Below, piece after piece: positions 1-64,000 of a DNA stretch of 64,000 bases; positions within the stretch are counted from its first letter, which is position 1, and each line of letters begins with the position of its first letter. The notes under the pieces are model-generated. The model was not told the origin of the DNA. It worked only from the letters and a program-made list of their open reading frames with translations, and did no database searches. This DNA is from Desulfobacula toluolica Tol2. GTDB lineage: Bacteria > Desulfobacterota > Desulfobacteria > Desulfobacterales > Desulfobacteraceae. A program made the position numbers and the translations under genes. The stretch covers positions 1,190,578-1,254,577 of the forward strand of contig NC_018645.1 of assembly GCF_000307105.1 (NCBI RefSeq), in the 5' to 3' direction.

Positions 1-311
1 AAAAAAGACTGAAGAGGTATCCGCCGGTTGAAATTGAGTTGGATCTTCACGGTTATACTGCCATTGGTGCCCAGGTCAAAACCAGATCTTTTATCCATAC
101 CAGCAAGCAGCAGGGAATTTTTACCGTAAGAATTATTGTTGGAAAAGGTCTTCATTCAGACATAGGGCCTGTGTTGCCCGATGTTGTAGAGGACGTATTG
201 CAGGAGTTGAAACAACAGGATCTTGTGATCGGGTATGAATGGGATAAAAAAAAGAAATCAAAAAGCGGTGCCGTGATTGTGTATATAAAACACTTTGAAC
301 GGTTTGAATGA
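1..311 (+). CDS. Smr-domain protein, 3' end only
   Basis: The 3' end of a gene that starts before the window. The frame is open from base 3 with no convincing start, so the TTG at 39 is taken as internal. The visible residues match the Smr domain (MutS2 C-terminal-like): an LDLHG motif followed by an IIVGKGLHS segment and a conserved amphipathic C-terminal half. Smr domains bind or nick branched DNA or RNA; in stand-alone form they are often short DUF-like proteins. The C-terminus is lysine-rich. It ends 3 bases before the end of the convergent mltG. Family assignment is good; the specific role is unknown. Confidence 0.8.
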   Translation, partial: KRLKRYPPVEIELDLHGYTAIGAQVKTRSFIHTSKQQGIFTVRIIVGKGLHSDIGPVLPDVVEDVLQELKQQDLVIGYEWDKKKKSKSGAVIVYIKHFERFE

Positions 312-314
312 TTA

Positions 315-1331
315 TTATTTTCTTAACTGGTACTTTTTAACCGCCTGATTGTGGGCCTGGATTGTTTTTGAAAATTGATGGGTAGTATCTTTTTTGGATA
401 CAAAAAAAAGATATTCGGTTTGTGCCGGATATAAGGCTGCCTGCAATGACAGGGCACCGGGATTGGCAATGGGACCTATTGGAAGCCCTTTGATTTGGTA
501 GGTATTATACGGGGTGACTGTCTTCAGGTGTTTTTTTTTAATGTTGCCGTCAAAATTTTTTATACCGTATATAACGGTTGGATCACTTTGCAGGCGCATG
601 TTTTTTTTCAAACGGTTGTGAAATACAGAAGATATCAAGGGCCTTTCCGATGCATCTCCTGTTTCTTTTTCAATAATGGATGCAAGCGTGACAATGTCAT
701 GGACGCAAAACCCCATGGCTTTTGTCCGGGTCTGCCATTTTTCAGTAAAAACGGTTTTAAAATGTTCGACCATAGTTGTAATGATATCCTCACAGGATGC
801 AGCATTAGGAAAAAAATAGGTGTCCGGGAAAAGATATCCTTCAAGGGTTGTGGATTTTATGCCTATAGAGCGGACAAATGATTTGTCACGACAAAGTGCC
901 ATAAATCTTGACTGAGTACAAAAATCAGCCGTTTCAACCAAAGCGGCTACCTCTCGTATATTCAGGCCTTCCGGAATGGTAATTCTGTGTAATTTGATTT
1001 TGCCTGTTAAAAAAATTTCAAGGATTTGTTCCGGTGATTTAGACCCGGACAGGCTATATTCCCCGGCCTGAAGCTTTTTATCGGCTTTTTTTAATTTTGT
1101 GAAGACAATAAAATATGTTTGACTGGATATGACGGCTTCTTTTTCAAGGTTTCTGGCAATGCTCTTAAGGCTTTGACCGGGTTTGACAGTAAACAGCTTT
1201 TCTTTGGCCAAAGGGTTGAAGGGTGTTTTAATAAAAGAGGAGATTTCAAGAAAAAAAAATCCCGCACAGCCAAACAGGCAGACAAAAAAAATGAAACTGA
1301 ATATGATAATTTTTGATTTAGTTTTGACCAT
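315..1331 (-). CDS. mltG: Endolytic murein transglycosylase MltG
   Basis: Membrane-anchored lytic transglycosylase that cleaves nascent peptidoglycan strands and so sets glycan length. The 338 residues are the usual family size. There is one N-terminal membrane segment (about residues 8-30), a LysM-like stretch (about 46-100), then the YceG/MltG catalytic domain. The expected catalytic glutamate lies in the ASIIEKETG motif (Glu221), followed by the conserved SVFHNRL and LQSDPTVIYG segments and a late GLPIGPIANPG motif. It sits downstream of the rnf operon on the same strand but is separated from it by a strong inverted repeat (1349-1388), so it probably has its own promoter. Confidence 0.95.
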   Translation of the reverse strand: MVKTKSKIIIFSFIFFVCLFGCAGFFFLEISSFIKTPFNPLAKEKLFTVKPGQSLKSIARNLEKEAVISSQTYFIVFTKLKKADKKLQAGEYSLSGSKSPEQILEIFLTGKIKLHRITIPEGLNIREVAALVETADFCTQSRFMALCRDKSFVRSIGIKSTTLEGYLFPDTYFFPNAASCEDIITTMVEHFKTVFTEKWQTRTKAMGFCVHDIVTLASIIEKETGDASERPLISSVFHNRLKKNMRLQSDPTVIYGIKNFDGNIKKKHLKTVTPYNTYQIKGLPIGPIANPGALSLQAALYPAQTEYLFFVSKKDTTHQFSKTIQAHNQAVKKYQLRK

Positions 1332-1348
1332 ATTATGTTGTGATCCAT

Positions 1349-1388
1349 AACAATAAAAGGGTATCTGTTCAGATACCCTTTTATTGTT
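1349..1388 (-). terminator. Terminator after rnfB
   Basis: A perfect 19-bp inverted repeat (arms 1349-1367 and 1370-1388) with a 2-base loop. It lies between the rnfB stop (1424) and the mltG start (1331). The base of the stem is AT-rich, so the transcript carries U residues in the descending arm rather than a separate U tract. Likely the end of the leftward rnf transcript. Confidence 0.75.
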
Positions 1389-1423
1389 ATTAAGCTATTT
1401 TATTTTAAATTACAGTATATAGT

Positions 1424-3514
1424 TTAGTTGGCTTTTGCCATTGGAAAATCAGTATCCGGGTTATAGCAGATCCTGCAGCAGTTCAAACATCTTTCCGATT
1501 CTTTGAGAGCCTGTTCTTCAGGTAGAACAAGATCAACTTCAATCATGGAATCAAGCCGCTGATCAACATGAATTTCCGGCATTTTTGCTCTGGGGCTCTT
1601 TTTGATACCATCCACTTTTGAAAAAATGGATTCTGGAATGTGCTTTTTCTGTAAAGAATTGGGTACCGGCTCAACAGGTTCACCTTTCAGGTGCAGATCA
1701 ATGGACCGGGCAGCACGTCTTCCGCCGCCAATAGCCTCTACAACAAGGGAAGCGCCAGTAGCTGAGTCGCCCCCTGTAAAAATATATGGTATTGAGGCCT
1801 GAAGAGTTGCCGGATCATTATCAATGGTATTCCATCTGGTTATTTCCAGTTCCTTCATCCTTGTATGGGGATCAAGTTCCTTAAAGGAGGTCTCCGGGGC
1901 CTGGCCAATGGCTGAAATAATCATGTCCACATCCAGAAGGGTTTCAGAACCTTCAATTGGCTCTGGGCGTCGTCTGCCGCTGGCATCCGGTTCTCCCAGC
2001 TGCATTTGAAGGTATTCAAGCTGGGTAACCTTGTTGTTGTCATCACCAACAACCCTTGTGGGCGCGGCCAGAAAAACAAATTCAATGCCTTCTTCCTCTG
2101 ATGCAACAATTTCAACTTCATTGGCAGGCATCTCTTTTCTGGTTCTTCGGTAAACCATGTAAACTTTTTCAAGACCAAGTCTTAAAAGAGTTCTGGCACA
2201 GTCAACAGCAGTATTTCCACCACCTACAACCGCAGCAGTTTTTCCCAGTTTGATTTTTTCACCGCCTGCAATTCTCTGCAGAAAGTTAATTCCGGTAAAA
2301 CAACCGTCCATGTTTTCGCCTTCAATGCCAAGGGTATAATCCTCCCAGGCACCAACGCCCAGAAATACCGCATTATAGCCCGAAGCCATCAAAGATCCCA
2401 GACCGAAATCAACACCGAATTTAACGTTACAGAACGACTTGATGCCCAGATCTAAAATTCCCTGGATTTCCCAATCCAGAACTTTTTTTGGAAGCCGGTA
2501 TTCAGGGATACCGTAACGGATCATGCCGCCGAGTTTGGGCATGGCTTCAAAAATATTGACTTCATGGCCCAGCCGTCGAAGGAAGAATGCGCAGGAAAGC
2601 CCGGCAGGCCCGCCACCGATAACGGCCACTTTTTTGCCTGTATCCGGTGCGCAGGTAATGGGAATCCTGGATCCTGAATTCATTTCATAATCAGCAGCAA
2701 ATCGTTTGAGCTGGTTAATGGAGACAGGCTCGTCTTCAATTCCCCTTCGGCACATATCCTCACAAGGATGGGGGCAGACCCTTCCACAGGCCAGGGGCAG
2801 TGGATTTCTCAGACGGATGGTCTGGACGGCTTCTTTGTATTTGCCTTCTTTGATCTGATTGATATATCTTGGAATATTGATTTCAGCAGGACAAGTCTGG
2901 GCACACGGTGCCAGAGGTGCATGCAGCTGATTAAATTCCATAAGTTTTTCAGAAAGGGTATTTACCTGGATAATGTCTTTCGGGCATGCCTGCTGACAGG
3001 CACCGCAACCGACACATTTGTTATCATCAACTACGGGAAAACCTTTGGGGCCAAGTTTGACAGCATCAAACTGGCACGCTTTTACGCAGTCGCCAAGGCC
3101 GATACATCCCACGCCGCAAACCCGTTTGCCTCCATACATGGCTGCCATGGCTTTACAGGAGGAAATTCCCATATAATGGTATTTATCATCTGCACGAAAA
3201 CCGCCTTCACACATATTGTAAGATAACGGGCTTTCAGCACTGCCTGCATCCACCCCCATTATTCTGGCAACTTTTTCCACATCTTCCTTGCCTGATACGA
3301 CACACAAAGAAGGTGGTTCAATGCCGTTTACAATGGCTTCGGCTGCGGCAGAGCATCCAGCATAACCGCAACCGCCACAGTTTGCTCCGGCAAGATTGTT
3401 TTCCACAAGTGCAATTCTTGGATCTTCATATACATAAAATATTTTGGATGAAAGGCTCAGGACAATACCGCAAAGGGCACCTATGCCTAACATGAACAAT
3501 AAAGCTGGGATCAT
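1424..3514 (-). CDS. rnfB: RnfB fused to a GltD/NfnB-like NAD(P)H flavoprotein
   Basis: Ferredoxin-side subunit of the Rnf ion-pumping complex with an unusual C-terminal extension: 696 residues, far longer than a plain RnfB of roughly 190-330. Order: one N-terminal membrane helix; a CxxCx4Cx16C Fe-S motif (Cys46, 49, 54, 71); two 4Fe-4S clusters (Cys133-147 and Cys167-177); a GltD-type N-terminal cysteine region (about 204-255); an FAD Rossmann motif VAVIGGGPAG (about 296-305); a second dinucleotide fold VVGGGNTAVD (about 429-438); the GGDSATG flavin-binding end; and a CLNCCRIC cysteine cluster near the C-terminus. The extension is homologous to glutamate synthase small subunit and to the NfnB large subunit. 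Last gene of the rnf operon. NADPH or NADH use by the extension is inferred. Confidence 0.93.
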   Translation of the reverse strand: MIPALLFMLGIGALCGIVLSLSSKIFYVYEDPRIALVENNLAGANCGGCGYAGCSAAAEAIVNGIEPPSLCVVSGKEDVEKVARIMGVDAGSAESPLSYNMCEGGFRADDKYHYMGISSCKAMAAMYGGKRVCGVGCIGLGDCVKACQFDAVKLGPKGFPVVDDNKCVGCGACQQACPKDIIQVNTLSEKLMEFNQLHAPLAPCAQTCPAEINIPRYINQIKEGKYKEAVQTIRLRNPLPLACGRVCPHPCEDMCRRGIEDEPVSINQLKRFAADYEMNSGSRIPITCAPDTGKKVAVIGGGPAGLSCAFFLRRLGHEVNIFEAMPKLGGMIRYGIPEYRLPKKVLDWEIQGILDLGIKSFCNVKFGVDFGLGSLMASGYNAVFLGVGAWEDYTLGIEGENMDGCFTGINFLQRIAGGEKIKLGKTAAVVGGGNTAVDCARTLLRLGLEKVYMVYRRTRKEMPANEVEIVASEEEGIEFVFLAAPTRVVGDDNNKVTQLEYLQMQLGEPDASGRRRPEPIEGSETLLDVDMIISAIGQAPETSFKELDPHTRMKELEITRWNTIDNDPATLQASIPYIFTGGDSATGASLVVEAIGGGRRAARSIDLHLKGEPVEPVPNSLQKKHIPESIFSKVDGIKKSPRAKMPEIHVDQRLDSMIEVDLVLPEEQALKESERCLNCCRICYNPDTDFPMAKAN

Positions 3515-3591
3515 AATATCACCTTATATTTTGAAATATTCCATATCCTTGGACATGAATCGCCTCAGCCTCAGGACTATTCCAATTTGTT

Positions 3592-4167
3592 TTAAACCAT
3601 TCCTTTAAAGGACATAAATGTCAATGCAATTATACCAGCTGTAACAAGGCCGATGGAGGTGTCCTGTAAGGGTTTGGGAACTCTTGCCAGGTTGATTCTT
3701 TCCCTGACGCCTGCAAAAAGGATAAGGGCAAGGCCGAAACCGACTGCATAGGCAAAGGAAGAAACAACAGCTTCAAGAAAAGAATACTCTTCTTTAATAT
3801 TGATTAGACAAACACCCATGACCGCACAATTTGTTGTAATGAGAGGCAGAAAAATTCCAAGCCCGGCATACAGGGCCGGAATGCTTTTTTTCAGGAACAT
3901 TTCAACAAATTGAACCAGGGATGCAATGACCAGGATAAAGGAAACCGTTCGCAAATATTCAACATTCAGCGCTTTTAACAGGTAAACATCCACTATCCAT
4001 GTGATGATACCAGCCATGACAAGGACAAAAACAACTGCCATTGACATGCCAACGGCAGTCTCCATTTTTTTGGATGTACCCAGAAAGGGACAGTTCCCAA
4101 GGAACTGGGCAAGGAGAATGTTGTTGATAAAGATACAGCTTATTGCAAGGACGAATAGATCACCCAT
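3592..4167 (-). CDS. rnfA: Rnf complex membrane subunit RnfA
   Basis: Integral membrane subunit of the Rnf complex, 191 residues, normal length, with six predicted membrane segments. The N-terminal ISCIFINNILLAQFLGNCPF stretch, with its cysteine in the LGNCPF turn, and the TNCAVMG segment (second conserved cysteine) match RnfA/NqrE, which hold an intramembrane iron centre between RnfA and RnfE. It lies 15 bases after rnfE and 77 bases before rnfB in the cytochrome-rnfCDGEAB operon. Assignment is secure. Confidence 0.96.
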   Translation of the reverse strand: MGDLFVLAISCIFINNILLAQFLGNCPFLGTSKKMETAVGMSMAVVFVLVMAGIITWIVDVYLLKALNVEYLRTVSFILVIASLVQFVEMFLKKSIPALYAGLGIFLPLITTNCAVMGVCLINIKEEYSFLEAVVSSFAYAVGFGLALILFAGVRERINLARVPKPLQDTSIGLVTAGIIALTFMSFKGMV

Positions 4168-4182
4168 AGTATTATCTCCTTT

Positions 4183-4791
4183 TTATTTTTTACCAATAAG
4201 GTTCATCATGCACAGCATCAGTCCAAGGCCGACAAACGCACCGGGTGCTTCAATCATGAATTGGAAAGGAAGAAAATTGGCTCCCATTTCAAAAACCGGA
4301 TTTCCTCCCCAGATGGTGATGGTTCCATTGCCTAAAAATTCTCTGACAGCTCCAAGGGCGGCAAGAGACAGGGTAAACCCGATACCGATACCAAGTCCGT
4401 CTGCAACGGACAGAACAGGTCCGTTTTTGCTGGCAAAGGCTTCTGCCCGGCCCAGAACGATACAGTTTACAACAATAAGCGGGATGAAAATACCCAGCTT
4501 CAGGAATAATTCATATGTATATGCCTGCATCATAAGCTCCACAATTGTAACAAAAGTAGCTATGATGACAATGAAACAGGCAATTCTGACTTTTGAGGGA
4601 ATAACGTTTCTGAGAAGAGATATTAAAAGGTTGGAGAAAACCAGAACAAAGGTGGTTGCAACACCCATCCCGATTCCGTTTTCAACCGATTTTGTTACAG
4701 CCAGGACCGGGCAAAGCCCCAATACCAGTCTGAAAGGAGGTATCTCAGCCCAGAGTCCTTTGGTAAATTCTTTTGCTAAGGATTGTGCCAT
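4183..4791 (-). CDS. rnfE: Rnf complex membrane subunit RnfE
   Basis: Paralogue and partner of RnfA, 202 residues, multi-spanning. It shows the family signature LVLGLCPVLAVT near residue 25 and IVVNCIVLGRAEAFA near residue 110; each carries one of the cysteines proposed to hold the shared Fe centre with RnfA. RnfA and RnfE are inverted-topology homologues, which the repeated L-G-x-C-P and N-C-x-V/L-x-G patterns reflect. It sits 28 bases downstream of rnfG and 15 bases upstream of rnfA on the minus strand. Assignment is secure. Confidence 0.96.
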   Translation of the reverse strand: MAQSLAKEFTKGLWAEIPPFRLVLGLCPVLAVTKSVENGIGMGVATTFVLVFSNLLISLLRNVIPSKVRIACFIVIIATFVTIVELMMQAYTYELFLKLGIFIPLIVVNCIVLGRAEAFASKNGPVLSVADGLGIGIGFTLSLAALGAVREFLGNGTITIWGGNPVFEMGANFLPFQFMIEAPGAFVGLGLMLCMMNLIGKK

Positions 4792-4819
4792 AGTATAGTT
4801 TCTCCTAAAATAGTTCGCC

Positions 4820-5401
4820 TTATTTCATCTGTTTGACAATTTCAGGTTTAAGTTTCTGATAGATTTGCTTTGCCTGGATTGCCGCAATACTGAGTCCTTT
4901 TGATGTAACCGTTGCACCTGACATGGCATCAATTGAGCCGCCATCGCCTTTTAGGGCAAAATTTGAGTCCATTGCAAGACCTGAAAATTGAGAGACAAAG
5001 GAAAGATCCTCTTTAGCTCTTGATCCGATTCCAGGGGTTTCAGCATGCGTGGTTACCCGAACGTCGATGATTTTATCCGTATCCAGGTTTATGCCTACCA
5101 TAAGGCCGATGGGGCCTCCAAAGGCAGAACCCTTTGTCTCAAAAGCAACCGCTTTTGAACCGTCGGCAAGAAGACTCGGGAAAACCTGCAATTCAATGTC
5201 GTCAGCTTTGATCGTAAACCTTTCCGCCAATGGATCATTGGTTACTTCTGGAAATATATCTTTAATGGCCGGTGCTTTCTGAAATTTCAAGACCTGATTT
5301 TCAATTTGAAGCTCGGTTCCCGATTGAACGGCAGCAAGCAGTCCACCGGAAACAGCGGTCAATACTGTTAAAACAACAATCATACTAATCATTTCACGCA
5401 T
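4820..5401 (-). CDS. rnfG: Rnf complex flavoprotein RnfG
   Basis: Periplasmic-side subunit with a covalently bound FMN, 193 residues. One N-terminal membrane anchor is followed by a soluble FMN-binding domain. The flavinylation motif is SGATVTS at residues 161-167, with Thr164 the expected phosphodiester-linked residue; attachment needs the flavin transferase ApbE, which is not in the window. The start overlaps the end of rnfD by 8 bases, suggesting translational coupling. The motif ETPGIGSRA, conserved in RnfG/NqrC, is also present. Confidence 0.95.
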   Translation of the reverse strand: MREMISMIVVLTVLTAVSGGLLAAVQSGTELQIENQVLKFQKAPAIKDIFPEVTNDPLAERFTIKADDIELQVFPSLLADGSKAVAFETKGSAFGGPIGLMVGINLDTDKIIDVRVTTHAETPGIGSRAKEDLSFVSQFSGLAMDSNFALKGDGGSIDAMSGATVTSKGLSIAAIQAKQIYQKLKPEIVKQMK

Positions 5402-6362
5402 TGGTTACACCCTTTCCCAAAACTTTTGGTCTAATTGTGTCGATGAGGGGGTTCACAAGGTTCAATAACAAGATTGCCAATACAGTACCATCCTCATAAA
5501 CACCGATGTTTCTCATAAGGATGATCATTACCGCAGCAAAAAATCCGTAAAGCAACATGGGAATCTTGTTTGCCGGTGAGGATGAATTCTCAGTAGCAAG
5601 GAAGAAGGCACCCAGCAGCGTATATCCTGAAAACAGATGGATCATTGGGCCGGCATAGGTGTCAGGGTTTGCCATGTTGAAAAAAAAGGCGCTGACAATA
5701 ATGCCCACGATAAAGGAAATTGAAATTTCCCAGCGGATATATCCCTTTAAAATCAAATAAATCCCGCCGATAATCAGGCCCAGTCCAAAGGTGGACCCGA
5801 TGGCACCCACCTGCTTGCCCATAATAAGATCACCCATGGGGAACAGATCTGCAACCGCAGATGCTCCCTGGAATTTGAGGGCTGCCAGTGGTGCCAGTGC
5901 TGTAAAACCAAATTCATAATCAACATATGCTGCATCAAAATCGAAAAGGGTTTTCCAGGAAAGCATCAAAAAGGCCATTCCCACAAGTGTCGGGTTGAAA
6001 GGATTTGCGCCGATACCGCCGAAAATTGTTTTTCCGATAACGACGGCTACAAATGTTCCGGTAATGACAAACCACCAAGGGGAGGTAGCCGGAAGCATCA
6101 TTCCAAAAAGAAGCCCGATAACGGCAGCATCCAGATCGCCGATGGTGAGTTTCTTTTTGGACACAAGATTCATGATAAGTTCCCAGATCATGGCACTGGA
6201 AAGAGACAGTGAAAGTACACCAAAGGCTGGTGCGCCGAACTGAATAATCCCGAAAAGGATTGCCGGAATTGTGGCAATCATTATATTCAGGTTCATTTGA
6301 AAAAGACTGTCTCCATCGTGCCAGAAAGGAGCATGGGATACTGTTAATTTGTAATTATTCAT
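5394..6362 (-). CDS. rnfD: Rnf complex membrane flavoprotein RnfD
   Basis: Multi-spanning subunit of the Rnf/NQR B-D family, 322 residues from the chosen start. The ATG at 6362 is used rather than an upstream TTG at 6380, because a GGAG ribosome site sits 8 bases before it and it begins just after the rnfC stop. The GIGANPFNPTLVGMAF segment is diagnostic. The covalent FMN threonine is probably Thr154 in GFTALAPL, the place of the SGATPL motif of well-studied RnfD proteins, though the flanking residues are diverged. Part of the cytochrome-rnfCDGEAB operon. Confidence 0.95.
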   Translation of the reverse strand: MNNYKLTVSHAPFWHDGDSLFQMNLNIMIATIPAILFGIIQFGAPAFGVLSLSLSSAMIWELIMNLVSKKKLTIGDLDAAVIGLLFGMMLPATSPWWFVITGTFVAVVIGKTIFGGIGANPFNPTLVGMAFLMLSWKTLFDFDAAYVDYEFGFTALAPLAALKFQGASAVADLFPMGDLIMGKQVGAIGSTFGLGLIIGGIYLILKGYIRWEISISFIVGIIVSAFFFNMANPDTYAGPMIHLFSGYTLLGAFFLATENSSSPANKIPMLLYGFFAAVMIILMRNIGVYEDGTVLAILLLNLVNPLIDTIRPKVLGKGVTNA

Positions 6363-6376
6363 TCGCAGTCTCCATT

Positions 6377-7639
6377 TCAAGCATCTGCTCTAAGTTTAAA
6401 AAGCTCATGTTTTCCCAGTCGGATGTATTGGAATATGGGTATCCTTGCGGTGCATACATAAGAACAAAGACCGCATTCAATACAAGACTCAAGATCATAT
6501 TTGTCGGCGGCCTCTTCATACTGGTCCGCTTCAAGATATCGGACAAGGATGTTCACCGGAATATTGACAGGGCAGATCCGCAGGCATTTGCCGCAATTGA
6601 CGCAGGGATTGTCGGATAATTCAGGTATTGTTTTTTTGTCTTGAATAATTACCGTATCCATATCCGGTTGGACAGGATGATGAGGGGTAAATGTTGAAAA
6701 TCCCTTCATGGGTCCACCGATGATAATTCTGTCCTTTTCACTGACATTAAGGTTGAAGGCATCAAAAATTTTGCGTATCGGCGTTCCAATGGTTGCCTTG
6801 ACCCTGTATTTAATTCCCTGTTTTCCAATAATTGTCAGAATCTTTTCAAATCCGGCAGACTTTGTTTTGTATGCTTTACCCAGAGAGACCGCAGCTTCGG
6901 CGCTGATAAAGCAGACCCCAATATCTTCCGGTGTTTTTCCAGGTGGGAGTGCTAAGTCTAAATGGTCTTTTAAAATCATTGCCGGTAAATTGGAAGGATA
7001 TTCAGTTGAGGTTTTCAATACTTGAATTGCATCAAATCCTCCTTGAATATTAATGTTTTCCGGGACTGTGACACACAGTTTTGTCACATTAGTTATGTCC
7101 TTTAAAATTTGGGCACCTTGTTTTAGCTCATCCAAAAATTTAGAGGCTACATACTGGTTGGTTGTGGATAAAAGATCTGTATCACCACAGGTAATGACAA
7201 TGGTATCAATTCTTGTGTCATCATTTGCAAGCAGTTTAAGTGGCGGAGCCCCCGGCAGTGTTCTCAAGTATTCATCAGCAGAGGCAATATTATCTTTTAA
7301 ATCATATGTTATCTGGTTTGTCTGGGTTTGATCATTTTTGATAACAAGATAAGTTGATGTGTTGCCAAAAACATCTGAATAGGTGTCTATGGTGTTAATA
7401 GTTCCTGATACAGGCGATATTGTGTACTCGGTGCTGTCAGTATAAAGATAGAGTTTTTCTCCCTTTTCAACAGTGTTGCCTTTTTTTATTAAAGCTTCTT
7501 TTGTGCTGTTAATGGGCTCATTTAATAATAAAATAAGGTTGGACGGAACAGGGATTAACTCAGGCTCTTTAGGATCCGGTTCCACAAGATCATAGTTAAG
7601 CCTTGGTTGGGTTAACGTGAAAAAAGATCGTTTAATCAT
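6377..7639 (-). CDS. rnfC: RnfC without the usual NADH-site motif
   Basis: Peripheral subunit of the Rnf complex, 420 residues. The N-terminal barrel-sandwich domain (about 30-110) and the C-terminal pair of 4Fe-4S motifs (Cys346-349-352-356 and Cys386-389-392-396) are intact. The central part is odd: the glycine-rich GLGGAxFPT loop and the following NGAECEP segment, which bind FMN and NADH in RnfC and NuoF, are not seen. In their place are a short GAPPLKLL and TCGDTDLLST (about 131-160). Seen: motif absence. Inferred: this RnfC may not oxidise NADH, matching the nucleotide-binding extension on RnfB. Start ATG at 7639; first rnf gene after the cytochrome. Confidence 0.93.
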   Translation of the reverse strand: MIKRSFFTLTQPRLNYDLVEPDPKEPELIPVPSNLILLLNEPINSTKEALIKKGNTVEKGEKLYLYTDSTEYTISPVSGTINTIDTYSDVFGNTSTYLVIKNDQTQTNQITYDLKDNIASADEYLRTLPGAPPLKLLANDDTRIDTIVITCGDTDLLSTTNQYVASKFLDELKQGAQILKDITNVTKLCVTVPENINIQGGFDAIQVLKTSTEYPSNLPAMILKDHLDLALPPGKTPEDIGVCFISAEAAVSLGKAYKTKSAGFEKILTIIGKQGIKYRVKATIGTPIRKIFDAFNLNVSEKDRIIIGGPMKGFSTFTPHHPVQPDMDTVIIQDKKTIPELSDNPCVNCGKCLRICPVNIPVNILVRYLEADQYEEAADKYDLESCIECGLCSYVCTARIPIFQYIRLGKHELFKLRADA

Positions 7640-7669
7640 AATAAGTCCTTGTTTTGTAAAAAGCTTAAA

Positions 7670-7730
7670 TCATTCATTATATATAGTAAGATTTAAGATG
7701 TTAAAATCTTAAATTGACTATAATGAATGA
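7670..7730 (-). repeat. Long inverted repeat between cytochrome gene and rnfC
   Basis: An imperfect stem of about 25-30 bp. The inner core is a perfect 9-bp arm pair (7691-7699 with 7706-7714), and the outer arms share TCATTCATTATA. The outer right arm overlaps the last codons of the tetraheme cytochrome gene. There is no U tract on the minus strand after it, so it is more likely an mRNA stability or partial-attenuation element than a full terminator. Confidence 0.55.
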
Positions 7731-8083
7731 CACGAATTACATTCTACCGGACCTGCGCCAAGGTCTTCATGGCATCCCTTACACTGAGCATGAAATGCGT
7801 CAGCTCTCGATGGCAAGTCTTCATCACCTGTTTCTTCATGGCACTCACTGCAGTTGTAGGTTTCATCATCTTCAATGTTGTGATGGCAGTCCAGACAATC
7901 CTGGGTATAATCGTCTGAGTGTACCGAATGGGTGAATAAAACTTTACCGGCTTTGTTCTGAAACATCATCCTTACTGGATTTTCAGGTACAGGGGAGGTA
8001 AAAGAGGCATAGCATATAATCCCTGTGATCAAAAATATGATCATGATATATATGGCTATTTTTAGGTCTCGTTGTGATGTCAT
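7718..8083 (-). CDS. Membrane-anchored tetraheme cytochrome c
   Basis: 121 residues with an N-terminal uncleaved signal or anchor (about 8-28) and four CxxCH heme motifs (CLDCH 63-67, CSECH 78-82, CKGCH 101-105, CNSCH 115-119), plus extra histidines suitable as distal ligands, as in class III cytochromes. It is the first gene of the leftward rnf operon, 78 bases before rnfC, and a sigma-70-like promoter lies upstream (8144-8172). Rnf clusters with a multiheme cytochrome are known from Methanosarcina (MmcA) and some sulfate reducers. Inference: it exchanges electrons between Rnf and periplasmic cytochrome pools. Confidence 0.9.
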   Translation of the reverse strand: MTSQRDLKIAIYIMIIFLITGIICYASFTSPVPENPVRMMFQNKAGKVLFTHSVHSDDYTQDCLDCHHNIEDDETYNCSECHEETGDEDLPSRADAFHAQCKGCHEDLGAGPVECNSCHSL

Positions 8084-8143
8084 AATACTTCTCGCTTATT
8101 TTAGGGGTTACAGTTCATCCGACAAACCCACAACTAGGCAGCG

Positions 8144-8172
8144 TTTATATTATATTGCAGCTATATTGGCAA
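8144..8172 (-). promoter_or_regulatory. Sigma-70-like promoter of the cytochrome-rnf operon
   Basis: Reading leftward: TTGCCA (8172-8167), a 17-base spacer, then TATAAA (8149-8144). It is 61 bases upstream of the cytochrome ATG. The leader between holds a small GGGTT/AACCC hairpin close to the start codon. It lies between the rseC stop and the cytochrome start. Confidence 0.6.
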
Positions 8173-8185
8173 GAGAAAAAAAAAT

Positions 8186-8647
8186 TTAAGGCATGGAACA
8201 AGCGGTTGGAATAACTTGTGATTTTTTTCTGACAAGAAAGGGTTTATACTCTTCTCGATTCGCAAGCGAGTTGTTTTTTTTTCGAATAAAATAAAAAGAG
8301 AGTCCAAAAAAGAAAAATCCTGAAATCATGGAAACAAGGGATGGATTCATTTGAAAATAGGGTGCAAGGCTATTGCCGATGACAGCACCGATGGTCAATA
8401 AAATGATGGGGAACACATATAAAAGAAATGTCAAAAAAAGAATGGGCTTTGTTTCCAATCCAATGATCACATGATCCCCTTTTTTAACATCAAGGGTGTT
8501 TTTAACTGTAACGGTGATCTCTTTTTTATTGTCTCCTGCTCCGCAGCTTTCCCTGGAAGCACAGGCCTCACAGGCACCGGATCGGGTTGTTGTTATCCAG
8601 GCAGTGGACTTGTCTGCATTTGTGACTATTCCGTTTTCAGTAATCAT
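8186..8647 (-). CDS. rseC: RseC/MucC family protein (SoxR-reducing system type)
   Basis: 153 residues. An N-terminal cytoplasmic part with a cysteine cluster SGACEACASRESCG (about 23-36) is followed by two membrane helices (about 69-90 and 105-123) and a short charged tail. This is the architecture of RseC, found in Rsx/Rnf-associated SoxR reduction in enterics and as a sigma-E modulator. It lies directly upstream of the cytochrome-rnf operon on the same strand, as rseC-type genes often do near rnf. Here it may help redox maturation or signalling of Rnf (inference). Confidence 0.85.
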   Translation of the reverse strand: MITENGIVTNADKSTAWITTTRSGACEACASRESCGAGDNKKEITVTVKNTLDVKKGDHVIIGLETKPILFLTFLLYVFPIILLTIGAVIGNSLAPYFQMNPSLVSMISGFFFFGLSFYFIRKKNNSLANREEYKPFLVRKKSQVIPTACSMP

Positions 8648-8679
8648 TATTGAATCTTCTTTATCTCAGGTAATTTATA

Positions 8680-8994
8680 TCAGGCAACAATATTAACAAT
8701 CCTGCTTCTTTCATAAGCCTGCGCCATATTTTGTCCTTGTTTGTTTTCAAGGGGCTGGGGCGCAGTTTGAGCTTGAGTTGTATCAGCTGGAATCGTTTCA
8801 GTGGCCATTTTTTTTTGAGCTTCCTGGGTAAGGCTTACTTCAAAGGCTTTTGAGGAAGCACCGGTCTCTTTTTTATTGGGATTGGTCCTGTCAAGTTCAG
8901 TATTTTGATCTTCAGGTTTTGTGTTGTCAACCGGGGGGGCTGCATTCAGAGTGTTTGTATAGGCTGCTGAGCCTTGCAAGCTGTTAATATTCAT
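8680..8994 (-). CDS. Small hypothetical protein
   Basis: 104 residues, rich in Asn, Thr, Gln, Lys and Pro, with no membrane segment, no cysteines and no motif I recognise. The N-terminus MNINSLQGSAAYTN resembles the disordered starts of small flagellum- or rod-associated proteins in Desulfobacterota, but that is weak. A clear AAGGA-type ribosome site precedes the ATG. It is 32 bases upstream of rseC on the same strand, so it probably shares a transcript. Probably intrinsically disordered. Function unknown. Confidence 0.6.
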   Translation of the reverse strand: MNINSLQGSAAYTNTLNAAPPVDNTKPEDQNTELDRTNPNKKETGASSKAFEVSLTQEAQKKMATETIPADTTQAQTAPQPLENKQGQNMAQAYERSRIVNIVA

Positions 8995-9084
8995 AATGCT
9001 CCTTCCTTAGGTTATGATTGCCTTTTATTTTTCAAAGAATAAACCTGTTGGATACTGATGTCAATTTTTTTTGTTATTTTTTTA

Positions 9085-9113
9085 TTGACAAAGAAAATTC
9101 AGTGGTATATACA
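9085..9113 (+). promoter_or_regulatory. Promoter of tRNA-Asn
   Basis: A perfect -35 TTGACA (9085-9090), a 17-base spacer and TATACA (9108-9113). Transcription would start near 9120, about 20 bases before the tRNA. Confidence 0.8.
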
Positions 9114-9140
9114 TTGCGAGTCTTCTTCGAAAGACGCTGC

Positions 9141-9216
9141 TCCCCAGTAGCTCAGTTGGCAGAGCAATTGGCTGTTAACCAATGGGTCCGCGGTTCAAGT
9201 CCGTGCTGGGGAGCCA
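9141..9216 (+). tRNA. tRNA-Asn(GTT)
   Basis: 76 bases with all four arms. The acceptor stem 9141-9147 pairs with 9206-9212, the discriminator is G9213 and the CCA end is encoded (9214-9216). The D arm holds GCTCAGTTGGCAGAGC. The anticodon loop CTGTTAA gives anticodon GTT, reading AAC/AAU. The T arm holds GGTTCAAGTCC. It is preceded by a strong promoter and followed by a hairpin terminator, so it is a single-gene transcript. No integrase or attachment-site duplication was seen beside it. Confidence 0.97.
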
Positions 9217-9227
9217 ACCAAAAAAAT

Positions 9228-9263
9228 AAAGGCTTTCAGGCATTTTTACTGAAAGCCTTTTTT
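9228..9263 (+). terminator. Rho-independent terminator of tRNA-Asn
   Basis: A 12-bp perfect stem (9228-9239 with 9249-9260), a 9-base loop and a run of six T (9258-9263). Classic intrinsic terminator immediately after the tRNA. Confidence 0.9.
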
Positions 9264-9305
9264 ATTTTCTTTGTTTGGCAACAAGTTTAATTGACGGATC
9301 AAATC

Positions 9306-12300
9306 ATGAATTTGTTAAATTCCAAACTCCAAACGCCCAGGCGTCGGCATATCCTCCACCGGGAAAGGCTTATCCGGTACTTTGAAGATATCCAACAAAA
9401 AAAAATTATTGCAGTAACAGCCGGAGCAGGATACGGAAAAACAACTCTTGTCATGGATGCCCTGGCAAAGCAGGGTGTTATTCCTGTCTGGTACCGGCTT
9501 GACGAGCAGGATACTGATTTTCCGGTCTTCATTTCATATCTTTATTCTGCGGTTCAACAACATTTTTCCGGTCTTAAAGATAATCGTACAGATGACAAGA
9601 TGCCGATGACATGTTTAAAAAAAGACCATGATCTTTTACTTGAATGGCTGGCCTTTGTTGAACAAAATATCAACCAGCCAACCGTTTTTGTTTTGGACGA
9701 TTATCATCTGGTACAGAGCAGTCAGCAGGTCAATCATGCCATTGAGTTTATTCTTAACCGTTTGCCGGACAACATTCATCTGGTTATCATTGGTCGGAAA
9801 AATCTATCTTTAAAATTGTCAACACTTCGGGCGCGAGATCAATTAATTGAAATCTGTGAACATGATCTGTCATTTACCTCCGGAGAAATTAAGCAGTTTT
9901 TTGCGGATTCTCTCCTGCTGACAGATCCGTATATAGAAGATATCCTTGCCAGTACCGGGGGCTGGGCCGCAAGCCTGGTTCTTTTGCGGTATGCGTTTAA
10001 TAAAAAAGTTCCCGGGGCTATTTCCAGACGGCTGGTCTCGTTCAAACAAAGTCCCCGTTACATTTTTTCATATTTAAAAGAAAATATTTTTGATATCCAG
10101 CCGGAACATATTCAAACCTTCATGATGAAAGCAGCCCTTTTGCCGGAAATAGACACCCGGCGTTTCAATGATATTTTTGAGATGGATAATCCGGATGCCA
10201 TTTTAAAACAGATGATTGAAGATCATTTGATGATCTTTCCTGTGGATGAATCAGCTACTGTTTTTTATCTTCACCACCTGTTCAAAGAATTTTTGATCAC
10301 CCGGTTGAAAGAGAATTTCACACCAATTCAGATTGATCGGTTGCATTGCAGGATCGCACACAAAACTGAAGAAGATGATATTTTCCAGGCCCTTCACCAT
10401 TTTATTGCCGGGCATGCATTTGATGAAGCCATACGGCTTATTGAATCTTATGAAATGAAATTTCTGATCAAAGGCAAAATTAACTTCTTAGGTCAGTGTC
10501 TGGAAAAAATTCCCAAAAAGATAATTGAAAAACATCCGAAATTGCTGCTGGCAAAAGCCAAACTCCATTCTTATTTTGGCAATTGTCGGCAGGCAATTGA
10601 ACTATTGACCCGGGCATGCCGGTTGTCTAAAAATCAAGAATCCACGGAAGAAAGGGTGAAATGCCTTGTTGAACTGGGTTCCCAGTATTATGTTACAGGT
10701 CATGTCAAGGAAGCCAAGCTTTTGATGGAACAGGTACTCAATGAATTGGAACCTTCGTCCCCAACCTACATCATCGCAATGACATATCTGACTTTTTTAT
10801 CATCTGTTTTAGGTGAGTTTGAAACAGCCGGAATTTACTATAAAACCGTCCGGGAAAAGATGGAATATTATCCTGATTTTGAACGTCTGACATCAAATGC
10901 GTTGATCAATACCTCTTATACCTATACACTTTATATCAAAGGAGAATTTGAGCCGGCCCAACAGGTTAACAAAAGACTGTTAAAATCTGTTCTTGAACTT
11001 AAGCTTACCCCATGCCTGCCCCTTGTTTATTATCAACTGAGTGCTACTGGCTTCTTTTTGGGAACATTTGAAAAAGGGATAGAATTTGCAAAAAAAGGCA
11101 TTGAAATCTGTGAAAAGATATCCCTTCTGGACAGCAAAAAGGGATGGATCTATATTGCCTGGGCCCAGAACTGTCTTGGACTTGGGAAGTATGATAGGGC
11201 AATCGAGCTGATCAGCTGCGGCATTGAATTGTTTGAAGATCCGGGAAATCGATGGGCCATTGCCAATGCCTTGGATTGTCTGCACCTGGTTTATCTTGCC
11301 CAGGGAAAAATTAAACTGGCCGAACAAACGTTAAACAAGGCCCTGGATATTATAGAAGGGTTTGAACTGACGCTGACCGAAGGCATCCTTAATAATAGTT
11401 GTGCCAATATTCTGAAGATCGAAAAAAAGTATCAGCAGAGTCTTGACTGCCTGGCGTATGCCAGGCCAAAGCTTGATGGAGCCGCATTTTATGTGTTTAA
11501 CAACCACCTGTTGACAGCCGGATCTTTTTTTGAACTGGGCCGGAACAAACATGCAATAAAACATTTATCAACTGCCCTGTCTTTGTCTGAAAGTAAGAAT
11601 TATGACCGATTTGTTGAAAAGGAGCGAGAATGGCTGATTCCACTTTTAAACGGACCGTTGTTAAAGCAGATTCCGCTCAAACAAAAAAACCATGCCTATT
11701 TGAAACAGCTGTTTAAAAATCATATAGTAAAGGAACCGCCTTTATTGGACATCAAGTTGCTGGGGTACTTTGAATTGAACATTGGCAAAAGGGTTGTCCC
11801 TCTATCTCAATGGAAAAGTTCAAAAGCCCTGATGATTTTAAAATATCTTGCTGCCAAAAGATGTCGGGGATTTATCCCAAGAGAGATGCTCATTGAAATT
11901 CTCTGGCCCGATGAAAACCTGCAAAAAACAGGCAGCCGGTTTAATATGGCCATGAGTGCTTTGCGCAAAACGCTGGAGCCTGATCTTTCGCCCAAAGTAC
12001 CGTCCACCTATATTGAGCGGAAAAAAGATACATACAGGCTTTATGGCGATAATAGAATCCGTATTGATACGGAACAATTTTTACACCACTATCATCTTAC
12101 AAAAAATAAAAAATTCCCCCCTGCAAAAGCCCTTGAAACATATCTTGCGGCCCAGTCAGTTTATCGGGGACCCTTTCTTGAAGAGGATCGCTATGAAGAC
12201 TGGTGCTTTCAAATAAGAGAAGTGTTTTCTAGTGATTATCTTAAAGTGCTTAAGGCCATCGTGAGCATTTATGAAACTCAAAAAAAATTCAATAAGGCTA

Positions 12301-12503
12301 TCCTGTACGCCAGAAAAATACTGGAAGCAGATCCCTTTGAAGAATATGCTTTTAAAAAACTGATGATTTTTTATGCCCAATTAGACAACCTGCCTGAAAC
12401 AAAAAAAATTTATACTTTATATAAAACAATGACTCAGCAGATAGCTTGCCCTGTCAGTTCTGATGTAAAGGATCTGTATAACCATCTGAATCAGGCCTCC
12501 TGA
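9306..12503 (+). CDS. MalT-like STAND ATPase regulator with SARP/BTAD C-terminus
   Basis: A large signalling transcription factor, 1065 residues from ATG 9306 (GGA seven bases upstream; a TTG at 9291 is the alternative). Order: N-terminal LLNSKLQTPRRR, as in MalT; a P-loop GAGYGKTTL (about residue 41); Walker B VFVLDDYHL; a winged-helix and arm region; a long TPR-like helical middle (about 400-790); then an OmpR-type DNA-binding domain (LLDIKLLGYFEL to DTYRLYG) and a BTAD helical domain (YRGPFLEEDRYEDWC onward). It thus joins a MalT-type inducer-sensing ATPase to a SARP-type output instead of the usual LuxR helix-turn-helix. Targets are unknown; the next gene, nrfD/dsrP-like, is a candidate. 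Confidence 0.88.
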   Translation: MNLLNSKLQTPRRRHILHRERLIRYFEDIQQKKIIAVTAGAGYGKTTLVMDALAKQGVIPVWYRLDEQDTDFPVFISYLYSAVQQHFSGLKDNRTDDKMPMTCLKKDHDLLLEWLAFVEQNINQPTVFVLDDYHLVQSSQQVNHAIEFILNRLPDNIHLVIIGRKNLSLKLSTLRARDQLIEICEHDLSFTSGEIKQFFADSLLLTDPYIEDILASTGGWAASLVLLRYAFNKKVPGAISRRLVSFKQSPRYIFSYLKENIFDIQPEHIQTFMMKAALLPEIDTRRFNDIFEMDNPDAILKQMIEDHLMIFPVDESATVFYLHHLFKEFLITRLKENFTPIQIDRLHCRIAHKTEEDDIFQALHHFIAGHAFDEAIRLIESYEMKFLIKGKINFLGQCLEKIPKKIIEKHPKLLLAKAKLHSYFGNCRQAIELLTRACRLSKNQESTEERVKCLVELGSQYYVTGHVKEAKLLMEQVLNELEPSSPTYIIAMTYLTFLSSVLGEFETAGIYYKTVREKMEYYPDFERLTSNALINTSYTYTLYIKGEFEPAQQVNKRLLKSVLELKLTPCLPLVYYQLSATGFFLGTFEKGIEFAKKGIEICEKISLLDSKKGWIYIAWAQNCLGLGKYDRAIELISCGIELFEDPGNRWAIANALDCLHLVYLAQGKIKLAEQTLNKALDIIEGFELTLTEGILNNSCANILKIEKKYQQSLDCLAYARPKLDGAAFYVFNNHLLTAGSFFELGRNKHAIKHLSTALSLSESKNYDRFVEKEREWLIPLLNGPLLKQIPLKQKNHAYLKQLFKNHIVKEPPLLDIKLLGYFELNIGKRVVPLSQWKSSKALMILKYLAAKRCRGFIPREMLIEILWPDENLQKTGSRFNMAMSALRKTLEPDLSPKVPSTYIERKKDTYRLYGDNRIRIDTEQFLHHYHLTKNKKFPPAKALETYLAAQSVYRGPFLEEDRYEDWCFQIREVFSSDYLKVLKAIVSIYETQKKFNKAILYARKILEADPFEEYAFKKLMIFYAQLDNLPETKKIYTLYKTMTQQIACPVSSDVKDLYNHLNQAS

Positions 12504-12590
12504 ATAAACAGGGTTAAAAAAATCTGTCAGACCAGTCCTTCAGTTTAGTCAAAATTTAGTCCTCCAGGCTATACTATTTCAATATTTAAT

Positions 12591-12687
12591 TTTTTTATAT
12601 GAAAGTCTTAAAAAATTCACACAGAGACTTTCAATTTTTGTTGTGGACAAATCTGGGTGAAAGACCAAATTTGCCCATAGCAGTTAT
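12591..12687 (+). repeat. Intergenic two-hairpin repeat, copy 1
   Basis: 97-base copy of a sequence found four times in the window. Hairpin A has arms GAAAGTCT (12601-12608) and AGACTTTC (12625-12632). Hairpin B runs 12644-12677, with GGACAAAT pairing to ATTTGCCC, an inner TGG/CCA and the loop GTGAAAGA. The 5' end is a T tract and the 3' end CAGTTAT. It lies 31 bases before the nrfD-like start codon. Confidence 0.75.
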
Positions 12688-12717
12688 ATGATAACGCCAA
12701 TAGCCAGGAGGATAATT

Positions 12718-13884
12718 ATGCTTGAACTTGCTTTAAAAGGTAACAGGACTTATTGGATATGGATGGTAGGATTACTGGCTGTCATGGGAGCCGGTGCATT
12801 CTATTATGCGGATCAGCTTAAATACGGATTGATGGTAACCGGTCAAAGCCGTGATGTATCATGGGGTTTTTATACTGCCCAGATGACTTATTTTGTCGGT
12901 GTGGCAGCTGGCGGGGTGATGCTCGTGCTGCCGTATTATCTGCATAACTATAAAAAATTTGGTAAAATCACGATTTTGGGTGAATTTTTAGCTGTTGCGT
13001 CCATAGTCATGTGCCTGCTTTATCTTCTGGTTCACCTTGGGCAACCCATGCGGGCTTTAAATGTTTTTTTATATCCAACCCCTGGTTCCATGCTTTTCTG
13101 GGATGGCAATGTCTTGTTTGGATATCTTGTATTAAACATTATTATCGGATGGAATGTTCTTGAAGCGGAACGTAATGACTCCTCTCCGCCGGTATGGATC
13201 AAGCCGTTAATTTATCTGTCTATTCCTATGGCTTTTTCCATTCATACGGTTACCGCCTTTATTTATTGTGGCCTGCCGGGAAGAGGCTTCTGGCTGACAG
13301 CTGTTTTAGCTCCAAGATTTTTAGCCTCTGCATTTGCAGCTGGCCCAGCCATCTTGATCCTGTTGTGCATGTTTGTCCGGAAAATGACCCAATTCGATCC
13401 AGGTAAAGAGGCCATCCACACCCTTGCCCTGATTGTTGCCTATGGTCTTATCGCCAATGTTTTTTTTCTTTTCTGCGAAGTGTTTGTGGTTTTTTATTCA
13501 GGGATTCCATCCCACATGGATCATATCAAATATCTGTATGTCGGTCTGCATGGCCACAGTGTTTTAGTGCCCTGGATGTGGACTTCGGTTTTTTGCATGG
13601 GACTTGCCATTGTTCTTCTGGTCATCCCGAGGACAAGAAAGAACAGTGTTATCCTGTTTTTTTCCTGCATCCTTGTTTTTGTCGGCACTTGGATTGATAA
13701 AGGTCTTGGCATGATTGCCGGCGGATTTGTGCCCTCGGCCCTGCACCATGTCACAGAATATGTACCCACAATGCACGAACTTATTATCTCAGCCGGTGTG
13801 ACTGCCATTGGAGTGTTTATTCTGACCGTATTGTTTAAGATTACCATCAGTATAAAGGTGTATAATCAGTCAGAAAAAATATAA
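12718..13884 (+). CDS. NrfD/DsrP-family quinone-interacting membrane protein, orphan
   Basis: 388 residues with about ten membrane helices. The ATG at 12718 has a strong GGAGG site (12706-12710); an in-frame ATG at 12688 has none and falls at the end of the repeat. The sequence has the NrfD/PsrC pattern, and the last third (DKGLGMIAGGFVP then EYVPTMHE) looks like DsrP, the membrane subunit of DsrMKJOP, which moves electrons between menaquinone and the sulfite reductase DsrC. No DsrM, K, J, O or other Fe-S or molybdopterin partner gene is adjacent, so the partner must be elsewhere. Convergent with trmL. The family call is secure; DsrP itself is likely but not certain. Confidence 0.85.
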   Translation: MLELALKGNRTYWIWMVGLLAVMGAGAFYYADQLKYGLMVTGQSRDVSWGFYTAQMTYFVGVAAGGVMLVLPYYLHNYKKFGKITILGEFLAVASIVMCLLYLLVHLGQPMRALNVFLYPTPGSMLFWDGNVLFGYLVLNIIIGWNVLEAERNDSSPPVWIKPLIYLSIPMAFSIHTVTAFIYCGLPGRGFWLTAVLAPRFLASAFAAGPAILILLCMFVRKMTQFDPGKEAIHTLALIVAYGLIANVFFLFCEVFVVFYSGIPSHMDHIKYLYVGLHGHSVLVPWMWTSVFCMGLAIVLLVIPRTRKNSVILFFSCILVFVGTWIDKGLGMIAGGFVPSALHHVTEYVPTMHELIISAGVTAIGVFILTVLFKITISIKVYNQSEKI

Positions 13885-13930
13885 GTATAATACAGGGTGC
13901 ATCCCACCTATAATGGTGTGATCGGAATGG

Positions 13931-14449
13931 TCATAAAATGCTTTTCCGAACTTTTCCGTGAGAATGGTGTAAGCCGCCCTCGGTCTTAAGCCCGGCGAAA
14001 GAGTGTTGCCGCATTACCTCATAACTTATGATCGCCACGGTGTTGGCCAGATTTAAGGATCTGGTGTTAGCAAACATTGGTATTCGTACGCAGAAATCTT
14101 GATTTCCAAGCAGCATTTCGACCGGCAGACCCACTGATTCCTTGCCGAAAATAAGGTAGACTTCAGCTTCATAACAGAACTGATCGCATCTTTTATTGGC
14201 TTTTGCCGAGATAAATACTTTCTGTCCCTGTGGGTTTTTTGCAAGGAAATCCGCATAGTTTTTATAATATTTAACATTAAGCTCTTTCCAGTAATCAAGC
14301 CCGGCACGTTTTAAATATTTATCCTCTATGGAGAATCCCAAAGGCTCTATTAGATGCAGAACTGCACCCATGGCATTACAGGTTCTGCCGATATTTCCGG
14401 TATTCTGAGGTATTTCCGGCTCTAATAACACAATATTTAATTTAACCAT
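13931..14449 (-). CDS. trmL: tRNA (cytidine/uridine-34 2'-O)-methyltransferase TrmL
   Basis: 172 residues, slightly longer than the usual 155-160. SPOUT-class knot methyltransferase acting on the wobble base of tRNA-Leu. It shows the N-terminal LLEPEIPQNTGNIGRTC motif, the central FGKESVGLP, and the C-terminal knot SLNLANTVAIISYEVMRQ. The extra His- and Lys-rich tail after that motif is not conserved in the family. 44 bases downstream of the ABC-F gene on the same strand, so probably co-transcribed. Confidence 0.93.
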   Translation of the reverse strand: MVKLNIVLLEPEIPQNTGNIGRTCNAMGAVLHLIEPLGFSIEDKYLKRAGLDYWKELNVKYYKNYADFLAKNPQGQKVFISAKANKRCDQFCYEAEVYLIFGKESVGLPVEMLLGNQDFCVRIPMFANTRSLNLANTVAIISYEVMRQHSFAGLKTEGGLHHSHGKVRKSIL

Positions 14450-14493
14450 TAATGCACCTTTTTTTTAAAAAATAACGTTACAGATACGGATGA

Positions 14494-16128
14494 TTATATT
14501 TGCCTGTGATCCCGTCCGGTCTTTGAAAGATAGTATTCATAATCACCTTTGTATACAGTCATTTTTCCCCGGTCGATCTCGAAAACCAGATTCACAAGGC
14601 AGCGGAGAAAATGCCGGTCGTGGCTTACCAGAACAAGGGTTCCTGTAAATTTTTTCAGAGCATGGAGCAGTATCTGTCTGGACTGGATATCCAGGTGGTT
14701 GGTGGGTTCGTCAAGAATTAAAAAATTTATCGGCTGTCCCAGGAGAGTTGCCAGAACCACCCGGCTTTTTTCTCCGCCTGATAGTTGGTCTATCCGTTTT
14801 TCCACGTCATCACCCGAGAAGAGAAATGCGGCGCACAGGTTTCTTATCACACCCATTCCAGCACGGGGCAGGGCATTTTGAACAGTTTCAAAAACGGTTC
14901 TCTTTGAATCGAGAATATTCATGGAGTGCTGGCTGAAATAACCGATATTGACACTTGCTCCGACTTTTGCGATGCCTTGTGTCGGATTTGTTTTTCCTGC
15001 CAGAACCTTCAGGAATGTGGATTTGCCAGCACCGTTGACTCCGACCACGGCAATTTTATCCTGCCTGCTGATCAGCCCGGAAATATCACTGAATACGGTT
15101 TTGGGTTTTCTGTCCGGGGTTTCCCATGTTTTTGCAAGCTTATCCAGAAGTACAACGTCATCACCTGAACGTGGCGGCTCTGAAAATTCAAATTTAATGA
15201 CCCTCTGTTGTTCCGGCAGTTGAATTCGTTCTATTTTTTCCAGTTTTTTGATACGCGATTGTACCTGGGCAGCATGGGATACTCTGGCCTTGAAACGGGC
15301 GATGAAGTTTTCTTCCTTGGCAAGCATCTCCTGCTGGCGCCTGTGGCTTGCCACAAGTTGCTTTAACCTGATTTCCCGTTCCCGAATATAAAAATCATAG
15401 TTTCCGCCATAGGTGGTGGTGGTGTGGTTTGCCACTTCAACAGTCCGGGACACAACCTTGTTCATGAAATCATGGTCGTGGCATGTCATCAGAAGAGCAC
15501 CCTTAAAATCATTGATCAGCCAGTTCTCCAGCCAGATGATGGACTCCATGTCCAGATGGTTGGTGGGCTCATCCAGAAGCAGGACATCCGGGCTGATGAT
15601 CAGGATCTTTGCCAGGGCAATGCGCATCTTCCATCCGCCACTAAAGGATTCCACAGGAAGATTATAGTCGTCAGGTCCTATTCCCAAGCCTGTTAGAACG
15701 GTCTGGGCACGGGTTTCAAGATCATACCCGCCGCGATTTTCAAACTCCTCGGCAGCATCCCCGTAGTTTTCAAGCAGGATTTCCATGGCACTTTCATCCA
15801 TGGGTTCTGCCATGGCGGCTTCCATCTGTTTCATCTTTTCGCCCAGCATCACCACGTCGGACGCAGCAGACATTACTTCACAGAGGGCTGAGCCGCCGGA
15901 CATCTCCCCCACATTCTGGGAAAAGTAACCGATTTTTATTTTTTTTGAACAGGAGATCTCTCCATCATCTGCTTCTTCTTCTCCCGTGATCAGATGGAAG
16001 ATTGTTGTCTTGCCTGTGCCATTTGCACCCACAAGTCCTGTCCGTGTACCGGTTAAGATTTGCAGGCTGGCATTTTTAAAAAGAATCTGAGATCCGTGCT
16101 GTTTTGAGATGTTTGTCAGATGAACCAT
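14494..16128 (-). CDS. ABC-F family ATPase (ribosome-associated)
   Basis: 544 residues with two ABC domains and no membrane part. First domain: GANGTGKTT, SFSGGWKMR, DVLLLDEPTNHLD. Second domain: GVNGAGKST, QLSGGEKSR, FLILDEPTNHLD. The charged linker between them (about 240-310) is the P-site tRNA interaction motif of the family. ABC-F proteins act on stalled or initiating ribosomes; the length and C-terminus suggest the YbiT/YheS/Uup group, but the subgroup cannot be fixed by eye. Self-standing on the minus strand, upstream of trmL. Confidence 0.9.
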   Translation of the reverse strand: MVHLTNISKQHGSQILFKNASLQILTGTRTGLVGANGTGKTTIFHLITGEEEADDGEISCSKKIKIGYFSQNVGEMSGGSALCEVMSAASDVVMLGEKMKQMEAAMAEPMDESAMEILLENYGDAAEEFENRGGYDLETRAQTVLTGLGIGPDDYNLPVESFSGGWKMRIALAKILIISPDVLLLDEPTNHLDMESIIWLENWLINDFKGALLMTCHDHDFMNKVVSRTVEVANHTTTTYGGNYDFYIREREIRLKQLVASHRRQQEMLAKEENFIARFKARVSHAAQVQSRIKKLEKIERIQLPEQQRVIKFEFSEPPRSGDDVVLLDKLAKTWETPDRKPKTVFSDISGLISRQDKIAVVGVNGAGKSTFLKVLAGKTNPTQGIAKVGASVNIGYFSQHSMNILDSKRTVFETVQNALPRAGMGVIRNLCAAFLFSGDDVEKRIDQLSGGEKSRVVLATLLGQPINFLILDEPTNHLDIQSRQILLHALKKFTGTLVLVSHDRHFLRCLVNLVFEIDRGKMTVYKGDYEYYLSKTGRDHRQI

Positions 16129-16240
16129 TTTACCGCTCCAAAAAAAACGGTAAAATTACCATATCTAATGGGTGGGTTGCAAGAAAAAGAAATATCTCTT
16201 TGGTCAGGGTTTTTGAGTGCCTGTGGAAAATCAGATATTT

Positions 16241-16618
16241 TTATAGGTGTCCACATCCACCCGTATGACCTCCACAGGTTTGTTCTAAAGTCATTTCAGG
16301 CATTGTGTTACTTTCAAACAATTTGATATTGTCTTGAACCGTGCCTTTTAAAGCTTTATAAACTTTGATTCCCATTTTATTTAATTTGTTGATAGCACCG
16401 GCACCAATACCGCCAACAATAATAATATCAACCATTTTTCCATCTAAAGCTTTTAGAGGGTTACACATGCCATGTACATGACCTAAGTCTTGATTGCTAA
16501 TTGTGTCTGTTGATTGTGCTTTTGTGTCAAAAACAACAAAGAGTGGAGCCGAACCAAAATGGCCGAAAACTTCACTCTCTAATCCTTTATCTGATTCAAC
16601 CGGAAAACATATTTTCAT
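16241..16618 (-). CDS. NifX/NafY-like (dinitrogenase iron-molybdenum cofactor) protein
   Basis: 125 residues, a single NifB/NifX-type cofactor-binding domain: MKICFPVESDKG at the start, SEVFGHFGSAP, DIIIVGGIGAGAINKL, and a Cys/His-rich tail (CGGHTGGCGHL). Such small proteins are widespread in sulfate reducers outside nif clusters and are thought to bind or shuttle metal clusters. No nif gene is present here, so a nitrogenase role is not supported. The metal-binding tail suggests a metallochaperone-like function (inference). Confidence 0.88.
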   Translation of the reverse strand: MKICFPVESDKGLESEVFGHFGSAPLFVVFDTKAQSTDTISNQDLGHVHGMCNPLKALDGKMVDIIIVGGIGAGAINKLNKMGIKVYKALKGTVQDNIKLFESNTMPEMTLEQTCGGHTGGCGHL

Positions 16619-16837
16619 TTTTTATTTCCTATTAATTTGCTGTGAAATATCGGATGCTTTTTATATCAGAAAAAAACATTGCTGAATATATTTATTTTTA
16701 AGTTTATTCATTAATGCAATACCAAGCTTATGATACACAGGAAGGTGAATGCTCCACTCCTGAATCAAAGATTCATAATGGGCTTCTATCAGGTTGAATC
16801 GTATGAGCAGGGATAATTATTCTTGCCCTTTTTTTTA

Positions 16838-17080
16838 TTATTTTCCCGCCAGGGCCAGGCCTGCCATCTCCACGTTGGTCTTCCACTCAGAGGCGGAAAT
16901 ACCCCAATTGCGGCAGTCATTCAGGTCTGCATCCCGGTTGAATGCAGCTTTGAGCCATAAAGGGTCTCTATTGTCATAGCACCAGGCTGCAAAGGAATCG
17001 TCCATAAGGAAGGTGGAAGGGGAGGCACCTGGGTTTAGCCGTATCATTTCCCTGAGTTCATCAGCAGTTTTAGCAAACAT
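16838..17080 (-). CDS. Small hypothetical protein
   Basis: 80 residues, acidic N-terminal half, several tryptophans (SFAAWCYD, DPLWLK, NWGISASEWK), no membrane segment. The ORF is clean, starts with MFAKTADELREM, and has an AAGGT-like site upstream. I do not recognise the family. The alternating W and D motif could be a small folded domain. It is flanked by noncoding sequence on both sides and is not obviously in an operon. Confidence 0.5.
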   Translation of the reverse strand: MFAKTADELREMIRLNPGASPSTFLMDDSFAAWCYDNRDPLWLKAAFNRDADLNDCRNWGISASEWKTNVEMAGLALAGK

Positions 17081-17232
17081 AATTTACCTTATATTTAAAC
17101 TTTCAATATCAGTCGTTTTTATTGAAGGGACGAATAACCGAACAAGGCTGGGTCTGTCAACCCCTCTATCGAAATAACAAGAAAATTTAATTTTCTTACA
17201 TACTAAGGATAATTTTGAGTCATTTTTCATGT

Positions 17233-17418
17233 TTATTGATCGGATTTCAATTCATTCAGCTTTTTAAACAACATATCATATTCATCTTCATACTCAAGCA
17301 GATCCATCATGACAGGAGGCTTGGTTGAATGAGCAGGCAGTCTGTTTTTGGTTTTGTTAATCAAAATTTCAAGTTCTGCCATTCTTTTTTTAATATTTTC
17401 GATTCCATTCTGGTCCAT
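17233..17418 (-). CDS. Small coiled-coil protein downstream of core-MetE
   Basis: 61 residues. Predicted helix with heptad-like hydrophobics in the first half (IENIKKRMAELEILINKTKN) and a second acidic helix (YEDEYDMLFKKLNELK). It starts 17 bases after the stop of the methionine-synthase-like gene and is almost certainly co-transcribed. It has an AAGGA-like ribosome site. Unrecognised; a small partner or unrelated passenger is equally possible. Confidence 0.55.
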   Translation of the reverse strand: MDQNGIENIKKRMAELEILINKTKNRLPAHSTKPPVMMDLLEYEDEYDMLFKKLNELKSDQ

Positions 17419-17434
17419 ATATGAAGACTTCCTT

Positions 17435-18460
17435 TTATATTAATTTGTGGTGTTCTCTTAAATTTTCAGAGAGTCTTTTTGTTAATTGGAATGCTTTTTC
17501 AACTGTTTTTTCCTTATCCTGGTTGACCAGGCAACAGGTAGCAGGTGATATCAGGCTTTGATTCAAAATTTGATCCAGCGGCACTCCTTTGTTAGATAAC
17601 GTATTCCAGATAGTATTTAATTTAAATGCAAGCAGGTCGAGATTTTCTTTTTCAAAGGTTTCAATACCGGTTGGAACTATCCCCCAGACCAATATTCCGT
17701 CCCTGTCCAAAAAACTTTTTATGGAACGATGGCAGGATGCCAATACCTGGGCATTGGTATAAACATCAAATGACAACACATCCATATCAAGGCCTAAAAG
17801 GAAATCCCAGTCCGGATTACCGCAAAGATGTATTCCCCGTGGACCATCAATTGTGGAAAAAAACAGATCTAAATCCTGTTTGGCTTTTTGTTCTCCATAT
17901 CCGGACATTGCTGAAAAGATGAATTGCATGCCGGGTTCGTCAATAAACATAAAAGCATTGCTGTTTTTTTCTTTCAGTTTTTTTAGCTGGACATTAATCC
18001 GTTTTGCCATGATTTCAAACATGAAAGGCCTGATATTATCGTCAAACAATATCGGGCGGTCATCCTGATCCAGAACATTAAAGCCGAAACTGACAGGGCC
18101 TTCAAGTTGCCCTCTGATCGCGGGCCTATCCACGAGATCAACATCTAAAAATTTGTGATACACTGAAGAATAAGCAGGGCTGACATCAAAATATTCAAGG
18201 TCTTCAAAGTGGGACATGGTCTCTTCAAATTCATCTATGAATTTATCCATGGAGAACCGTAACGTTTTGTTTTCCATATCAAGCAGTATTCCCGGAAAAT
18301 GTTCTGCTGCCTGCACATACATATCTTCATAGTAACTGTAATTCGGTAACTGTGGCCAGAATGGAATATCAAGGCTTAAAGCAGTTTTAAGAGCCTGATT
18401 TATATCTGTATGCGGCATGACCGCCATTGCTGTTGTTAATAGTTTGCCTGGGATAGTCAT
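17435..18460 (-). CDS. Core methionine synthase (MetE C-terminal-like)
   Basis: 341 residues, about half the length of full MetE (about 750): only the catalytic barrel is present. The start is the ATG at 18460, with AAGG upstream; a GTG at 18469 is the alternative. The zinc site looks intact: His201 and Cys203 (IHLCGNPDWD), an acidic residue near 222, and Cys299 (SPATCC). Known background: short MetE proteins in anaerobes are folate-independent and may take the methyl group from a corrinoid Fe-S protein. No metH, metF or corrinoid gene is adjacent. A related UROD/MtaA-type methyltransferase is the alternative. Confidence 0.75.
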   Translation of the reverse strand: MTIPGKLLTTAMAVMPHTDINQALKTALSLDIPFWPQLPNYSYYEDMYVQAAEHFPGILLDMENKTLRFSMDKFIDEFEETMSHFEDLEYFDVSPAYSSVYHKFLDVDLVDRPAIRGQLEGPVSFGFNVLDQDDRPILFDDNIRPFMFEIMAKRINVQLKKLKEKNSNAFMFIDEPGMQFIFSAMSGYGEQKAKQDLDLFFSTIDGPRGIHLCGNPDWDFLLGLDMDVLSFDVYTNAQVLASCHRSIKSFLDRDGILVWGIVPTGIETFEKENLDLLAFKLNTIWNTLSNKGVPLDQILNQSLISPATCCLVNQDKEKTVEKAFQLTKRLSENLREHHKLI

Positions 18461-18469
18461 CTTATGCAC

Positions 18470-19336
18470 CTTTTTTTTTAAGGGTCTAAGCCCTTGGTAA
18501 AAACATTCTCAGTTCACGCGGAAAACATAATATAATAAAAGCACTCAATAGTAATGTTTAAATCAACCGGATATAAATGCATCTTTTTTATTATTATAAT
18601 CAAACATTATCATTTTTTAACTGGTCTTGCATTGATCTATATCAAGAAAGATCTATTTTATTTGGATATGAAAGATCCATTGATGTATTCTTTTGATATC
18701 TTTTATACTTAAGGCTCTCAAGTAGTTAATGCAGGTATAATTAGTCACAACTGTAATCAATCACTAATTTTTTTTCTATTAACAGGTTGATTATCTGTTT
18801 GATGGATAAAATCCCCACCAACCGAAAAATGCGGGACTTGTTTCCAGTTTTTAAAATCCCAGACTATTTAATAATAGTCCGGGGTTTTGAAATTCAGCAT
18901 TGAGGCAACTTTGTTTTTGACATAGTCCTCAGTGAAAAATATTAAAGATATCGAGGCAACTCAGAACCGATATCTGTACCTTTTATCTTCTTCAGTCAGT
19001 TGAAAAAACGATCAAATTTTCATAAAAGTTGCTTATGTCTTTAATTTTGAGCCTGCTTTATCGAACCCAATAATCCCCTTATGTAAAAGGTGGGACACGC
19101 CCTATTTTTTAAACTTCTACGCATTTAGGTTACACTCAAATGAATTTACAAATATCAAAATCCATATCCATTCTCAAAATCCATGCCAAACTTATATGCG
19201 ATCACCATGAAGCCCTTGTTATAAGGAATCGACATATACCTATTTTTGTGGTATTTTAGATGTAATAGAAGTTTACTCCTAATTGATGGTACCCCTGAAG
19301 TTCTGGTAATTAAAAAATGGTCAGAGGAGGTCGTCA
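18470..19336. other. 867-base region without a convincing gene
   Basis: AT-rich with no ORF over 60 codons that looks coding. It contains the 15-bp imperfect hairpin at 18853-18888, a GAGGCAACT direct repeat (about 18903 and 18953), and near 19091 a GGGACACGCCC stretch of the kind seen beside RAYT-type REP elements. The left edge presumably carries the promoter of the core-MetE gene and the right edge that of the TPR protein. It looks like decayed intergenic DNA. Confidence 0.5.
18853..18888. repeat. Hairpin in the 18.5-19.3 kb gap
   Basis: 15 bp of stem with one A/C mismatch (arms 18853-18868 and 18873-18888) and a 4-base loop. Both ends are A/T runs, so it could terminate transcription in either direction, but there is no gene ending nearby. 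Probably a remnant of a lost transcription unit or element. Confidence 0.5.
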
Positions 19337-19696
19337 ATGTCCTTTAACAAAAAATCAAATAATTATGGATTGCCTAAACAAAAACTGAAATTAATGCTTA
19401 AATTGATCGGCACCTTAAGTCGTTCAGGGATGGTTGCCGGGAATAATGGTGATTTCGATTCAGCGTTTCACAATTGCAAGCAGGCTCTTTCATTAGCCAT
19501 GGAATTAAAAAAGGAATGCCTTGTCGCCAAACTCCTTAATAACCTTGGCATACTATACTATCAATCTGGTGCATGGGATGAGGCACTTTTATCCTATGAA
19601 AAATCCATGAATATTGTTATCAAAAATTATGGTCAACACAACTTTCTTTATAAAACCATTCAAAAGAATATAACTTATTTGTTTTTCACAACATAA
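19337..19696 (+). CDS. Small TPR-repeat protein
   Basis: 119 residues. A strong GAGGAGG site (19324-19330) sits 6 bases before the ATG. The middle holds about two tetratricopeptide repeats: GDFDSAFHNCKQALSLAMEL and, after a NNLGILYYQSG turn, DEALLSYEKSMNIV. No signal peptide. The length is short for a TPR protein, so it may be a truncated relic of a larger scaffold or a small adaptor. No neighbour gives context; the next gene is a decayed transporter. Confidence 0.65.
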   Translation: MSFNKKSNNYGLPKQKLKLMLKLIGTLSRSGMVAGNNGDFDSAFHNCKQALSLAMELKKECLVAKLLNNLGILYYQSGAWDEALLSYEKSMNIVIKNYGQHNFLYKTIQKNITYLFFTT

Positions 19697-19984
19697 TAAT
19701 TATTGATGAATTAGTGCTGTTTTGTCCGAACCAGCCCTGCCTAAAAGTATTTGACGATGATTTTTTAAATTCCTATTCCCACTCTATCGCTTCCAACTCA
19801 CCAGTGTTGATAAAACAATTTTTAGTATGGAAGTGCTGATAAACAACTGATCAGATGCCTTGCCTACATAGGAGAATTCAATAATCTTACAAACGTTCAT
19901 CATAATTATCAATTGGATAATTCTTATTCTCTATGCCATATAAATTCTGATTTTTGACAAAAAAGGAATACGAATCTTAATTAG

Positions 19985-20584
19985 GAAGCTCTTAGGCGCA
20001 ATATGGTGGCAATGGGCATCGGCTCTACTACCATTACCCTGGCCCGGGAAGATGTTGTAGATTTCAGTCTGCCTTATTTCCTGACGGGAACCCGGCTTCT
20101 GGTACCCAGGGACAGCCCTGTTTCCTCCTTTGCCGATATCGGAGGCAAAAGGGTAGGCATGGGGTCCGGGTCAACAGCTAATATCAAAGGGATGGACCGT
20201 GCCATTGCCCAGGGGCAGATAAAGCCGGCCTGCCAAAAAATTCTGTTTGAAGAGCATAACAAGGGATTTCTTGCTCTCCAGCAGGGAAAGATTGATGCCT
20301 ATTTTACTGATGCCAGTCAACTGGCCGGGATGCGGGCCAAAGCCAAAAAACCAGAAGACTGGAAGATCGTTGGCAAGTACCTGACCTATGAACCCTACGG
20401 CATCATCCTGCCGGAAAATCAGGGGGAATGGCGTGACTTTGTCAACAAAGCCTTTATTCACATGCTAAAGGATGGTCGATTTGAGGCGCTGTATACCAAA
20501 TGGTTCGGTCCAGACGGAGTGGTTCCTTTGCCCATGACCGACGAATACAAGGTGCTGCTTAAATCCTTAAGCTATCCTGAATAG
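19985..20584 (+). pseudogene. Amino acid ABC transporter binding protein, 5'-truncated
   Basis: About 200 residues of a family-3 solute-binding protein (GltI/ArtJ type). Homology is recognisable from MGIGSTTITLAREDVVDFS to the natural C-terminus. The signal peptide and about the first third of the mature protein are missing; an in-frame TAG lies at 19982-19984, just where homology begins. The remaining frame is intact, so the loss was probably by deletion or recombination. It is the first of four broken genes in a row. Not expected to be exported. Confidence 0.85.
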
Positions 20585-20608
20585 CCACTTTAGGCTCAAA
20601 GATATGTT

Positions 20609-21331
20609 TTGCTGAATTATACTTTTGACTGGTCTGTTCTGTGGTGCCAGCCATATGGCGCTATGATGATCAAGGGAATCTTGACCACTCTCGGACTTTC
20701 TCTGGTCGCATGGTGTCTGGCTTTGATCCTTGGCATCTGCATAGCCGCCTGCCGGGTTTATCCCAGCAAGACAGCCCGTGTCTTAGCCCTTGGCTATGTC
20801 CTGATATTCAGGAATATTCCTTTCCTGGTCCAGCTGTTTTTTTGGTACTTTGCCGCCCCTCTGCTTTTGCCCCGGACCGTCCAGGCCTGGGTCTATGACA
20901 CGGTTCCGGATTATGCCTTCTTATGCGGGGCAGTGGGGCTTGGCATGTATACGGCATCAAGGGTGGCTGAGCAGTTCAGGGCCGGACTTCTGGCCATCCC
21001 CGAAGACCAATATCGGGCCGCATATGCAACGGGGTTGCGGCCGGGCCAGGTATATAGATACGTGATCCTGCCCTATGCGTTCAGGATCATCATACCGGCT
21101 TTTACGACAGAGTTTCTCACCTGTTTTAAAAACTCCGCCCTGACCATGACCATTTGTGTTATGGAAATTACCCATACGGCCTATGTCATTGATTCTTTTA
21201 CCTGGCACGGCCTTGAAACCACAACAGCCGCCAGCCTCTGCTACTTGGCCATTGCTCAGGCTGTGGCTCTGGGCATGTGGCGGGTGGAAAAGCAATTGGC
21301 CGTTCCCGGCCTGATTCGGCGGAGAGGATAA
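20609..21331 (+). CDS. Polar amino acid ABC transporter permease (HisM/GltJ type)
   Basis: 240 residues with five membrane segments and the EAA-like cytoplasmic loop (EQFRAGLLAIPEDQYRAA then GLRPGQVYRYVILP). It begins with TTG at 20609; no ATG gives a full N-terminus. The frame is complete and of normal length, but both its binding protein and its ATPase are broken, so it is unlikely to work. 24 bases after the binding-protein remnant. Confidence 0.85.
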   Translation: MLNYTFDWSVLWCQPYGAMMIKGILTTLGLSLVAWCLALILGICIAACRVYPSKTARVLALGYVLIFRNIPFLVQLFFWYFAAPLLLPRTVQAWVYDTVPDYAFLCGAVGLGMYTASRVAEQFRAGLLAIPEDQYRAAYATGLRPGQVYRYVILPYAFRIIIPAFTTEFLTCFKNSALTMTICVMEITHTAYVIDSFTWHGLETTTAASLCYLAIAQAVALGMWRVEKQLAVPGLIRRRG

Positions 21332-21342
21332 TTCCTAAGTCT

Positions 21343-21501
21343 ATGGATTTTTCCGTTATTTCCGACAACCTGAACTATATGGCCGGCGGATTGTGGCTGA
21401 CTTTTGAGATAGCGGTAATGGCCGTTACAGGCGGCCTTGCCTTGGGAACTTTTCTGGGCTATTATCTGGAAAGCCAACCCAGGGTAAAGGATACGCAGTG
21501 A
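21343..21501 (+). pseudogene. Second amino acid ABC permease, truncated to 52 residues
   Basis: Starts as a normal HisQ/GltK-type permease (MDFSVISDNLNYMAGG, then the first membrane helix) and ends after LGYYLES, where a full protein would continue for about 170 residues. The end runs straight into the start of the ATPase remnant, which indicates an internal deletion rather than a point mutation. Confidence 0.8.
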
Positions 21502-21593
21502 TTGAAATCAAAAATTTGGGACTTAGCTATGGCAATCATCTGGCCCTGTCAGATGTTTCCCTTCATGTTGAAAAGGGCAAAACCATGTTGTGA
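21498..21593 (+). pseudogene. ABC transporter ATPase start, broken before Walker A
   Basis: 31 codons of an amino acid ABC ATPase: GTG start, then IEIKNLGLSYGNHLALSDVS and HVEKGKT, then stop at 21591-21593. The Walker A loop should follow directly but is absent. The 4-base overlap with the permease remnant keeps the original operon spacing. Confidence 0.8.
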
Positions 21594-21785
21594 TGGAATT
21601 CAACGGCATGGACCTTTCCAGGGAAGAGATGGAGGCATCTTTTGACCTGGAGTTGTCCAAAGGCCCCCCGGCAGTTGACCCCGCCCGTCTATTTTCTGGA
21701 CCAGATTCCAAAGGCCTTATCCCAGACTATCGAAGGAGAAAAGATTAGCGACTGCCCCCATCCCAATTCAACCCTGATCCGGGAG

Positions 21786-21992
21786 AATATGATCGTGCTG
21801 GATATTGTTTCAAATTTCAAATCGACCCAAGCCAAAAAAGCCGTAGAAGCAGCGCGCAGGCAGGTGGCCGCTTTTTTGAACTGCCGGGCAGATGAAATTT
21901 TTTCACATCCGGTGGCACTGAAGCCAACAACCATGCCATCAAAGGCATGGCCCGGGCCTGTGAAATTGCCGGCCAGAACCTCTTCAGGTTAC
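21786..21992 (+). pseudogene. Cysteine desulfurase (NifS/IscS) fragment with frameshift
   Basis: Two adjacent frames encode consecutive parts of an aminotransferase-V cysteine desulfurase: AKKAVEAARRQVAAFLNC, then after the T run at 21898-21903 the frame shifts to FTSGGTEANNHAIKGMA. Adding one T to the six-T run restores the reading frame, so this is a single-base deletion. The rest of the enzyme is gone. The sequence between 21594 and 21785 is unassigned remnant DNA. Together with the transporter this may once have been a cysteine/cystine uptake and desulfuration locus (inference). Confidence 0.75.
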
Positions 21993-22108
21993 CAAGTATA
22001 TTCATTCTTGAAATTATGTCGAAAAATAATTTTAGCATAATGCAATCTGATTGCTTTTTGTGTATATTAATAAACTTTTCATCAAATATTTGTATATAAG
22101 GAATTAAA

Positions 22109-22723
22109 ATGAAAGTTGATTTAGATAAGGTTAGTTATGTTCTTGGGCAAAGTATCGGTGGTGACTTTAAAAGACAGGGCTTTGAAATAAATCCTGAGAT
22201 TTTTGTGGATTCATTTATTGCGGCTTTCAAAGGAGAACAACCCCAGATGCCTGTTGGTGAAATGCAGCACATTATGCAAAATTTTCAAAGAGCCATGCAG
22301 GACAAAAAGCAGGCAGAGCAGATGGAAGCCGGGAAAAAAAACATTGAAGCCGGAGAAAAATTTCTGAAAGAAAACGGTAAAAAAGAGGGGGTTAAAACAA
22401 CTGAAAGCGGGCTTCAGTATAAAGTTATCACTAAAGGAAGCGGAAAAAAACCCGCCGCCACAGATACCGTTGAAACGCATTATGAAGGTAAGACACTTGA
22501 AGGTAAAATCTTTGACAGCTCGTACAAACGCGGAAAAACAACAACTTTTCCACTGAATGGCGTCATTAAAGGCTGGACAGAAGCGCTTCAACTTATGGCT
22601 GAGGGTTCAAAATATGAGTTGTATATTCCATCTGAACTTGCTTATGGTCCAACCGGAAGTGGGGGGATGATTGAACCATATTCTACATTGATTTTCACGG
22701 TTGAACTTATTGCGGTAAAATAA
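22109..22723 (+). CDS. FKBP-type peptidyl-prolyl isomerase (FklB/Mip-like)
   Basis: 204 residues. An N-terminal helical dimerisation region (about 1-95, starting KVDLDKVSYVLGQSIG) leads to a C-terminal FKBP domain (about 100-204) with VETHYEGKTLEGKIFDSSY and ELAYGPTGSGGMIEP. No signal peptide is visible, so it is probably cytoplasmic, like FklB. An AAGGA site precedes the ATG by 7 bases. It stands alone and ends before a 14-bp hairpin. Confidence 0.93.
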   Translation: MKVDLDKVSYVLGQSIGGDFKRQGFEINPEIFVDSFIAAFKGEQPQMPVGEMQHIMQNFQRAMQDKKQAEQMEAGKKNIEAGEKFLKENGKKEGVKTTESGLQYKVITKGSGKKPAATDTVETHYEGKTLEGKIFDSSYKRGKTTTFPLNGVIKGWTEALQLMAEGSKYELYIPSELAYGPTGSGGMIEPYSTLIFTVELIAVK

Positions 22724-22732
22724 TCATTCATA

Positions 22733-22771
22733 GGATTCTCCGAATTCCCGGGACGAAAATTCGGAGAATCC
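22733..22771 (+). terminator. Hairpin after the FKBP gene
   Basis: A perfect 14-bp stem (22733-22746 with 22758-22771) and an 11-base GC-rich loop, 10 bases after the stop codon. There is no long T run after it, so it may be a terminator of weaker type or a 3' stabilising structure. Confidence 0.6.
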
Positions 22772-23401
22772 CATGGCGCCATTTTAATATTGATCAAATA
22801 TCTAAAGTTTTGTTTGACCATACCGAGGTAAATTGGATAGAAGACTATTTGCCGACAGGTTCTTTTTTCTTAACAGAATGAACACCCCCAGACTATCTTT
22901 GTCAGTCCACACTTTATTTGAAAATTTGAAATCATTCAAACCACAACATAGAAGTTTTTTCGAATTCCAAAAGTCAAACATACTTGCATTAAGGTTGACT
23001 CTTCCAATATTCAATAATTCAAACTGTATCTTTAATATTTTAAACAAATAACAATACCAATTATTTAATTGGATAATTCAATTTAGGTTGAGTTATTTTG
23101 GAACTGTAATCCAGGCTAATAATTAATCCAGACAATAATATGACCGTGTTAAGTTCGGTATTTAAAAATTTGCAAGAATACCAGGTATAGTATAGACAAA
23201 TTTTTCAGCCAGGGAGTTTCTGGAAGACTGCAGGTACCCGGCAAGTGTTTTTTTTGTGGGGGTGTATAGATATATCTGATATGTTTGCCTGATTTGTATC
23301 ACAATAATCAATTTGATTTGTTTTTTAGATGTGGATACTGAATAGCCCTTTGGATTGGATGACGATATTTTATGATCAAGTGTTGAATAAAGGAGAAAAA
23401 A
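22772..23401. other. 630-base region upstream of pstS without a convincing gene
   Basis: Overlapping short ORFs on both strands (22802-23047 minus, 22833-23051 plus) have no recognisable protein character and no ribosome site. The region must hold the pst promoter; I could not find a clear Pho-box-like direct repeat. A long-range inverted repeat, AAAAATTTG with CAAATTTTT, lies around 23164-23205. Confidence 0.5.
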
Positions 23402-24241
23402 ATGAAAAAAGGATACCGCACGATTAAATGGAGTTTGATCCTGGCAATGATTGTTTTTCAGGCAGGCTTTTGTTTTGCAGCAGGTCTTGATGATTTTAAA
23501 TCAGAAGAAAAGCAGGTGTTGCGGATTTCCGGGGGAACCGCACATATTCCGGTCATGAAGGAGGCGGCCAAACGTATCATGACCATTAACCCGGATTTAC
23601 AGATCACCATTGCAGGTGGTGGTTCCGGGGCCGGGATCAAACAGGTGGGAGAAGGGCTGGTTGATATAGGAAATTCCGGCAGACGGGCAAGCGATGCAGA
23701 GATTGAAAAATACGGGCTTGGCATGGTCAAATGGGCGGTTGACGGGGTTGCCACAGTGGTGAATCCCAAAAACCCGGTTAAGGCTCTTTCCGGCAAACAA
23801 TTGCAGGATATTTTTTCCGGAAAAATCGCCACCTGGAAAGCTCTTGGCGGTGATGACCGACCCATCAATATCTATACACGGGACAAGTCCAGCGGCACCC
23901 GGTCGGTGTTCTGGAAAAAAGCTTTGAACAAAGGGGATATATCTGACAAGGCCAATTTTGTTACCTCAAACGGTGCCATGAAATCTGCTGTTACCAATGA
24001 TCCTTATGCCATTGGGTATGTTTCTGTCGGGTATATTGATAAAACCGTTGCACCTGTAACACTGGACGGTGTGAAACCAACACTGGATACGGTTAAATCC
24101 GGGGAATACAAGGTTGCAAGAGGGCTTTACAGCAACACAAAAGGCGAACCATCAGGCCTTGCTGAAAAGTTTATGGAATATCTGTTAAGCTCGGAAGGAC
24201 GCAAAATTGTTGTGGAAAAAGGATTTATTCCTGTTAACTGA
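23402..24241 (+). CDS. pstS: Phosphate-binding protein PstS
   Basis: 279 residues, of which about 26 form a signal peptide (hydrophobic core WSLILAMIVFQAGFCFA, probable cut after Ala). Periplasmic binding protein of the high-affinity phosphate ABC importer. The phosphate-binding motifs are present: ISGGTAH near the start, GGGSGAGIKQV, NSGRRASD, and RDKSSGTR. Strong AAAGGAG ribosome site. The stop overlaps the pstC start (ATGA), so the four pst genes are coupled. Confidence 0.95.
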   Translation: MKKGYRTIKWSLILAMIVFQAGFCFAAGLDDFKSEEKQVLRISGGTAHIPVMKEAAKRIMTINPDLQITIAGGGSGAGIKQVGEGLVDIGNSGRRASDAEIEKYGLGMVKWAVDGVATVVNPKNPVKALSGKQLQDIFSGKIATWKALGGDDRPINIYTRDKSSGTRSVFWKKALNKGDISDKANFVTSNGAMKSAVTNDPYAIGYVSVGYIDKTVAPVTLDGVKPTLDTVKSGEYKVARGLYSNTKGEPSGLAEKFMEYLLSSEGRKIVVEKGFIPVN

Positions 24242-25089
24242 TGCGGTGTAAAGACACCATAGCCGGGTTTGTCTTTTCAGGGGCATCTGTTTTTAGTGCT
24301 GCGGTAACCCTTGCCGTACTGGGTTTTATGATCGTGTTGAGCCTGCCGGTGTTAAAGAACGCTGTTTTTTTTGATGTTCTTACAGCGCCCTGGTCACCGG
24401 ACCACGGGCAGTTCGGTATCCTGCCCATGATTGTAGGGACCCTTTATATTTCCCTTTTAAGTTTGTTGATCAGTTTCCCGCTAAGCCTTGGATGCTCCAT
24501 CTTTATTGAACTTGTAAGGCCGGACGGACCGGGCAGGCTGTTAAAGAAAATCGTTCAGCTCATGACAGCTATTCCAACAGTCGTCTATGGATTTGTGGGG
24601 GTGTTTTTGCTGGTCCCCATTATACGCGAATGGTTTGTCTACGGCTCCGGGATGTGCATTCTGTCGGCTTCCTTGATGCTGGCACTTTTGATTGCACCCA
24701 CAATGATCCTGCTTTTTTCTCAAAGTTTTGCCCGGGTTCCTCAAAGTTATTTAAATGCAGTGGATGCCCTGGGTGGAAATATGGTTCAAAAATTATGGTA
24801 TGTGATCCTGCCCAATGCCTGGCGCGGCATATTGACCGGGATTATACTGGCATTTGGCAGGGCCATGGGAGATACGCTCATCGCATTGATGATCAGCGGC
24901 AATTGTGTTGCTCTGCCGTCCTCTGTGCTGGATTCGGCCAGAACCCTTACCGCACACATTGCTTTGATCATTGCCGCTGATTTTGACAGTATTGAATTTA
25001 AAATTCTTTTTATCTGCGGGATCACTCTTTATTTGATGACAAGCTGCGGTATTATCCTTGCACGCAGCTTAGACCGGAAACCTGGATAA
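24241..25089 (+). CDS. pstC: Phosphate ABC transporter permease PstC
   Basis: 282 residues with six membrane segments. The EAA loop is visible in DALGGNMVQKLWYVILPNAWRGI. It starts within the pstS stop (ATGA) and ends within the pstA start (TAATG). The N-terminus is shorter than in E. coli. PstC/PstA form the channel of the phosphate importer. Confidence 0.93.
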   Translation: MRCKDTIAGFVFSGASVFSAAVTLAVLGFMIVLSLPVLKNAVFFDVLTAPWSPDHGQFGILPMIVGTLYISLLSLLISFPLSLGCSIFIELVRPDGPGRLLKKIVQLMTAIPTVVYGFVGVFLLVPIIREWFVYGSGMCILSASLMLALLIAPTMILLFSQSFARVPQSYLNAVDALGGNMVQKLWYVILPNAWRGILTGIILAFGRAMGDTLIALMISGNCVALPSSVLDSARTLTAHIALIIAADFDSIEFKILFICGITLYLMTSCGIILARSLDRKPG

Positions 25090-25973
25090 TGGCAAACAAC
25101 TGCTGGGACAAGATGCTTAAAATTTTTTCGTGGATCTGCACCTTTTTGCTGGTCACGGCGGTTTTTATGGTCATCGGATTTCTTGTCGTAAAAGGATATA
25201 AGGCAGTCAGCCTGGAACTGATTTTTGCCGATACCCGTCCCTTTGATGCACTGCTGCTTAAACGCCAGGTGTTTGGCGGACTTTTTCCGGCAATGGCCGG
25301 AACCGTGTCTCTGGTTGTCCTATCCATGGGGTTTGCCCTTCCCCTAGGGCTTGCCTCGGGTATATTTCTGGCGGAATATGCACCGTTTCGAGTAAAATGG
25401 TTTTTCAGCCTGCTGTTTGATATTCTTGCCGGAATACCGTCCATTGTCGTGGGGCTGTTCGGGTTTTCCATCACTATATTTTTGCATCATTTTTTCAGTG
25501 AGCAGATTTTTCCCTGCCTTTTGATAGCGTCATTATCACTGTCATTCCTTGTTTTGCCCTATATCATCAGGACAACCCAGATGTCCCTTGAAAGTCTTCC
25601 TTTGCAGGTAAGGCTGACAGCACCCTGTCTTGGGGCAACCAAACTTGAAAATATTTTTCTGGTACTTTTGCCTTCATCCATGTCCGGGATTATCAGCGGG
25701 ATTGTTCTTGCCATTGGACGGTGCGCGGAAGATACGGCCGTCATAATGCTCACCGGGGCCGTTGCAACGGCGGGAGTCCCAAAATCAATCTTTTCAAGCT
25801 TTGAGGCCCTGCCGTTTTATATCTATTATATGGCCTCGGAATATACCGATCATTCGGAACTTATGCAAGGCTATGGGGCCGCTTTAATCTTGTTGATCAT
25901 CAGTGCCGGACTGTTTGGCGTTTCATACGGGATTAAAAATAGGTTTGCCACAAAAATACCAAATCGGTTTTAA
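25089..25973 (+). CDS. pstA: Phosphate ABC transporter permease PstA
   Basis: 294 residues, six membrane segments and the PstA-type EAA loop (APCLGATKLENIFLVLLPS). It contains the conserved LASGIFLAEYAP stretch and AGIPSIVVGLFG. Overlaps the pstC stop by one base. Partner of PstC in the phosphate importer; pstB follows after 5 bases. Confidence 0.94.
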   Translation: MANNCWDKMLKIFSWICTFLLVTAVFMVIGFLVVKGYKAVSLELIFADTRPFDALLLKRQVFGGLFPAMAGTVSLVVLSMGFALPLGLASGIFLAEYAPFRVKWFFSLLFDILAGIPSIVVGLFGFSITIFLHHFFSEQIFPCLLIASLSLSFLVLPYIIRTTQMSLESLPLQVRLTAPCLGATKLENIFLVLLPSSMSGIISGIVLAIGRCAEDTAVIMLTGAVATAGVPKSIFSSFEALPFYIYYMASEYTDHSELMQGYGAALILLIISAGLFGVSYGIKNRFATKIPNRF

Positions 25974-25978
25974 CCATA

Positions 25979-26683
25979 ATGAGGAAAAAACAAATAAAAA
26001 TACACATAAAAGATCTGTGGTTTTATTATCATGGCAGATCCATACTGGAAAATATTAATATTGAGATTGAGAAAAACGTGATAACTTCTATTGTCGGACC
26101 GTCAGGCCAGGGAAAATCAAGTTTTTTGATGACCCTTAACCGGCTTTGGGAGAGTGTTGATGGTGCCACGGCAACAGGAACCGTTGAAATTGATTTTGGG
26201 AATGGGTTTCAAGATATCTATCATAAAAAATATTCTCTTTCCCTGCTTCGCCGGCAGGTGGGGATGGTGTTCCAGGTTCCCAATCCTCTGCCCATGACCA
26301 TTTATAAAAACATTGCTTTTCCCTTAAAACTTATGGGAGAAAAGGATCAGGATCAAATATCGGCAAAAGTGCAAGAGGCATTGAAACGGTCTTTTCTCTG
26401 GGAGGAGGTTAAAGACAGGCTTTGCCAGGACGCCCGGACACTTTCAGGCGGACAGCAGCAAAGGCTTTGCATTGCAAGGGCAATGGTTCTTGAACCACAG
26501 GTTTTGCTGCTTGATGAGCCAACCTCATCTCTGGATGAAACATCTGTCAGGGTGATTGAGCAATTGCTTCTGGAATTAAAAAGCAGGTGTACCATTATCC
26601 TGGTGTCACATTATATGGATCAGGTAAAACGCATTGCCGACAATAAGCTGGTTTTATCTGACCGGCAGTTCAAACAACAATAA
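25979..26683 (+). CDS. pstB: Phosphate ABC transporter ATPase PstB
   Basis: 234 residues, slightly short for PstB (about 250). Walker A GPSGQGKSS, Q-loop MVFQVPNPLPMTIYKNIAFP, signature LSGGQQQRLCIARA, Walker B VLLLDEPTSSLDE. The PNPFPM-like motif after the Q-loop is typical of PstB; here it is PNPLPM. There is no phoU after it, which is unusual; a small HAD phosphatase follows instead. Confidence 0.93.
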   Translation: MRKKQIKIHIKDLWFYYHGRSILENINIEIEKNVITSIVGPSGQGKSSFLMTLNRLWESVDGATATGTVEIDFGNGFQDIYHKKYSLSLLRRQVGMVFQVPNPLPMTIYKNIAFPLKLMGEKDQDQISAKVQEALKRSFLWEEVKDRLCQDARTLSGGQQQRLCIARAMVLEPQVLLLDEPTSSLDETSVRVIEQLLLELKSRCTIILVSHYMDQVKRIADNKLVLSDRQFKQQ

Positions 26684-26718
26684 AACAGGACTTTTATAAG
26701 GTTTAAAAAGGATTGCTT

Positions 26719-27189
26719 ATGATAGATATAAATATTCCAGGATTCGGTCAACAGACTATCGAGCATGTTGTGTTTGATTATAATGGAACCATTGCAAAAG
26801 ATGGTGTTTTGATCAAAGGAGTTAAAGATGGGATAAAACAATTTTCAGACAAGGTCAGGTTTCATGTGATTACAGCCGACACCTTCGGGTTTGTAAAAAA
26901 ACAATTGAACGGCATTGACTGTGCCCTGACCATTATCCCGGAAAAAGACCAGGCCCAAAGCAAGCTTGATTATATTCAAAAGCTTGGAACACAGCATACC
27001 CTTTGCGTTGGCAACGGATCAAATGACAGGATGATGCTTAAAGCGGCCTGCATCGGGATTGCCGTGTTGCAGGAGGAAGGACTGTCCTGTGATTGTTTGC
27101 TGTCATCGGACCTTGTCATTAAGCATGTTTTGGATATGTTTGGGTTTTTAAATATCCCGCAGCGTCTGATTGCAACTTTGAGAACTTAA
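26719..27189 (+). CDS. Small HAD-superfamily hydrolase in the pst operon
   Basis: 156 residues. The nucleophile motif is FDYNGTIAKDG (DxNGT form of DxDGT, Asp20), with the threonine-containing motif ITADTFG in the middle and a late GNGSNDRMML acidic motif. It has no cap insertion, as in soluble P-type-ATPase-like HAD phosphatases (TIGR-type HAD-IB/IC). The ATG at 26719 follows an AAAAGGA site. It starts 35 bases after pstB, so it is likely expressed on phosphate limitation. The substrate is unknown. Confidence 0.85.
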   Translation: MIDINIPGFGQQTIEHVVFDYNGTIAKDGVLIKGVKDGIKQFSDKVRFHVITADTFGFVKKQLNGIDCALTIIPEKDQAQSKLDYIQKLGTQHTLCVGNGSNDRMMLKAACIGIAVLQEEGLSCDCLLSSDLVIKHVLDMFGFLNIPQRLIATLRT

Positions 27190-27199
27190 AGTTGCAATC
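27168..27199 (+). terminator. Hairpin over the end of the HAD gene
   Basis: A perfect 12-bp stem (27168-27179 with 27188-27199), loop of 8 bases, spanning the stop codon at 27187-27189. A few T residues follow. Likely the end of the pstSCAB-HAD transcript. Confidence 0.55.
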
Positions 27200-27449
27200 C
27201 TTTCAGCGTAAAATTTTTATTTATTGATCCTCCGGTTGCACTGCTGATTTTCAAGTTCAAAGCCATATCGGACAAAAAAAATATCCATAAGTTTGGTTCA
27301 TTAATTGATTGCAAGATTGAGAACTTAAGTTTCCCTTATGCGACTATTTTGATTTCTCAATCAATTTGTAACGCCTTATTTCAAAGGTGGGCAGGAGATA
27401 ACAGCTTGATATGAAAAGAGTAATTTTTAATTTTTTTCCTTTTTTTTGA
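27200..27449. other. Noncoding stretch between the pst operon and the sigma-54 promoter
   Basis: About 250 bases without a gene. It repeats a GAGAACTTAA motif (27180-27189 and about 27319-27328) and ends in long T tracts just before the sigma-54 promoter. Enhancer-binding sites for a sigma-54 activator would be expected here, but no clear paired repeat was recognised. Confidence 0.4.
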
Positions 27450-27466
27450 CTGGCACAGGCATTGCA
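27450..27466 (+). promoter_or_regulatory. Sigma-54 promoter before the CGGC gene
   Basis: CTGGCACAGGCATTGCA: TGGCAC (27451-27456) and TTGCA (27462-27466), with exactly 10 bases between the invariant GG and GC. This matches the -24/-12 consensus at all key positions. The start of transcription would be near 27477, about 35 bases before the ATG. Confidence 0.85.
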
Positions 27467-27511
27467 AATACAAGAAAGCAATCAATAATGCTATTCTTTC
27501 GGAGGAGTTAA

Positions 27512-27877
27512 ATGGAAAAAATACTTATAGTTGGGTGTAAAAAAGCAATGGACGACGTTTGTATCGGATGCAGCAGATGCATGGTGGGATTCAACAGAAG
27601 AGAAGGTGAGTTTGCCGCATACAAGGATCAGGATGCACAGCTTATCGGACTTTTAAACTGTGGGGACTGCCCCGGAGCAACCATTGTCACCCGCCTGGCC
27701 CAGATCAGTTTATGGAACAAACCCATGGATGAAAAAATAACTAAAGTTCATGTGGCACCCTGTATCACGGATCATTGTCCCCATAAAGAAGTACTCATTA
27801 ATAAAATCAAAGCCAAAGCAGGGGTTGAGGTGATTGAAGGCACACATCCCTACAAGCCGGATAATATTTTTGCATAA
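27512..27877 (+). CDS. CGGC-domain protein
   Basis: 121 residues with nine cysteines, several in paired motifs: VGCKK, CIGCSRCMVGF, NCGDCPGATIV, APCITDHCPHK. This is the CGGC domain (PF08821), a predicted metal-binding fold of unknown function common in anaerobes. A GGAGG ribosome site precedes the ATG. The perfect sigma-54 promoter upstream shows it is expressed under control of an NtrC-family activator, perhaps one of the regulators in this window. It is monocistronic; the next gene is convergent. Confidence 0.87.
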   Translation: MEKILIVGCKKAMDDVCIGCSRCMVGFNRREGEFAAYKDQDAQLIGLLNCGDCPGATIVTRLAQISLWNKPMDEKITKVHVAPCITDHCPHKEVLINKIKAKAGVEVIEGTHPYKPDNIFA

Positions 27878-27934
27878 AGATCGGCAACTGCCGGCAGCAA
27901 TTGTTCCGGGGAAGGCGATCGCTTCATGATTGCT

Positions 27935-28780
27935 TTAATATTTTTTTAATACATTATGGACAACCAGTAGAATAAGATAGACCGAACCGCTCAAAACAAT
28001 GATGGCAGGCCCGCTGGAAAGGCTGAATGAATAGCTCAATCCAAGGCCTGCCCATGTGAAAAATGCACACAATAAAATGGAATAGAGCATCATCTGCCAC
28101 AGTCGCCTGGCATAAAATGAGGCAATGGCAGGCGGGATGGTCAGCAATGCAATAACCAGCACGATTCCGACAATTCTGACCAGGAGAACTACGGTAAGAG
28201 CAGTAAGAATCAGCAGTAAAAGATAGAAAAAAGTGGTGTTGATTCCCCTCAAAGACGTAAACTCACTGTCAAAGCAAACACTGAAAAACTGGTTGAAAAA
28301 AAGAATGGAAAGGCTTAGAACCATTGCGTCCAGGCACCCCACATACAAAAGGTCTTTGCCTGAAATCAGCAGGATATCCCCAAACAGGTAAGAACTGAGA
28401 TTGAAATAACCTGGGGTCTTGTCGATGAGCAGTATTCCGGATGCCATTCCCAGTGCCCATAGAGTTCCGATAATTGTGTCTTCGCGTTCTTTTGCATGAA
28501 TGCTCACAAGCCCTACAATCACGGCGGCAATAATCGCAGCAAGGACAGCTCCTAAAATCGGATCAAACCATGTCAGTCCTGCCCTTACCTGCAGAAAAAG
28601 TGCAAGCCCGATGCCGCCGAACACGGAATGGGAAATGGCTCCGGCAAGGTATCCGATTCGTTTGGTTGTGACAAATGTACCGATGATGCCAAAAGAAATT
28701 GAGGCCAGTCCGCCCATGATAAACGCGTACTTTAAAAACAGGTTGTCCGGGTCCATGACAGCATGCATTATCTCAATCAT
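27935..28780 (-). CDS. znuB: Zinc/manganese ABC transporter permease ZnuB-like
   Basis: 281 residues with about eight membrane segments. The ATG at 28780 is chosen because the longer frame (from 28837) overlaps the znuC coding end by 65 bases; from 28780 the overlap is 8 bases. Motifs: HSVFGGIGLALFL, LTVVLLVRIVGIVLVIALLTIPPAIA, as in ABC-3 family permeases. It imports the metal delivered by the ZnuA-like protein of the same operon (znuA-znuC-znuB order). Confidence 0.9.
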   Translation of the reverse strand: MIEIMHAVMDPDNLFLKYAFIMGGLASISFGIIGTFVTTKRIGYLAGAISHSVFGGIGLALFLQVRAGLTWFDPILGAVLAAIIAAVIVGLVSIHAKEREDTIIGTLWALGMASGILLIDKTPGYFNLSSYLFGDILLISGKDLLYVGCLDAMVLSLSILFFNQFFSVCFDSEFTSLRGINTTFFYLLLLILTALTVVLLVRIVGIVLVIALLTIPPAIASFYARRLWQMMLYSILLCAFFTWAGLGLSYSFSLSSGPAIIVLSGSVYLILLVVHNVLKKY

Positions 28781-29534
28781 AGGTGTGTCCTGTTTCACTG
28801 CATCTGTGGTCGTGGCGCACCATTCTAAGATCGCCATGGTAAATGTCTTTTATCAATGTCCCGTCCATAAGTGTTGTGGGGTGAATTACCACCCGGCGGT
28901 TTACGCATATCACGCTTTTGACATATTTTGAAACAAATCCCAGATCATGGGATACCAGCAGAATGGTCATGTTTGAATTGAGTTTTTGTAAAATGGCAAA
29001 CAGGTTTTCTTCTGTCTTTAGATCAACATTGGCGGTGGGTTCATCCAGCAGCATTATATCCGGGCGGCTGCAAAGAGCCCTTGCAATGAGGATGCGCTGT
29101 TTCTGGCCGCCGGAAAGTTCATTGAATTCCGTATCAATAAAATCAGTCATACCCACTTCAGCAATGGAATTTAAGGCTTCAACCCGGTCTTTTTTTGAAA
29201 ACCACAGGGTCGTTTTTGAAAGCCTGCCCATCATGACCACATCCATGACATTGGCTGGAAAATCCATGTCCAGGTGGGCGTATTGCGGCATATATCCGAT
29301 CCTTTGTCTGACTTGGTCGGGAGTTTTTCCGAATATGCTTATTTTGCCTTTATCCGGTTTGATAAGGCCCAGTACCAGTTTTAGAAGGGTGGTTTTTCCG
29401 CCGCCGTTGGGGCCGACAATGCTTGCAAATTCATTTTGCTTGATCTGAAGATTCACATCCTCCAGAATATTGCGCTGTTTGTAAGCAAATGAGACATTAT
29501 CCAATATGATTTCAGGGTCGTTATTCAGTTTCAT
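28773..29534 (-). CDS. znuC: Zinc/manganese ABC transporter ATPase ZnuC-like
   Basis: 253 residues. Walker A GPNGGGKTT, Q-loop GYMPQYAHLD, signature ELSGGQKQRILIARAL, Walker B IMLLDEPTANVD. The metal-family pattern around MPQYAHLDMDFPA fits Zn/Mn importers. The C-terminal tail is rich in His (HPTTLMD to DHRCSETGHTYD). Overlaps the end of znuA by 14 bases and the start of znuB by 8, so translation is coupled. Confidence 0.92.
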   Translation of the reverse strand: MKLNNDPEIILDNVSFAYKQRNILEDVNLQIKQNEFASIVGPNGGGKTTLLKLVLGLIKPDKGKISIFGKTPDQVRQRIGYMPQYAHLDMDFPANVMDVVMMGRLSKTTLWFSKKDRVEALNSIAEVGMTDFIDTEFNELSGGQKQRILIARALCSRPDIMLLDEPTANVDLKTEENLFAILQKLNSNMTILLVSHDLGFVSKYVKSVICVNRRVVIHPTTLMDGTLIKDIYHGDLRMVRHDHRCSETGHTYD

Positions 29535-30444
29535 TTGTTTGTTTTTTCAATGCCCGGATAATGGTTTGTGCTATGTTTTCCATATTGGACGGATAATCAT
29601 AGGCAAGAGGATCAATGGATACAACCGTACCCTTTATGGCTGATGCTATTTTTTCTGCTGCATTCCGGTCAAACTGGGCCTGGACAAAAATTATCCGTGC
29701 TTTTTGTTTTTTCGCAAGTTTTATAATATTGGAAAGCTCTTTTCCCTTGGGTGCTTTCCCCATGGTTTCAATGGCAACCTGTTTCAATCCGTAAGCATCC
29801 GTAAAATACCCGAAACTGGGATGGAAAACAAACAGATTTTGTCCCTTTAAAGGTTTGAGTATTGTTTTAAGCCGCTTGTCAAGGGCATCAAGTTCCAGAG
29901 AAAACAGGTCGTAATTGGTTTTATATATATTCCTGTGATCAGGGTCAATGTTTGAAAGAGTTTGAAATATGGTATGGGCCTGTTTCTTTACCATTAACGG
30001 GTTCATCCAGATATGGGGGTCTTTTCCGATTGCATTTTTAACATTTTGATGAACAGAGTCATGGGTGTGGGCGGCTTTGCCGTGATAGTGTTTTTCCACA
30101 GTCCTTAAAGCAATTCCTTTGCGGGTATCCACGATTCTTGCATTGGCAATTGATTCTATTTTGTTCAAAATCCCGTTTTCAAAGGGTACTCCGATTCTGA
30201 AATAGACATCAGACGATGCAAGGTTTCTTATCTGGTCAGGAGAGGGAGAATAGGTGGAAGGACTTTTGCCCGGTTTTACCAGAACATCGACCTTAACATT
30301 GTCCCTGCCGATTTGTTCAACAAAATATTTTTGAGGCAGGATGCTGACATGAACTTTAACCAGGGACTTTGCAAAAATATTTGAAGGCATAAGGTATACC
30401 AGAAGCGCTGCTGCAATTGCTGCATATTTTATAAAAAATTTCAT
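29521..30444 (-). CDS. znuA: Zinc-binding periplasmic protein ZnuA-like
   Basis: 307 residues with a signal peptide (hydrophobic stretch in the first 25, ending FAKS). It belongs to the cluster A-I metal-binding proteins: the metal ligands are in HKHYHGKAAHTHDSVH-like His-rich loop (about 108-124), HIWMNPLMV, HPSFGYFTDAYG, and the acidic IDPLAYDYP. The His-rich loop is typical of zinc rather than manganese proteins. First gene of the znuACB operon; divergent to a response regulator gene. Confidence 0.9.
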   Translation of the reverse strand: MKFFIKYAAIAAALLVYLMPSNIFAKSLVKVHVSILPQKYFVEQIGRDNVKVDVLVKPGKSPSTYSPSPDQIRNLASSDVYFRIGVPFENGILNKIESIANARIVDTRKGIALRTVEKHYHGKAAHTHDSVHQNVKNAIGKDPHIWMNPLMVKKQAHTIFQTLSNIDPDHRNIYKTNYDLFSLELDALDKRLKTILKPLKGQNLFVFHPSFGYFTDAYGLKQVAIETMGKAPKGKELSNIIKLAKKQKARIIFVQAQFDRNAAEKIASAIKGTVVSIDPLAYDYPSNMENIAQTIIRALKKQTNETE

Positions 30445-30586
30445 TTTTCTCCATTCAATATTTTATTTTCCGATTGGATTTGTTGTAAAGACAGGTTAAT
30501 GTCAATTTTCGTTAAAAAAACAGACTGACCCAATACCGGTATGTGATACTATATCCATGCCGGGCGTGTCAATGCTCCATTTTTTA

Positions 30587-30614
30587 TCTGTCAAGGTGAT
30601 TAATCCTTGACAGA
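30587..30614. repeat. Palindrome between znuA and the response regulator gene
   Basis: Perfect 10-bp arms TCTGTCAAGG (30587-30596) and CCTTGACAGA (30605-30614) with an 8-base AT-rich centre. It lies in the 279-base divergent region, 143 bases before znuA and 110 bases before the regulator. It fits a repressor operator for either side or a hairpin; it does not match the enteric Zur box by eye. Confidence 0.55.
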
Positions 30615-30723
30615 CAAACCATTCCAAGAATAAGGTTCTTTTGGTGTTAGATCTGGTAAGCCGATAATTATAAAACTAATTATAACAATCACTAAAGATA
30701 ACAGTCACAAAAAGAGAACAGTC

Positions 30724-31236
30724 ATGGACAATACGGACGCAAAAAAAATTCTTGTTATTGACGATGAAGAATATATCCGGGACAGTATGATTGGGTTTCT
30801 CGAAGATTTCGGATTTGACGTTATTGATGCTGAAAATGGCAAAATGGGTTTGGAGCTGTTTGAAAAGCAAAACCCTGATCTTGTGCTGTGTGATCTGCGA
30901 ATGCCGGAAATGGACGGGCTGGAAGTTCTTGCAAAGGTTATACAAATCAATTCAAAAATTCCGATTATTATTATTTCCGGGGCGGGCAATATTTCAGATA
31001 CCATGGGAGCCTTAAGGCTGGGTGCGTGGGATTATATTATTAAACCCATGCAGGATATGAATGTATTATATCATGCTGTAAAAAAGGCATTTGAGCGGTC
31101 TGAATTTATGGAGGAAAGACGCCGGTATCAAAAAGAGCTTGAAAAAGCCAGGAAAGAATTGAAAGATACTCTGGAAGCCCTTGAGAAAACAAAGGATCAA
31201 CTATCGCAATTTAAAAAAACAGAAGCGCCCGGATAA
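30724..31236 (+). CDS. Response regulator (REC with C-terminal coiled coil)
   Basis: 170 residues. Receiver domain about 8-122, phospho-acceptor Asp57 (LCDLRMPEMDG), acidic pair DDE near 13-15, Ser/Lys switch residues in ISGAG and IKPMQ. The rest (125-170) is a charged helical coiled coil (QKELEKARKELKDTLEALEK) instead of a DNA-binding domain. Single-domain output of this type often works by docking with a kinase or chemotaxis-like partner. It precedes a kinase gene by about 120 bases. Confidence 0.88.
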   Translation: MDNTDAKKILVIDDEEYIRDSMIGFLEDFGFDVIDAENGKMGLELFEKQNPDLVLCDLRMPEMDGLEVLAKVIQINSKIPIIIISGAGNISDTMGALRLGAWDYIIKPMQDMNVLYHAVKKAFERSEFMEERRRYQKELEKARKELKDTLEALEKTKDQLSQFKKTEAPG

Positions 31237-31360
31237 AGGGTTGCCGACTTGAAACAGGTAACAGCAGATCAATGAAAAGCATGGTTGAGAATAAAGGTTG
31301 TCCAGGCAAGGGTATCTGTTTTGCCGTGAAATTCCAGGATCATTGGAAAGACAGGTTGAT

Positions 31361-32380
31361 ATGCAGATTTTAAATCCCTCCAGATGGTATCTTCACCCTG
31401 TTTTTATCTTTGCCTGTTCCATTTTTGCCCTGGCCACATTCCTTGTGCTGACGGTCAGCTGGTACATGGAAATCACCTCTGCCCTTGAGGTGATTATTCT
31501 AAAGTTTCATATTGATCCAACATCAATTTTTCCTTCAAAGACCGGTATGACCATACTGATTTTAAGCGCTCTGATTGTCGTGGTATTGATCGGCATTTTA
31601 CTTGCCTTTATCTATTATCAGAAGACAGTCAATCTTTTCAGGCTCCAGCATAATTTTATTTATAATTTCACACATGAATTAAAAACTCCTGTGACCTCGT
31701 TGCGGATTTATCTTGAAACCTTTATCCGCCACCCCATGGAGCCGGATGATATCAAAAAATACAGTAAAAACATGTTGGAAGATATTAATAGGCTTACGGA
31801 AAATATCAACAGTATCCTTAATCTTGCCAGGATTGAAAGTCAAAATTTTGGTTCTGAAGTTACACGGGACAGTCTTGTAAAACTGGTGGAAAATTTTTGT
31901 AAAAAAAATGCCTCTTTGTTCAGGGACATGGATATAGAAATTGAAAATCAATCCGGCAAGCCGATTGTTTATCCGGTGAATCTGTTTTTGTTTGAAATGC
32001 TCTTGATGAACATTATTTCCAATGCCATAAAATATAACGATTCAGAGGCACCAAAGCTCATTATCCGGTTTAAAAGCTTTATACAAAAAGTTACCATTGA
32101 ATTTATAGACAATGGAATCGGTGTTGACAAAAAGGAAGCAAAAAAAATTTTCAGAAAGTTTTATCAATCCGATCAAATCCATAAAAACGATGTTTCAGGA
32201 TCGGGGCTTGGACTTTACCTTGTTTCCAGTATTGCCAGCATCCATGGCTGGAGAACATCGGTCACAAGTAAGGGAAAAGGAAAAGGTGCAACCTTTAAAA
32301 TTACAATTCCAAGGGCAAGCATTGCCAATGTCAGGGAAAAAAAATTATGGAAACGGTTGAAAAAAAGCGTATCCTGGTAA
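31361..32380 (+). CDS. Sensor histidine kinase
   Basis: 339 residues from ATG 31361 (an upstream TTG at 31298 has no ribosome site). Two membrane segments (about 12-36 and 63-86) enclose a short periplasmic loop of about 26 residues. HisKA phospho-acceptor His105 in YNFTHELKTP, N box NIISNAIKYND, G1 DNGIGVD, G2 GSGLGLYLV. No HAMP or PAS domain is visible. The stop lies inside the following regulator gene (34-base overlap), so the two form a cognate pair. The signal is unknown. Confidence 0.9.
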   Translation: MQILNPSRWYLHPVFIFACSIFALATFLVLTVSWYMEITSALEVIILKFHIDPTSIFPSKTGMTILILSALIVVVLIGILLAFIYYQKTVNLFRLQHNFIYNFTHELKTPVTSLRIYLETFIRHPMEPDDIKKYSKNMLEDINRLTENINSILNLARIESQNFGSEVTRDSLVKLVENFCKKNASLFRDMDIEIENQSGKPIVYPVNLFLFEMLLMNIISNAIKYNDSEAPKLIIRFKSFIQKVTIEFIDNGIGVDKKEAKKIFRKFYQSDQIHKNDVSGSGLGLYLVSSIASIHGWRTSVTSKGKGKGATFKITIPRASIANVREKKLWKRLKKSVSW

Positions 32381-33084
32381 TAGAAGATGAAGCGCATATC
32401 GCAGACGGAATACGTTTAAACCTTTCATTCCAGGGGTTTGATGTGAAGATTGCCGCAGACGGTATTGAAGGGCTTGATCAATGGAGATCCTGGGAACCGG
32501 ATTTGATTATTCTGGACATTATGCTGCCCATGATTGACGGGTTCTCTATTCTGAAAACCATTCGCCGGGAAGATGAAAAAATTCCCGTACTCATCCTTTC
32601 TGCCAGGGGTGATACAAAGGATAAAGTCAAAGGGCTTCGATACGGTGTGGATGATTATCTGTCAAAACCATTTGATCTGGAAGAATTTCTTTTAAGGGTT
32701 GAACGGTTAATCAAAAAAAAGACCTGGTATCAAGAGGATAAACAAGACAAAACCCAGGAGTATAAAATTTTTGAGGGCGATCAATACGATTTTGGTGACA
32801 ATCATATTGATTTTGTCTCTTTTAAAGCCAGATGTGCTGCAGGTGAAATTGTTTTAACGGATCAGGAAATTGTTCTGTTAAAATTATTTATTGCCAATAA
32901 AGGAAAGCCGTTATCAAGAGACATGCTGTTGACTGCGGGCTGGGGATATTCAAGGGGTACTTCCACAAGAACAGTGGATAATTTTATTGTCCGGTTTAGA
33001 AAATATTTTGAAAAAAATCCCAAAACCCCGGTTCATTTTATCAGCCGCAGGTCTGTGGGGTATGTTTTTGAGCATGACAAATGA
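32347..33084 (+). CDS. OmpR/PhoB-family response regulator
   Basis: 245 residues. Receiver domain with Asp57 (LIILDIMLPMIDG) and KPFDLEEFLLRV; C-terminal winged helix (about 140-245) with LTDQEIVLLKLFIANKG and the recognition part RTVDNFIVRFRKYFEKNP. The linker of about 25 residues is long and charged. Overlap with the kinase gene indicates translational coupling. Might regulate pst or znu nearby, but no direct repeats were found to support that. Confidence 0.9.
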   Translation: METVEKKRILVIEDEAHIADGIRLNLSFQGFDVKIAADGIEGLDQWRSWEPDLIILDIMLPMIDGFSILKTIRREDEKIPVLILSARGDTKDKVKGLRYGVDDYLSKPFDLEEFLLRVERLIKKKTWYQEDKQDKTQEYKIFEGDQYDFGDNHIDFVSFKARCAAGEIVLTDQEIVLLKLFIANKGKPLSRDMLLTAGWGYSRGTSTRTVDNFIVRFRKYFEKNPKTPVHFISRRSVGYVFEHDK

Positions 33085-33114
33085 TCTGTTTGATCATAAT
33101 CTTAACCAGAAAGC

Positions 33115-33834
33115 CTAATCAGAAATAAGGGATAAAACATACTCGTTAAGAAAGGTTGAGTATACATCCACATTAATTTTTTTTTGATTATGCACGATTT
33201 CATTGTTGATCACCTCAACTTTGTGCAGGCTTTCATTAAATCCTTTTTTAATATATTTTAAATAGGCTTCTTTGATGGTCCAGTTTTTAAAAATATGGGC
33301 TGCATTGTCTTTTAAATTCAGAATCTCATTTTGTGTAAATGCGGTTTTTAAAAAAAAAATATCCGGTTTTTTGGTTATTTTTTCAATATCAATGCCAATG
33401 GTTTGGTGTTTGTTTTTACAGCATGCAACTGTTGTATAATCGTTGCTGTGGGACAATGAAATGGGAATATCAGGGCAGTTTGTAACATAAGGCGCTCCTT
33501 GATCAAGATAGGAAAGTGTGATGTGATCAAGGGGTGTTGTCTTTAAAAAAATGTGCTGCACCATCTGTTTGATAAGGTATCTGCCGCTTATCCATTCGAT
33601 CTGTTTTTTAAGGGCTTTGAAACCATTGATGGTGTTGATTTCTTCTTTGCTGAAAACAGGGCAAATAAAATCCTCTTTTTTAAATATTTCATTTGCCTGT
33701 GGCCGGATGTGGTGATACTTGCTGTTGCTGACGATTGACCTGAGGATATCCGGTATCCTGGAATACCAGATGATTATGCCTGGTTTTGAAGTCAGGGTGT
33801 TTATGAAACTTTTATTTTGAAACGTTAACGTCAT
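33115..33834 (-). CDS. Sfp-type 4'-phosphopantetheinyl transferase
   Basis: 239 residues. The family motifs are IGIDIEKI (Mg/CoA site, about residue 140) and NWTIKEAYLKYI (WxxKEA, about 187). These enzymes attach phosphopantetheine to carrier proteins of fatty acid, polyketide or peptide synthesis. It starts inside the stop of the DUF6178 gene (ATGA). No carrier protein or synthase gene is in the window, so its target is elsewhere or in an unrecognised form. Last gene of a three-gene coupled operon. Confidence 0.9.
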   Translation of the reverse strand: MTLTFQNKSFINTLTSKPGIIIWYSRIPDILRSIVSNSKYHHIRPQANEIFKKEDFICPVFSKEEINTINGFKALKKQIEWISGRYLIKQMVQHIFLKTTPLDHITLSYLDQGAPYVTNCPDIPISLSHSNDYTTVACCKNKHQTIGIDIEKITKKPDIFFLKTAFTQNEILNLKDNAAHIFKNWTIKEAYLKYIKKGFNESLHKVEVINNEIVHNQKKINVDVYSTFLNEYVLSLISD

Positions 33835-35615
33835 TTGTCTTTTCTTTTGTTTTTCTTTTTGCGCAAAAGAAAATGGGGGATAAACCTGGGATCAATATTT
33901 TCAGGATCAACCGAACCGTATTCATCTTTAAGCTCATTGATCAAAGCCGTTAACACTTCAAAGAATTTTTCCGGCAGATCTGTTTCTTTCATGCCGGTTG
34001 CTTCACATGTCCAGATAATCAGGTCATTTAACGGAATGTGTTCTATTGCATCAGAATCGGATTTTGAAAACAGGGCCGCAAAGAACTCTTTAAATAAAAC
34101 CATATCAATAGGTTCAAGGTTCATGGCCTGCTTCAACCGGTCCTTTGCCCAGAGGGTAAGGATTAATGTCTTATAGGTTAAGACACCTTCTTTAAAAGAT
34201 TCCAGATCAATATTAAGTTTTCCTAAAACCGTATCCAGGGCCATTATCTGTTCCAGGGCCGTGTTGGTTTTTGTAATGTCTGAAATTGATTTGAAATTGC
34301 GGTACAGGTCACCGGATACATAAGCATTGTAATATAACGGCCGGTCAAGAAAAAGGCCGCCAATACAACCTAAAAAATCTTCCCCAAGAAAACTTAAGGG
34401 CAGCTTGTTCTGGTTCATGAAGCTGTTCTGAAACCAGTTGGCCGCTTTTGTCTTAAGTTTGATGCCCGCCCTTGAACCGGTTCTGAAAATATCTTCAAGA
34501 AAATATTTATGGATCACATTTTTTGCAAGCTCGGGTTTTGGTTCTCCTTTCAGGATAACCTCAAGGCCGAGGTTCAGATAATCACAAACTTTTGAAATGG
34601 CTCTTCCAAGATCTTGTTTGGCTTTCAGCTTGATCTTGTCTGCGGAAATGACTTTATTGATCAATGCGGCAAGTTCCGATTCAAGGTCAAGGATAAATTC
34701 AGAATCAAAAAATTCCAGGGATTTGACAAACAGATTATCTCCTTTAATAAAAAGGGAGAAAAACTGGGGAGGCATTGGAATGTCCGGATCAAACGGTTTG
34801 TTTTTTAATATGCCTGCATCTGGTCGTTTGCGAAGATCGGAAAGCCTGGTTGGCTGATAAATGCCAATGGCTTCATGGGGAGGTAAAAACCCTTTTTCAG
34901 CCAGCCGCAGGTTTTTAAGCCGGAACTGTTCTTCTTCGGTTTCAATTGGCAGCAGGGCACAGGTTTCAAGCAGCAGGCCGTGAAAAACCGACAGATCCAT
35001 TCCTGCAAGGGTCTTGAGCATTTTTTCGATTAATTCCCAGGCTTGTTCTTTGTTTTCAGGTTTTGGAGATTTGTCGTCATCATCTGTCAGAAATTTGTTA
35101 TCATCACCTGTCATGGGTTTGTCCGGAAACCTGAAATAAAATTTGTCATCCATAGTGATGTAATCATCAAAATTTTCAGGGGGAATTTCATCATGTTCTC
35201 TGACAATTATTTCCATGTTTTTAAGCAGGTAAAATTCAAAATAATCGGGTTTTTCCTTGATAACCCACCTTAAAAGCCTTTGGGGATCAGCCTGGAAAAG
35301 CAGATCAAAGGTTTTGGTCATGGATTCAAGGTCCAGCCGGTCATTGTCCCAGGCCTCCACATCCAGGATATATTCCCATTGATCCGATTTTGCCATTGCC
35401 AGGATGGGAATAAAATCATCAGGCCCGATTTTATGCATGAGATAATACAGATCCTGGTCGGGAAAAGACTGTATCAAAGTGGCAGGGGAGGGCGCATCAA
35501 GAATCATTTCCAGGGCTTTTTCAGATTCGACGGCAAGGATTTCATGGCGCACGGCCCGAAGTTTTATTTCCCGGTTTTGAATATTGGCAAGTCTGTAATT
35601 TGTTTTATCGCTCAT
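33831..35615 (-). CDS. DUF6178-like conserved protein
   Basis: 594 residues, soluble, acidic and mostly helical. The whole length resembles the DUF6178 family of Desulfobacterota: N-terminal NYRLANIQNREIKLRAVRHE, SFPDQDLYYLMHKIGPDD, then a region on multi-lobed helices; an Asp-rich low-complexity linker lies about 158-178 (TGDDNKFLTDDDDKSP). No catalytic motif is visible. Both ends overlap their neighbours by an ATGA, which ties it to the radical SAM enzyme and the phosphopantetheinyl transferase. Function unknown. Confidence 0.7.
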   Translation of the reverse strand: MSDKTNYRLANIQNREIKLRAVRHEILAVESEKALEMILDAPSPATLIQSFPDQDLYYLMHKIGPDDFIPILAMAKSDQWEYILDVEAWDNDRLDLESMTKTFDLLFQADPQRLLRWVIKEKPDYFEFYLLKNMEIIVREHDEIPPENFDDYITMDDKFYFRFPDKPMTGDDNKFLTDDDDKSPKPENKEQAWELIEKMLKTLAGMDLSVFHGLLLETCALLPIETEEEQFRLKNLRLAEKGFLPPHEAIGIYQPTRLSDLRKRPDAGILKNKPFDPDIPMPPQFFSLFIKGDNLFVKSLEFFDSEFILDLESELAALINKVISADKIKLKAKQDLGRAISKVCDYLNLGLEVILKGEPKPELAKNVIHKYFLEDIFRTGSRAGIKLKTKAANWFQNSFMNQNKLPLSFLGEDFLGCIGGLFLDRPLYYNAYVSGDLYRNFKSISDITKTNTALEQIMALDTVLGKLNIDLESFKEGVLTYKTLILTLWAKDRLKQAMNLEPIDMVLFKEFFAALFSKSDSDAIEHIPLNDLIIWTCEATGMKETDLPEKFFEVLTALINELKDEYGSVDPENIDPRFIPHFLLRKKKNKRKDK

Positions 35616-37321
35616 GTTTTTATCCTTGCAATGTTTTGGTGACAGATCTGAATGTATTGGTGCATTTCAGGAATCTTTTTGAATTTTTCAAAGAAGTTCA
35701 ATGCGTTGGTAAACCGGCCCGTGTTCATTAGGCTTACTCCCATGCAGACGTTTAAATCTTGGTTTTCAGGCCAGTGATTCAGTCCTTTTTCAAGTATCAA
35801 AATAGCCTGGTCAAATCGTCTCTGTTTTTGCAGCAGCATGGCTAGGCCTAAAAATGCCCTGGCATCCGGAGCATAGGATAATGCCCTGTCATAAAGCTGT
35901 TTGGCTGTTTTATCCTGATTTTTGACCCGGGTGTCGGCCGCGTATTCGCCATGGGAAAATGTCATGGCAAGCCTTGAAAGAAATTGTGCATGAAACGGAT
36001 ATAATTCTTTTATATCCACAAGATCGATCTGCCGGACAAATGTGTCAAGGTTGCTGTAAAATTCAGATCTTAACCGGTCACCAAATGTTTTGACTTTTGT
36101 AAAATCAAGCTGCTCGTCAATTTCAAACCAGGGAAGGTCTTCTATTTTCCGATACCATAAATCGTCGTTCACAAGGCCTTTTTGAACGGCTGATTGATAC
36201 AGGTGGGTTCCCGGGAAAATAACCAGCATGTAAAATATGGCGCTTAAGGGCTTGATGGCGTTTAGCAGGTCAATGCTTTCTTGTATGGTTTGATCGGTTT
36301 CTCCGGGTGACCCGTAAATAAAGTAGGCCCGGGGCAGGATGCCATAGGAAGCGGTCAGGGAAAACGCGGTGATAATTTTATCTTGTACAATGGGTTTCCC
36401 AAGGCGTTTGCGGATTTTTTCAGATCCTGATTCCACACCAAAACTCAATTGGATACACCCGGCTTTTCTCATGGCAGACAGGATGTCAGCATCAATATAA
36501 TCCACCCTTGAAATAGCGTTCCAGGTGATGGCAAGTTTTTTTTTGATGATAAGGCTGCAAAATTCAATCACTCGCTGCTTGTCCATTGTAAAGGTGTCAT
36601 CTGAAATATAAAAATGATGGATGCCTTTTTCTACAAGGGCCTGGATTTCATCGGCAAACCATTCAGGGGAGTGAAATCGCAAGTCTTGATTTCCCCAGAA
36701 TTTGGGTGATCCGCAAAAGGTACACTTGCCGGGGCATCCCCGTGACAGGGAAAGGTGCTGATATGCAAAATATTTGGACGGGTGAACCAGAGAGTCCGGT
36801 TCTGCAATGGGGTCTCTTGGCAATGTCCTGAAAATCTTGTTGTTTTGTTTGAAGACCAGTCCGTTAATCTGTTCAAAGGAGTTGTCGCGATTGTTTCCAA
36901 GCGCTGTTGCAAGTTCAAGAAAGGTGATTTCACCTTCGCTTGTAACAATAAAATCAATATCCGGGCAGGCGGTTAAGAGATGGTCTGCAAGAAATGTCGG
37001 TGTAGGCCCGCCAAACACAATTGTCACATCAGGCCTGATCTTTTTTGCAGCATTTGCGCACTCCATTGCATTCCAGCGGTTGGAGTTGATCACGGAAAAT
37101 CCTATGATATCCGGTTGCTGTCTTGAAACAATGGTTTTAAAGACCTCAACAGGGTCATCCCTTATGTCTGCCAGGTTTAGGATGCTGACGCTAAAACCTT
37201 TATCCATCATGAGCGCCCCGATATAGTAAAGGCCTATGGGAACAATACGGGCATCTTCTCCGGATATCCTTGCATCAAGGCATGCCGGGTTGACAAGCAG
37301 AATTTTTTGTTGATTTGCCAT
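35612..37321 (-). CDS. B12-binding-type radical SAM protein with TPR tail
   Basis: 569 residues from ATG 37321. Order: N-terminal cobalamin-binding-like domain (about 5-135; ARIVPIGLYYIGALM then IVFGGPTPTFL); radical SAM core (about 185-400) with the cluster motif CPGKCTFC in LSRGCPGKCTFCGSPKF; C-terminal TPR-like repeats (about 465-560, GLAMLLQKQRRFDQAI and GVSLMNTGRFTNAL). This is the BchE/P-methylase class; the DxHxGG B12-histidine motif is not present, as in many of these. It starts 75 bases after the nitroreductase stop. Substrate unknown. Confidence 0.88.
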   Translation of the reverse strand: MANQQKILLVNPACLDARISGEDARIVPIGLYYIGALMMDKGFSVSILNLADIRDDPVEVFKTIVSRQQPDIIGFSVINSNRWNAMECANAAKKIRPDVTIVFGGPTPTFLADHLLTACPDIDFIVTSEGEITFLELATALGNNRDNSFEQINGLVFKQNNKIFRTLPRDPIAEPDSLVHPSKYFAYQHLSLSRGCPGKCTFCGSPKFWGNQDLRFHSPEWFADEIQALVEKGIHHFYISDDTFTMDKQRVIEFCSLIIKKKLAITWNAISRVDYIDADILSAMRKAGCIQLSFGVESGSEKIRKRLGKPIVQDKIITAFSLTASYGILPRAYFIYGSPGETDQTIQESIDLLNAIKPLSAIFYMLVIFPGTHLYQSAVQKGLVNDDLWYRKIEDLPWFEIDEQLDFTKVKTFGDRLRSEFYSNLDTFVRQIDLVDIKELYPFHAQFLSRLAMTFSHGEYAADTRVKNQDKTAKQLYDRALSYAPDARAFLGLAMLLQKQRRFDQAILILEKGLNHWPENQDLNVCMGVSLMNTGRFTNALNFFEKFKKIPEMHQYIQICHQNIARIKT

Positions 37322-37396
37322 TTTTTGGTTGGTTTGCAATGTTTTTGTTGAGTTACTATTATATTTTTATTATTACTTTATCATATTGTTATTGTT

Positions 37397-37984
37397 TTAC
37401 CATGAGCTGATGATAATGTCGTTGAGTTTTCTTTTGGGGACATGGTGGACCTGGTTGTCATCCCTCCAGTATTTGATATCACCGTCTTCACCCAATTGAT
37501 CAATACAGATTTCTTCAACAGGTTTTCCCAGGGCCACCACCAGTTTAACCTCCAGGTGATCATCAATATTCAAGTGCTGTTTGAGCTTTTTTGCATTGAC
37601 GGAACCGAACATGCATCCGCCAAGCCCCATGGATTTTGCTCCCAGCAGCAGTGTCTGGGCTGCAATGCCATGGTCGCACCAGAATTTATCGGAAATATTA
37701 TGATCTCCCATGATGACGATATATGCGGAGGGCCGTTCTTCTTTTATCGGGCCTTTCCACTCTTTCAGGTATGCGGCCCATCCCAGGCAGGAAAAGATAT
37801 CTTCATTTTTTTGATCATCCCGGCATATGATATATTTCAAGGGCTGGAGATTTGCAGCCGATGCACAGTTCCGTGCCAGTTCAACCAGTTCCCGTAATTT
37901 TGTTTCATCAATTTTATGAGCGTTGTCAAACCGTCTGCAGGATCTGTTTTGAATGACAAGCTCTTTAAAAGAGGAGGGGGTCAT
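37397..37984 (-). CDS. Nitroreductase-family flavoprotein
   Basis: 195 residues from ATG 37984, which overlaps the rdgB stop (ATGA) and follows an AAGGA site; an upstream start at 38002 adds 6 residues but lies inside rdgB. FMN-binding pattern at the N-terminus (NRSCRRFD), middle SAANLQPLKYIICRDD, C-terminal GLGGCMFGSVN and VALGKPVEE. NAD(P)H-dependent reduction of a nitro, quinone or other acceptor. The native substrate cannot be told. Confidence 0.9.
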   Translation of the reverse strand: MTPSSFKELVIQNRSCRRFDNAHKIDETKLRELVELARNCASAANLQPLKYIICRDDQKNEDIFSCLGWAAYLKEWKGPIKEERPSAYIVIMGDHNISDKFWCDHGIAAQTLLLGAKSMGLGGCMFGSVNAKKLKQHLNIDDHLEVKLVVALGKPVEEICIDQLGEDGDIKYWRDDNQVHHVPKRKLNDIIISSW

Positions 37985-38646
37985 GAGTTGTTTCCTTTGC
38001 ATTCCGCACGCTGGAATTTGGGCATAGTGATATCAATCCAGTCGATGATTTTGTCCATTTCATCGGCTATTTCTTTTAACGCCTTGCCCCGGTGGCTGAC
38101 CTGGCCTTTTTCTTGAATGGTCAACTGGGCAAAGGTTTTGTTCAATTCAGGATAAAAAAAGAGCGGATCATATCCAAACCCGTTATCCCCAACTGCTTCT
38201 TTGGTGATAACACCCTGGCACTCACCTTCATAAGTCAAGGCCGGGCCTGTTGGAATCGCAATGGAAATCACACATTTAAAGGAGGCTTTCCGGTTGTCTT
38301 TGTCTTTTAATTCTTCCAGCATTTTTTTGACATTGTCCGCATCCGTGGCATTTTCTCCGGCATACCTGGCGGAATAGACGCCGGGCGCACCGTCAAGAGC
38401 TTCAACGCAAAGCCCTGAGTCATCTGCCATGGCAGGGTATCCTAATATTTTTGCCGTAAAAGAGGCTTTTTTATAGGCATTGTCATCAAAGGTCTCTCCG
38501 TCCTCAATAACCTCTGGGATGGGACCGAAATCATCCAGGTTTTTGATATCAATTGGATATCCTTTTAAAAGTTCTCTGATTTCCCTTGTTTTTCCCTTGT
38601 TTCTGGTTGCAAGAACTATGATCTGTTTCAATGGTTTACTCCACAT
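37981..38646 (-). CDS. rdgB: Non-canonical purine NTP pyrophosphatase RdgB/HAM1
   Basis: 221 residues, slightly longer than the usual 195-205 at both ends. It hydrolyses dITP, XTP and similar nucleotides to prevent their misincorporation. N-terminal VLATRNKGKTREIRELL, GETFDDNAYKKA, the DDSGLCVEALDGAPGVYSAR signature, GYDPLFFYPE, and the late SHRGKALK. The first 8 residues overlap a possible small upstream gene. First clearly supported gene of the run rdgB, nitroreductase, radical SAM. Confidence 0.95.
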   Translation of the reverse strand: MWSKPLKQIIVLATRNKGKTREIRELLKGYPIDIKNLDDFGPIPEVIEDGETFDDNAYKKASFTAKILGYPAMADDSGLCVEALDGAPGVYSARYAGENATDADNVKKMLEELKDKDNRKASFKCVISIAIPTGPALTYEGECQGVITKEAVGDNGFGYDPLFFYPELNKTFAQLTIQEKGQVSHRGKALKEIADEMDKIIDWIDITMPKFQRAECKGNNS

Positions 38647-38830
38647 TTTTCAGGTTTGGGTTGATGTTGGCATAATATAAGGCCAAGCCCCTGTTTTGTA
38701 AACCCCGGCATCTGGTAAAAGTGGTTATTGCGCCCATGCATGGGCATTGTTCAACCGGATACTCCCCTTCAATTGTTTTTCTTGCTTGACCTTCCGAATT
38801 TATTTGAATAATTGTAAAAGCCGTATGCAC
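38636..38830 (-). CDS. Possible small protein overlapping the rdgB start
   Basis: 64 residues, GTG start at 38830 with an AAAGGA site 5 bases upstream, ending 11 bases inside rdgB. It contains CPCMGAITTFTRCRG and a short C-terminal segment LALYYANINPN. No family is recognised. The overlap with rdgB could give translational coupling; a leader peptide or a chance ORF are the alternatives. Confidence 0.35.
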   Translation of the reverse strand: MHTAFTIIQINSEGQARKTIEGEYPVEQCPCMGAITTFTRCRGLQNRGLALYYANINPNLKNVE

Positions 38831-38954
38831 TGATTCCTTTGAAAAAAATTTGAAAATTTATATTATAAGCCCGGTGTCAGACCTGTTAAAAATTTTTCTT
38901 GTTTGTAAACCCTTGCTGTCCGTTATCCAAACATTGAAATAGGGAAGAGTGAAA

Positions 38955-39869
38955 ATGAAATCCATAAAAACACAAAAAATAGTAATATCATCTGTTGGAG
39001 CCTTAATGGCGATATTGTTTTTCTTTTCACCTGGGTTAAGGCTTCCGATTCTAGACAGCAAAGCTGACGATTACTTTCGTGAGGCAATAAGCAAGGCCGG
39101 GGTTGCTTATGCAACATGCAGGCTTATCAACGCCTCTGTTTCAATTGTTAAGGATTCCAACCTGAATCTGGAACCCGCAGGCGTGGGGATAACCTTAGCC
39201 ATAGGACAGGCTTTAGACCCGATTGATGATATGACTGAACGTGTGTCTGATGTAATAGTAACTGCGATTACGTCATTGGGTGTTCAGAAATTGGCTTATG
39301 AGATTAGTGTGTCACTTGCGCCACCTATACTTGCCCTGTTTCTTTTCGTTTTATCTGTTCTGATTTGGTTTGAGAACCAAAGATTGGCAGCTCTTCAAAA
39401 AATCATAACGGGCTTCATACTATTGATTCTAATTGCCAGGTTTACACTTCCTATATCGGCTATTACAAATAATTATATTCAAGAAAATTTTTTTGAAGAA
39501 AAAATTTTGAATGCAAATAAAGAACTGGCACTCGGGTCTGCGGAACTTGATAAATTGATGGAATTTTCAATCCCGCAGACCGATGGTGTCTTAGGAACTA
39601 TCAAGAATAGCTCATCATTTCTTAAACGCAAATCTTTGGAGTTTAAAAATGCCCTTGTTAACACAATCAGCAACACGGGAAATATCATAGAAAACCTTTT
39701 GAAACTGATATTTTTATATGTTGGAATTTTTTTGATTCAAGTTGTTGCTTTGCCGATAATTGTGTTTGGAGTGTTTGTAAAATTTGCAAACAGCTTGTTT
39801 GACACAAATATTCCAGTAATTCCCAGGATTATGAACCAGTCAAATGTTAAAAGTGTAAAAAAAGAATAA
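38955..39869 (+). CDS. Hypothetical membrane protein
   Basis: 304 residues from ATG 38955 (AGGGA at the right distance; a GTG at 38949 is the alternative). N-terminal signal-like helix (about 8-27), two membrane helices in the middle (about 121-138 and 147-172) and a long one near the C-terminus (about 251-275). Between them are charged periplasmic or cytoplasmic loops. I do not recognise the family with certainty. No neighbour on the same strand within 100 bases; the next gene is a transcription factor. Confidence 0.7.
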   Translation: MKSIKTQKIVISSVGALMAILFFFSPGLRLPILDSKADDYFREAISKAGVAYATCRLINASVSIVKDSNLNLEPAGVGITLAIGQALDPIDDMTERVSDVIVTAITSLGVQKLAYEISVSLAPPILALFLFVLSVLIWFENQRLAALQKIITGFILLILIARFTLPISAITNNYIQENFFEEKILNANKELALGSAELDKLMEFSIPQTDGVLGTIKNSSSFLKRKSLEFKNALVNTISNTGNIIENLLKLIFLYVGIFLIQVVALPIIVFGVFVKFANSLFDTNIPVIPRIMNQSNVKSVKKE

Positions 39870-40024
39870 GATCAGGGAACAACGGATATTCAAGACAAGG
39901 TGAAAAGTATTTGTGCTATGAATGCACAGACTTTAAATTGCCCTGACCTGCAAAATATGCAACCAGATTTGCGCTATATAATCGTGAGTTGTTTTTTAAA
40001 AGAGTGTGTGGTATCTCATTTTTT

Positions 40025-40891
40025 ATGCAACGAATAGGATTTAATCATTTTTATACTTGTATGGACGGTCCCATGGCAAAGCCCGGCTCAAGCAGAGGGT
40101 CTTGTGTTACGGCGATTATCCATTTTGAAAAAGATATCTCGTTTTTGTTTCCCTATATCAATGCGGTTGCAGATGAAGCTGAACTCCATGAAAATCCAAA
40201 CCTGGTCCGGTTTGTTTTTGACAAGGTTTATTGCGTTGTTTACCCTGAAAGGTGTATTGCATCTCCTTTGGACGACCGGGAACATGCAACAGCATTCAGG
40301 GAAAAATTAATGGAATTTTTAAATGGGATTCTTGACAAGAAAAATGATATTATCCCGAAATTCAAGGTGTTTCAAAAAATTGCAGTTACCGATATTTTAA
40401 AGCTTTTACCAAAAACAAATTGCGGCAAATGCGGGCTTAAAAGCTGCATGGCTTTTGCTGCGATGGTTTCCAAGCAGCGGGTTCAGCCGTCAAAATGCCC
40501 GTATGTGGGGTTGCCCATAAACGAGCAGGTCACCTATCCGGTACGTGATAATGACGGGAACCTGGTTTCGTCGGTTACACTGAATATTGATACCTCCAAT
40601 CAATCAAATAAGATCCATGAAACAAATAAGATCCATGAAAAAAATGTCCCCATGCCTGCTTTGAACAGAAAAGATCATCCTGCAAATTTATCCCTGCCCT
40701 CAGCCCTGACTCAAAGAGAACTTGAGGTTCTGTCCGGAATAGGGTTGGGACAGACCAACCGTGAAATTTCACAACAGCTTCATATCAGTCCTCATACCGT
40801 TAAAAGTCATGTTGTAAACATCTTTAACAAGCTGGGGGTCAGTCATCGGACTCAGGCTGTGGTTTGGGCGGCTCGCCACCAGATAATTTAA
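40025..40891 (+). CDS. LuxR-type regulator with an Fe-S cluster domain
   Basis: 288 residues from ATG 40025; a TTG at 39989 would add 12 residues, and neither start has a good ribosome site. Three parts: an N-terminal domain of unknown type (about 1-115, with CMDGPMAKPGSSRG); an Fe-S motif CxxCx4Cx16C (Cys133, 136, 141, 158: TNCGKCGLKSCMAFAAMV), the same motif as in RnfB; and a C-terminal GerE helix-turn-helix (about 228-285: LTQRELEVLSGIGLGQTNREI, then HISPHTVKSHVVNIFNKLGV). A redox- or iron-responsive regulator is inferred. A Ser-Asn-Lys-Ile-His-Glu repeat lies in the linker. The gene next downstream is its DUF3786 partner. Confidence 0.87.
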   Translation: MQRIGFNHFYTCMDGPMAKPGSSRGSCVTAIIHFEKDISFLFPYINAVADEAELHENPNLVRFVFDKVYCVVYPERCIASPLDDREHATAFREKLMEFLNGILDKKNDIIPKFKVFQKIAVTDILKLLPKTNCGKCGLKSCMAFAAMVSKQRVQPSKCPYVGLPINEQVTYPVRDNDGNLVSSVTLNIDTSNQSNKIHETNKIHEKNVPMPALNRKDHPANLSLPSALTQRELEVLSGIGLGQTNREISQQLHISPHTVKSHVVNIFNKLGVSHRTQAVVWAARHQII

Positions 40892-40974
40892 TTTTTTTTG
40901 TTTCTCCCCCTTTTGGGTGATGTTTTATTGCCAGGTTTATCCTATTTTATTAGTTTAAAATATCATGGAAAATA

Positions 40975-41090
40975 TTTTTTTATATGAAAGTCTTGAAAAA
41001 TCCAAACAGTGATTTTTATTATTTGTTATGGGCAAACCTGGGTGAGCAAATTATGATATAAAATTGACAAGTTATGCCCATGACAGTTAT
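40975..41090 (+). repeat. Intergenic two-hairpin repeat, copy 2 (with insertion)
   Basis: 116-base copy of the family also at 12591, 53011 and 63418. The T tract, GAAAGTCTTGAAAAATCCAA, GGGCAAACCTGGGTGA and the 3' GCCCATGACAGTTAT are present, but about 20 extra bases lie in the loop of hairpin B and hairpin A is weakened. It ends 18 bases before the DUF3786 start codon. Confidence 0.7.
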
Positions 41091-41108
41091 TTAAAATGAG
41101 GAGTGTAT

Positions 41109-41921
41109 ATGTCTGAATTTGCCAATGCCATGGAAGTGTTTAAGATTCTGGATAAATCCAATTGCAGAAAATGCAATGAACAAACCTGTCTTGCTTTTGC
41201 CTCAAAGGTTTTTTTGGGAGAAAAATCATTGGATCAATGCCCTGTCTTGAGCCAAAAAGTGCTTGAACAATATCAGGGAAAACAGAAAAAAAAGATGACA
41301 AATGAAGAGTACCGGTCAACGCTTGTGGCGGACTTGAAAACACAAATAAATTCTTGTGACCTGGAAAAGGCAGCCAAAAGAGTCGGGGGGAGTTTTTCAA
41401 AAGGGAAATTGATGATCAGGATTTTTGGAAAGCAGTTTTTCATTGATTCACAGGGCAACATGTTTTCAGATATTCATATCAACCCCTGGATTGCCAGTAC
41501 TGTTTTGGGATATGTCCTCCACTGCAAAGGGGTTTCTTTGACGGGGAAATGGGTTCCGTTAAGAGAAATTGAGGGTGGGCGTGAGAAAAATCCTTTGTTT
41601 GTCCAGAGATCTGAAAAGCCTTTAAAACAGATTGCAGATAAATATCCCCATTTGTTTGAAGATCTGATTGTTCTTTTTAATGGAAAAACAGTGGAAAATT
41701 ATTATGCATCAGATATATCACTGGTGCTTTATCCTTTGCCAAAGCTTCCCATACTGATCTGCTATTGGAAGGCTGAAGACGGTATGGAATCGGATCTGCA
41801 CATTTTTTTTGATTCATCTGCCGGCATGAATGCCAATGTGGATATTGTATATGGCATTGCTACCGGCATTGTTGTCATGTTTGAAAAAATTTCCATGAAA
41901 CACGGGGTGGTTGCCTCGTGA
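41109..41921 (+). CDS. DUF3786 protein with N-terminal Fe-S motif
   Basis: 270 residues from ATG 41109, with GAGGAG 5 bases before it. N-terminal CxxCx4Cx16C motif (Cys19, 22, 27, 44; KSNCRKCNEQTCLAFASKV), nearly the same as in the preceding LuxR-type regulator, then a DUF3786 domain (about 55-270) with GKQFFIDSQGNM and DADVDIVYG-like end NANVDIVYGIATG. The family is common in sulfate reducers and methanogens, often near corrinoid or Fe-S genes; its function is not known. Only a repeat copy separates it from the regulator. Confidence 0.85.
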   Translation: MSEFANAMEVFKILDKSNCRKCNEQTCLAFASKVFLGEKSLDQCPVLSQKVLEQYQGKQKKKMTNEEYRSTLVADLKTQINSCDLEKAAKRVGGSFSKGKLMIRIFGKQFFIDSQGNMFSDIHINPWIASTVLGYVLHCKGVSLTGKWVPLREIEGGREKNPLFVQRSEKPLKQIADKYPHLFEDLIVLFNGKTVENYYASDISLVLYPLPKLPILICYWKAEDGMESDLHIFFDSSAGMNANVDIVYGIATGIVVMFEKISMKHGVVAS

Positions 41922-41957
41922 TTTTCAGGGGTGTCCTTGTTTGTGCGGCATATTGTT

Positions 41958-43070
41958 TCATGTGGTTCTTTTGTCTTTTTTCTGGGCAACACAAAAAATG
42001 CCGCCTTTGGACATCCCCGGAATAAAACATTTGTTGCACGAGATGCACTCTGAATGGTCGGTTTTATTTGTTGCCCATTTTTTTGGCAGATCCGGTTCCC
42101 GGATCAAAGGCCGTGAAAGAGAAATAAAATCCATGCCGTGTTCAGCTATTGCCTTTTGAGCAACAAGAAGGGATCTGAACCCCCCAACGCAAATAACAGG
42201 GCACGACACTTGTTTTTTTATGGTCAGTGCAAGATCAAGGTTATAGGCTTGCTTTTCAGGGGAATTGATTTTTGTCCTGGCAGGTCCTTTTTCTCCGGAA
42301 GACGCTGTACCGGAAGAAACTTCTATGGCATCAATTCCAAAATCAGAGAGTTTTTTTGCAATTTGAACTGCCTCATCTGTTGTCAATCCGTTTTCAACAT
42401 GGTCATTTGCATTGAATTTTATAAACACCGGGTAGTTTTTGCCCACACGGGTCCTTATCTTTTCATAGATATCAAATAAAAACCTGCCTCTGTTTTCAAG
42501 ACTTCCTCCATATGCATCTGTTCTCTGGTTTGTCACAGGAGACAGGAACTGGCTGACAAGATATCCATGGGCACCATGAATCTGAACGGCATCAAATCCC
42601 CATTCTTTGGCTCTTCCTGCGGCCCTGGCAAAGGAATCGGTAATGTTTTCTATCTCTAATATGGAAAGTGCCTGGGGCGTTTCAGGAAATGCGCCCACTT
42701 TGATGCCTGATGGTGCCACAGGCTGGCGTCCCGCTGATTTTGAATCTGTTTGACCTCCGGCATGAACAAGTTGAATGGCAATTTTACCGTTTAAATCATG
42801 AACCGCCCGGGTCAGTTGTTTGAATTGCAGGGCAAACTTATCCGTGTAGATCCCCATTTTACCTGGCAATTGCTTTCCATCCCTTCTAACATAAGTATAC
42901 CCGGTAATGATCAGCCCAATTCCTCCCTTGACCAGGTTGCAATAGGTGTCCACAAGTTTTTGGGTCGGCCTGCCGTCCGGTTCACACATGCCTTCCCAGG
43001 TTGCAGACCTGATCATTCTGTTTTTTAATGTGATTTTGCCAATTGAACCCTGATCGAATAGTGATGCCAT
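41958..43070 (-). CDS. NADH:flavin oxidoreductase (Old Yellow Enzyme family)
   Basis: 370 residues, a single FMN barrel of OYE type: TLKNRMIRSATWEGM at the start, the active-site region AIQLVHAGGQTDS, FDAVQIHGAHGYLVSQFLSP, and phosphate-binding GGFRS with SLSRPLIREPDL. A C-terminal cysteine motif (CISCNKCFIPG and a later Cys) fits a 4Fe-4S cluster, as in 2,4-dienoyl-CoA reductase-type members, though the NADPH-binding C-terminal domain of those is lacking. Upstream region has direct repeats (43158-43183). Substrate probably an enone. Confidence 0.9.
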   Translation of the reverse strand: MASLFDQGSIGKITLKNRMIRSATWEGMCEPDGRPTQKLVDTYCNLVKGGIGLIITGYTYVRRDGKQLPGKMGIYTDKFALQFKQLTRAVHDLNGKIAIQLVHAGGQTDSKSAGRQPVAPSGIKVGAFPETPQALSILEIENITDSFARAAGRAKEWGFDAVQIHGAHGYLVSQFLSPVTNQRTDAYGGSLENRGRFLFDIYEKIRTRVGKNYPVFIKFNANDHVENGLTTDEAVQIAKKLSDFGIDAIEVSSGTASSGEKGPARTKINSPEKQAYNLDLALTIKKQVSCPVICVGGFRSLLVAQKAIAEHGMDFISLSRPLIREPDLPKKWATNKTDHSECISCNKCFIPGMSKGGIFCVAQKKDKRTT

Positions 43071-43157
43071 ATATATTCTCCCGCCTGAAACGCATTATAG
43101 CCCTCTACATGGTCTGTAAACCATTTTATAATTTTAATCACATGCTCATACCCAACA

Positions 43158-43183
43158 ATCAAGTATGAATAAATCAAGCATGA
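43158..43183 (-). promoter_or_regulatory. Direct repeats upstream of the OYE gene
   Basis: Two copies of ATCAAGYATGA (43158-43168 and 43173-43183), 15 bases apart, with a partly inverted CATGCTCATA at 43141-43150. They lie about 90-110 bases before the OYE start codon and could be a regulator site. Weak evidence. Confidence 0.3.
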
Positions 43184-43284
43184 GTATATGATACCCTTGA
43201 AGGAATCAGGGATATCTCAAGGAATTAATTATTGCAATATAAATTTTGTTGTGAAAAAATTATTTGACAGCCAAAGATTGAAAA

Positions 43285-45699
43285 TTATTGTTTACCAACC
43301 GAGTTTCGGATGGCATAGGCATTCAACCGTCCCTGGACGTATAATGAAAGGGCGGCAATGGCCTTGTCACAGACTGTGAACACCGGAATGTTGTTTTTTA
43401 TCAGGGCCTCCCTCAGCGGGTCATACAGGCGGCCACCGTCAACAACGGTTACCACAGGAGTGTCACAGGTATTGGTAATGTCAATGATCTGGTTTTTAAT
43501 GCTGTTTTCGTGATTCATATCAAAGTATGGAATCGACGGGCTGTCAAGGGTTTTCATGGCCGGTGACATGGGGTCAAGGCTGACGACGACAGCATCAACA
43601 CCTTTATCTTCTGCCAGTATCCTTGTGATCTGTGCATGGGTGTCATCATCTGCCGCTGGATTGATATCCAGGGGATTGGACAGTGTCACAAAGGCATCCA
43701 GTTTTTTGTGTTTTAAAATATCTGCCACTTTTTCAAGTGTACTCTCTTCAAAACGGGCCAGTTCCATGTGAAAATCATCTGACTGTATGGAATCGGCCAT
43801 GCCCACGGCTTCAAATCCGGCTCCGCTGACGGCAGCCAGGCGGTTGCCCTTGATGGTTTTTTTGCTCATAGTTTCGGCAAGAACGATCAATTCCTGGAAT
43901 TCTGAAAAGGTTCTGGCAACAATGGCCCCGGCCTGGCGTACACAGGATTCACAAACCATGTAGTCCCCGGCAAGGGATGCGGTATGGCTTGAGGTGGCGG
44001 CCTTGCCTTCAGGGGTACGGCCAGCTTTGTAGAATATAAGTTCTTTGCCCGCAAGGACTGCATGTCTGACAGCTTTGCAGAATTCCAGGCCGTCAAGGTC
44101 GTTGAATCCTTCAGCATATACGGCAATGACATCCACTGATTTTGATGTCATGAAATATTGAATCATATCTCCCAGGGTCAGATCTGTCTGATTGCCCATG
44201 GAGATCATATAGGCCGGGCTCATGTGGGGGTATTGGTGACTGCGGTGAAGCATGAAGGCGCCGCTCTGGCTGATCAAGGCAGCCCTGTGAAAAGCACAAT
44301 TTCTTTGTTTTGGCAGTTTTTGTTCAGGTATGAACCAGGTGTCATATCCTCCTGGTTTGGAAATAACGCCCATGCAATTTGCACCAAGAAAGACAGGGCC
44401 GCCTTCTTTTGTACTATGGGCCTGGTCTATTTTTGCAATGATGTCCCGGGCGCGGTTTTTGCTGTCATGGGTTTCGCCCATGCCGCCTGGAATGAGCATG
44501 ACGGTTTCAGCTGCATCAAGGCGGATAATATCGTCCACAAGCTCAGGTACCCGGGCCGCTCCAACAGCAACAATAAAAAGATCCAGTTTTTTGTTTTTTT
44601 CCTGTTTCAAAGCTTCAAGGTTTGGAAGACATCTTACCCCTTCGACTTGGTTTGCACTTTGACTGAAAATAATCGTGTTCTCTTTGCTGAATCCTTCTGC
44701 CAGAATATTGTCCAGGATGATCCTTCCAAAGTTTTTCCGGGTTGAAGAAACCCCTATGATCCCGATGGATTTCGGGTGCAGCAGATTGTCGATTTTTTTT
44801 ACAGGTCTTTTTGCTGCAATTTTTTTGGGCTTGCAAAATTTGCACATGCCGTCCAAAGGCACCATGAGGTAATCGCAAAAGGTAAAGGGATTGACTTCAA
44901 GTTCTTTGATGACAAATGGTGCGTCCGGGTTGGCCTGTGAGTAGTGGTTGCCCATGCGGATAAAGGATTCAAAACATTCAATGAGCTGTTCATCACTTAC
45001 AATGCGCTGTTGTCCACGGGTCAGGCCCGTAAGTTTTCTGTAGGAAATAGTCTGCTTGAAAATTTTAAAAAAAGTGTGGCCGTCATTCATGGCACAGGAT
45101 GCTGCTACAATTGCCTGGCCTTTCCTGAACCGTTTGGCATAAAGTTCTGTATCTGTTCCGCCTAATCCTGCGCTTATAATCGTACCAAATTCCCTGGTAT
45201 GGCGGAGTCCCACGATCAGTTCATTGCCAAAGGCATTTGAATCGGGAGGCATGAACTGAACCTGTAAAATTCCTTGTATATCCTTGCTGATGGCAGCTAT
45301 CAGGGATTCTCCGGAAAGTCCTTTATATGGGGCAGGTGCCGACTCGGGGTTACGTTCGATCCAGGTTGCGTAATTTTCAGGCACCTCGTAAAACATTCGC
45401 CGGACAGCAGAGATAATCCGATGTGGTTCTTTTTTGACAATCCGTACACCGCCCACCTCTGTTTTATGGATTATAAATGGGGATACTATTTTGAGGACGG
45501 TTTTTTCTCCCGGCAAAGCATTTAATGCGTCATCTGACGGGCGCGAACCTCTATGGATAAAATTGTACAGGGGAGGGGTTTCCGCCCCTGACCTTGAAAG
45601 AAGGGTGTATACTTCAAATTCATATAAAAAATTCCGGCTATCTTCATGGGCTGCCGTGAGCATCTGGGTTATGCCACTAAAATCGATGGGTAAGTTCAT
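43285..45699 (-). CDS. Fused ADP-forming acyl-CoA synthetase
   Basis: 804 residues containing both subunits of the acetate-CoA ligase (ADP-forming) family in the order beta-alpha: ATP-grasp domain first (about 10-285; KIVSPFIIHKTEVGGV, FGNELIVGLRHTREFG, VIKELEVNPF), then the CoA-binding and ligase domains (about 310-780; IGIIGVSSTRKNFG, GANCMGVISKPG, ALISQSGAFMLH). The phosphohistidine region is TSSHTASLAGDY (His near 590). It makes ATP from an acyl-CoA or activates an acid. Domain order differs from the common alpha-beta fusions. Monocistronic; a small protein gene is upstream. Confidence 0.9.
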   Translation of the reverse strand: MNLPIDFSGITQMLTAAHEDSRNFLYEFEVYTLLSRSGAETPPLYNFIHRGSRPSDDALNALPGEKTVLKIVSPFIIHKTEVGGVRIVKKEPHRIISAVRRMFYEVPENYATWIERNPESAPAPYKGLSGESLIAAISKDIQGILQVQFMPPDSNAFGNELIVGLRHTREFGTIISAGLGGTDTELYAKRFRKGQAIVAASCAMNDGHTFFKIFKQTISYRKLTGLTRGQQRIVSDEQLIECFESFIRMGNHYSQANPDAPFVIKELEVNPFTFCDYLMVPLDGMCKFCKPKKIAAKRPVKKIDNLLHPKSIGIIGVSSTRKNFGRIILDNILAEGFSKENTIIFSQSANQVEGVRCLPNLEALKQEKNKKLDLFIVAVGAARVPELVDDIIRLDAAETVMLIPGGMGETHDSKNRARDIIAKIDQAHSTKEGGPVFLGANCMGVISKPGGYDTWFIPEQKLPKQRNCAFHRAALISQSGAFMLHRSHQYPHMSPAYMISMGNQTDLTLGDMIQYFMTSKSVDVIAVYAEGFNDLDGLEFCKAVRHAVLAGKELIFYKAGRTPEGKAATSSHTASLAGDYMVCESCVRQAGAIVARTFSEFQELIVLAETMSKKTIKGNRLAAVSGAGFEAVGMADSIQSDDFHMELARFEESTLEKVADILKHKKLDAFVTLSNPLDINPAADDDTHAQITRILAEDKGVDAVVVSLDPMSPAMKTLDSPSIPYFDMNHENSIKNQIIDITNTCDTPVVTVVDGGRLYDPLREALIKNNIPVFTVCDKAIAALSLYVQGRLNAYAIRNSVGKQ

Positions 45700-45741
45700 T
45701 GTTTTGTCAGCTCTTATCAGAATAATGGAATAATTGGAATT

Positions 45742-45942
45742 TTACTTGATTTTCAAATTGATATTATGTGCTTTTATCGTAGCATTAACAGCATCGGTAA
45801 GTGTGTTCATGGGTACATTTGATGTGAATTGTTCCCCGTCGCTTGATATTTTTATCCCTCGAACATTTTTTGTTGTTAATTTCAGCAAAACACTAAGCCC
45901 AAAGGTCTTTGGCACTTTAAAATATTTTTCTTCATTAGTCAT
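45742..45942 (-). CDS. Small hypothetical protein
   Basis: 66 residues with a clear AAAGGA site 7 bases before the ATG. Alternating charged and hydrophobic residues (FGLSVLLKLTTKNVRGIKIS) suggest a small beta-rich fold. No motif recognised. It is 42 bases upstream of the acyl-CoA synthetase gene on the same strand, so they may be co-transcribed. Confidence 0.6.
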   Translation of the reverse strand: MTNEEKYFKVPKTFGLSVLLKLTTKNVRGIKISSDGEQFTSNVPMNTLTDAVNATIKAHNINLKIK

Positions 45943-46135
45943 GATTAATCCTTTCTAGCTGTTTGGTTCTAACAAGGATTTGCGTTGGCATTAAATTGGA
46001 TCTTTGATATTTCTATAGATATTACCTGAATGAGAAGGTAATTGATTATAATAAAAATACTAATGATTTTTTGTTTGTTTGTAAAGTTTTATTTGTGACT
46101 ATTCATGCGGAACCATTCTCTTGAATGATCCTGTA

Positions 46136-47764
46136 TTATTCATTTACAAGTTTATGGAAAATGGATTCCTGTTCATCAAGGACTTCATTAATAATATCAA
46201 TATTTGTCATTGGATTCATAATTACAGATCTTAATACAACATTGTTGTTATAGTCGTCCGGAGAATTTTTCAAGCGGGTTCTTGATACAAAGCTTTTACC
46301 AGCCTCCCTTTGAATCCTTTGAATTTTGATATTGATGTCATCCAGAATATAATTTAGTTTTTGCCGCTCTTCTTTGTCAGCGGTTTCAAGTTTTTTTTGT
46401 ATATCCAGCGGAACCAGTCTGTATGTCAAAATATTTAACTGTGGCTTTGTAACCAGTTGAAACAGGCTTCTTTGACTGATCATTTTTGCAAATTCCCTGG
46501 CTGTTTCAATTCCATGATCAATCATCAGCGCATAGCCTTTTGAGCCCATTATTTTAAGGGCGCTGTCAAGGATCAGGGAATTGGCTTCTCTTGAACCTTC
46601 AAGGGTTTTTATCCCCAGGTCAACGCTGCCTGGTCTGTTGACATAGCTTGAATGGTATACAATATGATCCATGGCTGTGGGATCTTTAAAATAAACCATA
46701 CCCGATGTCATGGGCATGTAAAATTGTTTGTGGCAGTCAATGGCAACAGAGTCCGCCCTTTCAATGCCTTTGAGAAGATGACAGTACTTTTCGGATAAAA
46801 GCACAGGTCCTCCCCATGCAGCATCCACATGAAAATGGATACCATGTTTTTGACAAATATCGGCAAGCTTGGGCAGTGGATCAATAATTCCTGTTTCAGT
46901 GGCACCGGCAATGCCAATAATAGCGACAATTTTTGTTTTTTTGTTTGCCTGGAGTTCTTTGATTTTAGACTTGAGTTTTATGATGTCTATGGTTCGGTTT
47001 GCATCGACATCAATTGGGATCACATTTTGATTCCCCAGACCCAATACTCCCCCTGCTTTTCTTAATGAATAATGCCCTCTTTTTGAAACCAGAACCACGG
47101 CTTTTTCAAGATCATGGGTTTTCATGGCCTCAAAAATGCCGTTTTTTTCGATGCTTTCAAAATTTCCTTTTGAGGGGAAGCATTTGTTTCTGGCAACCCA
47201 TAAGGCTGTAAGATTTGCCGTTGTGCCCCCGGTTGTGAAATTCCCCAGAGATGTTTCCGTGTTCTGAACATGTTCAAGATAGAAATGGTCATCAAAGTTG
47301 AATATCATTCTGTGCATTTTAGCCAGGATTTGTTTTTCCAGTACGGATAAGACTTTTGAAGTTTCAAGTTTGATAACATTCTGGTTTAACGCCGCAGTGA
47401 TTGCTTTTAAATGAACCATAAAAAATGGAATAGCAGAAGTCATATGCCCGATAAAATAAGGAGAGGCTACATTGACGGCTCTTGGGGCAATTTCATTTAT
47501 GATATCTTTGATCACATCTGCCAGTTTTTTTTGCGGATGGGCATTGATCTTTGTATCGGTGTACTCTTCGGCAAGTTTTATCAGGCTGATTTCTTCGGTC
47601 ACCCCAACATGCTTGTTTAGAAAATCATGGAGACCAAACAGGATTTGTTCCATATATTTGACAAGGGTTTTTCTGCCGATTTCATCTTCAGGTCTGATAA
47701 ATACTCTGTTAAGGGTATTCCAGTCTGCAACAAGAGGATATTGTTTGTTCCTTATTTTGACCAT
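46136..47764 (-). CDS. panP: PLP-dependent decarboxylase, PanP-like (aspartate 1-decarboxylase)
   Basis: 542 residues, group II decarboxylase fold. The PLP lysine is in SVAIDCHKQFYMPM (about residue 348), with the His-containing HVDAAWGG stretch before it and NFTTGGTTANLTALWVAR as the substrate loop. The N-terminus (IRPEDEIGRKTLVKYMEQILFG) and length fit the PanP group (beta-alanine for pantothenate in Vibrio and others that lack PanD). A glutamate or tyrosine decarboxylase is the alternative; the substrate is inferred from overall resemblance only. Monocistronic. Confidence 0.8.
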   Translation of the reverse strand: MVKIRNKQYPLVADWNTLNRVFIRPEDEIGRKTLVKYMEQILFGLHDFLNKHVGVTEEISLIKLAEEYTDTKINAHPQKKLADVIKDIINEIAPRAVNVASPYFIGHMTSAIPFFMVHLKAITAALNQNVIKLETSKVLSVLEKQILAKMHRMIFNFDDHFYLEHVQNTETSLGNFTTGGTTANLTALWVARNKCFPSKGNFESIEKNGIFEAMKTHDLEKAVVLVSKRGHYSLRKAGGVLGLGNQNVIPIDVDANRTIDIIKLKSKIKELQANKKTKIVAIIGIAGATETGIIDPLPKLADICQKHGIHFHVDAAWGGPVLLSEKYCHLLKGIERADSVAIDCHKQFYMPMTSGMVYFKDPTAMDHIVYHSSYVNRPGSVDLGIKTLEGSREANSLILDSALKIMGSKGYALMIDHGIETAREFAKMISQRSLFQLVTKPQLNILTYRLVPLDIQKKLETADKEERQKLNYILDDINIKIQRIQREAGKSFVSRTRLKNSPDDYNNNVVLRSVIMNPMTNIDIINEVLDEQESIFHKLVNE

Positions 47765-47983
47765 GTCCTATCTTTTCCCAGCATATAATTTTTTTAAAAT
47801 TTTGTATAATGAACCGTTAGCCTTTAATAGTCAATATTAAATTCGTTTGCTGCTGAATTTTAAACCAGCTTAACATGCAGGTGACCTTGTAATCAAAGTA
47901 AAAGTGAGATAAAGATCTTGTAAACAAGATTAATGTATTTGGATTTTTGCGTTTGTTTTTTTTTGTATACGGGTGTGTCTCAT

Positions 47984-49318
47984 CTACCTTGTATAAGCTA
48001 TCGTGGGAAGCCAGGTGGCCAGTTGTGGCCATAATACAACAATCAAAAGTCCAATAAGCTGGATAAATATAAAGGGAATAATCCCCCTGTATATATGACC
48101 TGTGGTTACCTGTGGAGGTGTCACAGCTTTCAGGTAAAAAAGAGAAAAACCAAATGGAGGTGTCATAAAGGATGTTTGAAGATTAACCGCCAGGAGTACA
48201 CAGATCCAGAGAGGATCAAATCCAAAATCATCCACCAGGATCGGTACTAGCACAGGAACATGGATGAAAATAATTTCAATAAAATCCAGGACAAAACCAA
48301 TAAGAAAAATCAAACCCATGACAATGGCCAGCACAACCCATTTATTATATCCTTCGGCAATACCAAACAAAAAAGTCCTAATCAGTTCATCCCCTTCCAA
48401 TTCACGAAATGTAAGTCCAAATGCATTGGCACCAACCAAAATAATAAAGACCATGCAGGTAAGCCTGGTTGTTGTGGCAGATACTTCTTTTAGGATTGTG
48501 AGATTGAATCTTCTGTTACAGGCTGCAAGCAATATTGCTCCCAAACATCCTACAGAAGCGGCTTCTGTAGGAGAGGCGATTCCGGCAAAAATTGATCCAA
48601 GGACAGCTATGATAAGAAAAAGCGGCGGGAACAGGGCGCATAATGCCTTTTTCAGCAGCAGCTTTTTGTCTTGACCCTGATCTGTATCTATAATTACAGG
48701 CGGTGCAATTTCCGGTTTTACCGTGGCAATGATAAAAATATAAGTCATATATAGAAATACCAGCATCATTCCCGGCAGTACAGCCGCCATGAACAGATCG
48801 CCCACCGGAATCTGGACAATGGTTGCCAAAAGAACCAGTACAATGGAAGGTGGAATGATCTGCCCAAGGGTTCCGGAAGCACATACTGTTCCTGTTGCAA
48901 GTTCAGGCTTGTAACCATGTCGCAGCATGGTGGGGACCGCTAAAAGTCCCATGGTAACGACTGTGGCACCCACAATTCCAGTGGATGCACCAAGAAGGGC
49001 ACCGACCAAAACCGTACTGATGGCAAGACCACCTTTAAGGCGCCTAAATACCAATCCCATTGTTTCCAGCAATTCCTCGGCTAATCCTGATTTTTCAAGG
49101 GTCACTCCCATAAAGACAAACAGGGGAACAGCGATTAGCACAACATTTTTTACAGCTCCCCATATTCGCAATGGCAATAACTCGAAAAATTCCAATCCAG
49201 ATCCAATGAATCCAAAAAATATGGCAGTACCCATGAGGGTGCAGGCAACCGGAAAACCTAGCATGAGCAAAAGGGTAAGCACAAGAAACATCCAGCCGGC
49301 AAGATATTCAGATCCCAT
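47984..49318 (-). CDS. dctM: TRAP transporter large permease DctM
   Basis: 444 residues, about twelve membrane segments. The family motifs are GASTGIVGATVVTMGLLAVPTML, ASGTLGQIIPPSIVLVL and IASPTEAASVG. DctM carries out sodium-coupled uptake of the organic acid bound by DctP. Its ATG overlaps the dctQ stop (TGATG). The final repeat of the operon; a noncoding stretch of about 220 bases follows. Confidence 0.94.
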   Translation of the reverse strand: MGSEYLAGWMFLVLTLLLMLGFPVACTLMGTAIFFGFIGSGLEFFELLPLRIWGAVKNVVLIAVPLFVFMGVTLEKSGLAEELLETMGLVFRRLKGGLAISTVLVGALLGASTGIVGATVVTMGLLAVPTMLRHGYKPELATGTVCASGTLGQIIPPSIVLVLLATIVQIPVGDLFMAAVLPGMMLVFLYMTYIFIIATVKPEIAPPVIIDTDQGQDKKLLLKKALCALFPPLFLIIAVLGSIFAGIASPTEAASVGCLGAILLAACNRRFNLTILKEVSATTTRLTCMVFIILVGANAFGLTFRELEGDELIRTFLFGIAEGYNKWVVLAIVMGLIFLIGFVLDFIEIIFIHVPVLVPILVDDFGFDPLWICVLLAVNLQTSFMTPPFGFSLFYLKAVTPPQVTTGHIYRGIIPFIFIQLIGLLIVVLWPQLATWLPTIAYTR

Positions 49319-49869
49319 CAGTTTGATTCCTCCTGATTTCCATAGGATTTGTTATTCAGAATGATATTCAAATTACGATTAAACATGGAAATTCCCTGGA
49401 GAAAAAACAATACAAAACCCAAAGGTACACAGCCTTTTAATATAAACCGAAACGGGATTCCACCCGGGTCAGGGGAGCCTTCCATAAACTTAAAAGATTC
49501 CCAGGTAAAGACAGATGATATATAGACAATCAAGGCAGCTCCCGGAAAAAGGAAAAAGATACAGCCCATCAGATTAACCCAGGCCTGTGCTTTTTTAGAA
49601 AGGCGCTGGTAGATAACATCCACCCGGACATGCTGGTCATATAAAAGAGTATAGCCGGCTCCCATCAGGAAAATGAATCCAAACAGGTGCCATTCAAGTT
49701 CCTGGGTAAAGACGAAACTTGTATTAAACGCATATCTCATAACAACATCAATAAATACAACTGCAACAAGAAGCGTTACAACCCAGGCAACAAATCGACC
49801 GATCCATTCATTTAATGCATCAATTCCATCTGCAATTTTTCCCATAGATGATCTTAGTCCCATGTCCAT
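49318..49869 (-). CDS. dctQ: TRAP transporter small permease DctQ
   Basis: 183 residues with four membrane segments: EWIGRFVAWVVTLLVAVVFIDVVMRYAF at the N-terminus and the family's ELEWHLFGFIFLMGAGYTLL. Partner of DctM in the membrane part of the transporter. It is 236 bases after dctP, a larger gap than usual; the gap holds the MITE-like inverted repeat 49884-50037. Confidence 0.92.
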   Translation of the reverse strand: MDMGLRSSMGKIADGIDALNEWIGRFVAWVVTLLVAVVFIDVVMRYAFNTSFVFTQELEWHLFGFIFLMGAGYTLLYDQHVRVDVIYQRLSKKAQAWVNLMGCIFFLFPGAALIVYISSVFTWESFKFMEGSPDPGGIPFRFILKGCVPLGFVLFFLQGISMFNRNLNIILNNKSYGNQEESN

Positions 49870-49883
49870 AATCCTTTTTGATT

Positions 49884-50037
49884 TAACTCAACTTTCGGAC
49901 TTAAGCTATAGCAGCCAGGGCCAAGCCTGTTTCCTTATGATTTTCATCAAACCGATAAAAAAACGCAATAATACAAGTCTGATCCCATTGATGACCCAAT
50001 TGATGACCCAATTTTGCCAACTCCGAAAGTTGAGTTA
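49884..50037. mobile_element. MITE-like element between dctP and dctQ
   Basis: 154 bases bounded by perfect 16-bp inverted repeats (49884-49899 and 50022-50037; TAACTCAACTTTCGGA and its complement). It has no ORF. An internal 12-base tandem duplication TTGATGACCCAA lies near the right end. No target-site duplication is obvious. It sits in the intergenic part of a three-gene operon. Confidence 0.6.
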
Positions 50038-50105
50038 TTTAATTTAATGATCCAATGCCTTAATCATCATGAGCAGGATGGGATCGGTCAACGTTTGCGT
50101 CGTGG

Positions 50106-51212
50106 TTATCCTTTTAATTTATATTTGTCAGCCAGAGAATTATAATACGGTTTTTCAGATACTTCCCCCCAGGGTCCGACGATCTTTTTAAAACGTTCAA
50201 AACTTTCATTTACTTTTTTGGCCATTGGGTCTTTAGCTGCAATATCAAAAACAGCATCTTTGGCATGGGATTTGAGATCTGCCAGCACAGGATCTGGCAA
50301 TTTCATAAGGGTAACTTTATGCTGGGTGATCAATTCGTCAAGGGCTTGACCATTACCGGTATTAAACCCTTGTGTTGTCCAGTTGTTAACCTGAGTGCAG
50401 GCAGCATCTAAGATTGCCTGGTATTCAAGCGGTAAAGATTCATAGGCAGTTTTGTTGAAGACAAACTCCACAAAGGGACCGGGTTCATGCCAGCCCGGAT
50501 AATAATAATATTTGGCAACTTTATAAAATCCCATTAATTTGTCGTGGAGAGGGCCGATCCATTCCGTAGCATCAATAACACCACGTTCCAGGTTGGTAAA
50601 TATTTCACTGGCAGGGCAGAGAACAACCGTTGCTCCTAACTTTGCCATGACCTTTCCACCCAATCCGGGAATTCGCATTTTAAGCCCTTTGAAATCATCC
50701 ACAGATTCGATTTTTTTATTGAACCAGCCTGCCATCTGGGGGCCTGTGCAACCACCTGGTCTGGGAATTACATCAAAGGGTGCATACATTTCTTCCCACA
50801 GCTTGAGACCGCCGCCAAACTCATACCAGGCCGACATGCCGGCTCCGTTAAGGCCAAAGGGGACAGCAGCAAACCACTGGGCTGCAGGTGCTTTGCCTGC
50901 CTGGTAATAGCTGACACCTGATCCGGCCTGTACAGTGGTTCCCTTGCTGACGGCATCAAAGGTCTGCAAAGGGGGCACAAGTTCGCCGCCTGCAAAGACT
51001 TTAATTTTAAAAAGACCGCCGCTCATAAGTTCAACTTTTTTAGCCAGCAGTTCTGCGGCATCTTGAAGATATGGCAGTTTGGGCGGCCATGTGGTTACCA
51101 TTTTCCATTTGATTTTTTTCTGGGCATGTACAGCCGGGGCATTAACTATTCCACCGGCGGTCACTGCTGCGACTGTACCAATTGCTGCTTTTTGTAAGAA
51201 TTGTCTTCGTTC
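50106..51212 (-). CDS. dctP: TRAP transporter substrate-binding protein, TakP-like
   Basis: 368 residues from ATG 51212 (AGGAGATCC just before it; an upstream TTG/ATG frame to 51257 is ignored). A Tat-type signal MERRQFLQKAAIG and AHA cut site. DctP fold of the TakP (alpha-keto acid, DHPS or mannitol/chloroaromatic) branch: GAGMSAWYEFGGG, GPQMAGWFNKKI, EWIGPLHDKLMGFY and YYYPGWHEPG. Arginine MRIPGLGG contacts the carboxylate in TakP. First gene of the dctP-dctQ-dctM operon; an operator-promoter lies upstream. Confidence 0.92.
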   Translation of the reverse strand, partial: ERRQFLQKAAIGTVAAVTAGGIVNAPAVHAQKKIKWKMVTTWPPKLPYLQDAAELLAKKVELMSGGLFKIKVFAGGELVPPLQTFDAVSKGTTVQAGSGVSYYQAGKAPAAQWFAAVPFGLNGAGMSAWYEFGGGLKLWEEMYAPFDVIPRPGGCTGPQMAGWFNKKIESVDDFKGLKMRIPGLGGKVMAKLGATVVLCPASEIFTNLERGVIDATEWIGPLHDKLMGFYKVAKYYYYPGWHEPGPFVEFVFNKTAYESLPLEYQAILDAACTQVNNWTTQGFNTGNGQALDELITQHKVTLMKLPDPVLADLKSHAKDAVFDIAAKDPMAKKVNESFERFKKIVGPWGEVSEKPYYNSLADKYKLKG

Positions 51213-51292
51213 CATTGGATCTCCTTTGGCTTTGGGGTAAAATACCTTTCTTAACAAATGAACATCCCACTTTTTAAAATATAGAGATAAGG

Positions 51293-51338
51293 TAGCTATA
51301 TTAAGGTGAACATATAGCTAACAATACTGGCAAGTCAA
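51293..51338 (-). promoter_or_regulatory. Promoter and palindromic operator of the TRAP operon
   Basis: Reading leftward, TTGACT (51338-51333), a 16-base spacer and TATATG (51316-51311). A perfect 9-bp inverted repeat TAGCTATAT / ATATAGCTA (51293-51301 with 51312-51320, 10-base centre) covers the -10 region. That position fits a repressor site. About 80-110 bases before dctP. Confidence 0.55.
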
Positions 51339-51487
51339 TATTTATTTTATAAAAGCCGTTTTCCAGTTGCCGGTTATTTTATGCTGTAGATATATTACAG
51401 TAGACATGGCCTTTTCAACCCCTTGACTTTGTCATTGAGTTTGAATACAAGTGGTTAAAATAAAAGATAATAAAAGGTGTAATCATT

Positions 51488-52552
51488 ATGGAAGTGATAT
51501 CTTATCGTAATAGCTCCTTAATTAAGTTTGCTGCATTTATTATTGTTGTTGCAGGAATGAAAGCCGCCACAGTACTGGTCGTACCGTTTTTGCTGGCGGC
51601 ATTTCTCTCTATTATCTGTACTCCGCCATTGTTCTGGATGCAGAAAAAAGGGATTCCAAGCATGCTGGGTATCTTTATCCTGATGCTGGGGGTGATCGCC
51701 ACCCAGATGCTTTTGGTGAGCCTTGTGTCTTCATCTATTGCGGATTTTTCGCGCAATATTCCTTTTTACCAGGAGCGATTGAAAACCGTAACCTTTGAAA
51801 CTTTGCAGTTGTTGTCCAGATATGGAGTAGAGCTTGAAACAGACAGGCTTGCAGACATATTCAATCCAAGCCGCATCCTTGGGCTTGTTGCAAACACATT
51901 GAATGGACTGGGAGGAGTTTTGACCAATACTTTTTTTGTGTTTTTAACCTTTATCTTTATTCTTTCGGAAGCCGCTGGTTTTCCCAATAAATTGCGTGCC
52001 ATTTTTAATGATAAAAATACGGATCTTAAAAAGTATTCTCAAATTATATCCGGTGTAAACCGGTATCTGGGGATAAAAACGCTTACCAGTCTTGGGACAG
52101 GCATTACCATCTTTATCTGGCTGGCTGTTCAGGGAGTGGATTTTCCCGTTATGTGGGGGGTATTTGCATTTTTATTGAACTATATTCCCAATATAGGTTC
52201 CATCATTGCTGCTGTTCCGGCCGTTCTTCTGGCCTTAATTCAGCTTGGGCCTTTGACTGCCGGGATTGCTGCAACGGGATTTTTAATTGTCAACATATTG
52301 GTGGGAAGTGTGATTGAACCCAGGGTCATGGGTAAGGGAACCGGGCTTTCCACTTTGGTGGTATTTCTTTCCCTGGCTTTTTGGGGATGGGTATTGGGTC
52401 CTGTGGGAATGCTGCTTTCAGTTCCATTGACCATGGCGGTCAAAATTGCTCTGGGAGGAAGGGAATCCACCAGATGGCTGTCTATTTTACTGGGATCAAA
52501 TAAAGAAGCATCAAGATTGCTTGAGGTGAAAACACAATCCTTACCGCGCTGA
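51488..52552 (+). CDS. AI-2E family (PerM/TqsA-type) membrane protein
   Basis: 354 residues with about eight membrane segments in the AI-2E pattern: N-terminal pair of helices, a cytoplasmic or periplasmic helical domain (about 75-135), then the conserved C-terminal half with GVFAFLLNYIPNIGSIIAAVP and LVGSVIEPRVMGKGTGLSTLVVFLSL. This family exports AI-2 or acts as Na/H antiporter; the substrate here is unknown. Convergent with the next gene, overlapping it by 12 bases. Confidence 0.92.
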   Translation: MEVISYRNSSLIKFAAFIIVVAGMKAATVLVVPFLLAAFLSIICTPPLFWMQKKGIPSMLGIFILMLGVIATQMLLVSLVSSSIADFSRNIPFYQERLKTVTFETLQLLSRYGVELETDRLADIFNPSRILGLVANTLNGLGGVLTNTFFVFLTFIFILSEAAGFPNKLRAIFNDKNTDLKKYSQIISGVNRYLGIKTLTSLGTGITIFIWLAVQGVDFPVMWGVFAFLLNYIPNIGSIIAAVPAVLLALIQLGPLTAGIAATGFLIVNILVGSVIEPRVMGKGTGLSTLVVFLSLAFWGWVLGPVGMLLSVPLTMAVKIALGGRESTRWLSILLGSNKEASRLLEVKTQSLPR

Positions 52553-53002
52553 CCCGGAAATATTGAACAACAGAACACCATTTTTAAACTGAGGGCCGCC
52601 AATGGTAATACTGCTGTTATTGTTCAAGAGTACCCGGGTTTGAAAAACCGGGCGCTGATTTTTCTGAATATTGATTTGGTATTGGATTCTTTTGCCTTGC
52701 ATATCCGTTGGCATGATAATCATGGTTCTGTTTCCCGGAAGATTTACCATGCCTTTCCGGTTAAAGCTCAGATTCAATCTTTGTTCGTTCAAAAGCTTGT
52801 AAGAGGTGTATTTGAATACGGATTTAAGTTCGGAAATAATTGGTTTTAAAGCTGGATCGACAATGTTTGCTCCTGTTTTTGTTGAAGCATGAATCACTTT
52901 TATGTCCGTTAAAACCTGACTCTTCGCAAATGCGGGCTGCGTAAACAAACAAAAACAAGATATTCCTGCGAGTATGAAGATTGTTTTCATGAATCTGGCC
53001 AT
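52541..53002 (-). CDS. Secreted hypothetical protein of the ECF-sigma operon
   Basis: 153 residues from ATG 53002 (GGGG upstream; an ATG at 52990 is possible). Signal peptide (IFILAGISCFCLFTQPAFA) then a beta-rich region with LPGNRTMIIMPTDM and RVLLNNNSSITIGG. No cysteines in the mature part. Not recognised. It follows the anti-sigma gene on the same strand, with one repeat copy between them, so it is probably in the regulon of the sigma factor. Confidence 0.65.
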   Translation of the reverse strand: MARFMKTIFILAGISCFCLFTQPAFAKSQVLTDIKVIHASTKTGANIVDPALKPIISELKSVFKYTSYKLLNEQRLNLSFNRKGMVNLPGNRTMIIMPTDMQGKRIQYQINIQKNQRPVFQTRVLLNNNSSITIGGPQFKNGVLLFNISGSAR

Positions 53003-53010
53003 GATGCCCC

Positions 53011-53110
53011 TTTTTTTATCTGTAAAAGTCGTAAAAAATCCAAACAAAGACTTTCATTTTTTGTTGTGGACAGACCCGTATAAAAGACCAAGTCTGCCCG
53101 TTGCAGTTAT
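53011..53110 (+). repeat. Intergenic two-hairpin repeat, copy 3
   Basis: 100-base copy in plus orientation: T tract, TGTAAAAGTCGTAAAAAATC, AAGACTTTC, GTTGTGGACAGACC, AAGACCAAGTCTGCCCG and CAGTTAT. Both genes around it are on the minus strand; read that way its end coincides with the anti-sigma stop codon (53110-53112) and its other end is 8 bases before the start codon of the secreted protein. Confidence 0.75.
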
Positions 53111-53580
53111 CAGGTTTCAGAAAACCAGATAATGGTATGCTTTTTTGTTTGAGTTTCAATAATCATAACGGAAGCAACATTCGTATCAACCGATGTTACA
53201 ATCGCACTTGGACCTGTCGGGCCAAACAAACTACCGTGAAACCAAAACAGGCTGATCGTCAATATTGCAGCAATGGATGCAAGTTTCAAGTAAATATTTT
53301 TGCCAAAGAATCCATGATCGGTTTTTAAAGATGCTTTTTTGGCGTTTTCAAGTGCCTGTTCTGTTTTTTGCCTCAGTTTTTCAGTATTTATTTTTGATAC
53401 CGCTTTATCCGCATGATTATTAAACACGATGGATATGGATTTGAAGCGTTCAACTAAACTGTTGCAATCCGGGCAGTTGACATGGTGTCGCGCCAATTCT
53501 TCATACCGGTCCAGGGCAAGTTCATGATCAATAAACCTGCTGATCTCTTCAGATGTATATTTTTTGCATGGTGTTTTCAT
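53110..53580 (-). CDS. Zinc-finger anti-sigma factor
   Basis: 156 residues. N-terminal ZAS/zf-HC2 domain with HxxxCxxC (about 32-39: RHHVNCPDCNS), a helical linker, one membrane helix (about 98-117: YLKLASIAAILTISLFWF) and a short periplasmic tail. It presumably holds the adjacent sigma factor inactive until a signal triggers release. Lies 12 bases after the sigma gene stop. Confidence 0.87.
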   Translation of the reverse strand: MKTPCKKYTSEEISRFIDHELALDRYEELARHHVNCPDCNSLVERFKSISIVFNNHADKAVSKINTEKLRQKTEQALENAKKASLKTDHGFFGKNIYLKLASIAAILTISLFWFHGSLFGPTGPSAIVTSVDTNVASVMIIETQTKKHTIIWFSET

Positions 53581-53592
53581 AAAAAAAACCTT

Positions 53593-54183
53593 TCACTTAT
53601 TCGATTCCAAAGTCTTGATAAGACTTTTTCTGGCAAAATGAATCCTTGAACTGACCGTTCCTTTTTTAATATTGATTGTTTTGGCAATCTGCTCGTATGA
53701 AAGTCCTTCAAAAACATTCAGAACAAAAACCAGCCGTATTTTTTCCGGCAGTTTTCGGATGGCTTTCATAAGATTTTCTTCAAATTGTTTTTTTTCAAAT
53801 TGCGTTTCCGGATCATTGCTTTTTTTGTTTTCCATAAAAAGGTCTTTATCATTTTCCGATTCTATGGAATCATGATGCCACCTGAATCGTCTTTTCCACT
53901 TTCTTTTCCAGTTCAGACTCTGATTTATGGTGATTTTTCTGAGCCATGTGACAAGGCCTGCATCCTGCCTGAAGGTCCGGATATTCTTAAATACGCTGAT
54001 AAACACATCCTGTACGATCTCCAGGCTCTCCTCATGATCAAGGGTGATACCATAGGCAATTTTTAAGAGCCGGTCCTGGTATGTGTTGACAAGAACCTCG
54101 AAAGCCCAGGGCTGACCTTTTTTAAGCCTTTTAACCAGATCCTGTTCATCTGTATTGTCTGCAGTTGCTTTTGGTTTGTTCAC
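53593..54183 (-). CDS. ECF-type RNA polymerase sigma factor
   Basis: 196 residues with regions 2 and 4 only. Region 2: LVNTYQDRLLKIAYGITLDHEESLEIVQDVFISVFKNIRTF; region 4: IRKLPEKIRLVFVLNVFEGLSYEQIAKTIN with KKGTVSSRIHFARK. A Lys/Arg/Trp-rich linker (WKRKWKRRFRWHHD) separates them. Probably autoregulates its operon, together with the anti-sigma factor and secreted proteins. Confidence 0.93.
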   Translation of the reverse strand: MNKPKATADNTDEQDLVKRLKKGQPWAFEVLVNTYQDRLLKIAYGITLDHEESLEIVQDVFISVFKNIRTFRQDAGLVTWLRKITINQSLNWKRKWKRRFRWHHDSIESENDKDLFMENKKSNDPETQFEKKQFEENLMKAIRKLPEKIRLVFVLNVFEGLSYEQIAKTINIKKGTVSSRIHFARKSLIKTLESNK

Positions 54184-54241
54184 AATAAATCAGTTGTTGC
54201 GTCTATATTAGCCTACAGATATATATAAGCTGTATGTTCAG

Positions 54242-54712
54242 TTAATATCTCACCCAAATTTTTGTTTTTTGCCAATACCCATCTTTTACCAGAAACTTTT
54301 TATACCTGCCGTTTATCCACTTTCCCCTGCGGTTATAATGGCCGGGGTTCCATTTTTTCTTATAAACCGGCTGTTTCCATATTTTTTCAATCACCCAATG
54401 ACCTTTGGGGCCAGTTGATATGAAATTTCCATCATGTCTGTTTTTATGGGCGTATCTATGTTGATGGGTGTCTCTATGCTGGTTGGCATATCCGGTATGA
54501 TGATTTCTGTCCGACCTTGCATAGTGATTTGTGTAATAAGGTTTTGAGTCATGATTGATTTCGTTGATGATGGCTGCACTTAAAATAGCAACGCCTGTGC
54601 CCAGCATGAATCCCTCAATGGTATGACGCCTTGCAGACCCTGCATGGGCAGATACCGTGGATAAGCATGCAAATAGAACTACAGCGGTTGTTATGGCGAT
54701 TATTTTTTTCAT
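54242..54712 (-). CDS. Secreted histidine- and basic-residue-rich protein
   Basis: 156 residues with a signal peptide (IITAVVLFACLSTVSAHA). The middle (about 60-100) is very rich in His, Tyr, Arg and Asn (DRNHHTGYANQHRDTHQHR), a possible metal-binding or envelope-associated region; the C-terminal part has GHWVIEKIWKQPVYKKKW and GHYNRRGKW repeats, as in YXWGXW/RcnB-like proteins. A GGAGG site precedes the ATG. Downstream of the sigma gene reading leftward is not applicable: it lies upstream of sigma on the same strand and could be its target. Role unknown. Confidence 0.75.
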   Translation of the reverse strand: MKKIIAITTAVVLFACLSTVSAHAGSARRHTIEGFMLGTGVAILSAAIINEINHDSKPYYTNHYARSDRNHHTGYANQHRDTHQHRYAHKNRHDGNFISTGPKGHWVIEKIWKQPVYKKKWNPGHYNRRGKWINGRYKKFLVKDGYWQKTKIWVRY

Positions 54713-54858
54713 TTTTTTATCCTCCGTCTTGGGTTAATGAAAAAAAAGCAGTTGCAAAACAATTGCCTTCTATTAACCATTGACACCGGGAAAATAAAAA
54801 CGTTCAAAATAATCTAATTTTTTTTACACCATTCGCAAAAAAGACAAAAGATAAAGAA

Positions 54859-55842
54859 TTATCCGCCAATAGACGTCATGTGACTTATGGGGATGTCGTT
54901 GCCGGAGTGATCAGTTAAGCCGTGAAATGATGGTTTCTTTTTCAGGGCAGACAGAATGATCTCTTTTAATTCATTGTCAGACGCACCGTTTCTAAGTGGA
55001 TCAATAATGTCTTTTTCATAGTTGTTTAACAGGCAGGGCCTTAATGTCCCCCTTGATGTAAGCCTCAACCGGTTGCATTCACTGCAAAAATGAGAGCTGA
55101 TGGGGGTTATAAAACCTACGATTCCATTTGCCCCGTCAATCTGGAATTTTTTTGCAGGGCCGTCATTTCCAGTGCGTTGGACAGGCAAAAGTTTTCCAAA
55201 TTCAGATTCAATTTTTTCTTTGATTTCATCGGATAATATCTGTTGTTGTTTTTCAACTGCAGAATCTCCCATGGGCATGTATTCAATGAAGCGGATGTGA
55301 AACGGGTACTTGATTGTCAGAGCCGTAAGTTTCTCAATCTCATCATCATTAATTCCCTTTAAGATAACGGCATTGAGTTTTATAGGGGATATGCCCAGTT
55401 CATGGGCCGTGAAAATGGCGTTCCTGACTTGATTGAATCTGTCCCTGCCGGTGATCACTGCAAATTTGGCCGGGTCCAGAGTGTCAAGACTGAAATTAAG
55501 CCGTTTGATACCAAAAGAGATCAGCTCTTTTATTTTTTCCCTGGTCAGCAATGATCCATTGGTGGTAATGGAAATATCTTTCAGGCTTTCAATGGCACAC
55601 AATTTTTTCAGGAATGAAAAGATGTTCTTTCTTACAAAAGGTTCTCCCCCGGTAATCCTGACTTTTGTTATGCCAAGTTCACAGGCAAGCCTGGTAATTC
55701 TTAGGATTTCTTCATACCTGGCAATTTTTTCATGTTCGATCACATGAAAGGGTGTGGATGGAACGCAGTATCGGCACCTGAAGTTGCACCGGTCTGTGAC
55801 TGATATACGAAGATAATTAATGGTACGGTTTCCGGCAATCAT
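54859..55842 (-). CDS. moaA: GTP 3',8-cyclase MoaA
   Basis: 327 residues. First step of molybdopterin synthesis. N-terminal radical SAM cluster CNFRCRYC (Cys19, 23, 26), SAM motif ITGGEPFVRKN, second Fe-S cluster site FCSECNRLRLTSRGTLRPCL (three Cys), and the essential Gly-Gly C-terminus (SHMTSIGG). It begins 2 bases after the cobA-hemD stop. No other moa gene is present here. Confidence 0.96.
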   Translation of the reverse strand: MIAGNRTINYLRISVTDRCNFRCRYCVPSTPFHVIEHEKIARYEEILRITRLACELGITKVRITGGEPFVRKNIFSFLKKLCAIESLKDISITTNGSLLTREKIKELISFGIKRLNFSLDTLDPAKFAVITGRDRFNQVRNAIFTAHELGISPIKLNAVILKGINDDEIEKLTALTIKYPFHIRFIEYMPMGDSAVEKQQQILSDEIKEKIESEFGKLLPVQRTGNDGPAKKFQIDGANGIVGFITPISSHFCSECNRLRLTSRGTLRPCLLNNYEKDIIDPLRNGASDNELKEIILSALKKKPSFHGLTDHSGNDIPISHMTSIGG

Positions 55843-55844
55843 TT

Positions 55845-57377
55845 TTATTCACAGCTTTCATAATATGATGACAATGAATCCACAAGCCCTTGAATGGTAT
55901 ACTCTTTGGCTTCAATGTCCGGTTTGATGTCAAGTAATCTTGCCGTGTCCGATGTGATGGGTCCAATGCTGGCTGTCACGACATTTGCTAAAAGTTTTTT
56001 GGCGTCTTTTGATTCAAGCAGGGACATGAAGTTGGATACTGTGGAAGAACTGGTGAAGGTTACTGCATCAATTTCATTTTTTTCCAGAAGGGATATCAAC
56101 TCTTTTTTTCCTCCCTTTGCAAGCCGGGTTTCATAGGCAATAACCTCATCGACCCTTGCACCCATTTTTGTCAGCTCTTCAGGCAGGATTGTCCTGGCTT
56201 TCTTTGCTCTTGGGAGCAATATTTTTTTGTTGTTTATCTCAACAGAGGAGAATGCATCAATTACACTTTCGGCTCTATAGGTTTTTGGCAAAATATCACT
56301 GATAATGCCGTAATCTTTCAGCCTTTCTTTGGTTACAGGACCGATACAGGCGAATTTAAGGTGTCCCAGCACTCTCACGTCTTTGCCCATGTCAAACAAA
56401 GTATCAAAAAAGAATTTAACCCCATTGACACTGGTAAAGATAAGCCAGTCATAATTTTTGATATTTTCAACGGATGCTTTTAATGGTGAGGTATCTTCAG
56501 GAGCGGTAATTTGGATGGTCGGAATTTCAATACAGTTGGCCCCAAGTTTTGAGAGCTTTGAAACAAGATCGCTTGCCTGGGCACGGGCCCTGGTGATCAC
56601 AATTCGTTTGCCGAACAATGGCCTTTTATCAAACCAGGCCAGTTCATTCCTCAAAGAGACCACATGGCCTATGATGATAATGGATGGAGATTTGAGCTTT
56701 GCCTGCTGTACCTGTTCAACAATTGTTTCAAGGGTGCCGGTAACGGTCTGCTGACGGGCCGTTGTTCCCCATCTGACCAGAGCAATGGGTGTGTCGGATG
56801 GTTTGCCGTGTTCAATCAGGTTTTTTACAATATTTGCAAGATTTTTAACTCCCATCAAAAACACAAGGGTTGCATTGGATTTTGCATACACATCCCATTG
56901 CATACTGGTGTCTTTTTTGGTGGGATCTTCATGGCCTGTAATAAATGATACAAAAGAGGTGTGGTCTCTGTGGGTTACCGGAATTCCTGCATAGGCGGGT
57001 GCTGCGATTGCAGAGGTAACCCCTGGAACCACTTCATAGGGCACCCCGTGACCCAGAAGCATCTGAGCTTCTTCTCCCCCACGGCCAAACACGAACGGGT
57101 CACCGCCTTTAAGCCTGGCCACATCAAATCCCTGTTTGGCTTTGTCCACCAGCAGCTGGTTGATTTTATCCTGGGAAAGAGTGTGATCGCCCCCTTTTTT
57201 CCCTACATAAATAATCTGGGCATCTTTTCCGGCGTAATTGAGTAAAAAAGGCGATGCAAGATAATCATAGACCACAACATCTGCGGTTTCGATACATTCT
57301 TTTGCCTTAATTGTTAAAAGACCAGGATCACCGGGACCTGCACCAATCAGATATACTTTGCCAGTCTTATGCGTCAT
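55845..57377 (-). CDS. cobA-hemD: Fused uroporphyrinogen-III methyltransferase and synthase (CobA-HemD)
   Basis: 510 residues. N-terminal SUMT domain (about 5-245) with VYLIGAGPGDPGLLTIKA, GGDPFVFGRGGEEA and VPGVTSAIAAPAYAGIP; C-terminal HemD domain (about 258-505) with RIVITRARAQASDLV, NGVKFFFDTL and DAVTFTSSSTV. Converts hydroxymethylbilane to uroporphyrinogen III and then to precorrin-2. The fusion is common in delta-proteobacteria and clostridia and serves siroheme, heme and B12. Overlaps hemC by 11 bases. Confidence 0.96.
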   Translation of the reverse strand: MTHKTGKVYLIGAGPGDPGLLTIKAKECIETADVVVYDYLASPFLLNYAGKDAQIIYVGKKGGDHTLSQDKINQLLVDKAKQGFDVARLKGGDPFVFGRGGEEAQMLLGHGVPYEVVPGVTSAIAAPAYAGIPVTHRDHTSFVSFITGHEDPTKKDTSMQWDVYAKSNATLVFLMGVKNLANIVKNLIEHGKPSDTPIALVRWGTTARQQTVTGTLETIVEQVQQAKLKSPSIIIIGHVVSLRNELAWFDKRPLFGKRIVITRARAQASDLVSKLSKLGANCIEIPTIQITAPEDTSPLKASVENIKNYDWLIFTSVNGVKFFFDTLFDMGKDVRVLGHLKFACIGPVTKERLKDYGIISDILPKTYRAESVIDAFSSVEINNKKILLPRAKKARTILPEELTKMGARVDEVIAYETRLAKGGKKELISLLEKNEIDAVTFTSSSTVSNFMSLLESKDAKKLLANVVTASIGPITSDTARLLDIKPDIEAKEYTIQGLVDSLSSYYESCE

Positions 57378-58299
57378 TTGAATTCAAACTCTCCAATATT
57401 TTTTTTCCGCCTTTTTCAAGAACCTTGTCGGCAAGTATTCGGCCATTTAGTTCCATTTTATCCATTGGGGAAACAAGTTGCTCTTTAATCAGTTCTTTGC
57501 CGTCTTCAGAAGCGACGACCGCAGTCAGAACCACGTTATTGTTCTCAATTTTACCAAAACAGGCCACCGGGATGTGGCAGGAACCCTCAATTTGTTTTAG
57601 AAATGCCCGTTCGCCGGTCACACATATTCTTGTGTCATAATGGTCGAGTTTTTCCATGATCAATGCAATGTCGTCATCATTTGCTCTTGTTTCAATGCAC
57701 AAAGCACCTTGTCCCACAGCCGGTATCATTATGGTTTCGTCCAGGTATTCGGTGATTTGACTTTCCTGTTCAAGGCGGATAAGACCTGCTGCTGCCAGTA
57801 CAATGGCATCATATTCGCCGGATTTCAGTTTTTTGATCCGGGTATCCAGGTTACCCCGGATGGATTCAATGGTCAGATCAGGACGGATATGCTTTATCTG
57901 GGAGGCGCGCCTGAGACTTGAAGTGCCGATTTTTGCCCCTTTTTTATACTCGGCAAGCATGCGGCTGCCGTTTGAAATGAGAACATCAAACGGGTTTTCT
58001 CTTTTTGGAATAGCACCAATGATAAGCCCTTGGGGGAGTTCACCCGGCATGTCTTTCATGCTGTGGACGGCAAGATCAATATCGTTATTCAAGAGTGCAG
58101 TTTCGATTTCCTTGACAAACAACCCTTTTCCTCCCACCATGGCAAGGGGCCGGTCCGTGATTTGGTCCCCGGTTGTTTTAATGATTTTTAATCCAACTTC
58201 CAGATCAGGGAAAAGGCGCTCAATTTCTGATTTTATAAAATTGGCCTGCCACAAGGCAAGCATGCTTCCTCTGGTACCGATGCATATGTTTTTTTTCAT
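57367..58299 (-). CDS. hemC: Porphobilinogen deaminase HemC
   Basis: 310 residues. Motifs IGTRGSMLALWQANF, HSMKDMPGELPQGLI, GTSSLRRASQIKH, GNLDTRIKKL and the dipyrromethane-cofactor cysteine region IEGSCHIPVACFG. Makes hydroxymethylbilane for the next enzyme. Its stop overlaps the start of cobA-hemD, and it starts 6 bases after the FmdB-type gene. Confidence 0.96.
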   Translation of the reverse strand: MKKNICIGTRGSMLALWQANFIKSEIERLFPDLEVGLKIIKTTGDQITDRPLAMVGGKGLFVKEIETALLNNDIDLAVHSMKDMPGELPQGLIIGAIPKRENPFDVLISNGSRMLAEYKKGAKIGTSSLRRASQIKHIRPDLTIESIRGNLDTRIKKLKSGEYDAIVLAAAGLIRLEQESQITEYLDETIMIPAVGQGALCIETRANDDDIALIMEKLDHYDTRICVTGERAFLKQIEGSCHIPVACFGKIENNNVVLTAVVASEDGKELIKEQLVSPMDKMELNGRILADKVLEKGGKKILESLNSNDA

Positions 58300-58305
58300 G
58301 AAAGC

Positions 58306-58545
58306 CTAACCTATCCCGCAGGAAGAACAATTGGAAGAAGAACAGCCGCTGCATGCAGATGAAGCAGAAGATTTGACCTGGGTTTCACCGCCAGGCCCGG
58401 ATGATTTTGAAACAAAACCGCAGGCAGACATCAATCTTGATAGATCCTGACTGTCACAAGAGGGGCATTCAGGTTTTGTGCTGCCCATCACAAGAGTTTC
58501 AAAGTTATTGCCGCAAGTGTTGCACTTATATTCATAAATTGGCAT
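58306..58545 (-). CDS. FmdB-family zinc ribbon protein
   Basis: 79 residues. Zinc ribbon with CNTCG and CPSC (Cys8, 11, 28?, and following), as in FmdB regulatory proteins, and a Ser/Cys-rich C-terminal tail (SSACSGCSSSNCSSCGIG). Such proteins are found before hemC or in methylamine loci; function unclear. First gene of the fmdB-hemC-cobA/hemD-moaA operon. Confidence 0.87.
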   Translation of the reverse strand: MPIYEYKCNTCGNNFETLVMGSTKPECPSCDSQDLSRLMSACGFVSKSSGPGGETQVKSSASSACSGCSSSNCSSCGIG

Positions 58546-58731
58546 TTTTTTACCTCATGTTATTCCTGTTTACGTAAGCTTTCTAATATAAGGATTTATT
58601 TGAATATTTTCAAGTCTTGATCTTTCTTGCAAAAATAATATTTTTTGTTTATTCTGTGATTCCTGATAAACAAATCTGTAGCCCTCAATAAATAATTTTT
58701 GTTTCCCGATGGATATTAAACTAATTAATTT

Positions 58732-60192
58732 ATGATGCCATTTACTATATTTAAACGCCTGGTGATCGGAAATATTATCATCCTTTTGCTTATTTTTACG
58801 CTTGGCAGTGTTGTGCTTTTCAATCTTACCAGACTTCAGAAACTTACCCGGGAAATTGTCGTTAAAAATCAGGAAAGCCTCATTGTTGGTGATCGTCTTC
58901 TGGATTCGTTTGCTTCACTTGTCAAATTCGGTGAAAAATATTTTGTATCCAGGGATATTGATTATTACAATAGGTTTGTAGAAGTAAAAATAAATCTGGA
59001 AAAAGATTTCCAAACAATTGCAGATATTATGGAGACAGACGAACAAAAACATCTGCTTTCCGAATCTCTTGCATCGTTTGAACGTTATTTGGAACGGTTT
59101 GAGGAAAACGCAGGACAGGTGATAATCGGTAAAAAAATCAATATTGATTTTTTTTTAACGCAAAATGGACCGGATATTAACACCACAGCCGGGGATTTGA
59201 AAAAAATTCTTGCCATTACCAGGAGTATTATTACCGACAAAACAAATTTGTCCAGCAAGATGACCCATCAGATTATTATTGTCACGGTTTTTACTACGGT
59301 GTTGACCGTTTTTTTAGGGATGATAATAACAACTTTCAACACTCAGTCAATTACTAAATCCATCACTCGCCTTCAAAAAAAAATCGAAAAAATTGCCCAG
59401 GGAGATTTCGAGGAAATCCATACGATCAAAGGCCCGAAAGAAATTCAGGATTTGTCATTGCATTTTAATGCAATGTGCTGCAGGTTAAAAGAATTGGATA
59501 GCTTAAAGGCTGATTTTGTAAGCCATGTGTCTCACGAGATGAAAACACCGGTCACTTCAATAAAAGAAGCGTCCGCAATGCTGTCCAAGGGATTCTACTC
59601 GGATGACCCACAAAAACTAAAGGAATTGTTTTGTCTGATTCATGAAGAATGCAACCGGCTTTTAAACTCGGTTATGAGAATTCTGGATTATTCTAAAATG
59701 GAAGCAAACCGTATGGAATACAATTGTGTAAGGCTCAGTTTGCCTGATGTTGTCCGCAAATCAATTTTGAAACTTGCACCATTGTCACAAAAAAAACAGA
59801 TTGACCTTGAATTTTTTCCACCTTTACCGAATATTCCGGACGTTTATATTGATGAAAACAGGATTATAGAAGTTTTGGATAACCTGATCGGCAATGCCCT
59901 GAAATTTACGCCGGTAAAGGGTAAGGTCGATGTCCAATGCTTTTCTCAGGATTCAGGTAAAAATCTGATGTTAACTGTAGAGGATAACGGGCCTGGAATA
60001 AAACCTGAAAATCTTGACAAGATTTTTTATAAATTCAAACAAATTGACAATGGTCTTGGCACTCGAATGGGAACAGGGCTTGGGCTTTCGATTTCAAAAT
60101 ATATCATCAAGGCACATGGGGGAAACATATGGGCGCAAAGCCGGTATTCAAAAGGTACGAAAATATTGGTTACTTTGCCTGCTGCATTGTGA
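58732..60192 (+). CDS. glrK: Sensor histidine kinase, GlrK/QseE-like
   Basis: 486 residues. Two membrane segments (about 10-32 and 181-203) enclose a helical periplasmic sensor of about 150 residues, then HAMP (about 203-256), HisKA with the phosphohistidine in FVSHVSHEMKTPVTS, N box LIGNALKFTPVKG, G1 DNGPGI, G2 GTGLGLSISKYI. The gene order kinase-lipoprotein-NtrC-type regulator with these features matches the enteric glrK-yfhG(qseG)-glrR system, which senses envelope and amino-sugar signals. Confidence 0.88.
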   Translation: MMPFTIFKRLVIGNIIILLLIFTLGSVVLFNLTRLQKLTREIVVKNQESLIVGDRLLDSFASLVKFGEKYFVSRDIDYYNRFVEVKINLEKDFQTIADIMETDEQKHLLSESLASFERYLERFEENAGQVIIGKKINIDFFLTQNGPDINTTAGDLKKILAITRSIITDKTNLSSKMTHQIIIVTVFTTVLTVFLGMIITTFNTQSITKSITRLQKKIEKIAQGDFEEIHTIKGPKEIQDLSLHFNAMCCRLKELDSLKADFVSHVSHEMKTPVTSIKEASAMLSKGFYSDDPQKLKELFCLIHEECNRLLNSVMRILDYSKMEANRMEYNCVRLSLPDVVRKSILKLAPLSQKKQIDLEFFPPLPNIPDVYIDENRIIEVLDNLIGNALKFTPVKGKVDVQCFSQDSGKNLMLTVEDNGPGIKPENLDKIFYKFKQIDNGLGTRMGTGLGLSISKYIIKAHGGNIWAQSRYSKGTKILVTLPAAL

Positions 60193-60701
60193 TTGGCTTG
60201 TTTTTATCCGGTTGTCTGCATGCTGTCTTTTTGCGGGAATTGCCATATTCCATTGATACTAATGAAAAAAAATATCTGATTGCTACACAGAGGTTGGTTT
60301 CGGACATGGATTTTCAATCAGCTGAAAGGGAAACTCAACGCATTTTGGAATACTACAGCAGTGTTTCCGGTATGAATGATATTATTTTATCCAATTATAT
60401 TGAAAATACACGGATCATATCCGACCTGCTGACAAGGATCATGGAGGATGAAAAAAAAAAGCAGGCTTTTATCAGGGAACTTCTTTTAAAGGAAGAGAAG
60501 ATAAAGGCTTTGACCCTGAAGGCAGGGTCTCTTAAAAAGAAAGCAGATGTTCAACAAGAACAACTGGATGATATGGAGAAGGTGTTTGAAAAATTAAAGC
60601 TTCTTGAAAATGAAAAAAAACGCCTTCAAAAGCAGATTGAGCAGTTAAAGCAAATTGATTTGAACCCGAATAAGATTATCGATAAACCTGATCCGGCCTG
60701 A
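60129..60701 (+). CDS. qseG: QseG/YfhG-like lipoprotein with coiled coil
   Basis: 190 residues. N-terminal signal with a lipobox LSGC (Cys28 the expected lipidated residue); the rest is charged helix with long coiled-coil heptads (about 100-180, RELLLKEEKIKALTLKAG then EKVFEKLKLLENEKKRLQKQ). It overlaps the end of the kinase gene by 64 bases. In enterics QseG helps QseE signal. Its start at 60129 has no strong ribosome site, fitting translational coupling. Confidence 0.8.
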   Translation: MGAKPVFKRYENIGYFACCIVIGLFLSGCLHAVFLRELPYSIDTNEKKYLIATQRLVSDMDFQSAERETQRILEYYSSVSGMNDIILSNYIENTRIISDLLTRIMEDEKKKQAFIRELLLKEEKIKALTLKAGSLKKKADVQQEQLDDMEKVFEKLKLLENEKKRLQKQIEQLKQIDLNPNKIIDKPDPA

Positions 60702-60768
60702 CCTATATCACCCGGCTAAAAAATTTATACCGGTGATTAACAAAACTTTATAACTTTGGGATTTTAAA

Positions 60769-62127
60769 TTGGAAAACATATTAATAGTAGATGATGACCT
60801 TTCTTTGCTCAAAGTGCTTAAAATGAGGCTTGAGGCGGAAAAATACAGGGTGACTGATGTATCAAACGGGTCGGATGCCCTGGGGGCGGCAACTGATGAT
60901 TCTTTTGACCTTGCCATTATTGATTATCAATTAAAAGATGAAAACGGCGTTGAACTGATGGAAGCGCTCAACAGAATCGACCCAGATCTGCCCGTAATCA
61001 TATTGACGGCCTACGGCACCATCAACAAGGCTGTATCTGCAATTAAAAAAGGAGCTTACAGTTATCTTACAAAGCCGTTTGAAGATTCTGATTTGATTCA
61101 GCATGTCAAAAGATGTCTTGAAAAAAACAAATTAACAAAGGAAGTCAAAGAGCTGCGCGGCATGGTATCTGAAAAGTTCGGGTTTGAAAATATTATTGCC
61201 AAAGATGAAAATATGAAAACCGTTCTCAAAAAAATTGTTCAGGCAGCCGGGACAGATTCCAATATATTGATTGAAGGTGAAAGCGGCACCGGCAAAGAGC
61301 TGATTGCCAAATCCATTCATGTGTCAGGGACCAGGGGAAAAGGTCCTTTTATTGCCATCAATTGCGCTGCTATTCCTGAATCTTTGTTTGAAAGTGAACT
61401 TTTCGGCTTTAAAAAAGGGGCGTTTACAGGTGCTGTAAAAAACAAGAAAGGTTTTTTGCAGCAGGCCCGGAACGGGACTTTTTTCTTTGATGAGATAACG
61501 GAAATACCGGTATCCATACAGGCCAAGCTGCTCAGGGTGTTGCAGGAAAATGAATTCTATTCGCTGGGGGGTAATGAAAAAATCAAATTTGAGGCCCGTA
61601 TCATTGCTGCCACCAATAAAAATTTATTTGATGAAGTATCCAAAGGAAATTTCAGGGAAGATTTGTATTACAGGATTCATGTTATTCCAATAACCCTGCC
61701 TCCGTTGAGGGAACGACGGGACTGTATTCCAATCCTGGCCCATTTTTTTTTAAATGAATTCAGGCAGCAGATGAAAAAAAATGTCAGCCAGTTTTCATCG
61801 GCTGCCATGAAAAAACTTGTTAACGCGCCTTGGCCCGGGAATGTCCGGGAATTGAAAAATGTTGTGGAATATTGTGTTGCCATGTCCAAAAATCCTGTCA
61901 TCTCACAGGATCTGATCATGCTGGACCCGGAAGACCTTTGTGATGAACTAAAACCGTTTAAAGAAGCAAAATTGGATTTTGAGAGAAATTATATCATCCA
62001 GCTGCTTCGGCTGACCGGAGGAAATGTGAGCCGGGCAGCAAAGCTTGCCGGTAAATACAGGGCGGATTTTTATGACCTGATGAAAAAATGCGGGGTAAAG
62101 GCCGAAGACTTCAGGGATATGGTGTAG
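60769..62127 (+). CDS. glrR: Sigma-54-dependent response regulator, GlrR/QseF-like
   Basis: 452 residues, TTG start. Receiver domain with Asp52 (LAIIDYQLKDENG) and KPFED; AAA+ domain (about 140-380) with GESGTGKE, the sigma-54 contact loop GAFTGA, Walker B TFFFDEI and R-finger region; C-terminal Fis-type helix-turn-helix (about 415-445, GGNVSRAAKLAGKYRADFY). It activates sigma-54 promoters; one lies 326 bases downstream of its stop in front of the FeeM-like gene, another at 27450. Confidence 0.92.
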   Translation: MENILIVDDDLSLLKVLKMRLEAEKYRVTDVSNGSDALGAATDDSFDLAIIDYQLKDENGVELMEALNRIDPDLPVIILTAYGTINKAVSAIKKGAYSYLTKPFEDSDLIQHVKRCLEKNKLTKEVKELRGMVSEKFGFENIIAKDENMKTVLKKIVQAAGTDSNILIEGESGTGKELIAKSIHVSGTRGKGPFIAINCAAIPESLFESELFGFKKGAFTGAVKNKKGFLQQARNGTFFFDEITEIPVSIQAKLLRVLQENEFYSLGGNEKIKFEARIIAATNKNLFDEVSKGNFREDLYYRIHVIPITLPPLRERRDCIPILAHFFLNEFRQQMKKNVSQFSSAAMKKLVNAPWPGNVRELKNVVEYCVAMSKNPVISQDLIMLDPEDLCDELKPFKEAKLDFERNYIIQLLRLTGGNVSRAAKLAGKYRADFYDLMKKCGVKAEDFRDMV

Positions 62128-62207
62128 TGATTTCCATACATGTTTACAAAATCCGGCTCTCTGCAATTGATTGCCGGGAATAATGTCACACAGCGGTTTT
62201 TGTATGT

Positions 62208-62302
62208 ATTGTTTTTCATACGCTGATTAATATATAGATATTATTAATATTTTCAAGTATTTATACCAATAATAGGATGAATTGGATTGTTTTTCATACG
62301 CT
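62208..62302. promoter_or_regulatory. Pair of direct repeats, candidate enhancer sites
   Basis: ATTGTTTTTCATACGCT at 62208-62224 and 62286-62302. Identical over 17 bases, spaced 78 bases. See the adjacent sigma-54 promoter entry. Confidence 0.5.
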
Positions 62303-62452
62303 TTTGAGAAAATTTCTTGTTTTCCATCTGTCCTTTTTTCCTGCTTCCTGAAATGTTTTTATTGTCAGCTCTTCTTTTAACTGTCTGAAATCATAATATC
62401 TTAATTTAAACATAACAAGCCTTTTCTAAGTTTTATGCATCGAATCAACCTT

Positions 62453-62469
62453 CTGGTATTGTTATTGCT
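62453..62469 (+). promoter_or_regulatory. Sigma-54 promoter before the FeeM-like gene
   Basis: CTGGTATTGTTATTGCT: TGGTAT (62454-62459) and TTGCT (62465-62469), with 10 bases between GG and GC. Slightly weaker match than the one at 27450 (T instead of C at the fourth position), but correctly placed. Transcription would start about 62480. Confidence 0.65.
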
Positions 62470-62581
62470 ATAATGTAATATCAAGCTTTGAACAATGTCT
62501 TTAAGACAAATATCGGATTCGGGAAAATACCGTTTCACAAGGCTCTGGTTACAGATTAACAAATCAAGGGAAAAGGTAGTT

Positions 62582-63388
62582 ATGACTAAATTTAATAAAG
62601 AATCATTTCAAAATGCGGACTTGAGACAACTGATCAGGATAGATGAATTTAAAATGGCTCAATATTATTTTAAACCTGCAAGTTGTATCAAAGACTATTT
62701 TGCCGCATTAAAACTCGTTCAGGATGTATATATTGAAGAGGGGTATGTTAATGCTGATGATTCATCCTGTCCATGCAGAATCCTTGAAAATCATTTTTTT
62801 GAGAAAACCATTGTATTTATAGGTAAAAAAAAGGAACAAGTGGTTTTTACGGTCAGCCTTTTTCCTGATTCATCAAACAGATTGCCCATGGACCGGATTT
62901 ATAAAAAAGAACTGGATCATCTGAGATCTCAGGGCAGAATGATCGGTGAGGTGGGATGCCTTGCCACACATCCTGAATTCAGGGACGGATCACAAAATAT
63001 TTTAATGCACGGCAACAAGATCATGCTCAAATATGCCATGGAACATCTTAAACTGGATGATCTGGTAATTACCGTTAATCCGAAGCATGCGCTGGTCTAT
63101 AAAGAAATTTTGCTGTTTGAAGAAATCGGGCAAGGAGAAATCAAGGCACACCCCAAAGTGAACGGAAATCCTGCCATTGCAATGAGGTTAAACCTGCATG
63201 AGGTGGAGGAAAAATGCAGGCATTTTTATCAGAACAATCCGTTGGAATCAAATCTTCATCATTTTTTGTTTGTCAAACAAAATGATACCCTTCAGCTTCC
63301 GGAAAACAACGCAGACCAGTGCAATAATTACTCCCGGTTTTTAGCTCCGCTTATCAGCCAAAGCACATACAACAGCCTGTCTATCTGA
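62582..63388 (+). CDS. FeeM-like N-acyl amino acid synthase (GNAT fold)
   Basis: 268 residues from ATG 62582, which has an AAAAGG site; an ATG at 62495 lies only about 15 bases from the predicted transcription start and has none. The core resembles autoinducer-synthase/FeeM GNAT proteins: MIGEVGCLATHPEFRDG (acyl-carrier/CoA groove), LMHGNKIMLKYAMEHLKL, and VNPKHALVYKEILLFEEIG. Such enzymes move a fatty acyl group from acyl-ACP to an amino acid. Regulated by sigma-54 and, by position, by GlrR (inference). Confidence 0.82.
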   Translation: MTKFNKESFQNADLRQLIRIDEFKMAQYYFKPASCIKDYFAALKLVQDVYIEEGYVNADDSSCPCRILENHFFEKTIVFIGKKKEQVVFTVSLFPDSSNRLPMDRIYKKELDHLRSQGRMIGEVGCLATHPEFRDGSQNILMHGNKIMLKYAMEHLKLDDLVITVNPKHALVYKEILLFEEIGQGEIKAHPKVNGNPAIAMRLNLHEVEEKCRHFYQNNPLESNLHHFLFVKQNDTLQLPENNADQCNNYSRFLAPLISQSTYNSLSI

Positions 63389-63417
63389 ACATTACCGTTT
63401 ATTAATAGGTAAAAATG

Positions 63418-63515
63418 TTTTTTTATCTGAAAGTCGTAAAAAAATCATACAAAGACTTTCAATTTTTGTTGTGGGCAAATCTGAGCGAAAGACCAGGTCT
63501 GCCCGTGTCTGTTAT
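63418..63515 (+). repeat. Intergenic two-hairpin repeat, copy 4
   Basis: 98-base copy with the best conserved hairpins: GAAAGTC with GACTTTC, then GGGCAAATCT with AGGTCTGCCC and loop GAGCGAAAGACC-like. It fills the gap between the convergent FeeM-like and last genes and its final GTTAT contains the stop codon of the latter (63512-63514). Confidence 0.78.
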
Positions 63516-64000
63516 ATGGACTCAATGATGCCTGCTGCGATAAGGGGTATCAGGATTTCATGGTGCCCGACAATGCTGAACCCCTTGCCTTTGCCAAGGG
63601 TGGGGCGGTTCACCACATTGGTCATGGGCCTGTAATGGCGGATAAAATCAAGATTGAGTGTTGTAAAATCATCCAGCGTATGGCCCAGGTTTCTGACCAG
63701 GGTCACGGCCTTCAGAAAAACTTCAGGCATGATGACGGCAGATCCGGCATTGATAAACACGCCTTTTTCAAGACCTGTTATCTGTGAGGCAAACAGCTTG
63801 AAATCATAATGGGAGGCTGCGCCACAGGCCGCTGCATCAAAATCGGGATGCATATGTATGATATCAGTGCCAATGGCCACATGAACGGTCACGGGAATAT
63901 CAAGGGCAGCTCCGGATGCTGTCAAACTCAAATGTTTATAGGTAAGGTCTTTTTCAAGGATCAGCTCTCCTACAGCTTTTCCCAGTCCAATGCCATGTTT
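63512..64000 (-). CDS. Conserved protein of unknown function, 3' part
   Basis: The frame is open to the window edge, so the start is beyond it; 162 residues are visible. It begins KHGIGLGKAVGELILEKD and shows VHVAIGTDIIHMHPDFDAAACG, VFINAGSAVIMPEVFLKAVTLVRNLGH and a C-terminal GFSIVGHHEILIPLIAAGI. The glycine-rich start and repeated small-residue loops suggest an alpha/beta enzyme fold; I do not recognise the family. The stop lies in the last bases of repeat copy 4. Confidence 0.7.
   Translation of the reverse strand, partial: KHGIGLGKAVGELILEKDLTYKHLSLTASGAALDIPVTVHVAIGTDIIHMHPDFDAAACGAASHYDFKLFASQITGLEKGVFINAGSAVIMPEVFLKAVTLVRNLGHTLDDFTTLNLDFIRHYRPMTNVVNRPTLGKGKGFSIVGHHEILIPLIAAGIIESI

Follow-up and report, generated by a model that had tools for sequence, protein, structure and literature searches.

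The Rnf locus of Desulfobacula toluolica Tol2 combines eroded flavin sites in RnfC and RnfD with a GltD/NfnL-type module fused to RnfB

A 'different type' of Rnf has been described in Desulfobacula toluolica Tol2, with an RnfB of ~700 aa bearing NAD sites and an RnfC without NADH domains, whose other electron partner, in the accessible part of that account, still 'has to be identified' (Doerries 2016, PMC5109826). It was later named Rnf2, and the accessible part of that work reports it in the core genome of Desulfobacteraceae and produced constitutively by six strains grown on many substrates, and takes it to link the NADH and ferredoxin pools, a view that counts against the explanation we favor below (PMC11887813). 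Loss in RnfC together with NAD sites in RnfB is already published for the Tol2-type Rnf; the accessible parts of the two accounts do not mention the loss of the RnfD flavin site, a separation of RnfC loss from RnfB gain, or a second, decayed RnfB lineage. The locus analyzed here has the large RnfB with NAD sites, the RnfC without NADH domains and the cytochrome gene in the cluster by which this type is recognized.

The canonical Na+-Rnf (A. woodii 9eri, C. tetanomorphum 7zc6) resembles the Tol2 complex in its six subunits, the RnfA/RnfE cysteines, the RnfG FMN motif and FdI and FdII of RnfB, but in Tol2 the RnfC FMN/NADH and RnfD FMN sites are lost and the C-terminal ferredoxin part of RnfB is replaced by a GltD module. 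Na+-NQR likewise has an NAD(P)H-fed flavoprotein at its input and a subunit (NqrA, for RnfC) that lost its own nucleotide site, a parallel and not a matter of descent. However, NqrF belongs to another flavoprotein family, NqrB keeps its flavinylated Thr and NqrA lost its Fe-S clusters, and in Tol2 the input subunit is RnfB-GltD, with no NqrF-type reductase in the place of RnfB. The module itself is like the NfnL/GltD subunits of NfnABC (9bov and 9n5u), StnABC (8oh5) and NfnI (5jca) in fold, FAD/NADP motifs and N-terminal Fe-S cysteines (38-40% identical where aligned), but is fused to a membrane-anchored RnfB. In M. acetivorans RnfB is plain and ferredoxin is the donor. The Rnf of that species is reported, in the accessible part of the source, to be unreactive with NAD(P), and electrons are proposed to reach cytochrome c through its RnfG (PMC4023990), a precedent for the reading we favor below; it shares with Tol2 a multihaem cytochrome in the cluster (MmcA), a likeness seen in Tol2 at the level of gene linkage.

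The window, a stretch of 64,000 nucleotides, holds rnfC, D, G, E, A and B in one cluster, all on the minus strand in the order cytochrome-C-D-G-E-A-B. The original prediction placed a tetraheme cytochrome at the operon head, and a c3-like protein with an N-terminal hydrophobic segment and four CxxCH motifs is indeed encoded there (7718..8083; PF02085, E=1.3e-12), just outside the range 1424-7639 to which that prediction referred; it scores 65.5 bits against the TmcA model, under the cut-off of 114. Upstream lies a gene for an RseC/MucC-family protein (8186..8647, minus strand; PF04246, E=1.8e-32), and RseC-like open frames, judged by eye, also occur near rnf in L058, L060 and L061.

The profile match of RnfC (6377..7639) marks it as genuine (TIGR01945, E=3.5e-52, but under the model cut-off), and its AlphaFold2 model (pLDDT 90.8) finds the RnfC chains of 8ahx, 9eri and 7zc6 as best PDB matches. 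Alignment bears out the prediction that it has intact Fe-S motifs without the GLGGAxFPT loop and NGAECEP segment, so that the FMN/NADH site of a canonical ferredoxin:NAD Rnf is missing. Where intact RnfCs read G(L/M)GGAxFPT, residues 128-137 (7229..7258) show a 7-column gap and unrelated residues; TCGDTDL stands in the place of NGAECEP (residues 150-157, TCGDTDLL, 7169..7192), and a third conserved segment, YPQGAEK, is likewise gone. Of the columns with 90% or more conservation across 45 intact RnfCs, 26/94 are kept outside the Fe-S domain and 13/15 within it, including all eight cysteines of the two [4Fe-4S] motifs (6452..6604). Both motifs are retained in 65/65 degenerate copies, which, with the confident RnfC fold, rules out chance or misalignment as the cause of the loss.

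The change in RnfD (5394..6380, true start probably 6362, MNNYKL; TIGR01946 over cut-off), which is absent from the original prediction, bears most directly on the electron path. The flavinylated Thr of canonical Rnf (A. woodii Thr156, C. tetanomorphum Thr153) is Ala163 in the 328-aa numbering (5892..5894), and the other two FMN contacts named for C. tetanomorphum are also replaced, Arg130 by Met135 (5976..5978) and Glu185 by Ser196 (5793..5795). Near riboflavin, the Asn124 equivalent is kept and Asp248 is Glu. The Thr is absent in 54/58 loci of the Tol2-type clade and kept in 45/45 loci with intact RnfC, and each of the three contacts is retained in at most 10% of the clade; among the named loci, the best 80 of at least 595 matches, it is absent in 21/25 fused and kept in 13/13 intact ones. 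Four of the 58 clade loci have a Thr at this column, in unusual context, which counts against our preferred explanation. Nqr/Rnf-like complexes that also lack the Thr may, according to the accessible part of the source, use a non-covalent flavin (PMC11334425), so its loss need not stop electron transfer. A second homologue of RnfD/NqrB, separate from this one and probably NqrB, is also present in the Tol2 genome.

The RnfG motif and the RnfA and RnfE cysteines indicate that the outward limb is kept. RnfG (4820..5401; NF045876 and TIGR01947 over cut-off) has the covalent-FMN motif SGATVTS (4901-4921), RnfA (3592..4167; TIGR01943 over cut-off) has Cys26 (NCPFL) and Cys114 (NCAVM), and RnfE (4183..4791; TIGR01948 over cut-off) has Cys27 (LCPVL) and Cys110 (NCIVL). 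Across the 58-locus clade the RnfG motif is present in 57/58, and the cysteines in 55/55 RnfA and 53/57 RnfE. A cytochrome with at least four haems lies upstream of rnfC in 46/58 clade loci versus 0/43 intact loci with enough upstream sequence, two of the 45 being too short for the count; the 12 clade loci without one within 1.5 kb upstream count against our preferred explanation.

RnfB (1424..3514) is of what we call type I, with a membrane helix, FdI and FdII (~1-191), a GltD/NfnL-type module (~200-610) and a Cys tail. Its N-terminus matches PF04060 and is followed by Fer4_20 and then by the flavoprotein, as the prediction had it, with the N-terminal Fe-S domain of the GltD/NfnL family and intact FAD (VAVIGGGPAGL, 296-306; 2597..2629) and NAD(P) motifs (VVGGGNTAVD, 429-438, to YRRTRKEMPA, 455-464; 2123..2230). 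Conservation of the FAD and NADP motifs extends throughout the type I clade, the Tol2 copy included. The C-terminal Cys cluster that had been called extra exists, with C676, C679 and C683 invariant among 25 fused RnfBs, but is not peculiar to this RnfB, since PDB relatives align through a similar RCLxC tail.

Among 114 rnf loci, a fused RnfB goes with a degenerate RnfC in 33/33 cases, yet 17 loci have a degenerate RnfC beside a plain RnfB in the same operon. Loss in RnfC and gain in RnfB are both real, as the original prediction of a site moved between them had it, but the 17 operons reject a single event: concerning the motif loss alone, they are the very finding named beforehand as speaking against the move. 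RnfC loss and RnfB gain are separable, and the former is probably the older. Eight of the 17 belong to sister groups (one Desulfofervidaceae) with milder erosion (50-55/94 columns kept), five to an unrelated group, and four to a decahaem group, probably Desulfovibrionaceae (for f47 the name comes from the DVU2794 model and the decahaem gene alone), which keeps 23-26/94 columns, as in the window, and has the same RnfC and RnfD losses. In the FastTree trees, rooted at the midpoint, the plain-RnfB sister groups join the rest at a node with a support of 0.51, so the RnfC site was lost once or twice. The pattern suggests that the decay in RnfC reaches wider than the gain in RnfB and also strikes the second flavin site, in RnfD; these changes in RnfC and RnfD characterize what is essentially a single clade, which means few independent events and counts against our preferred explanation.

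These counts depend on the sampling. The 100 loci L032-L131 are 100 of 111 RnfG rows, one further row being the window and ten being left out (several fragments or weak; G194), and the 13 loci L133-L145 were hand-picked from family genomes with fused RnfB, which inflates the fused count. The named loci were drawn from stretches matching a fused-RnfB query, which tilts their counts toward fused loci; RnfC is fragmentary in L171, L190 and L230, and the RnfB of L220 is cut by the contig end. By shared sequence, L075 (f45) is the same contig as L223 (Desulfofervidaceae) and L059 (f23) is L184 (Desulfocarbo). The plain class was reduced from 18 labels to 17 by dropping L041 (RnfB on the opposite strand, contig ending after rnfG), and no separate GltD gene lies beside plain RnfB and degenerate RnfC in the 18 loci so labelled; L056, with no RnfB in the locus, carries one. 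In 11 degenerate loci no RnfB was found, L055 and L057 ending less than 0.8 kb after rnfA. Twelve genomes in which rnfA has no adjoining RnfB were searched: a type I fused RnfB lies elsewhere in G300, G118, G278, G318, G119 and G301, the sole fused copy is of type II in G209 and G320, and the search gave none in G280, only a plain one in G153 and weak matches only in G086 and G123. In G320 a 121-aa fragment adjoins rnfA, which suggests that rnfB is broken there or wrongly assembled.

Nor does the fused domain replace the lost site for good, and it is not always active, since the GltD FAD/NADP motifs are intact in 24/33 fused operon copies and the new nucleotide site has decayed in 9/33. The Tol2 genome encodes a second fused RnfB with such a decayed site (type II), and both types occur with a single Rnf core. 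Type II keeps most Fe-S cysteines of the module (Cys204, 208, 247, 251 and 255 are invariant in an alignment with five type II proteins), and among the matches listed FdhA-like genes lie near rnfB in 19/45 type II versus 0/47 type I loci, after setting aside L149-L152, L155 and L156, which are short type I loci, and the short fused copies L210 and L211.

Our leading, though tentative, reading makes the Tol2-type Rnf an NAD(P)H:cytochrome c oxidoreductase that pumps ions. We infer its bound cofactors, its direction and acceptor, the pumping and the preference for NADP as follows. NAD(P)H, by family more likely NADP(H), would reduce the FAD of the RnfB module, and electrons would pass through the Fe-S clusters of the module and then FdII/FdI, through the RnfA/RnfE intersubunit cluster as the ion-coupling step, and through the covalent FMN of RnfG at the periplasmic face out to the tetrahaem cytochrome; given enough ion gradient, a reverse run from cytochrome to NADP may be possible. 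The return limb (RnfG to RnfD FMN, riboflavin, RnfC Fe-S, FMN and NAD) looks dismantled at two flavin sites, while RnfB, RnfA/E and RnfG keep theirs, and RnfC may thus be mainly a scaffold. The RnfC Fe-S motifs kept throughout the degenerate copies are odd for a mere scaffold and count against this, as does the little effect of deleting mmcA in M. acetivorans on acetate (PMC6703419) or, by a citation in the accessible part of PMC4841214, the D. alaskensis decahaem gene.

Those same motifs, with the riboflavin-side residues described above and the RnfC partner that Doerries 2016 left to be identified (PMC5109826, accessible part), are what a surviving U-shaped path would explain, in which a non-covalent RnfD FMN, riboflavin and RnfC Fe-S clusters deliver electrons to a different carrier in solution, be it ferredoxin, flavodoxin or a partner enzyme. 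We consider it unlikely, as all three named RnfD FMN contacts are lost in the window and a non-systematic look at the loci recognized no conserved soluble partner gene beside the operon.

Next comes the path originally predicted, in which RnfB still receives electrons from ferredoxin and exchanges them both with NAD(P)H (perhaps bifurcating like the NfnL FAD) and with cytochrome. RnfB keeps FdI and FdII, its alignment with one NCBIfam RnfB model reaches residue 259, and its module is closest to the GltD-type subunits of the bifurcating NfnABC, StnABC and NfnI. Ferredoxin may well be used by the relatives that combine RnfC loss with a plain RnfB. The T. maritima RnfB has FdI only (PMC9588780), so a lost FdIII need not exclude ferredoxin. 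However, alignment to solved RnfB chains ends at residue 191 or 184, and the GltD module takes the place of FdIII, part of the FdII+III domain on which models place the docking of ferredoxin (PMC9588780), and of canonical RnfB beyond residue 195 of 7zc6_B; moreover, transfer from ferredoxin to NADP at RnfB would be a short circuit bypassing the pump. Ferredoxin entry at RnfB is therefore doubtful.

The same wiring run in reverse, with periplasmic H2 or formate electrons entering through cytochrome c and the ion gradient driving NADP reduction at RnfB, seems rather improbable as the main direction. In Desulfovibrio, Rnf has been proposed to act between the cytochromes of the periplasm and the NAD(P)H/ferredoxin of the cytoplasm (cited in PMC4287179), and D. 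alaskensis Rnf mutants fail to grow on H2, but decahaem mutants show no fitness effect on H2, formate or ethanol (both as cited in PMC4841214), and the constitutive production in six strains noted above does not favor it (PMC11887813), as far as the accessible parts of these sources go. That the module is a relic Fe-S relay without an NAD(P)H role, on which another dehydrogenase docks, would suit the type II proteins with their Fe-S cysteines and FdhA-like neighbors, but is very improbable for type I given its clade-wide FAD and NADP motifs.

If Tol2-type Rnf is such an NAD(P)H:cytochrome c oxidoreductase, a wider and more speculative picture may apply to a large Rnf clade, mainly of sulfate reducers, in which the cytoplasmic return limb (the RnfD and RnfC FMN sites) would be dismantled and the complex would be an outward-only ion pump to periplasmic c-type cytochromes, with two related inputs, a type I RnfB that reads NAD(P)H and a type II RnfB that is blind to nucleotides and linked to formate dehydrogenase. 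A ferredoxin:NAD enzyme would then have become a respiratory dehydrogenase a second time, independently of NQR and in parallel with it. The Desulfovibrionaceae complex has been classed as Rnf1 in the accessible part of PMC11887813; the decahaem group, probably of that family, shares the RnfC and RnfD losses. If the return limb is dead, models in which Rnf2 exchanges ferredoxin with NADH would be wrong for Desulfobacteraceae sulfate reducers, and since Rnf2 is reported as core and constitutive there, its reaction would set the energy balance of major marine sulfate reducers.

The Rnf cluster in the window is read from the minus strand in the order RseC gene, tetrahaem cytochrome, rnfC, D, G, E, A and rnfB. 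The RseC gene (8186-8647) heads the row, rnfB (1424-3514) ends it, and the tetrahaem gene (7718-8083) directly precedes rnfC, in agreement with the cytochrome that had been placed at the operon head. A gene for an NrfD-family membrane protein (PF03916, 12688-13884) lies close to the operon on the opposite strand, and the genome encodes a single RnfD with one additional RnfD/NqrB homologue. This Rnf type is real and has been described before in D. toluolica (Doerries et al. 2016, PMC5109826); in PMC11887813 it is named Rnf2, assigned to the core genome of the Desulfobacteraceae and reported as constitutive in six strains. As far as we have seen, what is new here is the loss of the RnfD flavin site, the separation of RnfC loss from RnfB gain, and a second RnfB lineage linked to formate dehydrogenase. 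The RnfD change was not found in the literature searched, which was seen in part and without supplements.

The loss of the FMN/NADH motifs from RnfC was borne out by alignment, with a gap and unrelated residues at the positions of GLGGAxFPT and NGAECEP. The protein retains 26 of 94 otherwise conserved columns, compared with 13 of 15 in the Fe-S domain, where all 8 cysteines are kept, and its predicted structure is confident, with solved RnfC chains as best matches. In 65 loci with a degenerate RnfC (FMN/NADH site eroded), both [4Fe-4S] motifs of the protein are conserved despite eroded flavin sites on either side, and every reading offered here leaves this unexplained. RnfB matches a solved canonical RnfB up to residue 191; from about 200 to 610 it forms, as first noted, a module of the GltD/NfnL type in which both the FAD and the NAD(P) motifs are intact. 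The closest structures to this module are GltD-type subunits, those of NfnABC, StnABC and NfnI. Among the best 80 of at least 595 matching stretches, RnfB is 84% identical to a protein on a Desulfobacula contig, and a match of at least 70% identity occurs in 66 of 86 genomes of the family (counted by eye, fragments included).

The original prediction held that the nucleotide site had moved from RnfC to RnfB, and this stands only in part. We compared 114 loci, comprising 100 of 111 RnfG matches, 13 hand-picked family loci and the window. All 33 loci with fused RnfB (RnfB-GltD) have a degenerate RnfC and none has an intact one, but 17 degenerate loci carry a plain, canonical RnfB within the operon, a count that leaves out L041, where the operon is cut and a plain RnfB is encoded on the opposite strand. 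RnfB was not found in 11 further degenerate loci and undecided in 3; intact RnfC accompanied plain RnfB in 44 and no RnfB in 1, while RnfC was cut in 1 and not found in 3. Loss and gain are separate events. Among the loci found with a fused-RnfB query (best 80 of at least 595 matches, biased to fused forms), RnfC was degenerate in all 24 fused loci having it, two of them fragments, and all 13 intact RnfCs went with plain RnfB; three further plain loci were degenerate (L220, with RnfB cut, L222 and L223) and another, L230, held an RnfC fragment.

In a tree of RnfD, G, E and A, two plain-RnfB groups are sister to the fused groups (support 0.51), with four-haem cytochromes in 6 of their 8 loci, one of which belongs to Desulfofervidaceae by shared sequence. 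A plain-RnfB group with decahaem cytochromes (f47) is nested among the fused groups. The sister groups keep 50-55 of the 94 RnfC columns and f47 keeps 23-26, the window keeping 26, and the milder erosion in the sister groups fits a gradual decay. Another group (f27/f42) branches at a different place in the tree; it retains the threonine of RnfD, and no cytochrome gene adjoins its clusters. Its loci L083, L088, L092, L103 and L105 combine degenerate RnfC with plain RnfB. At locus L056 a separate GltD-type gene (10018-11418) adjoins a cytochrome-type rnf cluster without rnfB, and the same genome has a fused RnfB of type I at another place (L150). Fused RnfB with degenerate RnfC also occurs in bins labelled UBP15, ADurb.Bin236, Spirochaetes and Aminicenantes (L179, L180, L195 and L205), reflecting either inter-phylum transfer or mis-binned contigs.

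In a tree of their own, the fused RnfBs form two lineages (support 1.0 and 0.999), type I with nucleotide motifs intact and type II with motifs largely decayed, although type II copies L046, L185 and L215 still satisfy a loose motif pattern. Motifs are intact in 24 and decayed in 9 of the 33 operon copies. In the genome of the window, the operon copy is of type I, and a second gene of type II, with a decayed NAD(P) site, lies at about 1.42 Mb on the plus strand (G000:C1, about 1,420,462-1,422,648; L132:8463-10649), adjoining a molybdopterin oxidoreductase split into two in-frame pieces that is probably a selenocysteine FdhA. FdhA-like genes accompany 19 of 45 type II loci versus none of 47 type I loci (Fisher p = 1.1e-7, not corrected for relatedness), including 8 of 13 type II copies placed within an rnf cluster. 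A literature search for RnfB-like proteins or RnfB homologues listed a single paper, on copper monooxygenases.

RnfD of C. tetanomorphum binds FMN at Thr153, with contacts from Arg130 and Glu185, termed moderately conserved in PMC9588780, and the equivalent threonine in A. woodii is Thr156 (PMC11889175). In HMMER alignments the RnfD of the window (328-aa numbering) has Ala163 where Thr153 stands, Met135 in the column of Arg130 and Ser196 in that of Glu185. The main degenerate clade comprises 58 loci; 54 of them lack the threonine, and Arg and Glu are each retained in at most 10%. The threonine is present in all 7 other degenerate and all 45 intact loci. Among the best 80 of at least 595 matches, 21 of 25 fused loci lack it and all 13 intact ones have it. 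The 58-locus clade retains the RnfG motif (57/58), the RnfA cysteines (55/55) and the RnfE cysteines (53/57). Upstream of rnfC, 46 of the 58 loci carry a cytochrome with at least four haems. Among loci with sufficient sequence, the corresponding counts are 1 of 6 for the remaining 7 degenerate loci and 0 of 43 for the 45 intact ones. Judged from sequence, the outward limb RnfB-RnfA/E-RnfG is intact and the return limb RnfG-RnfD-RnfC is struck at two flavin sites.

Together with the GltD module and the cluster cytochrome, this pattern suggests as the simplest wiring that NAD(P)H would enter at RnfB, through the module replacing its C-terminal ferredoxin part, and that electrons would leave at RnfG for the periplasmic-type cytochrome. 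We put this forward tentatively, at a little less than an even chance, because the RnfC Fe-S clusters are constant, some loci have no adjacent cytochrome, cytochrome deletions in M. acetivorans and D. alaskensis weigh on it, and RnfD could alternatively hold a non-covalent flavin. The parallel with NQR is striking: according to PMC4014512, an NADH flavoprotein took over the input side, like the GltD module of RnfB, and NqrA lost its sites, like RnfC. The order differs, since those authors place RnfB loss first for NQR, whereas in the Rnf described here the decay of RnfC probably preceded the gain at RnfB.
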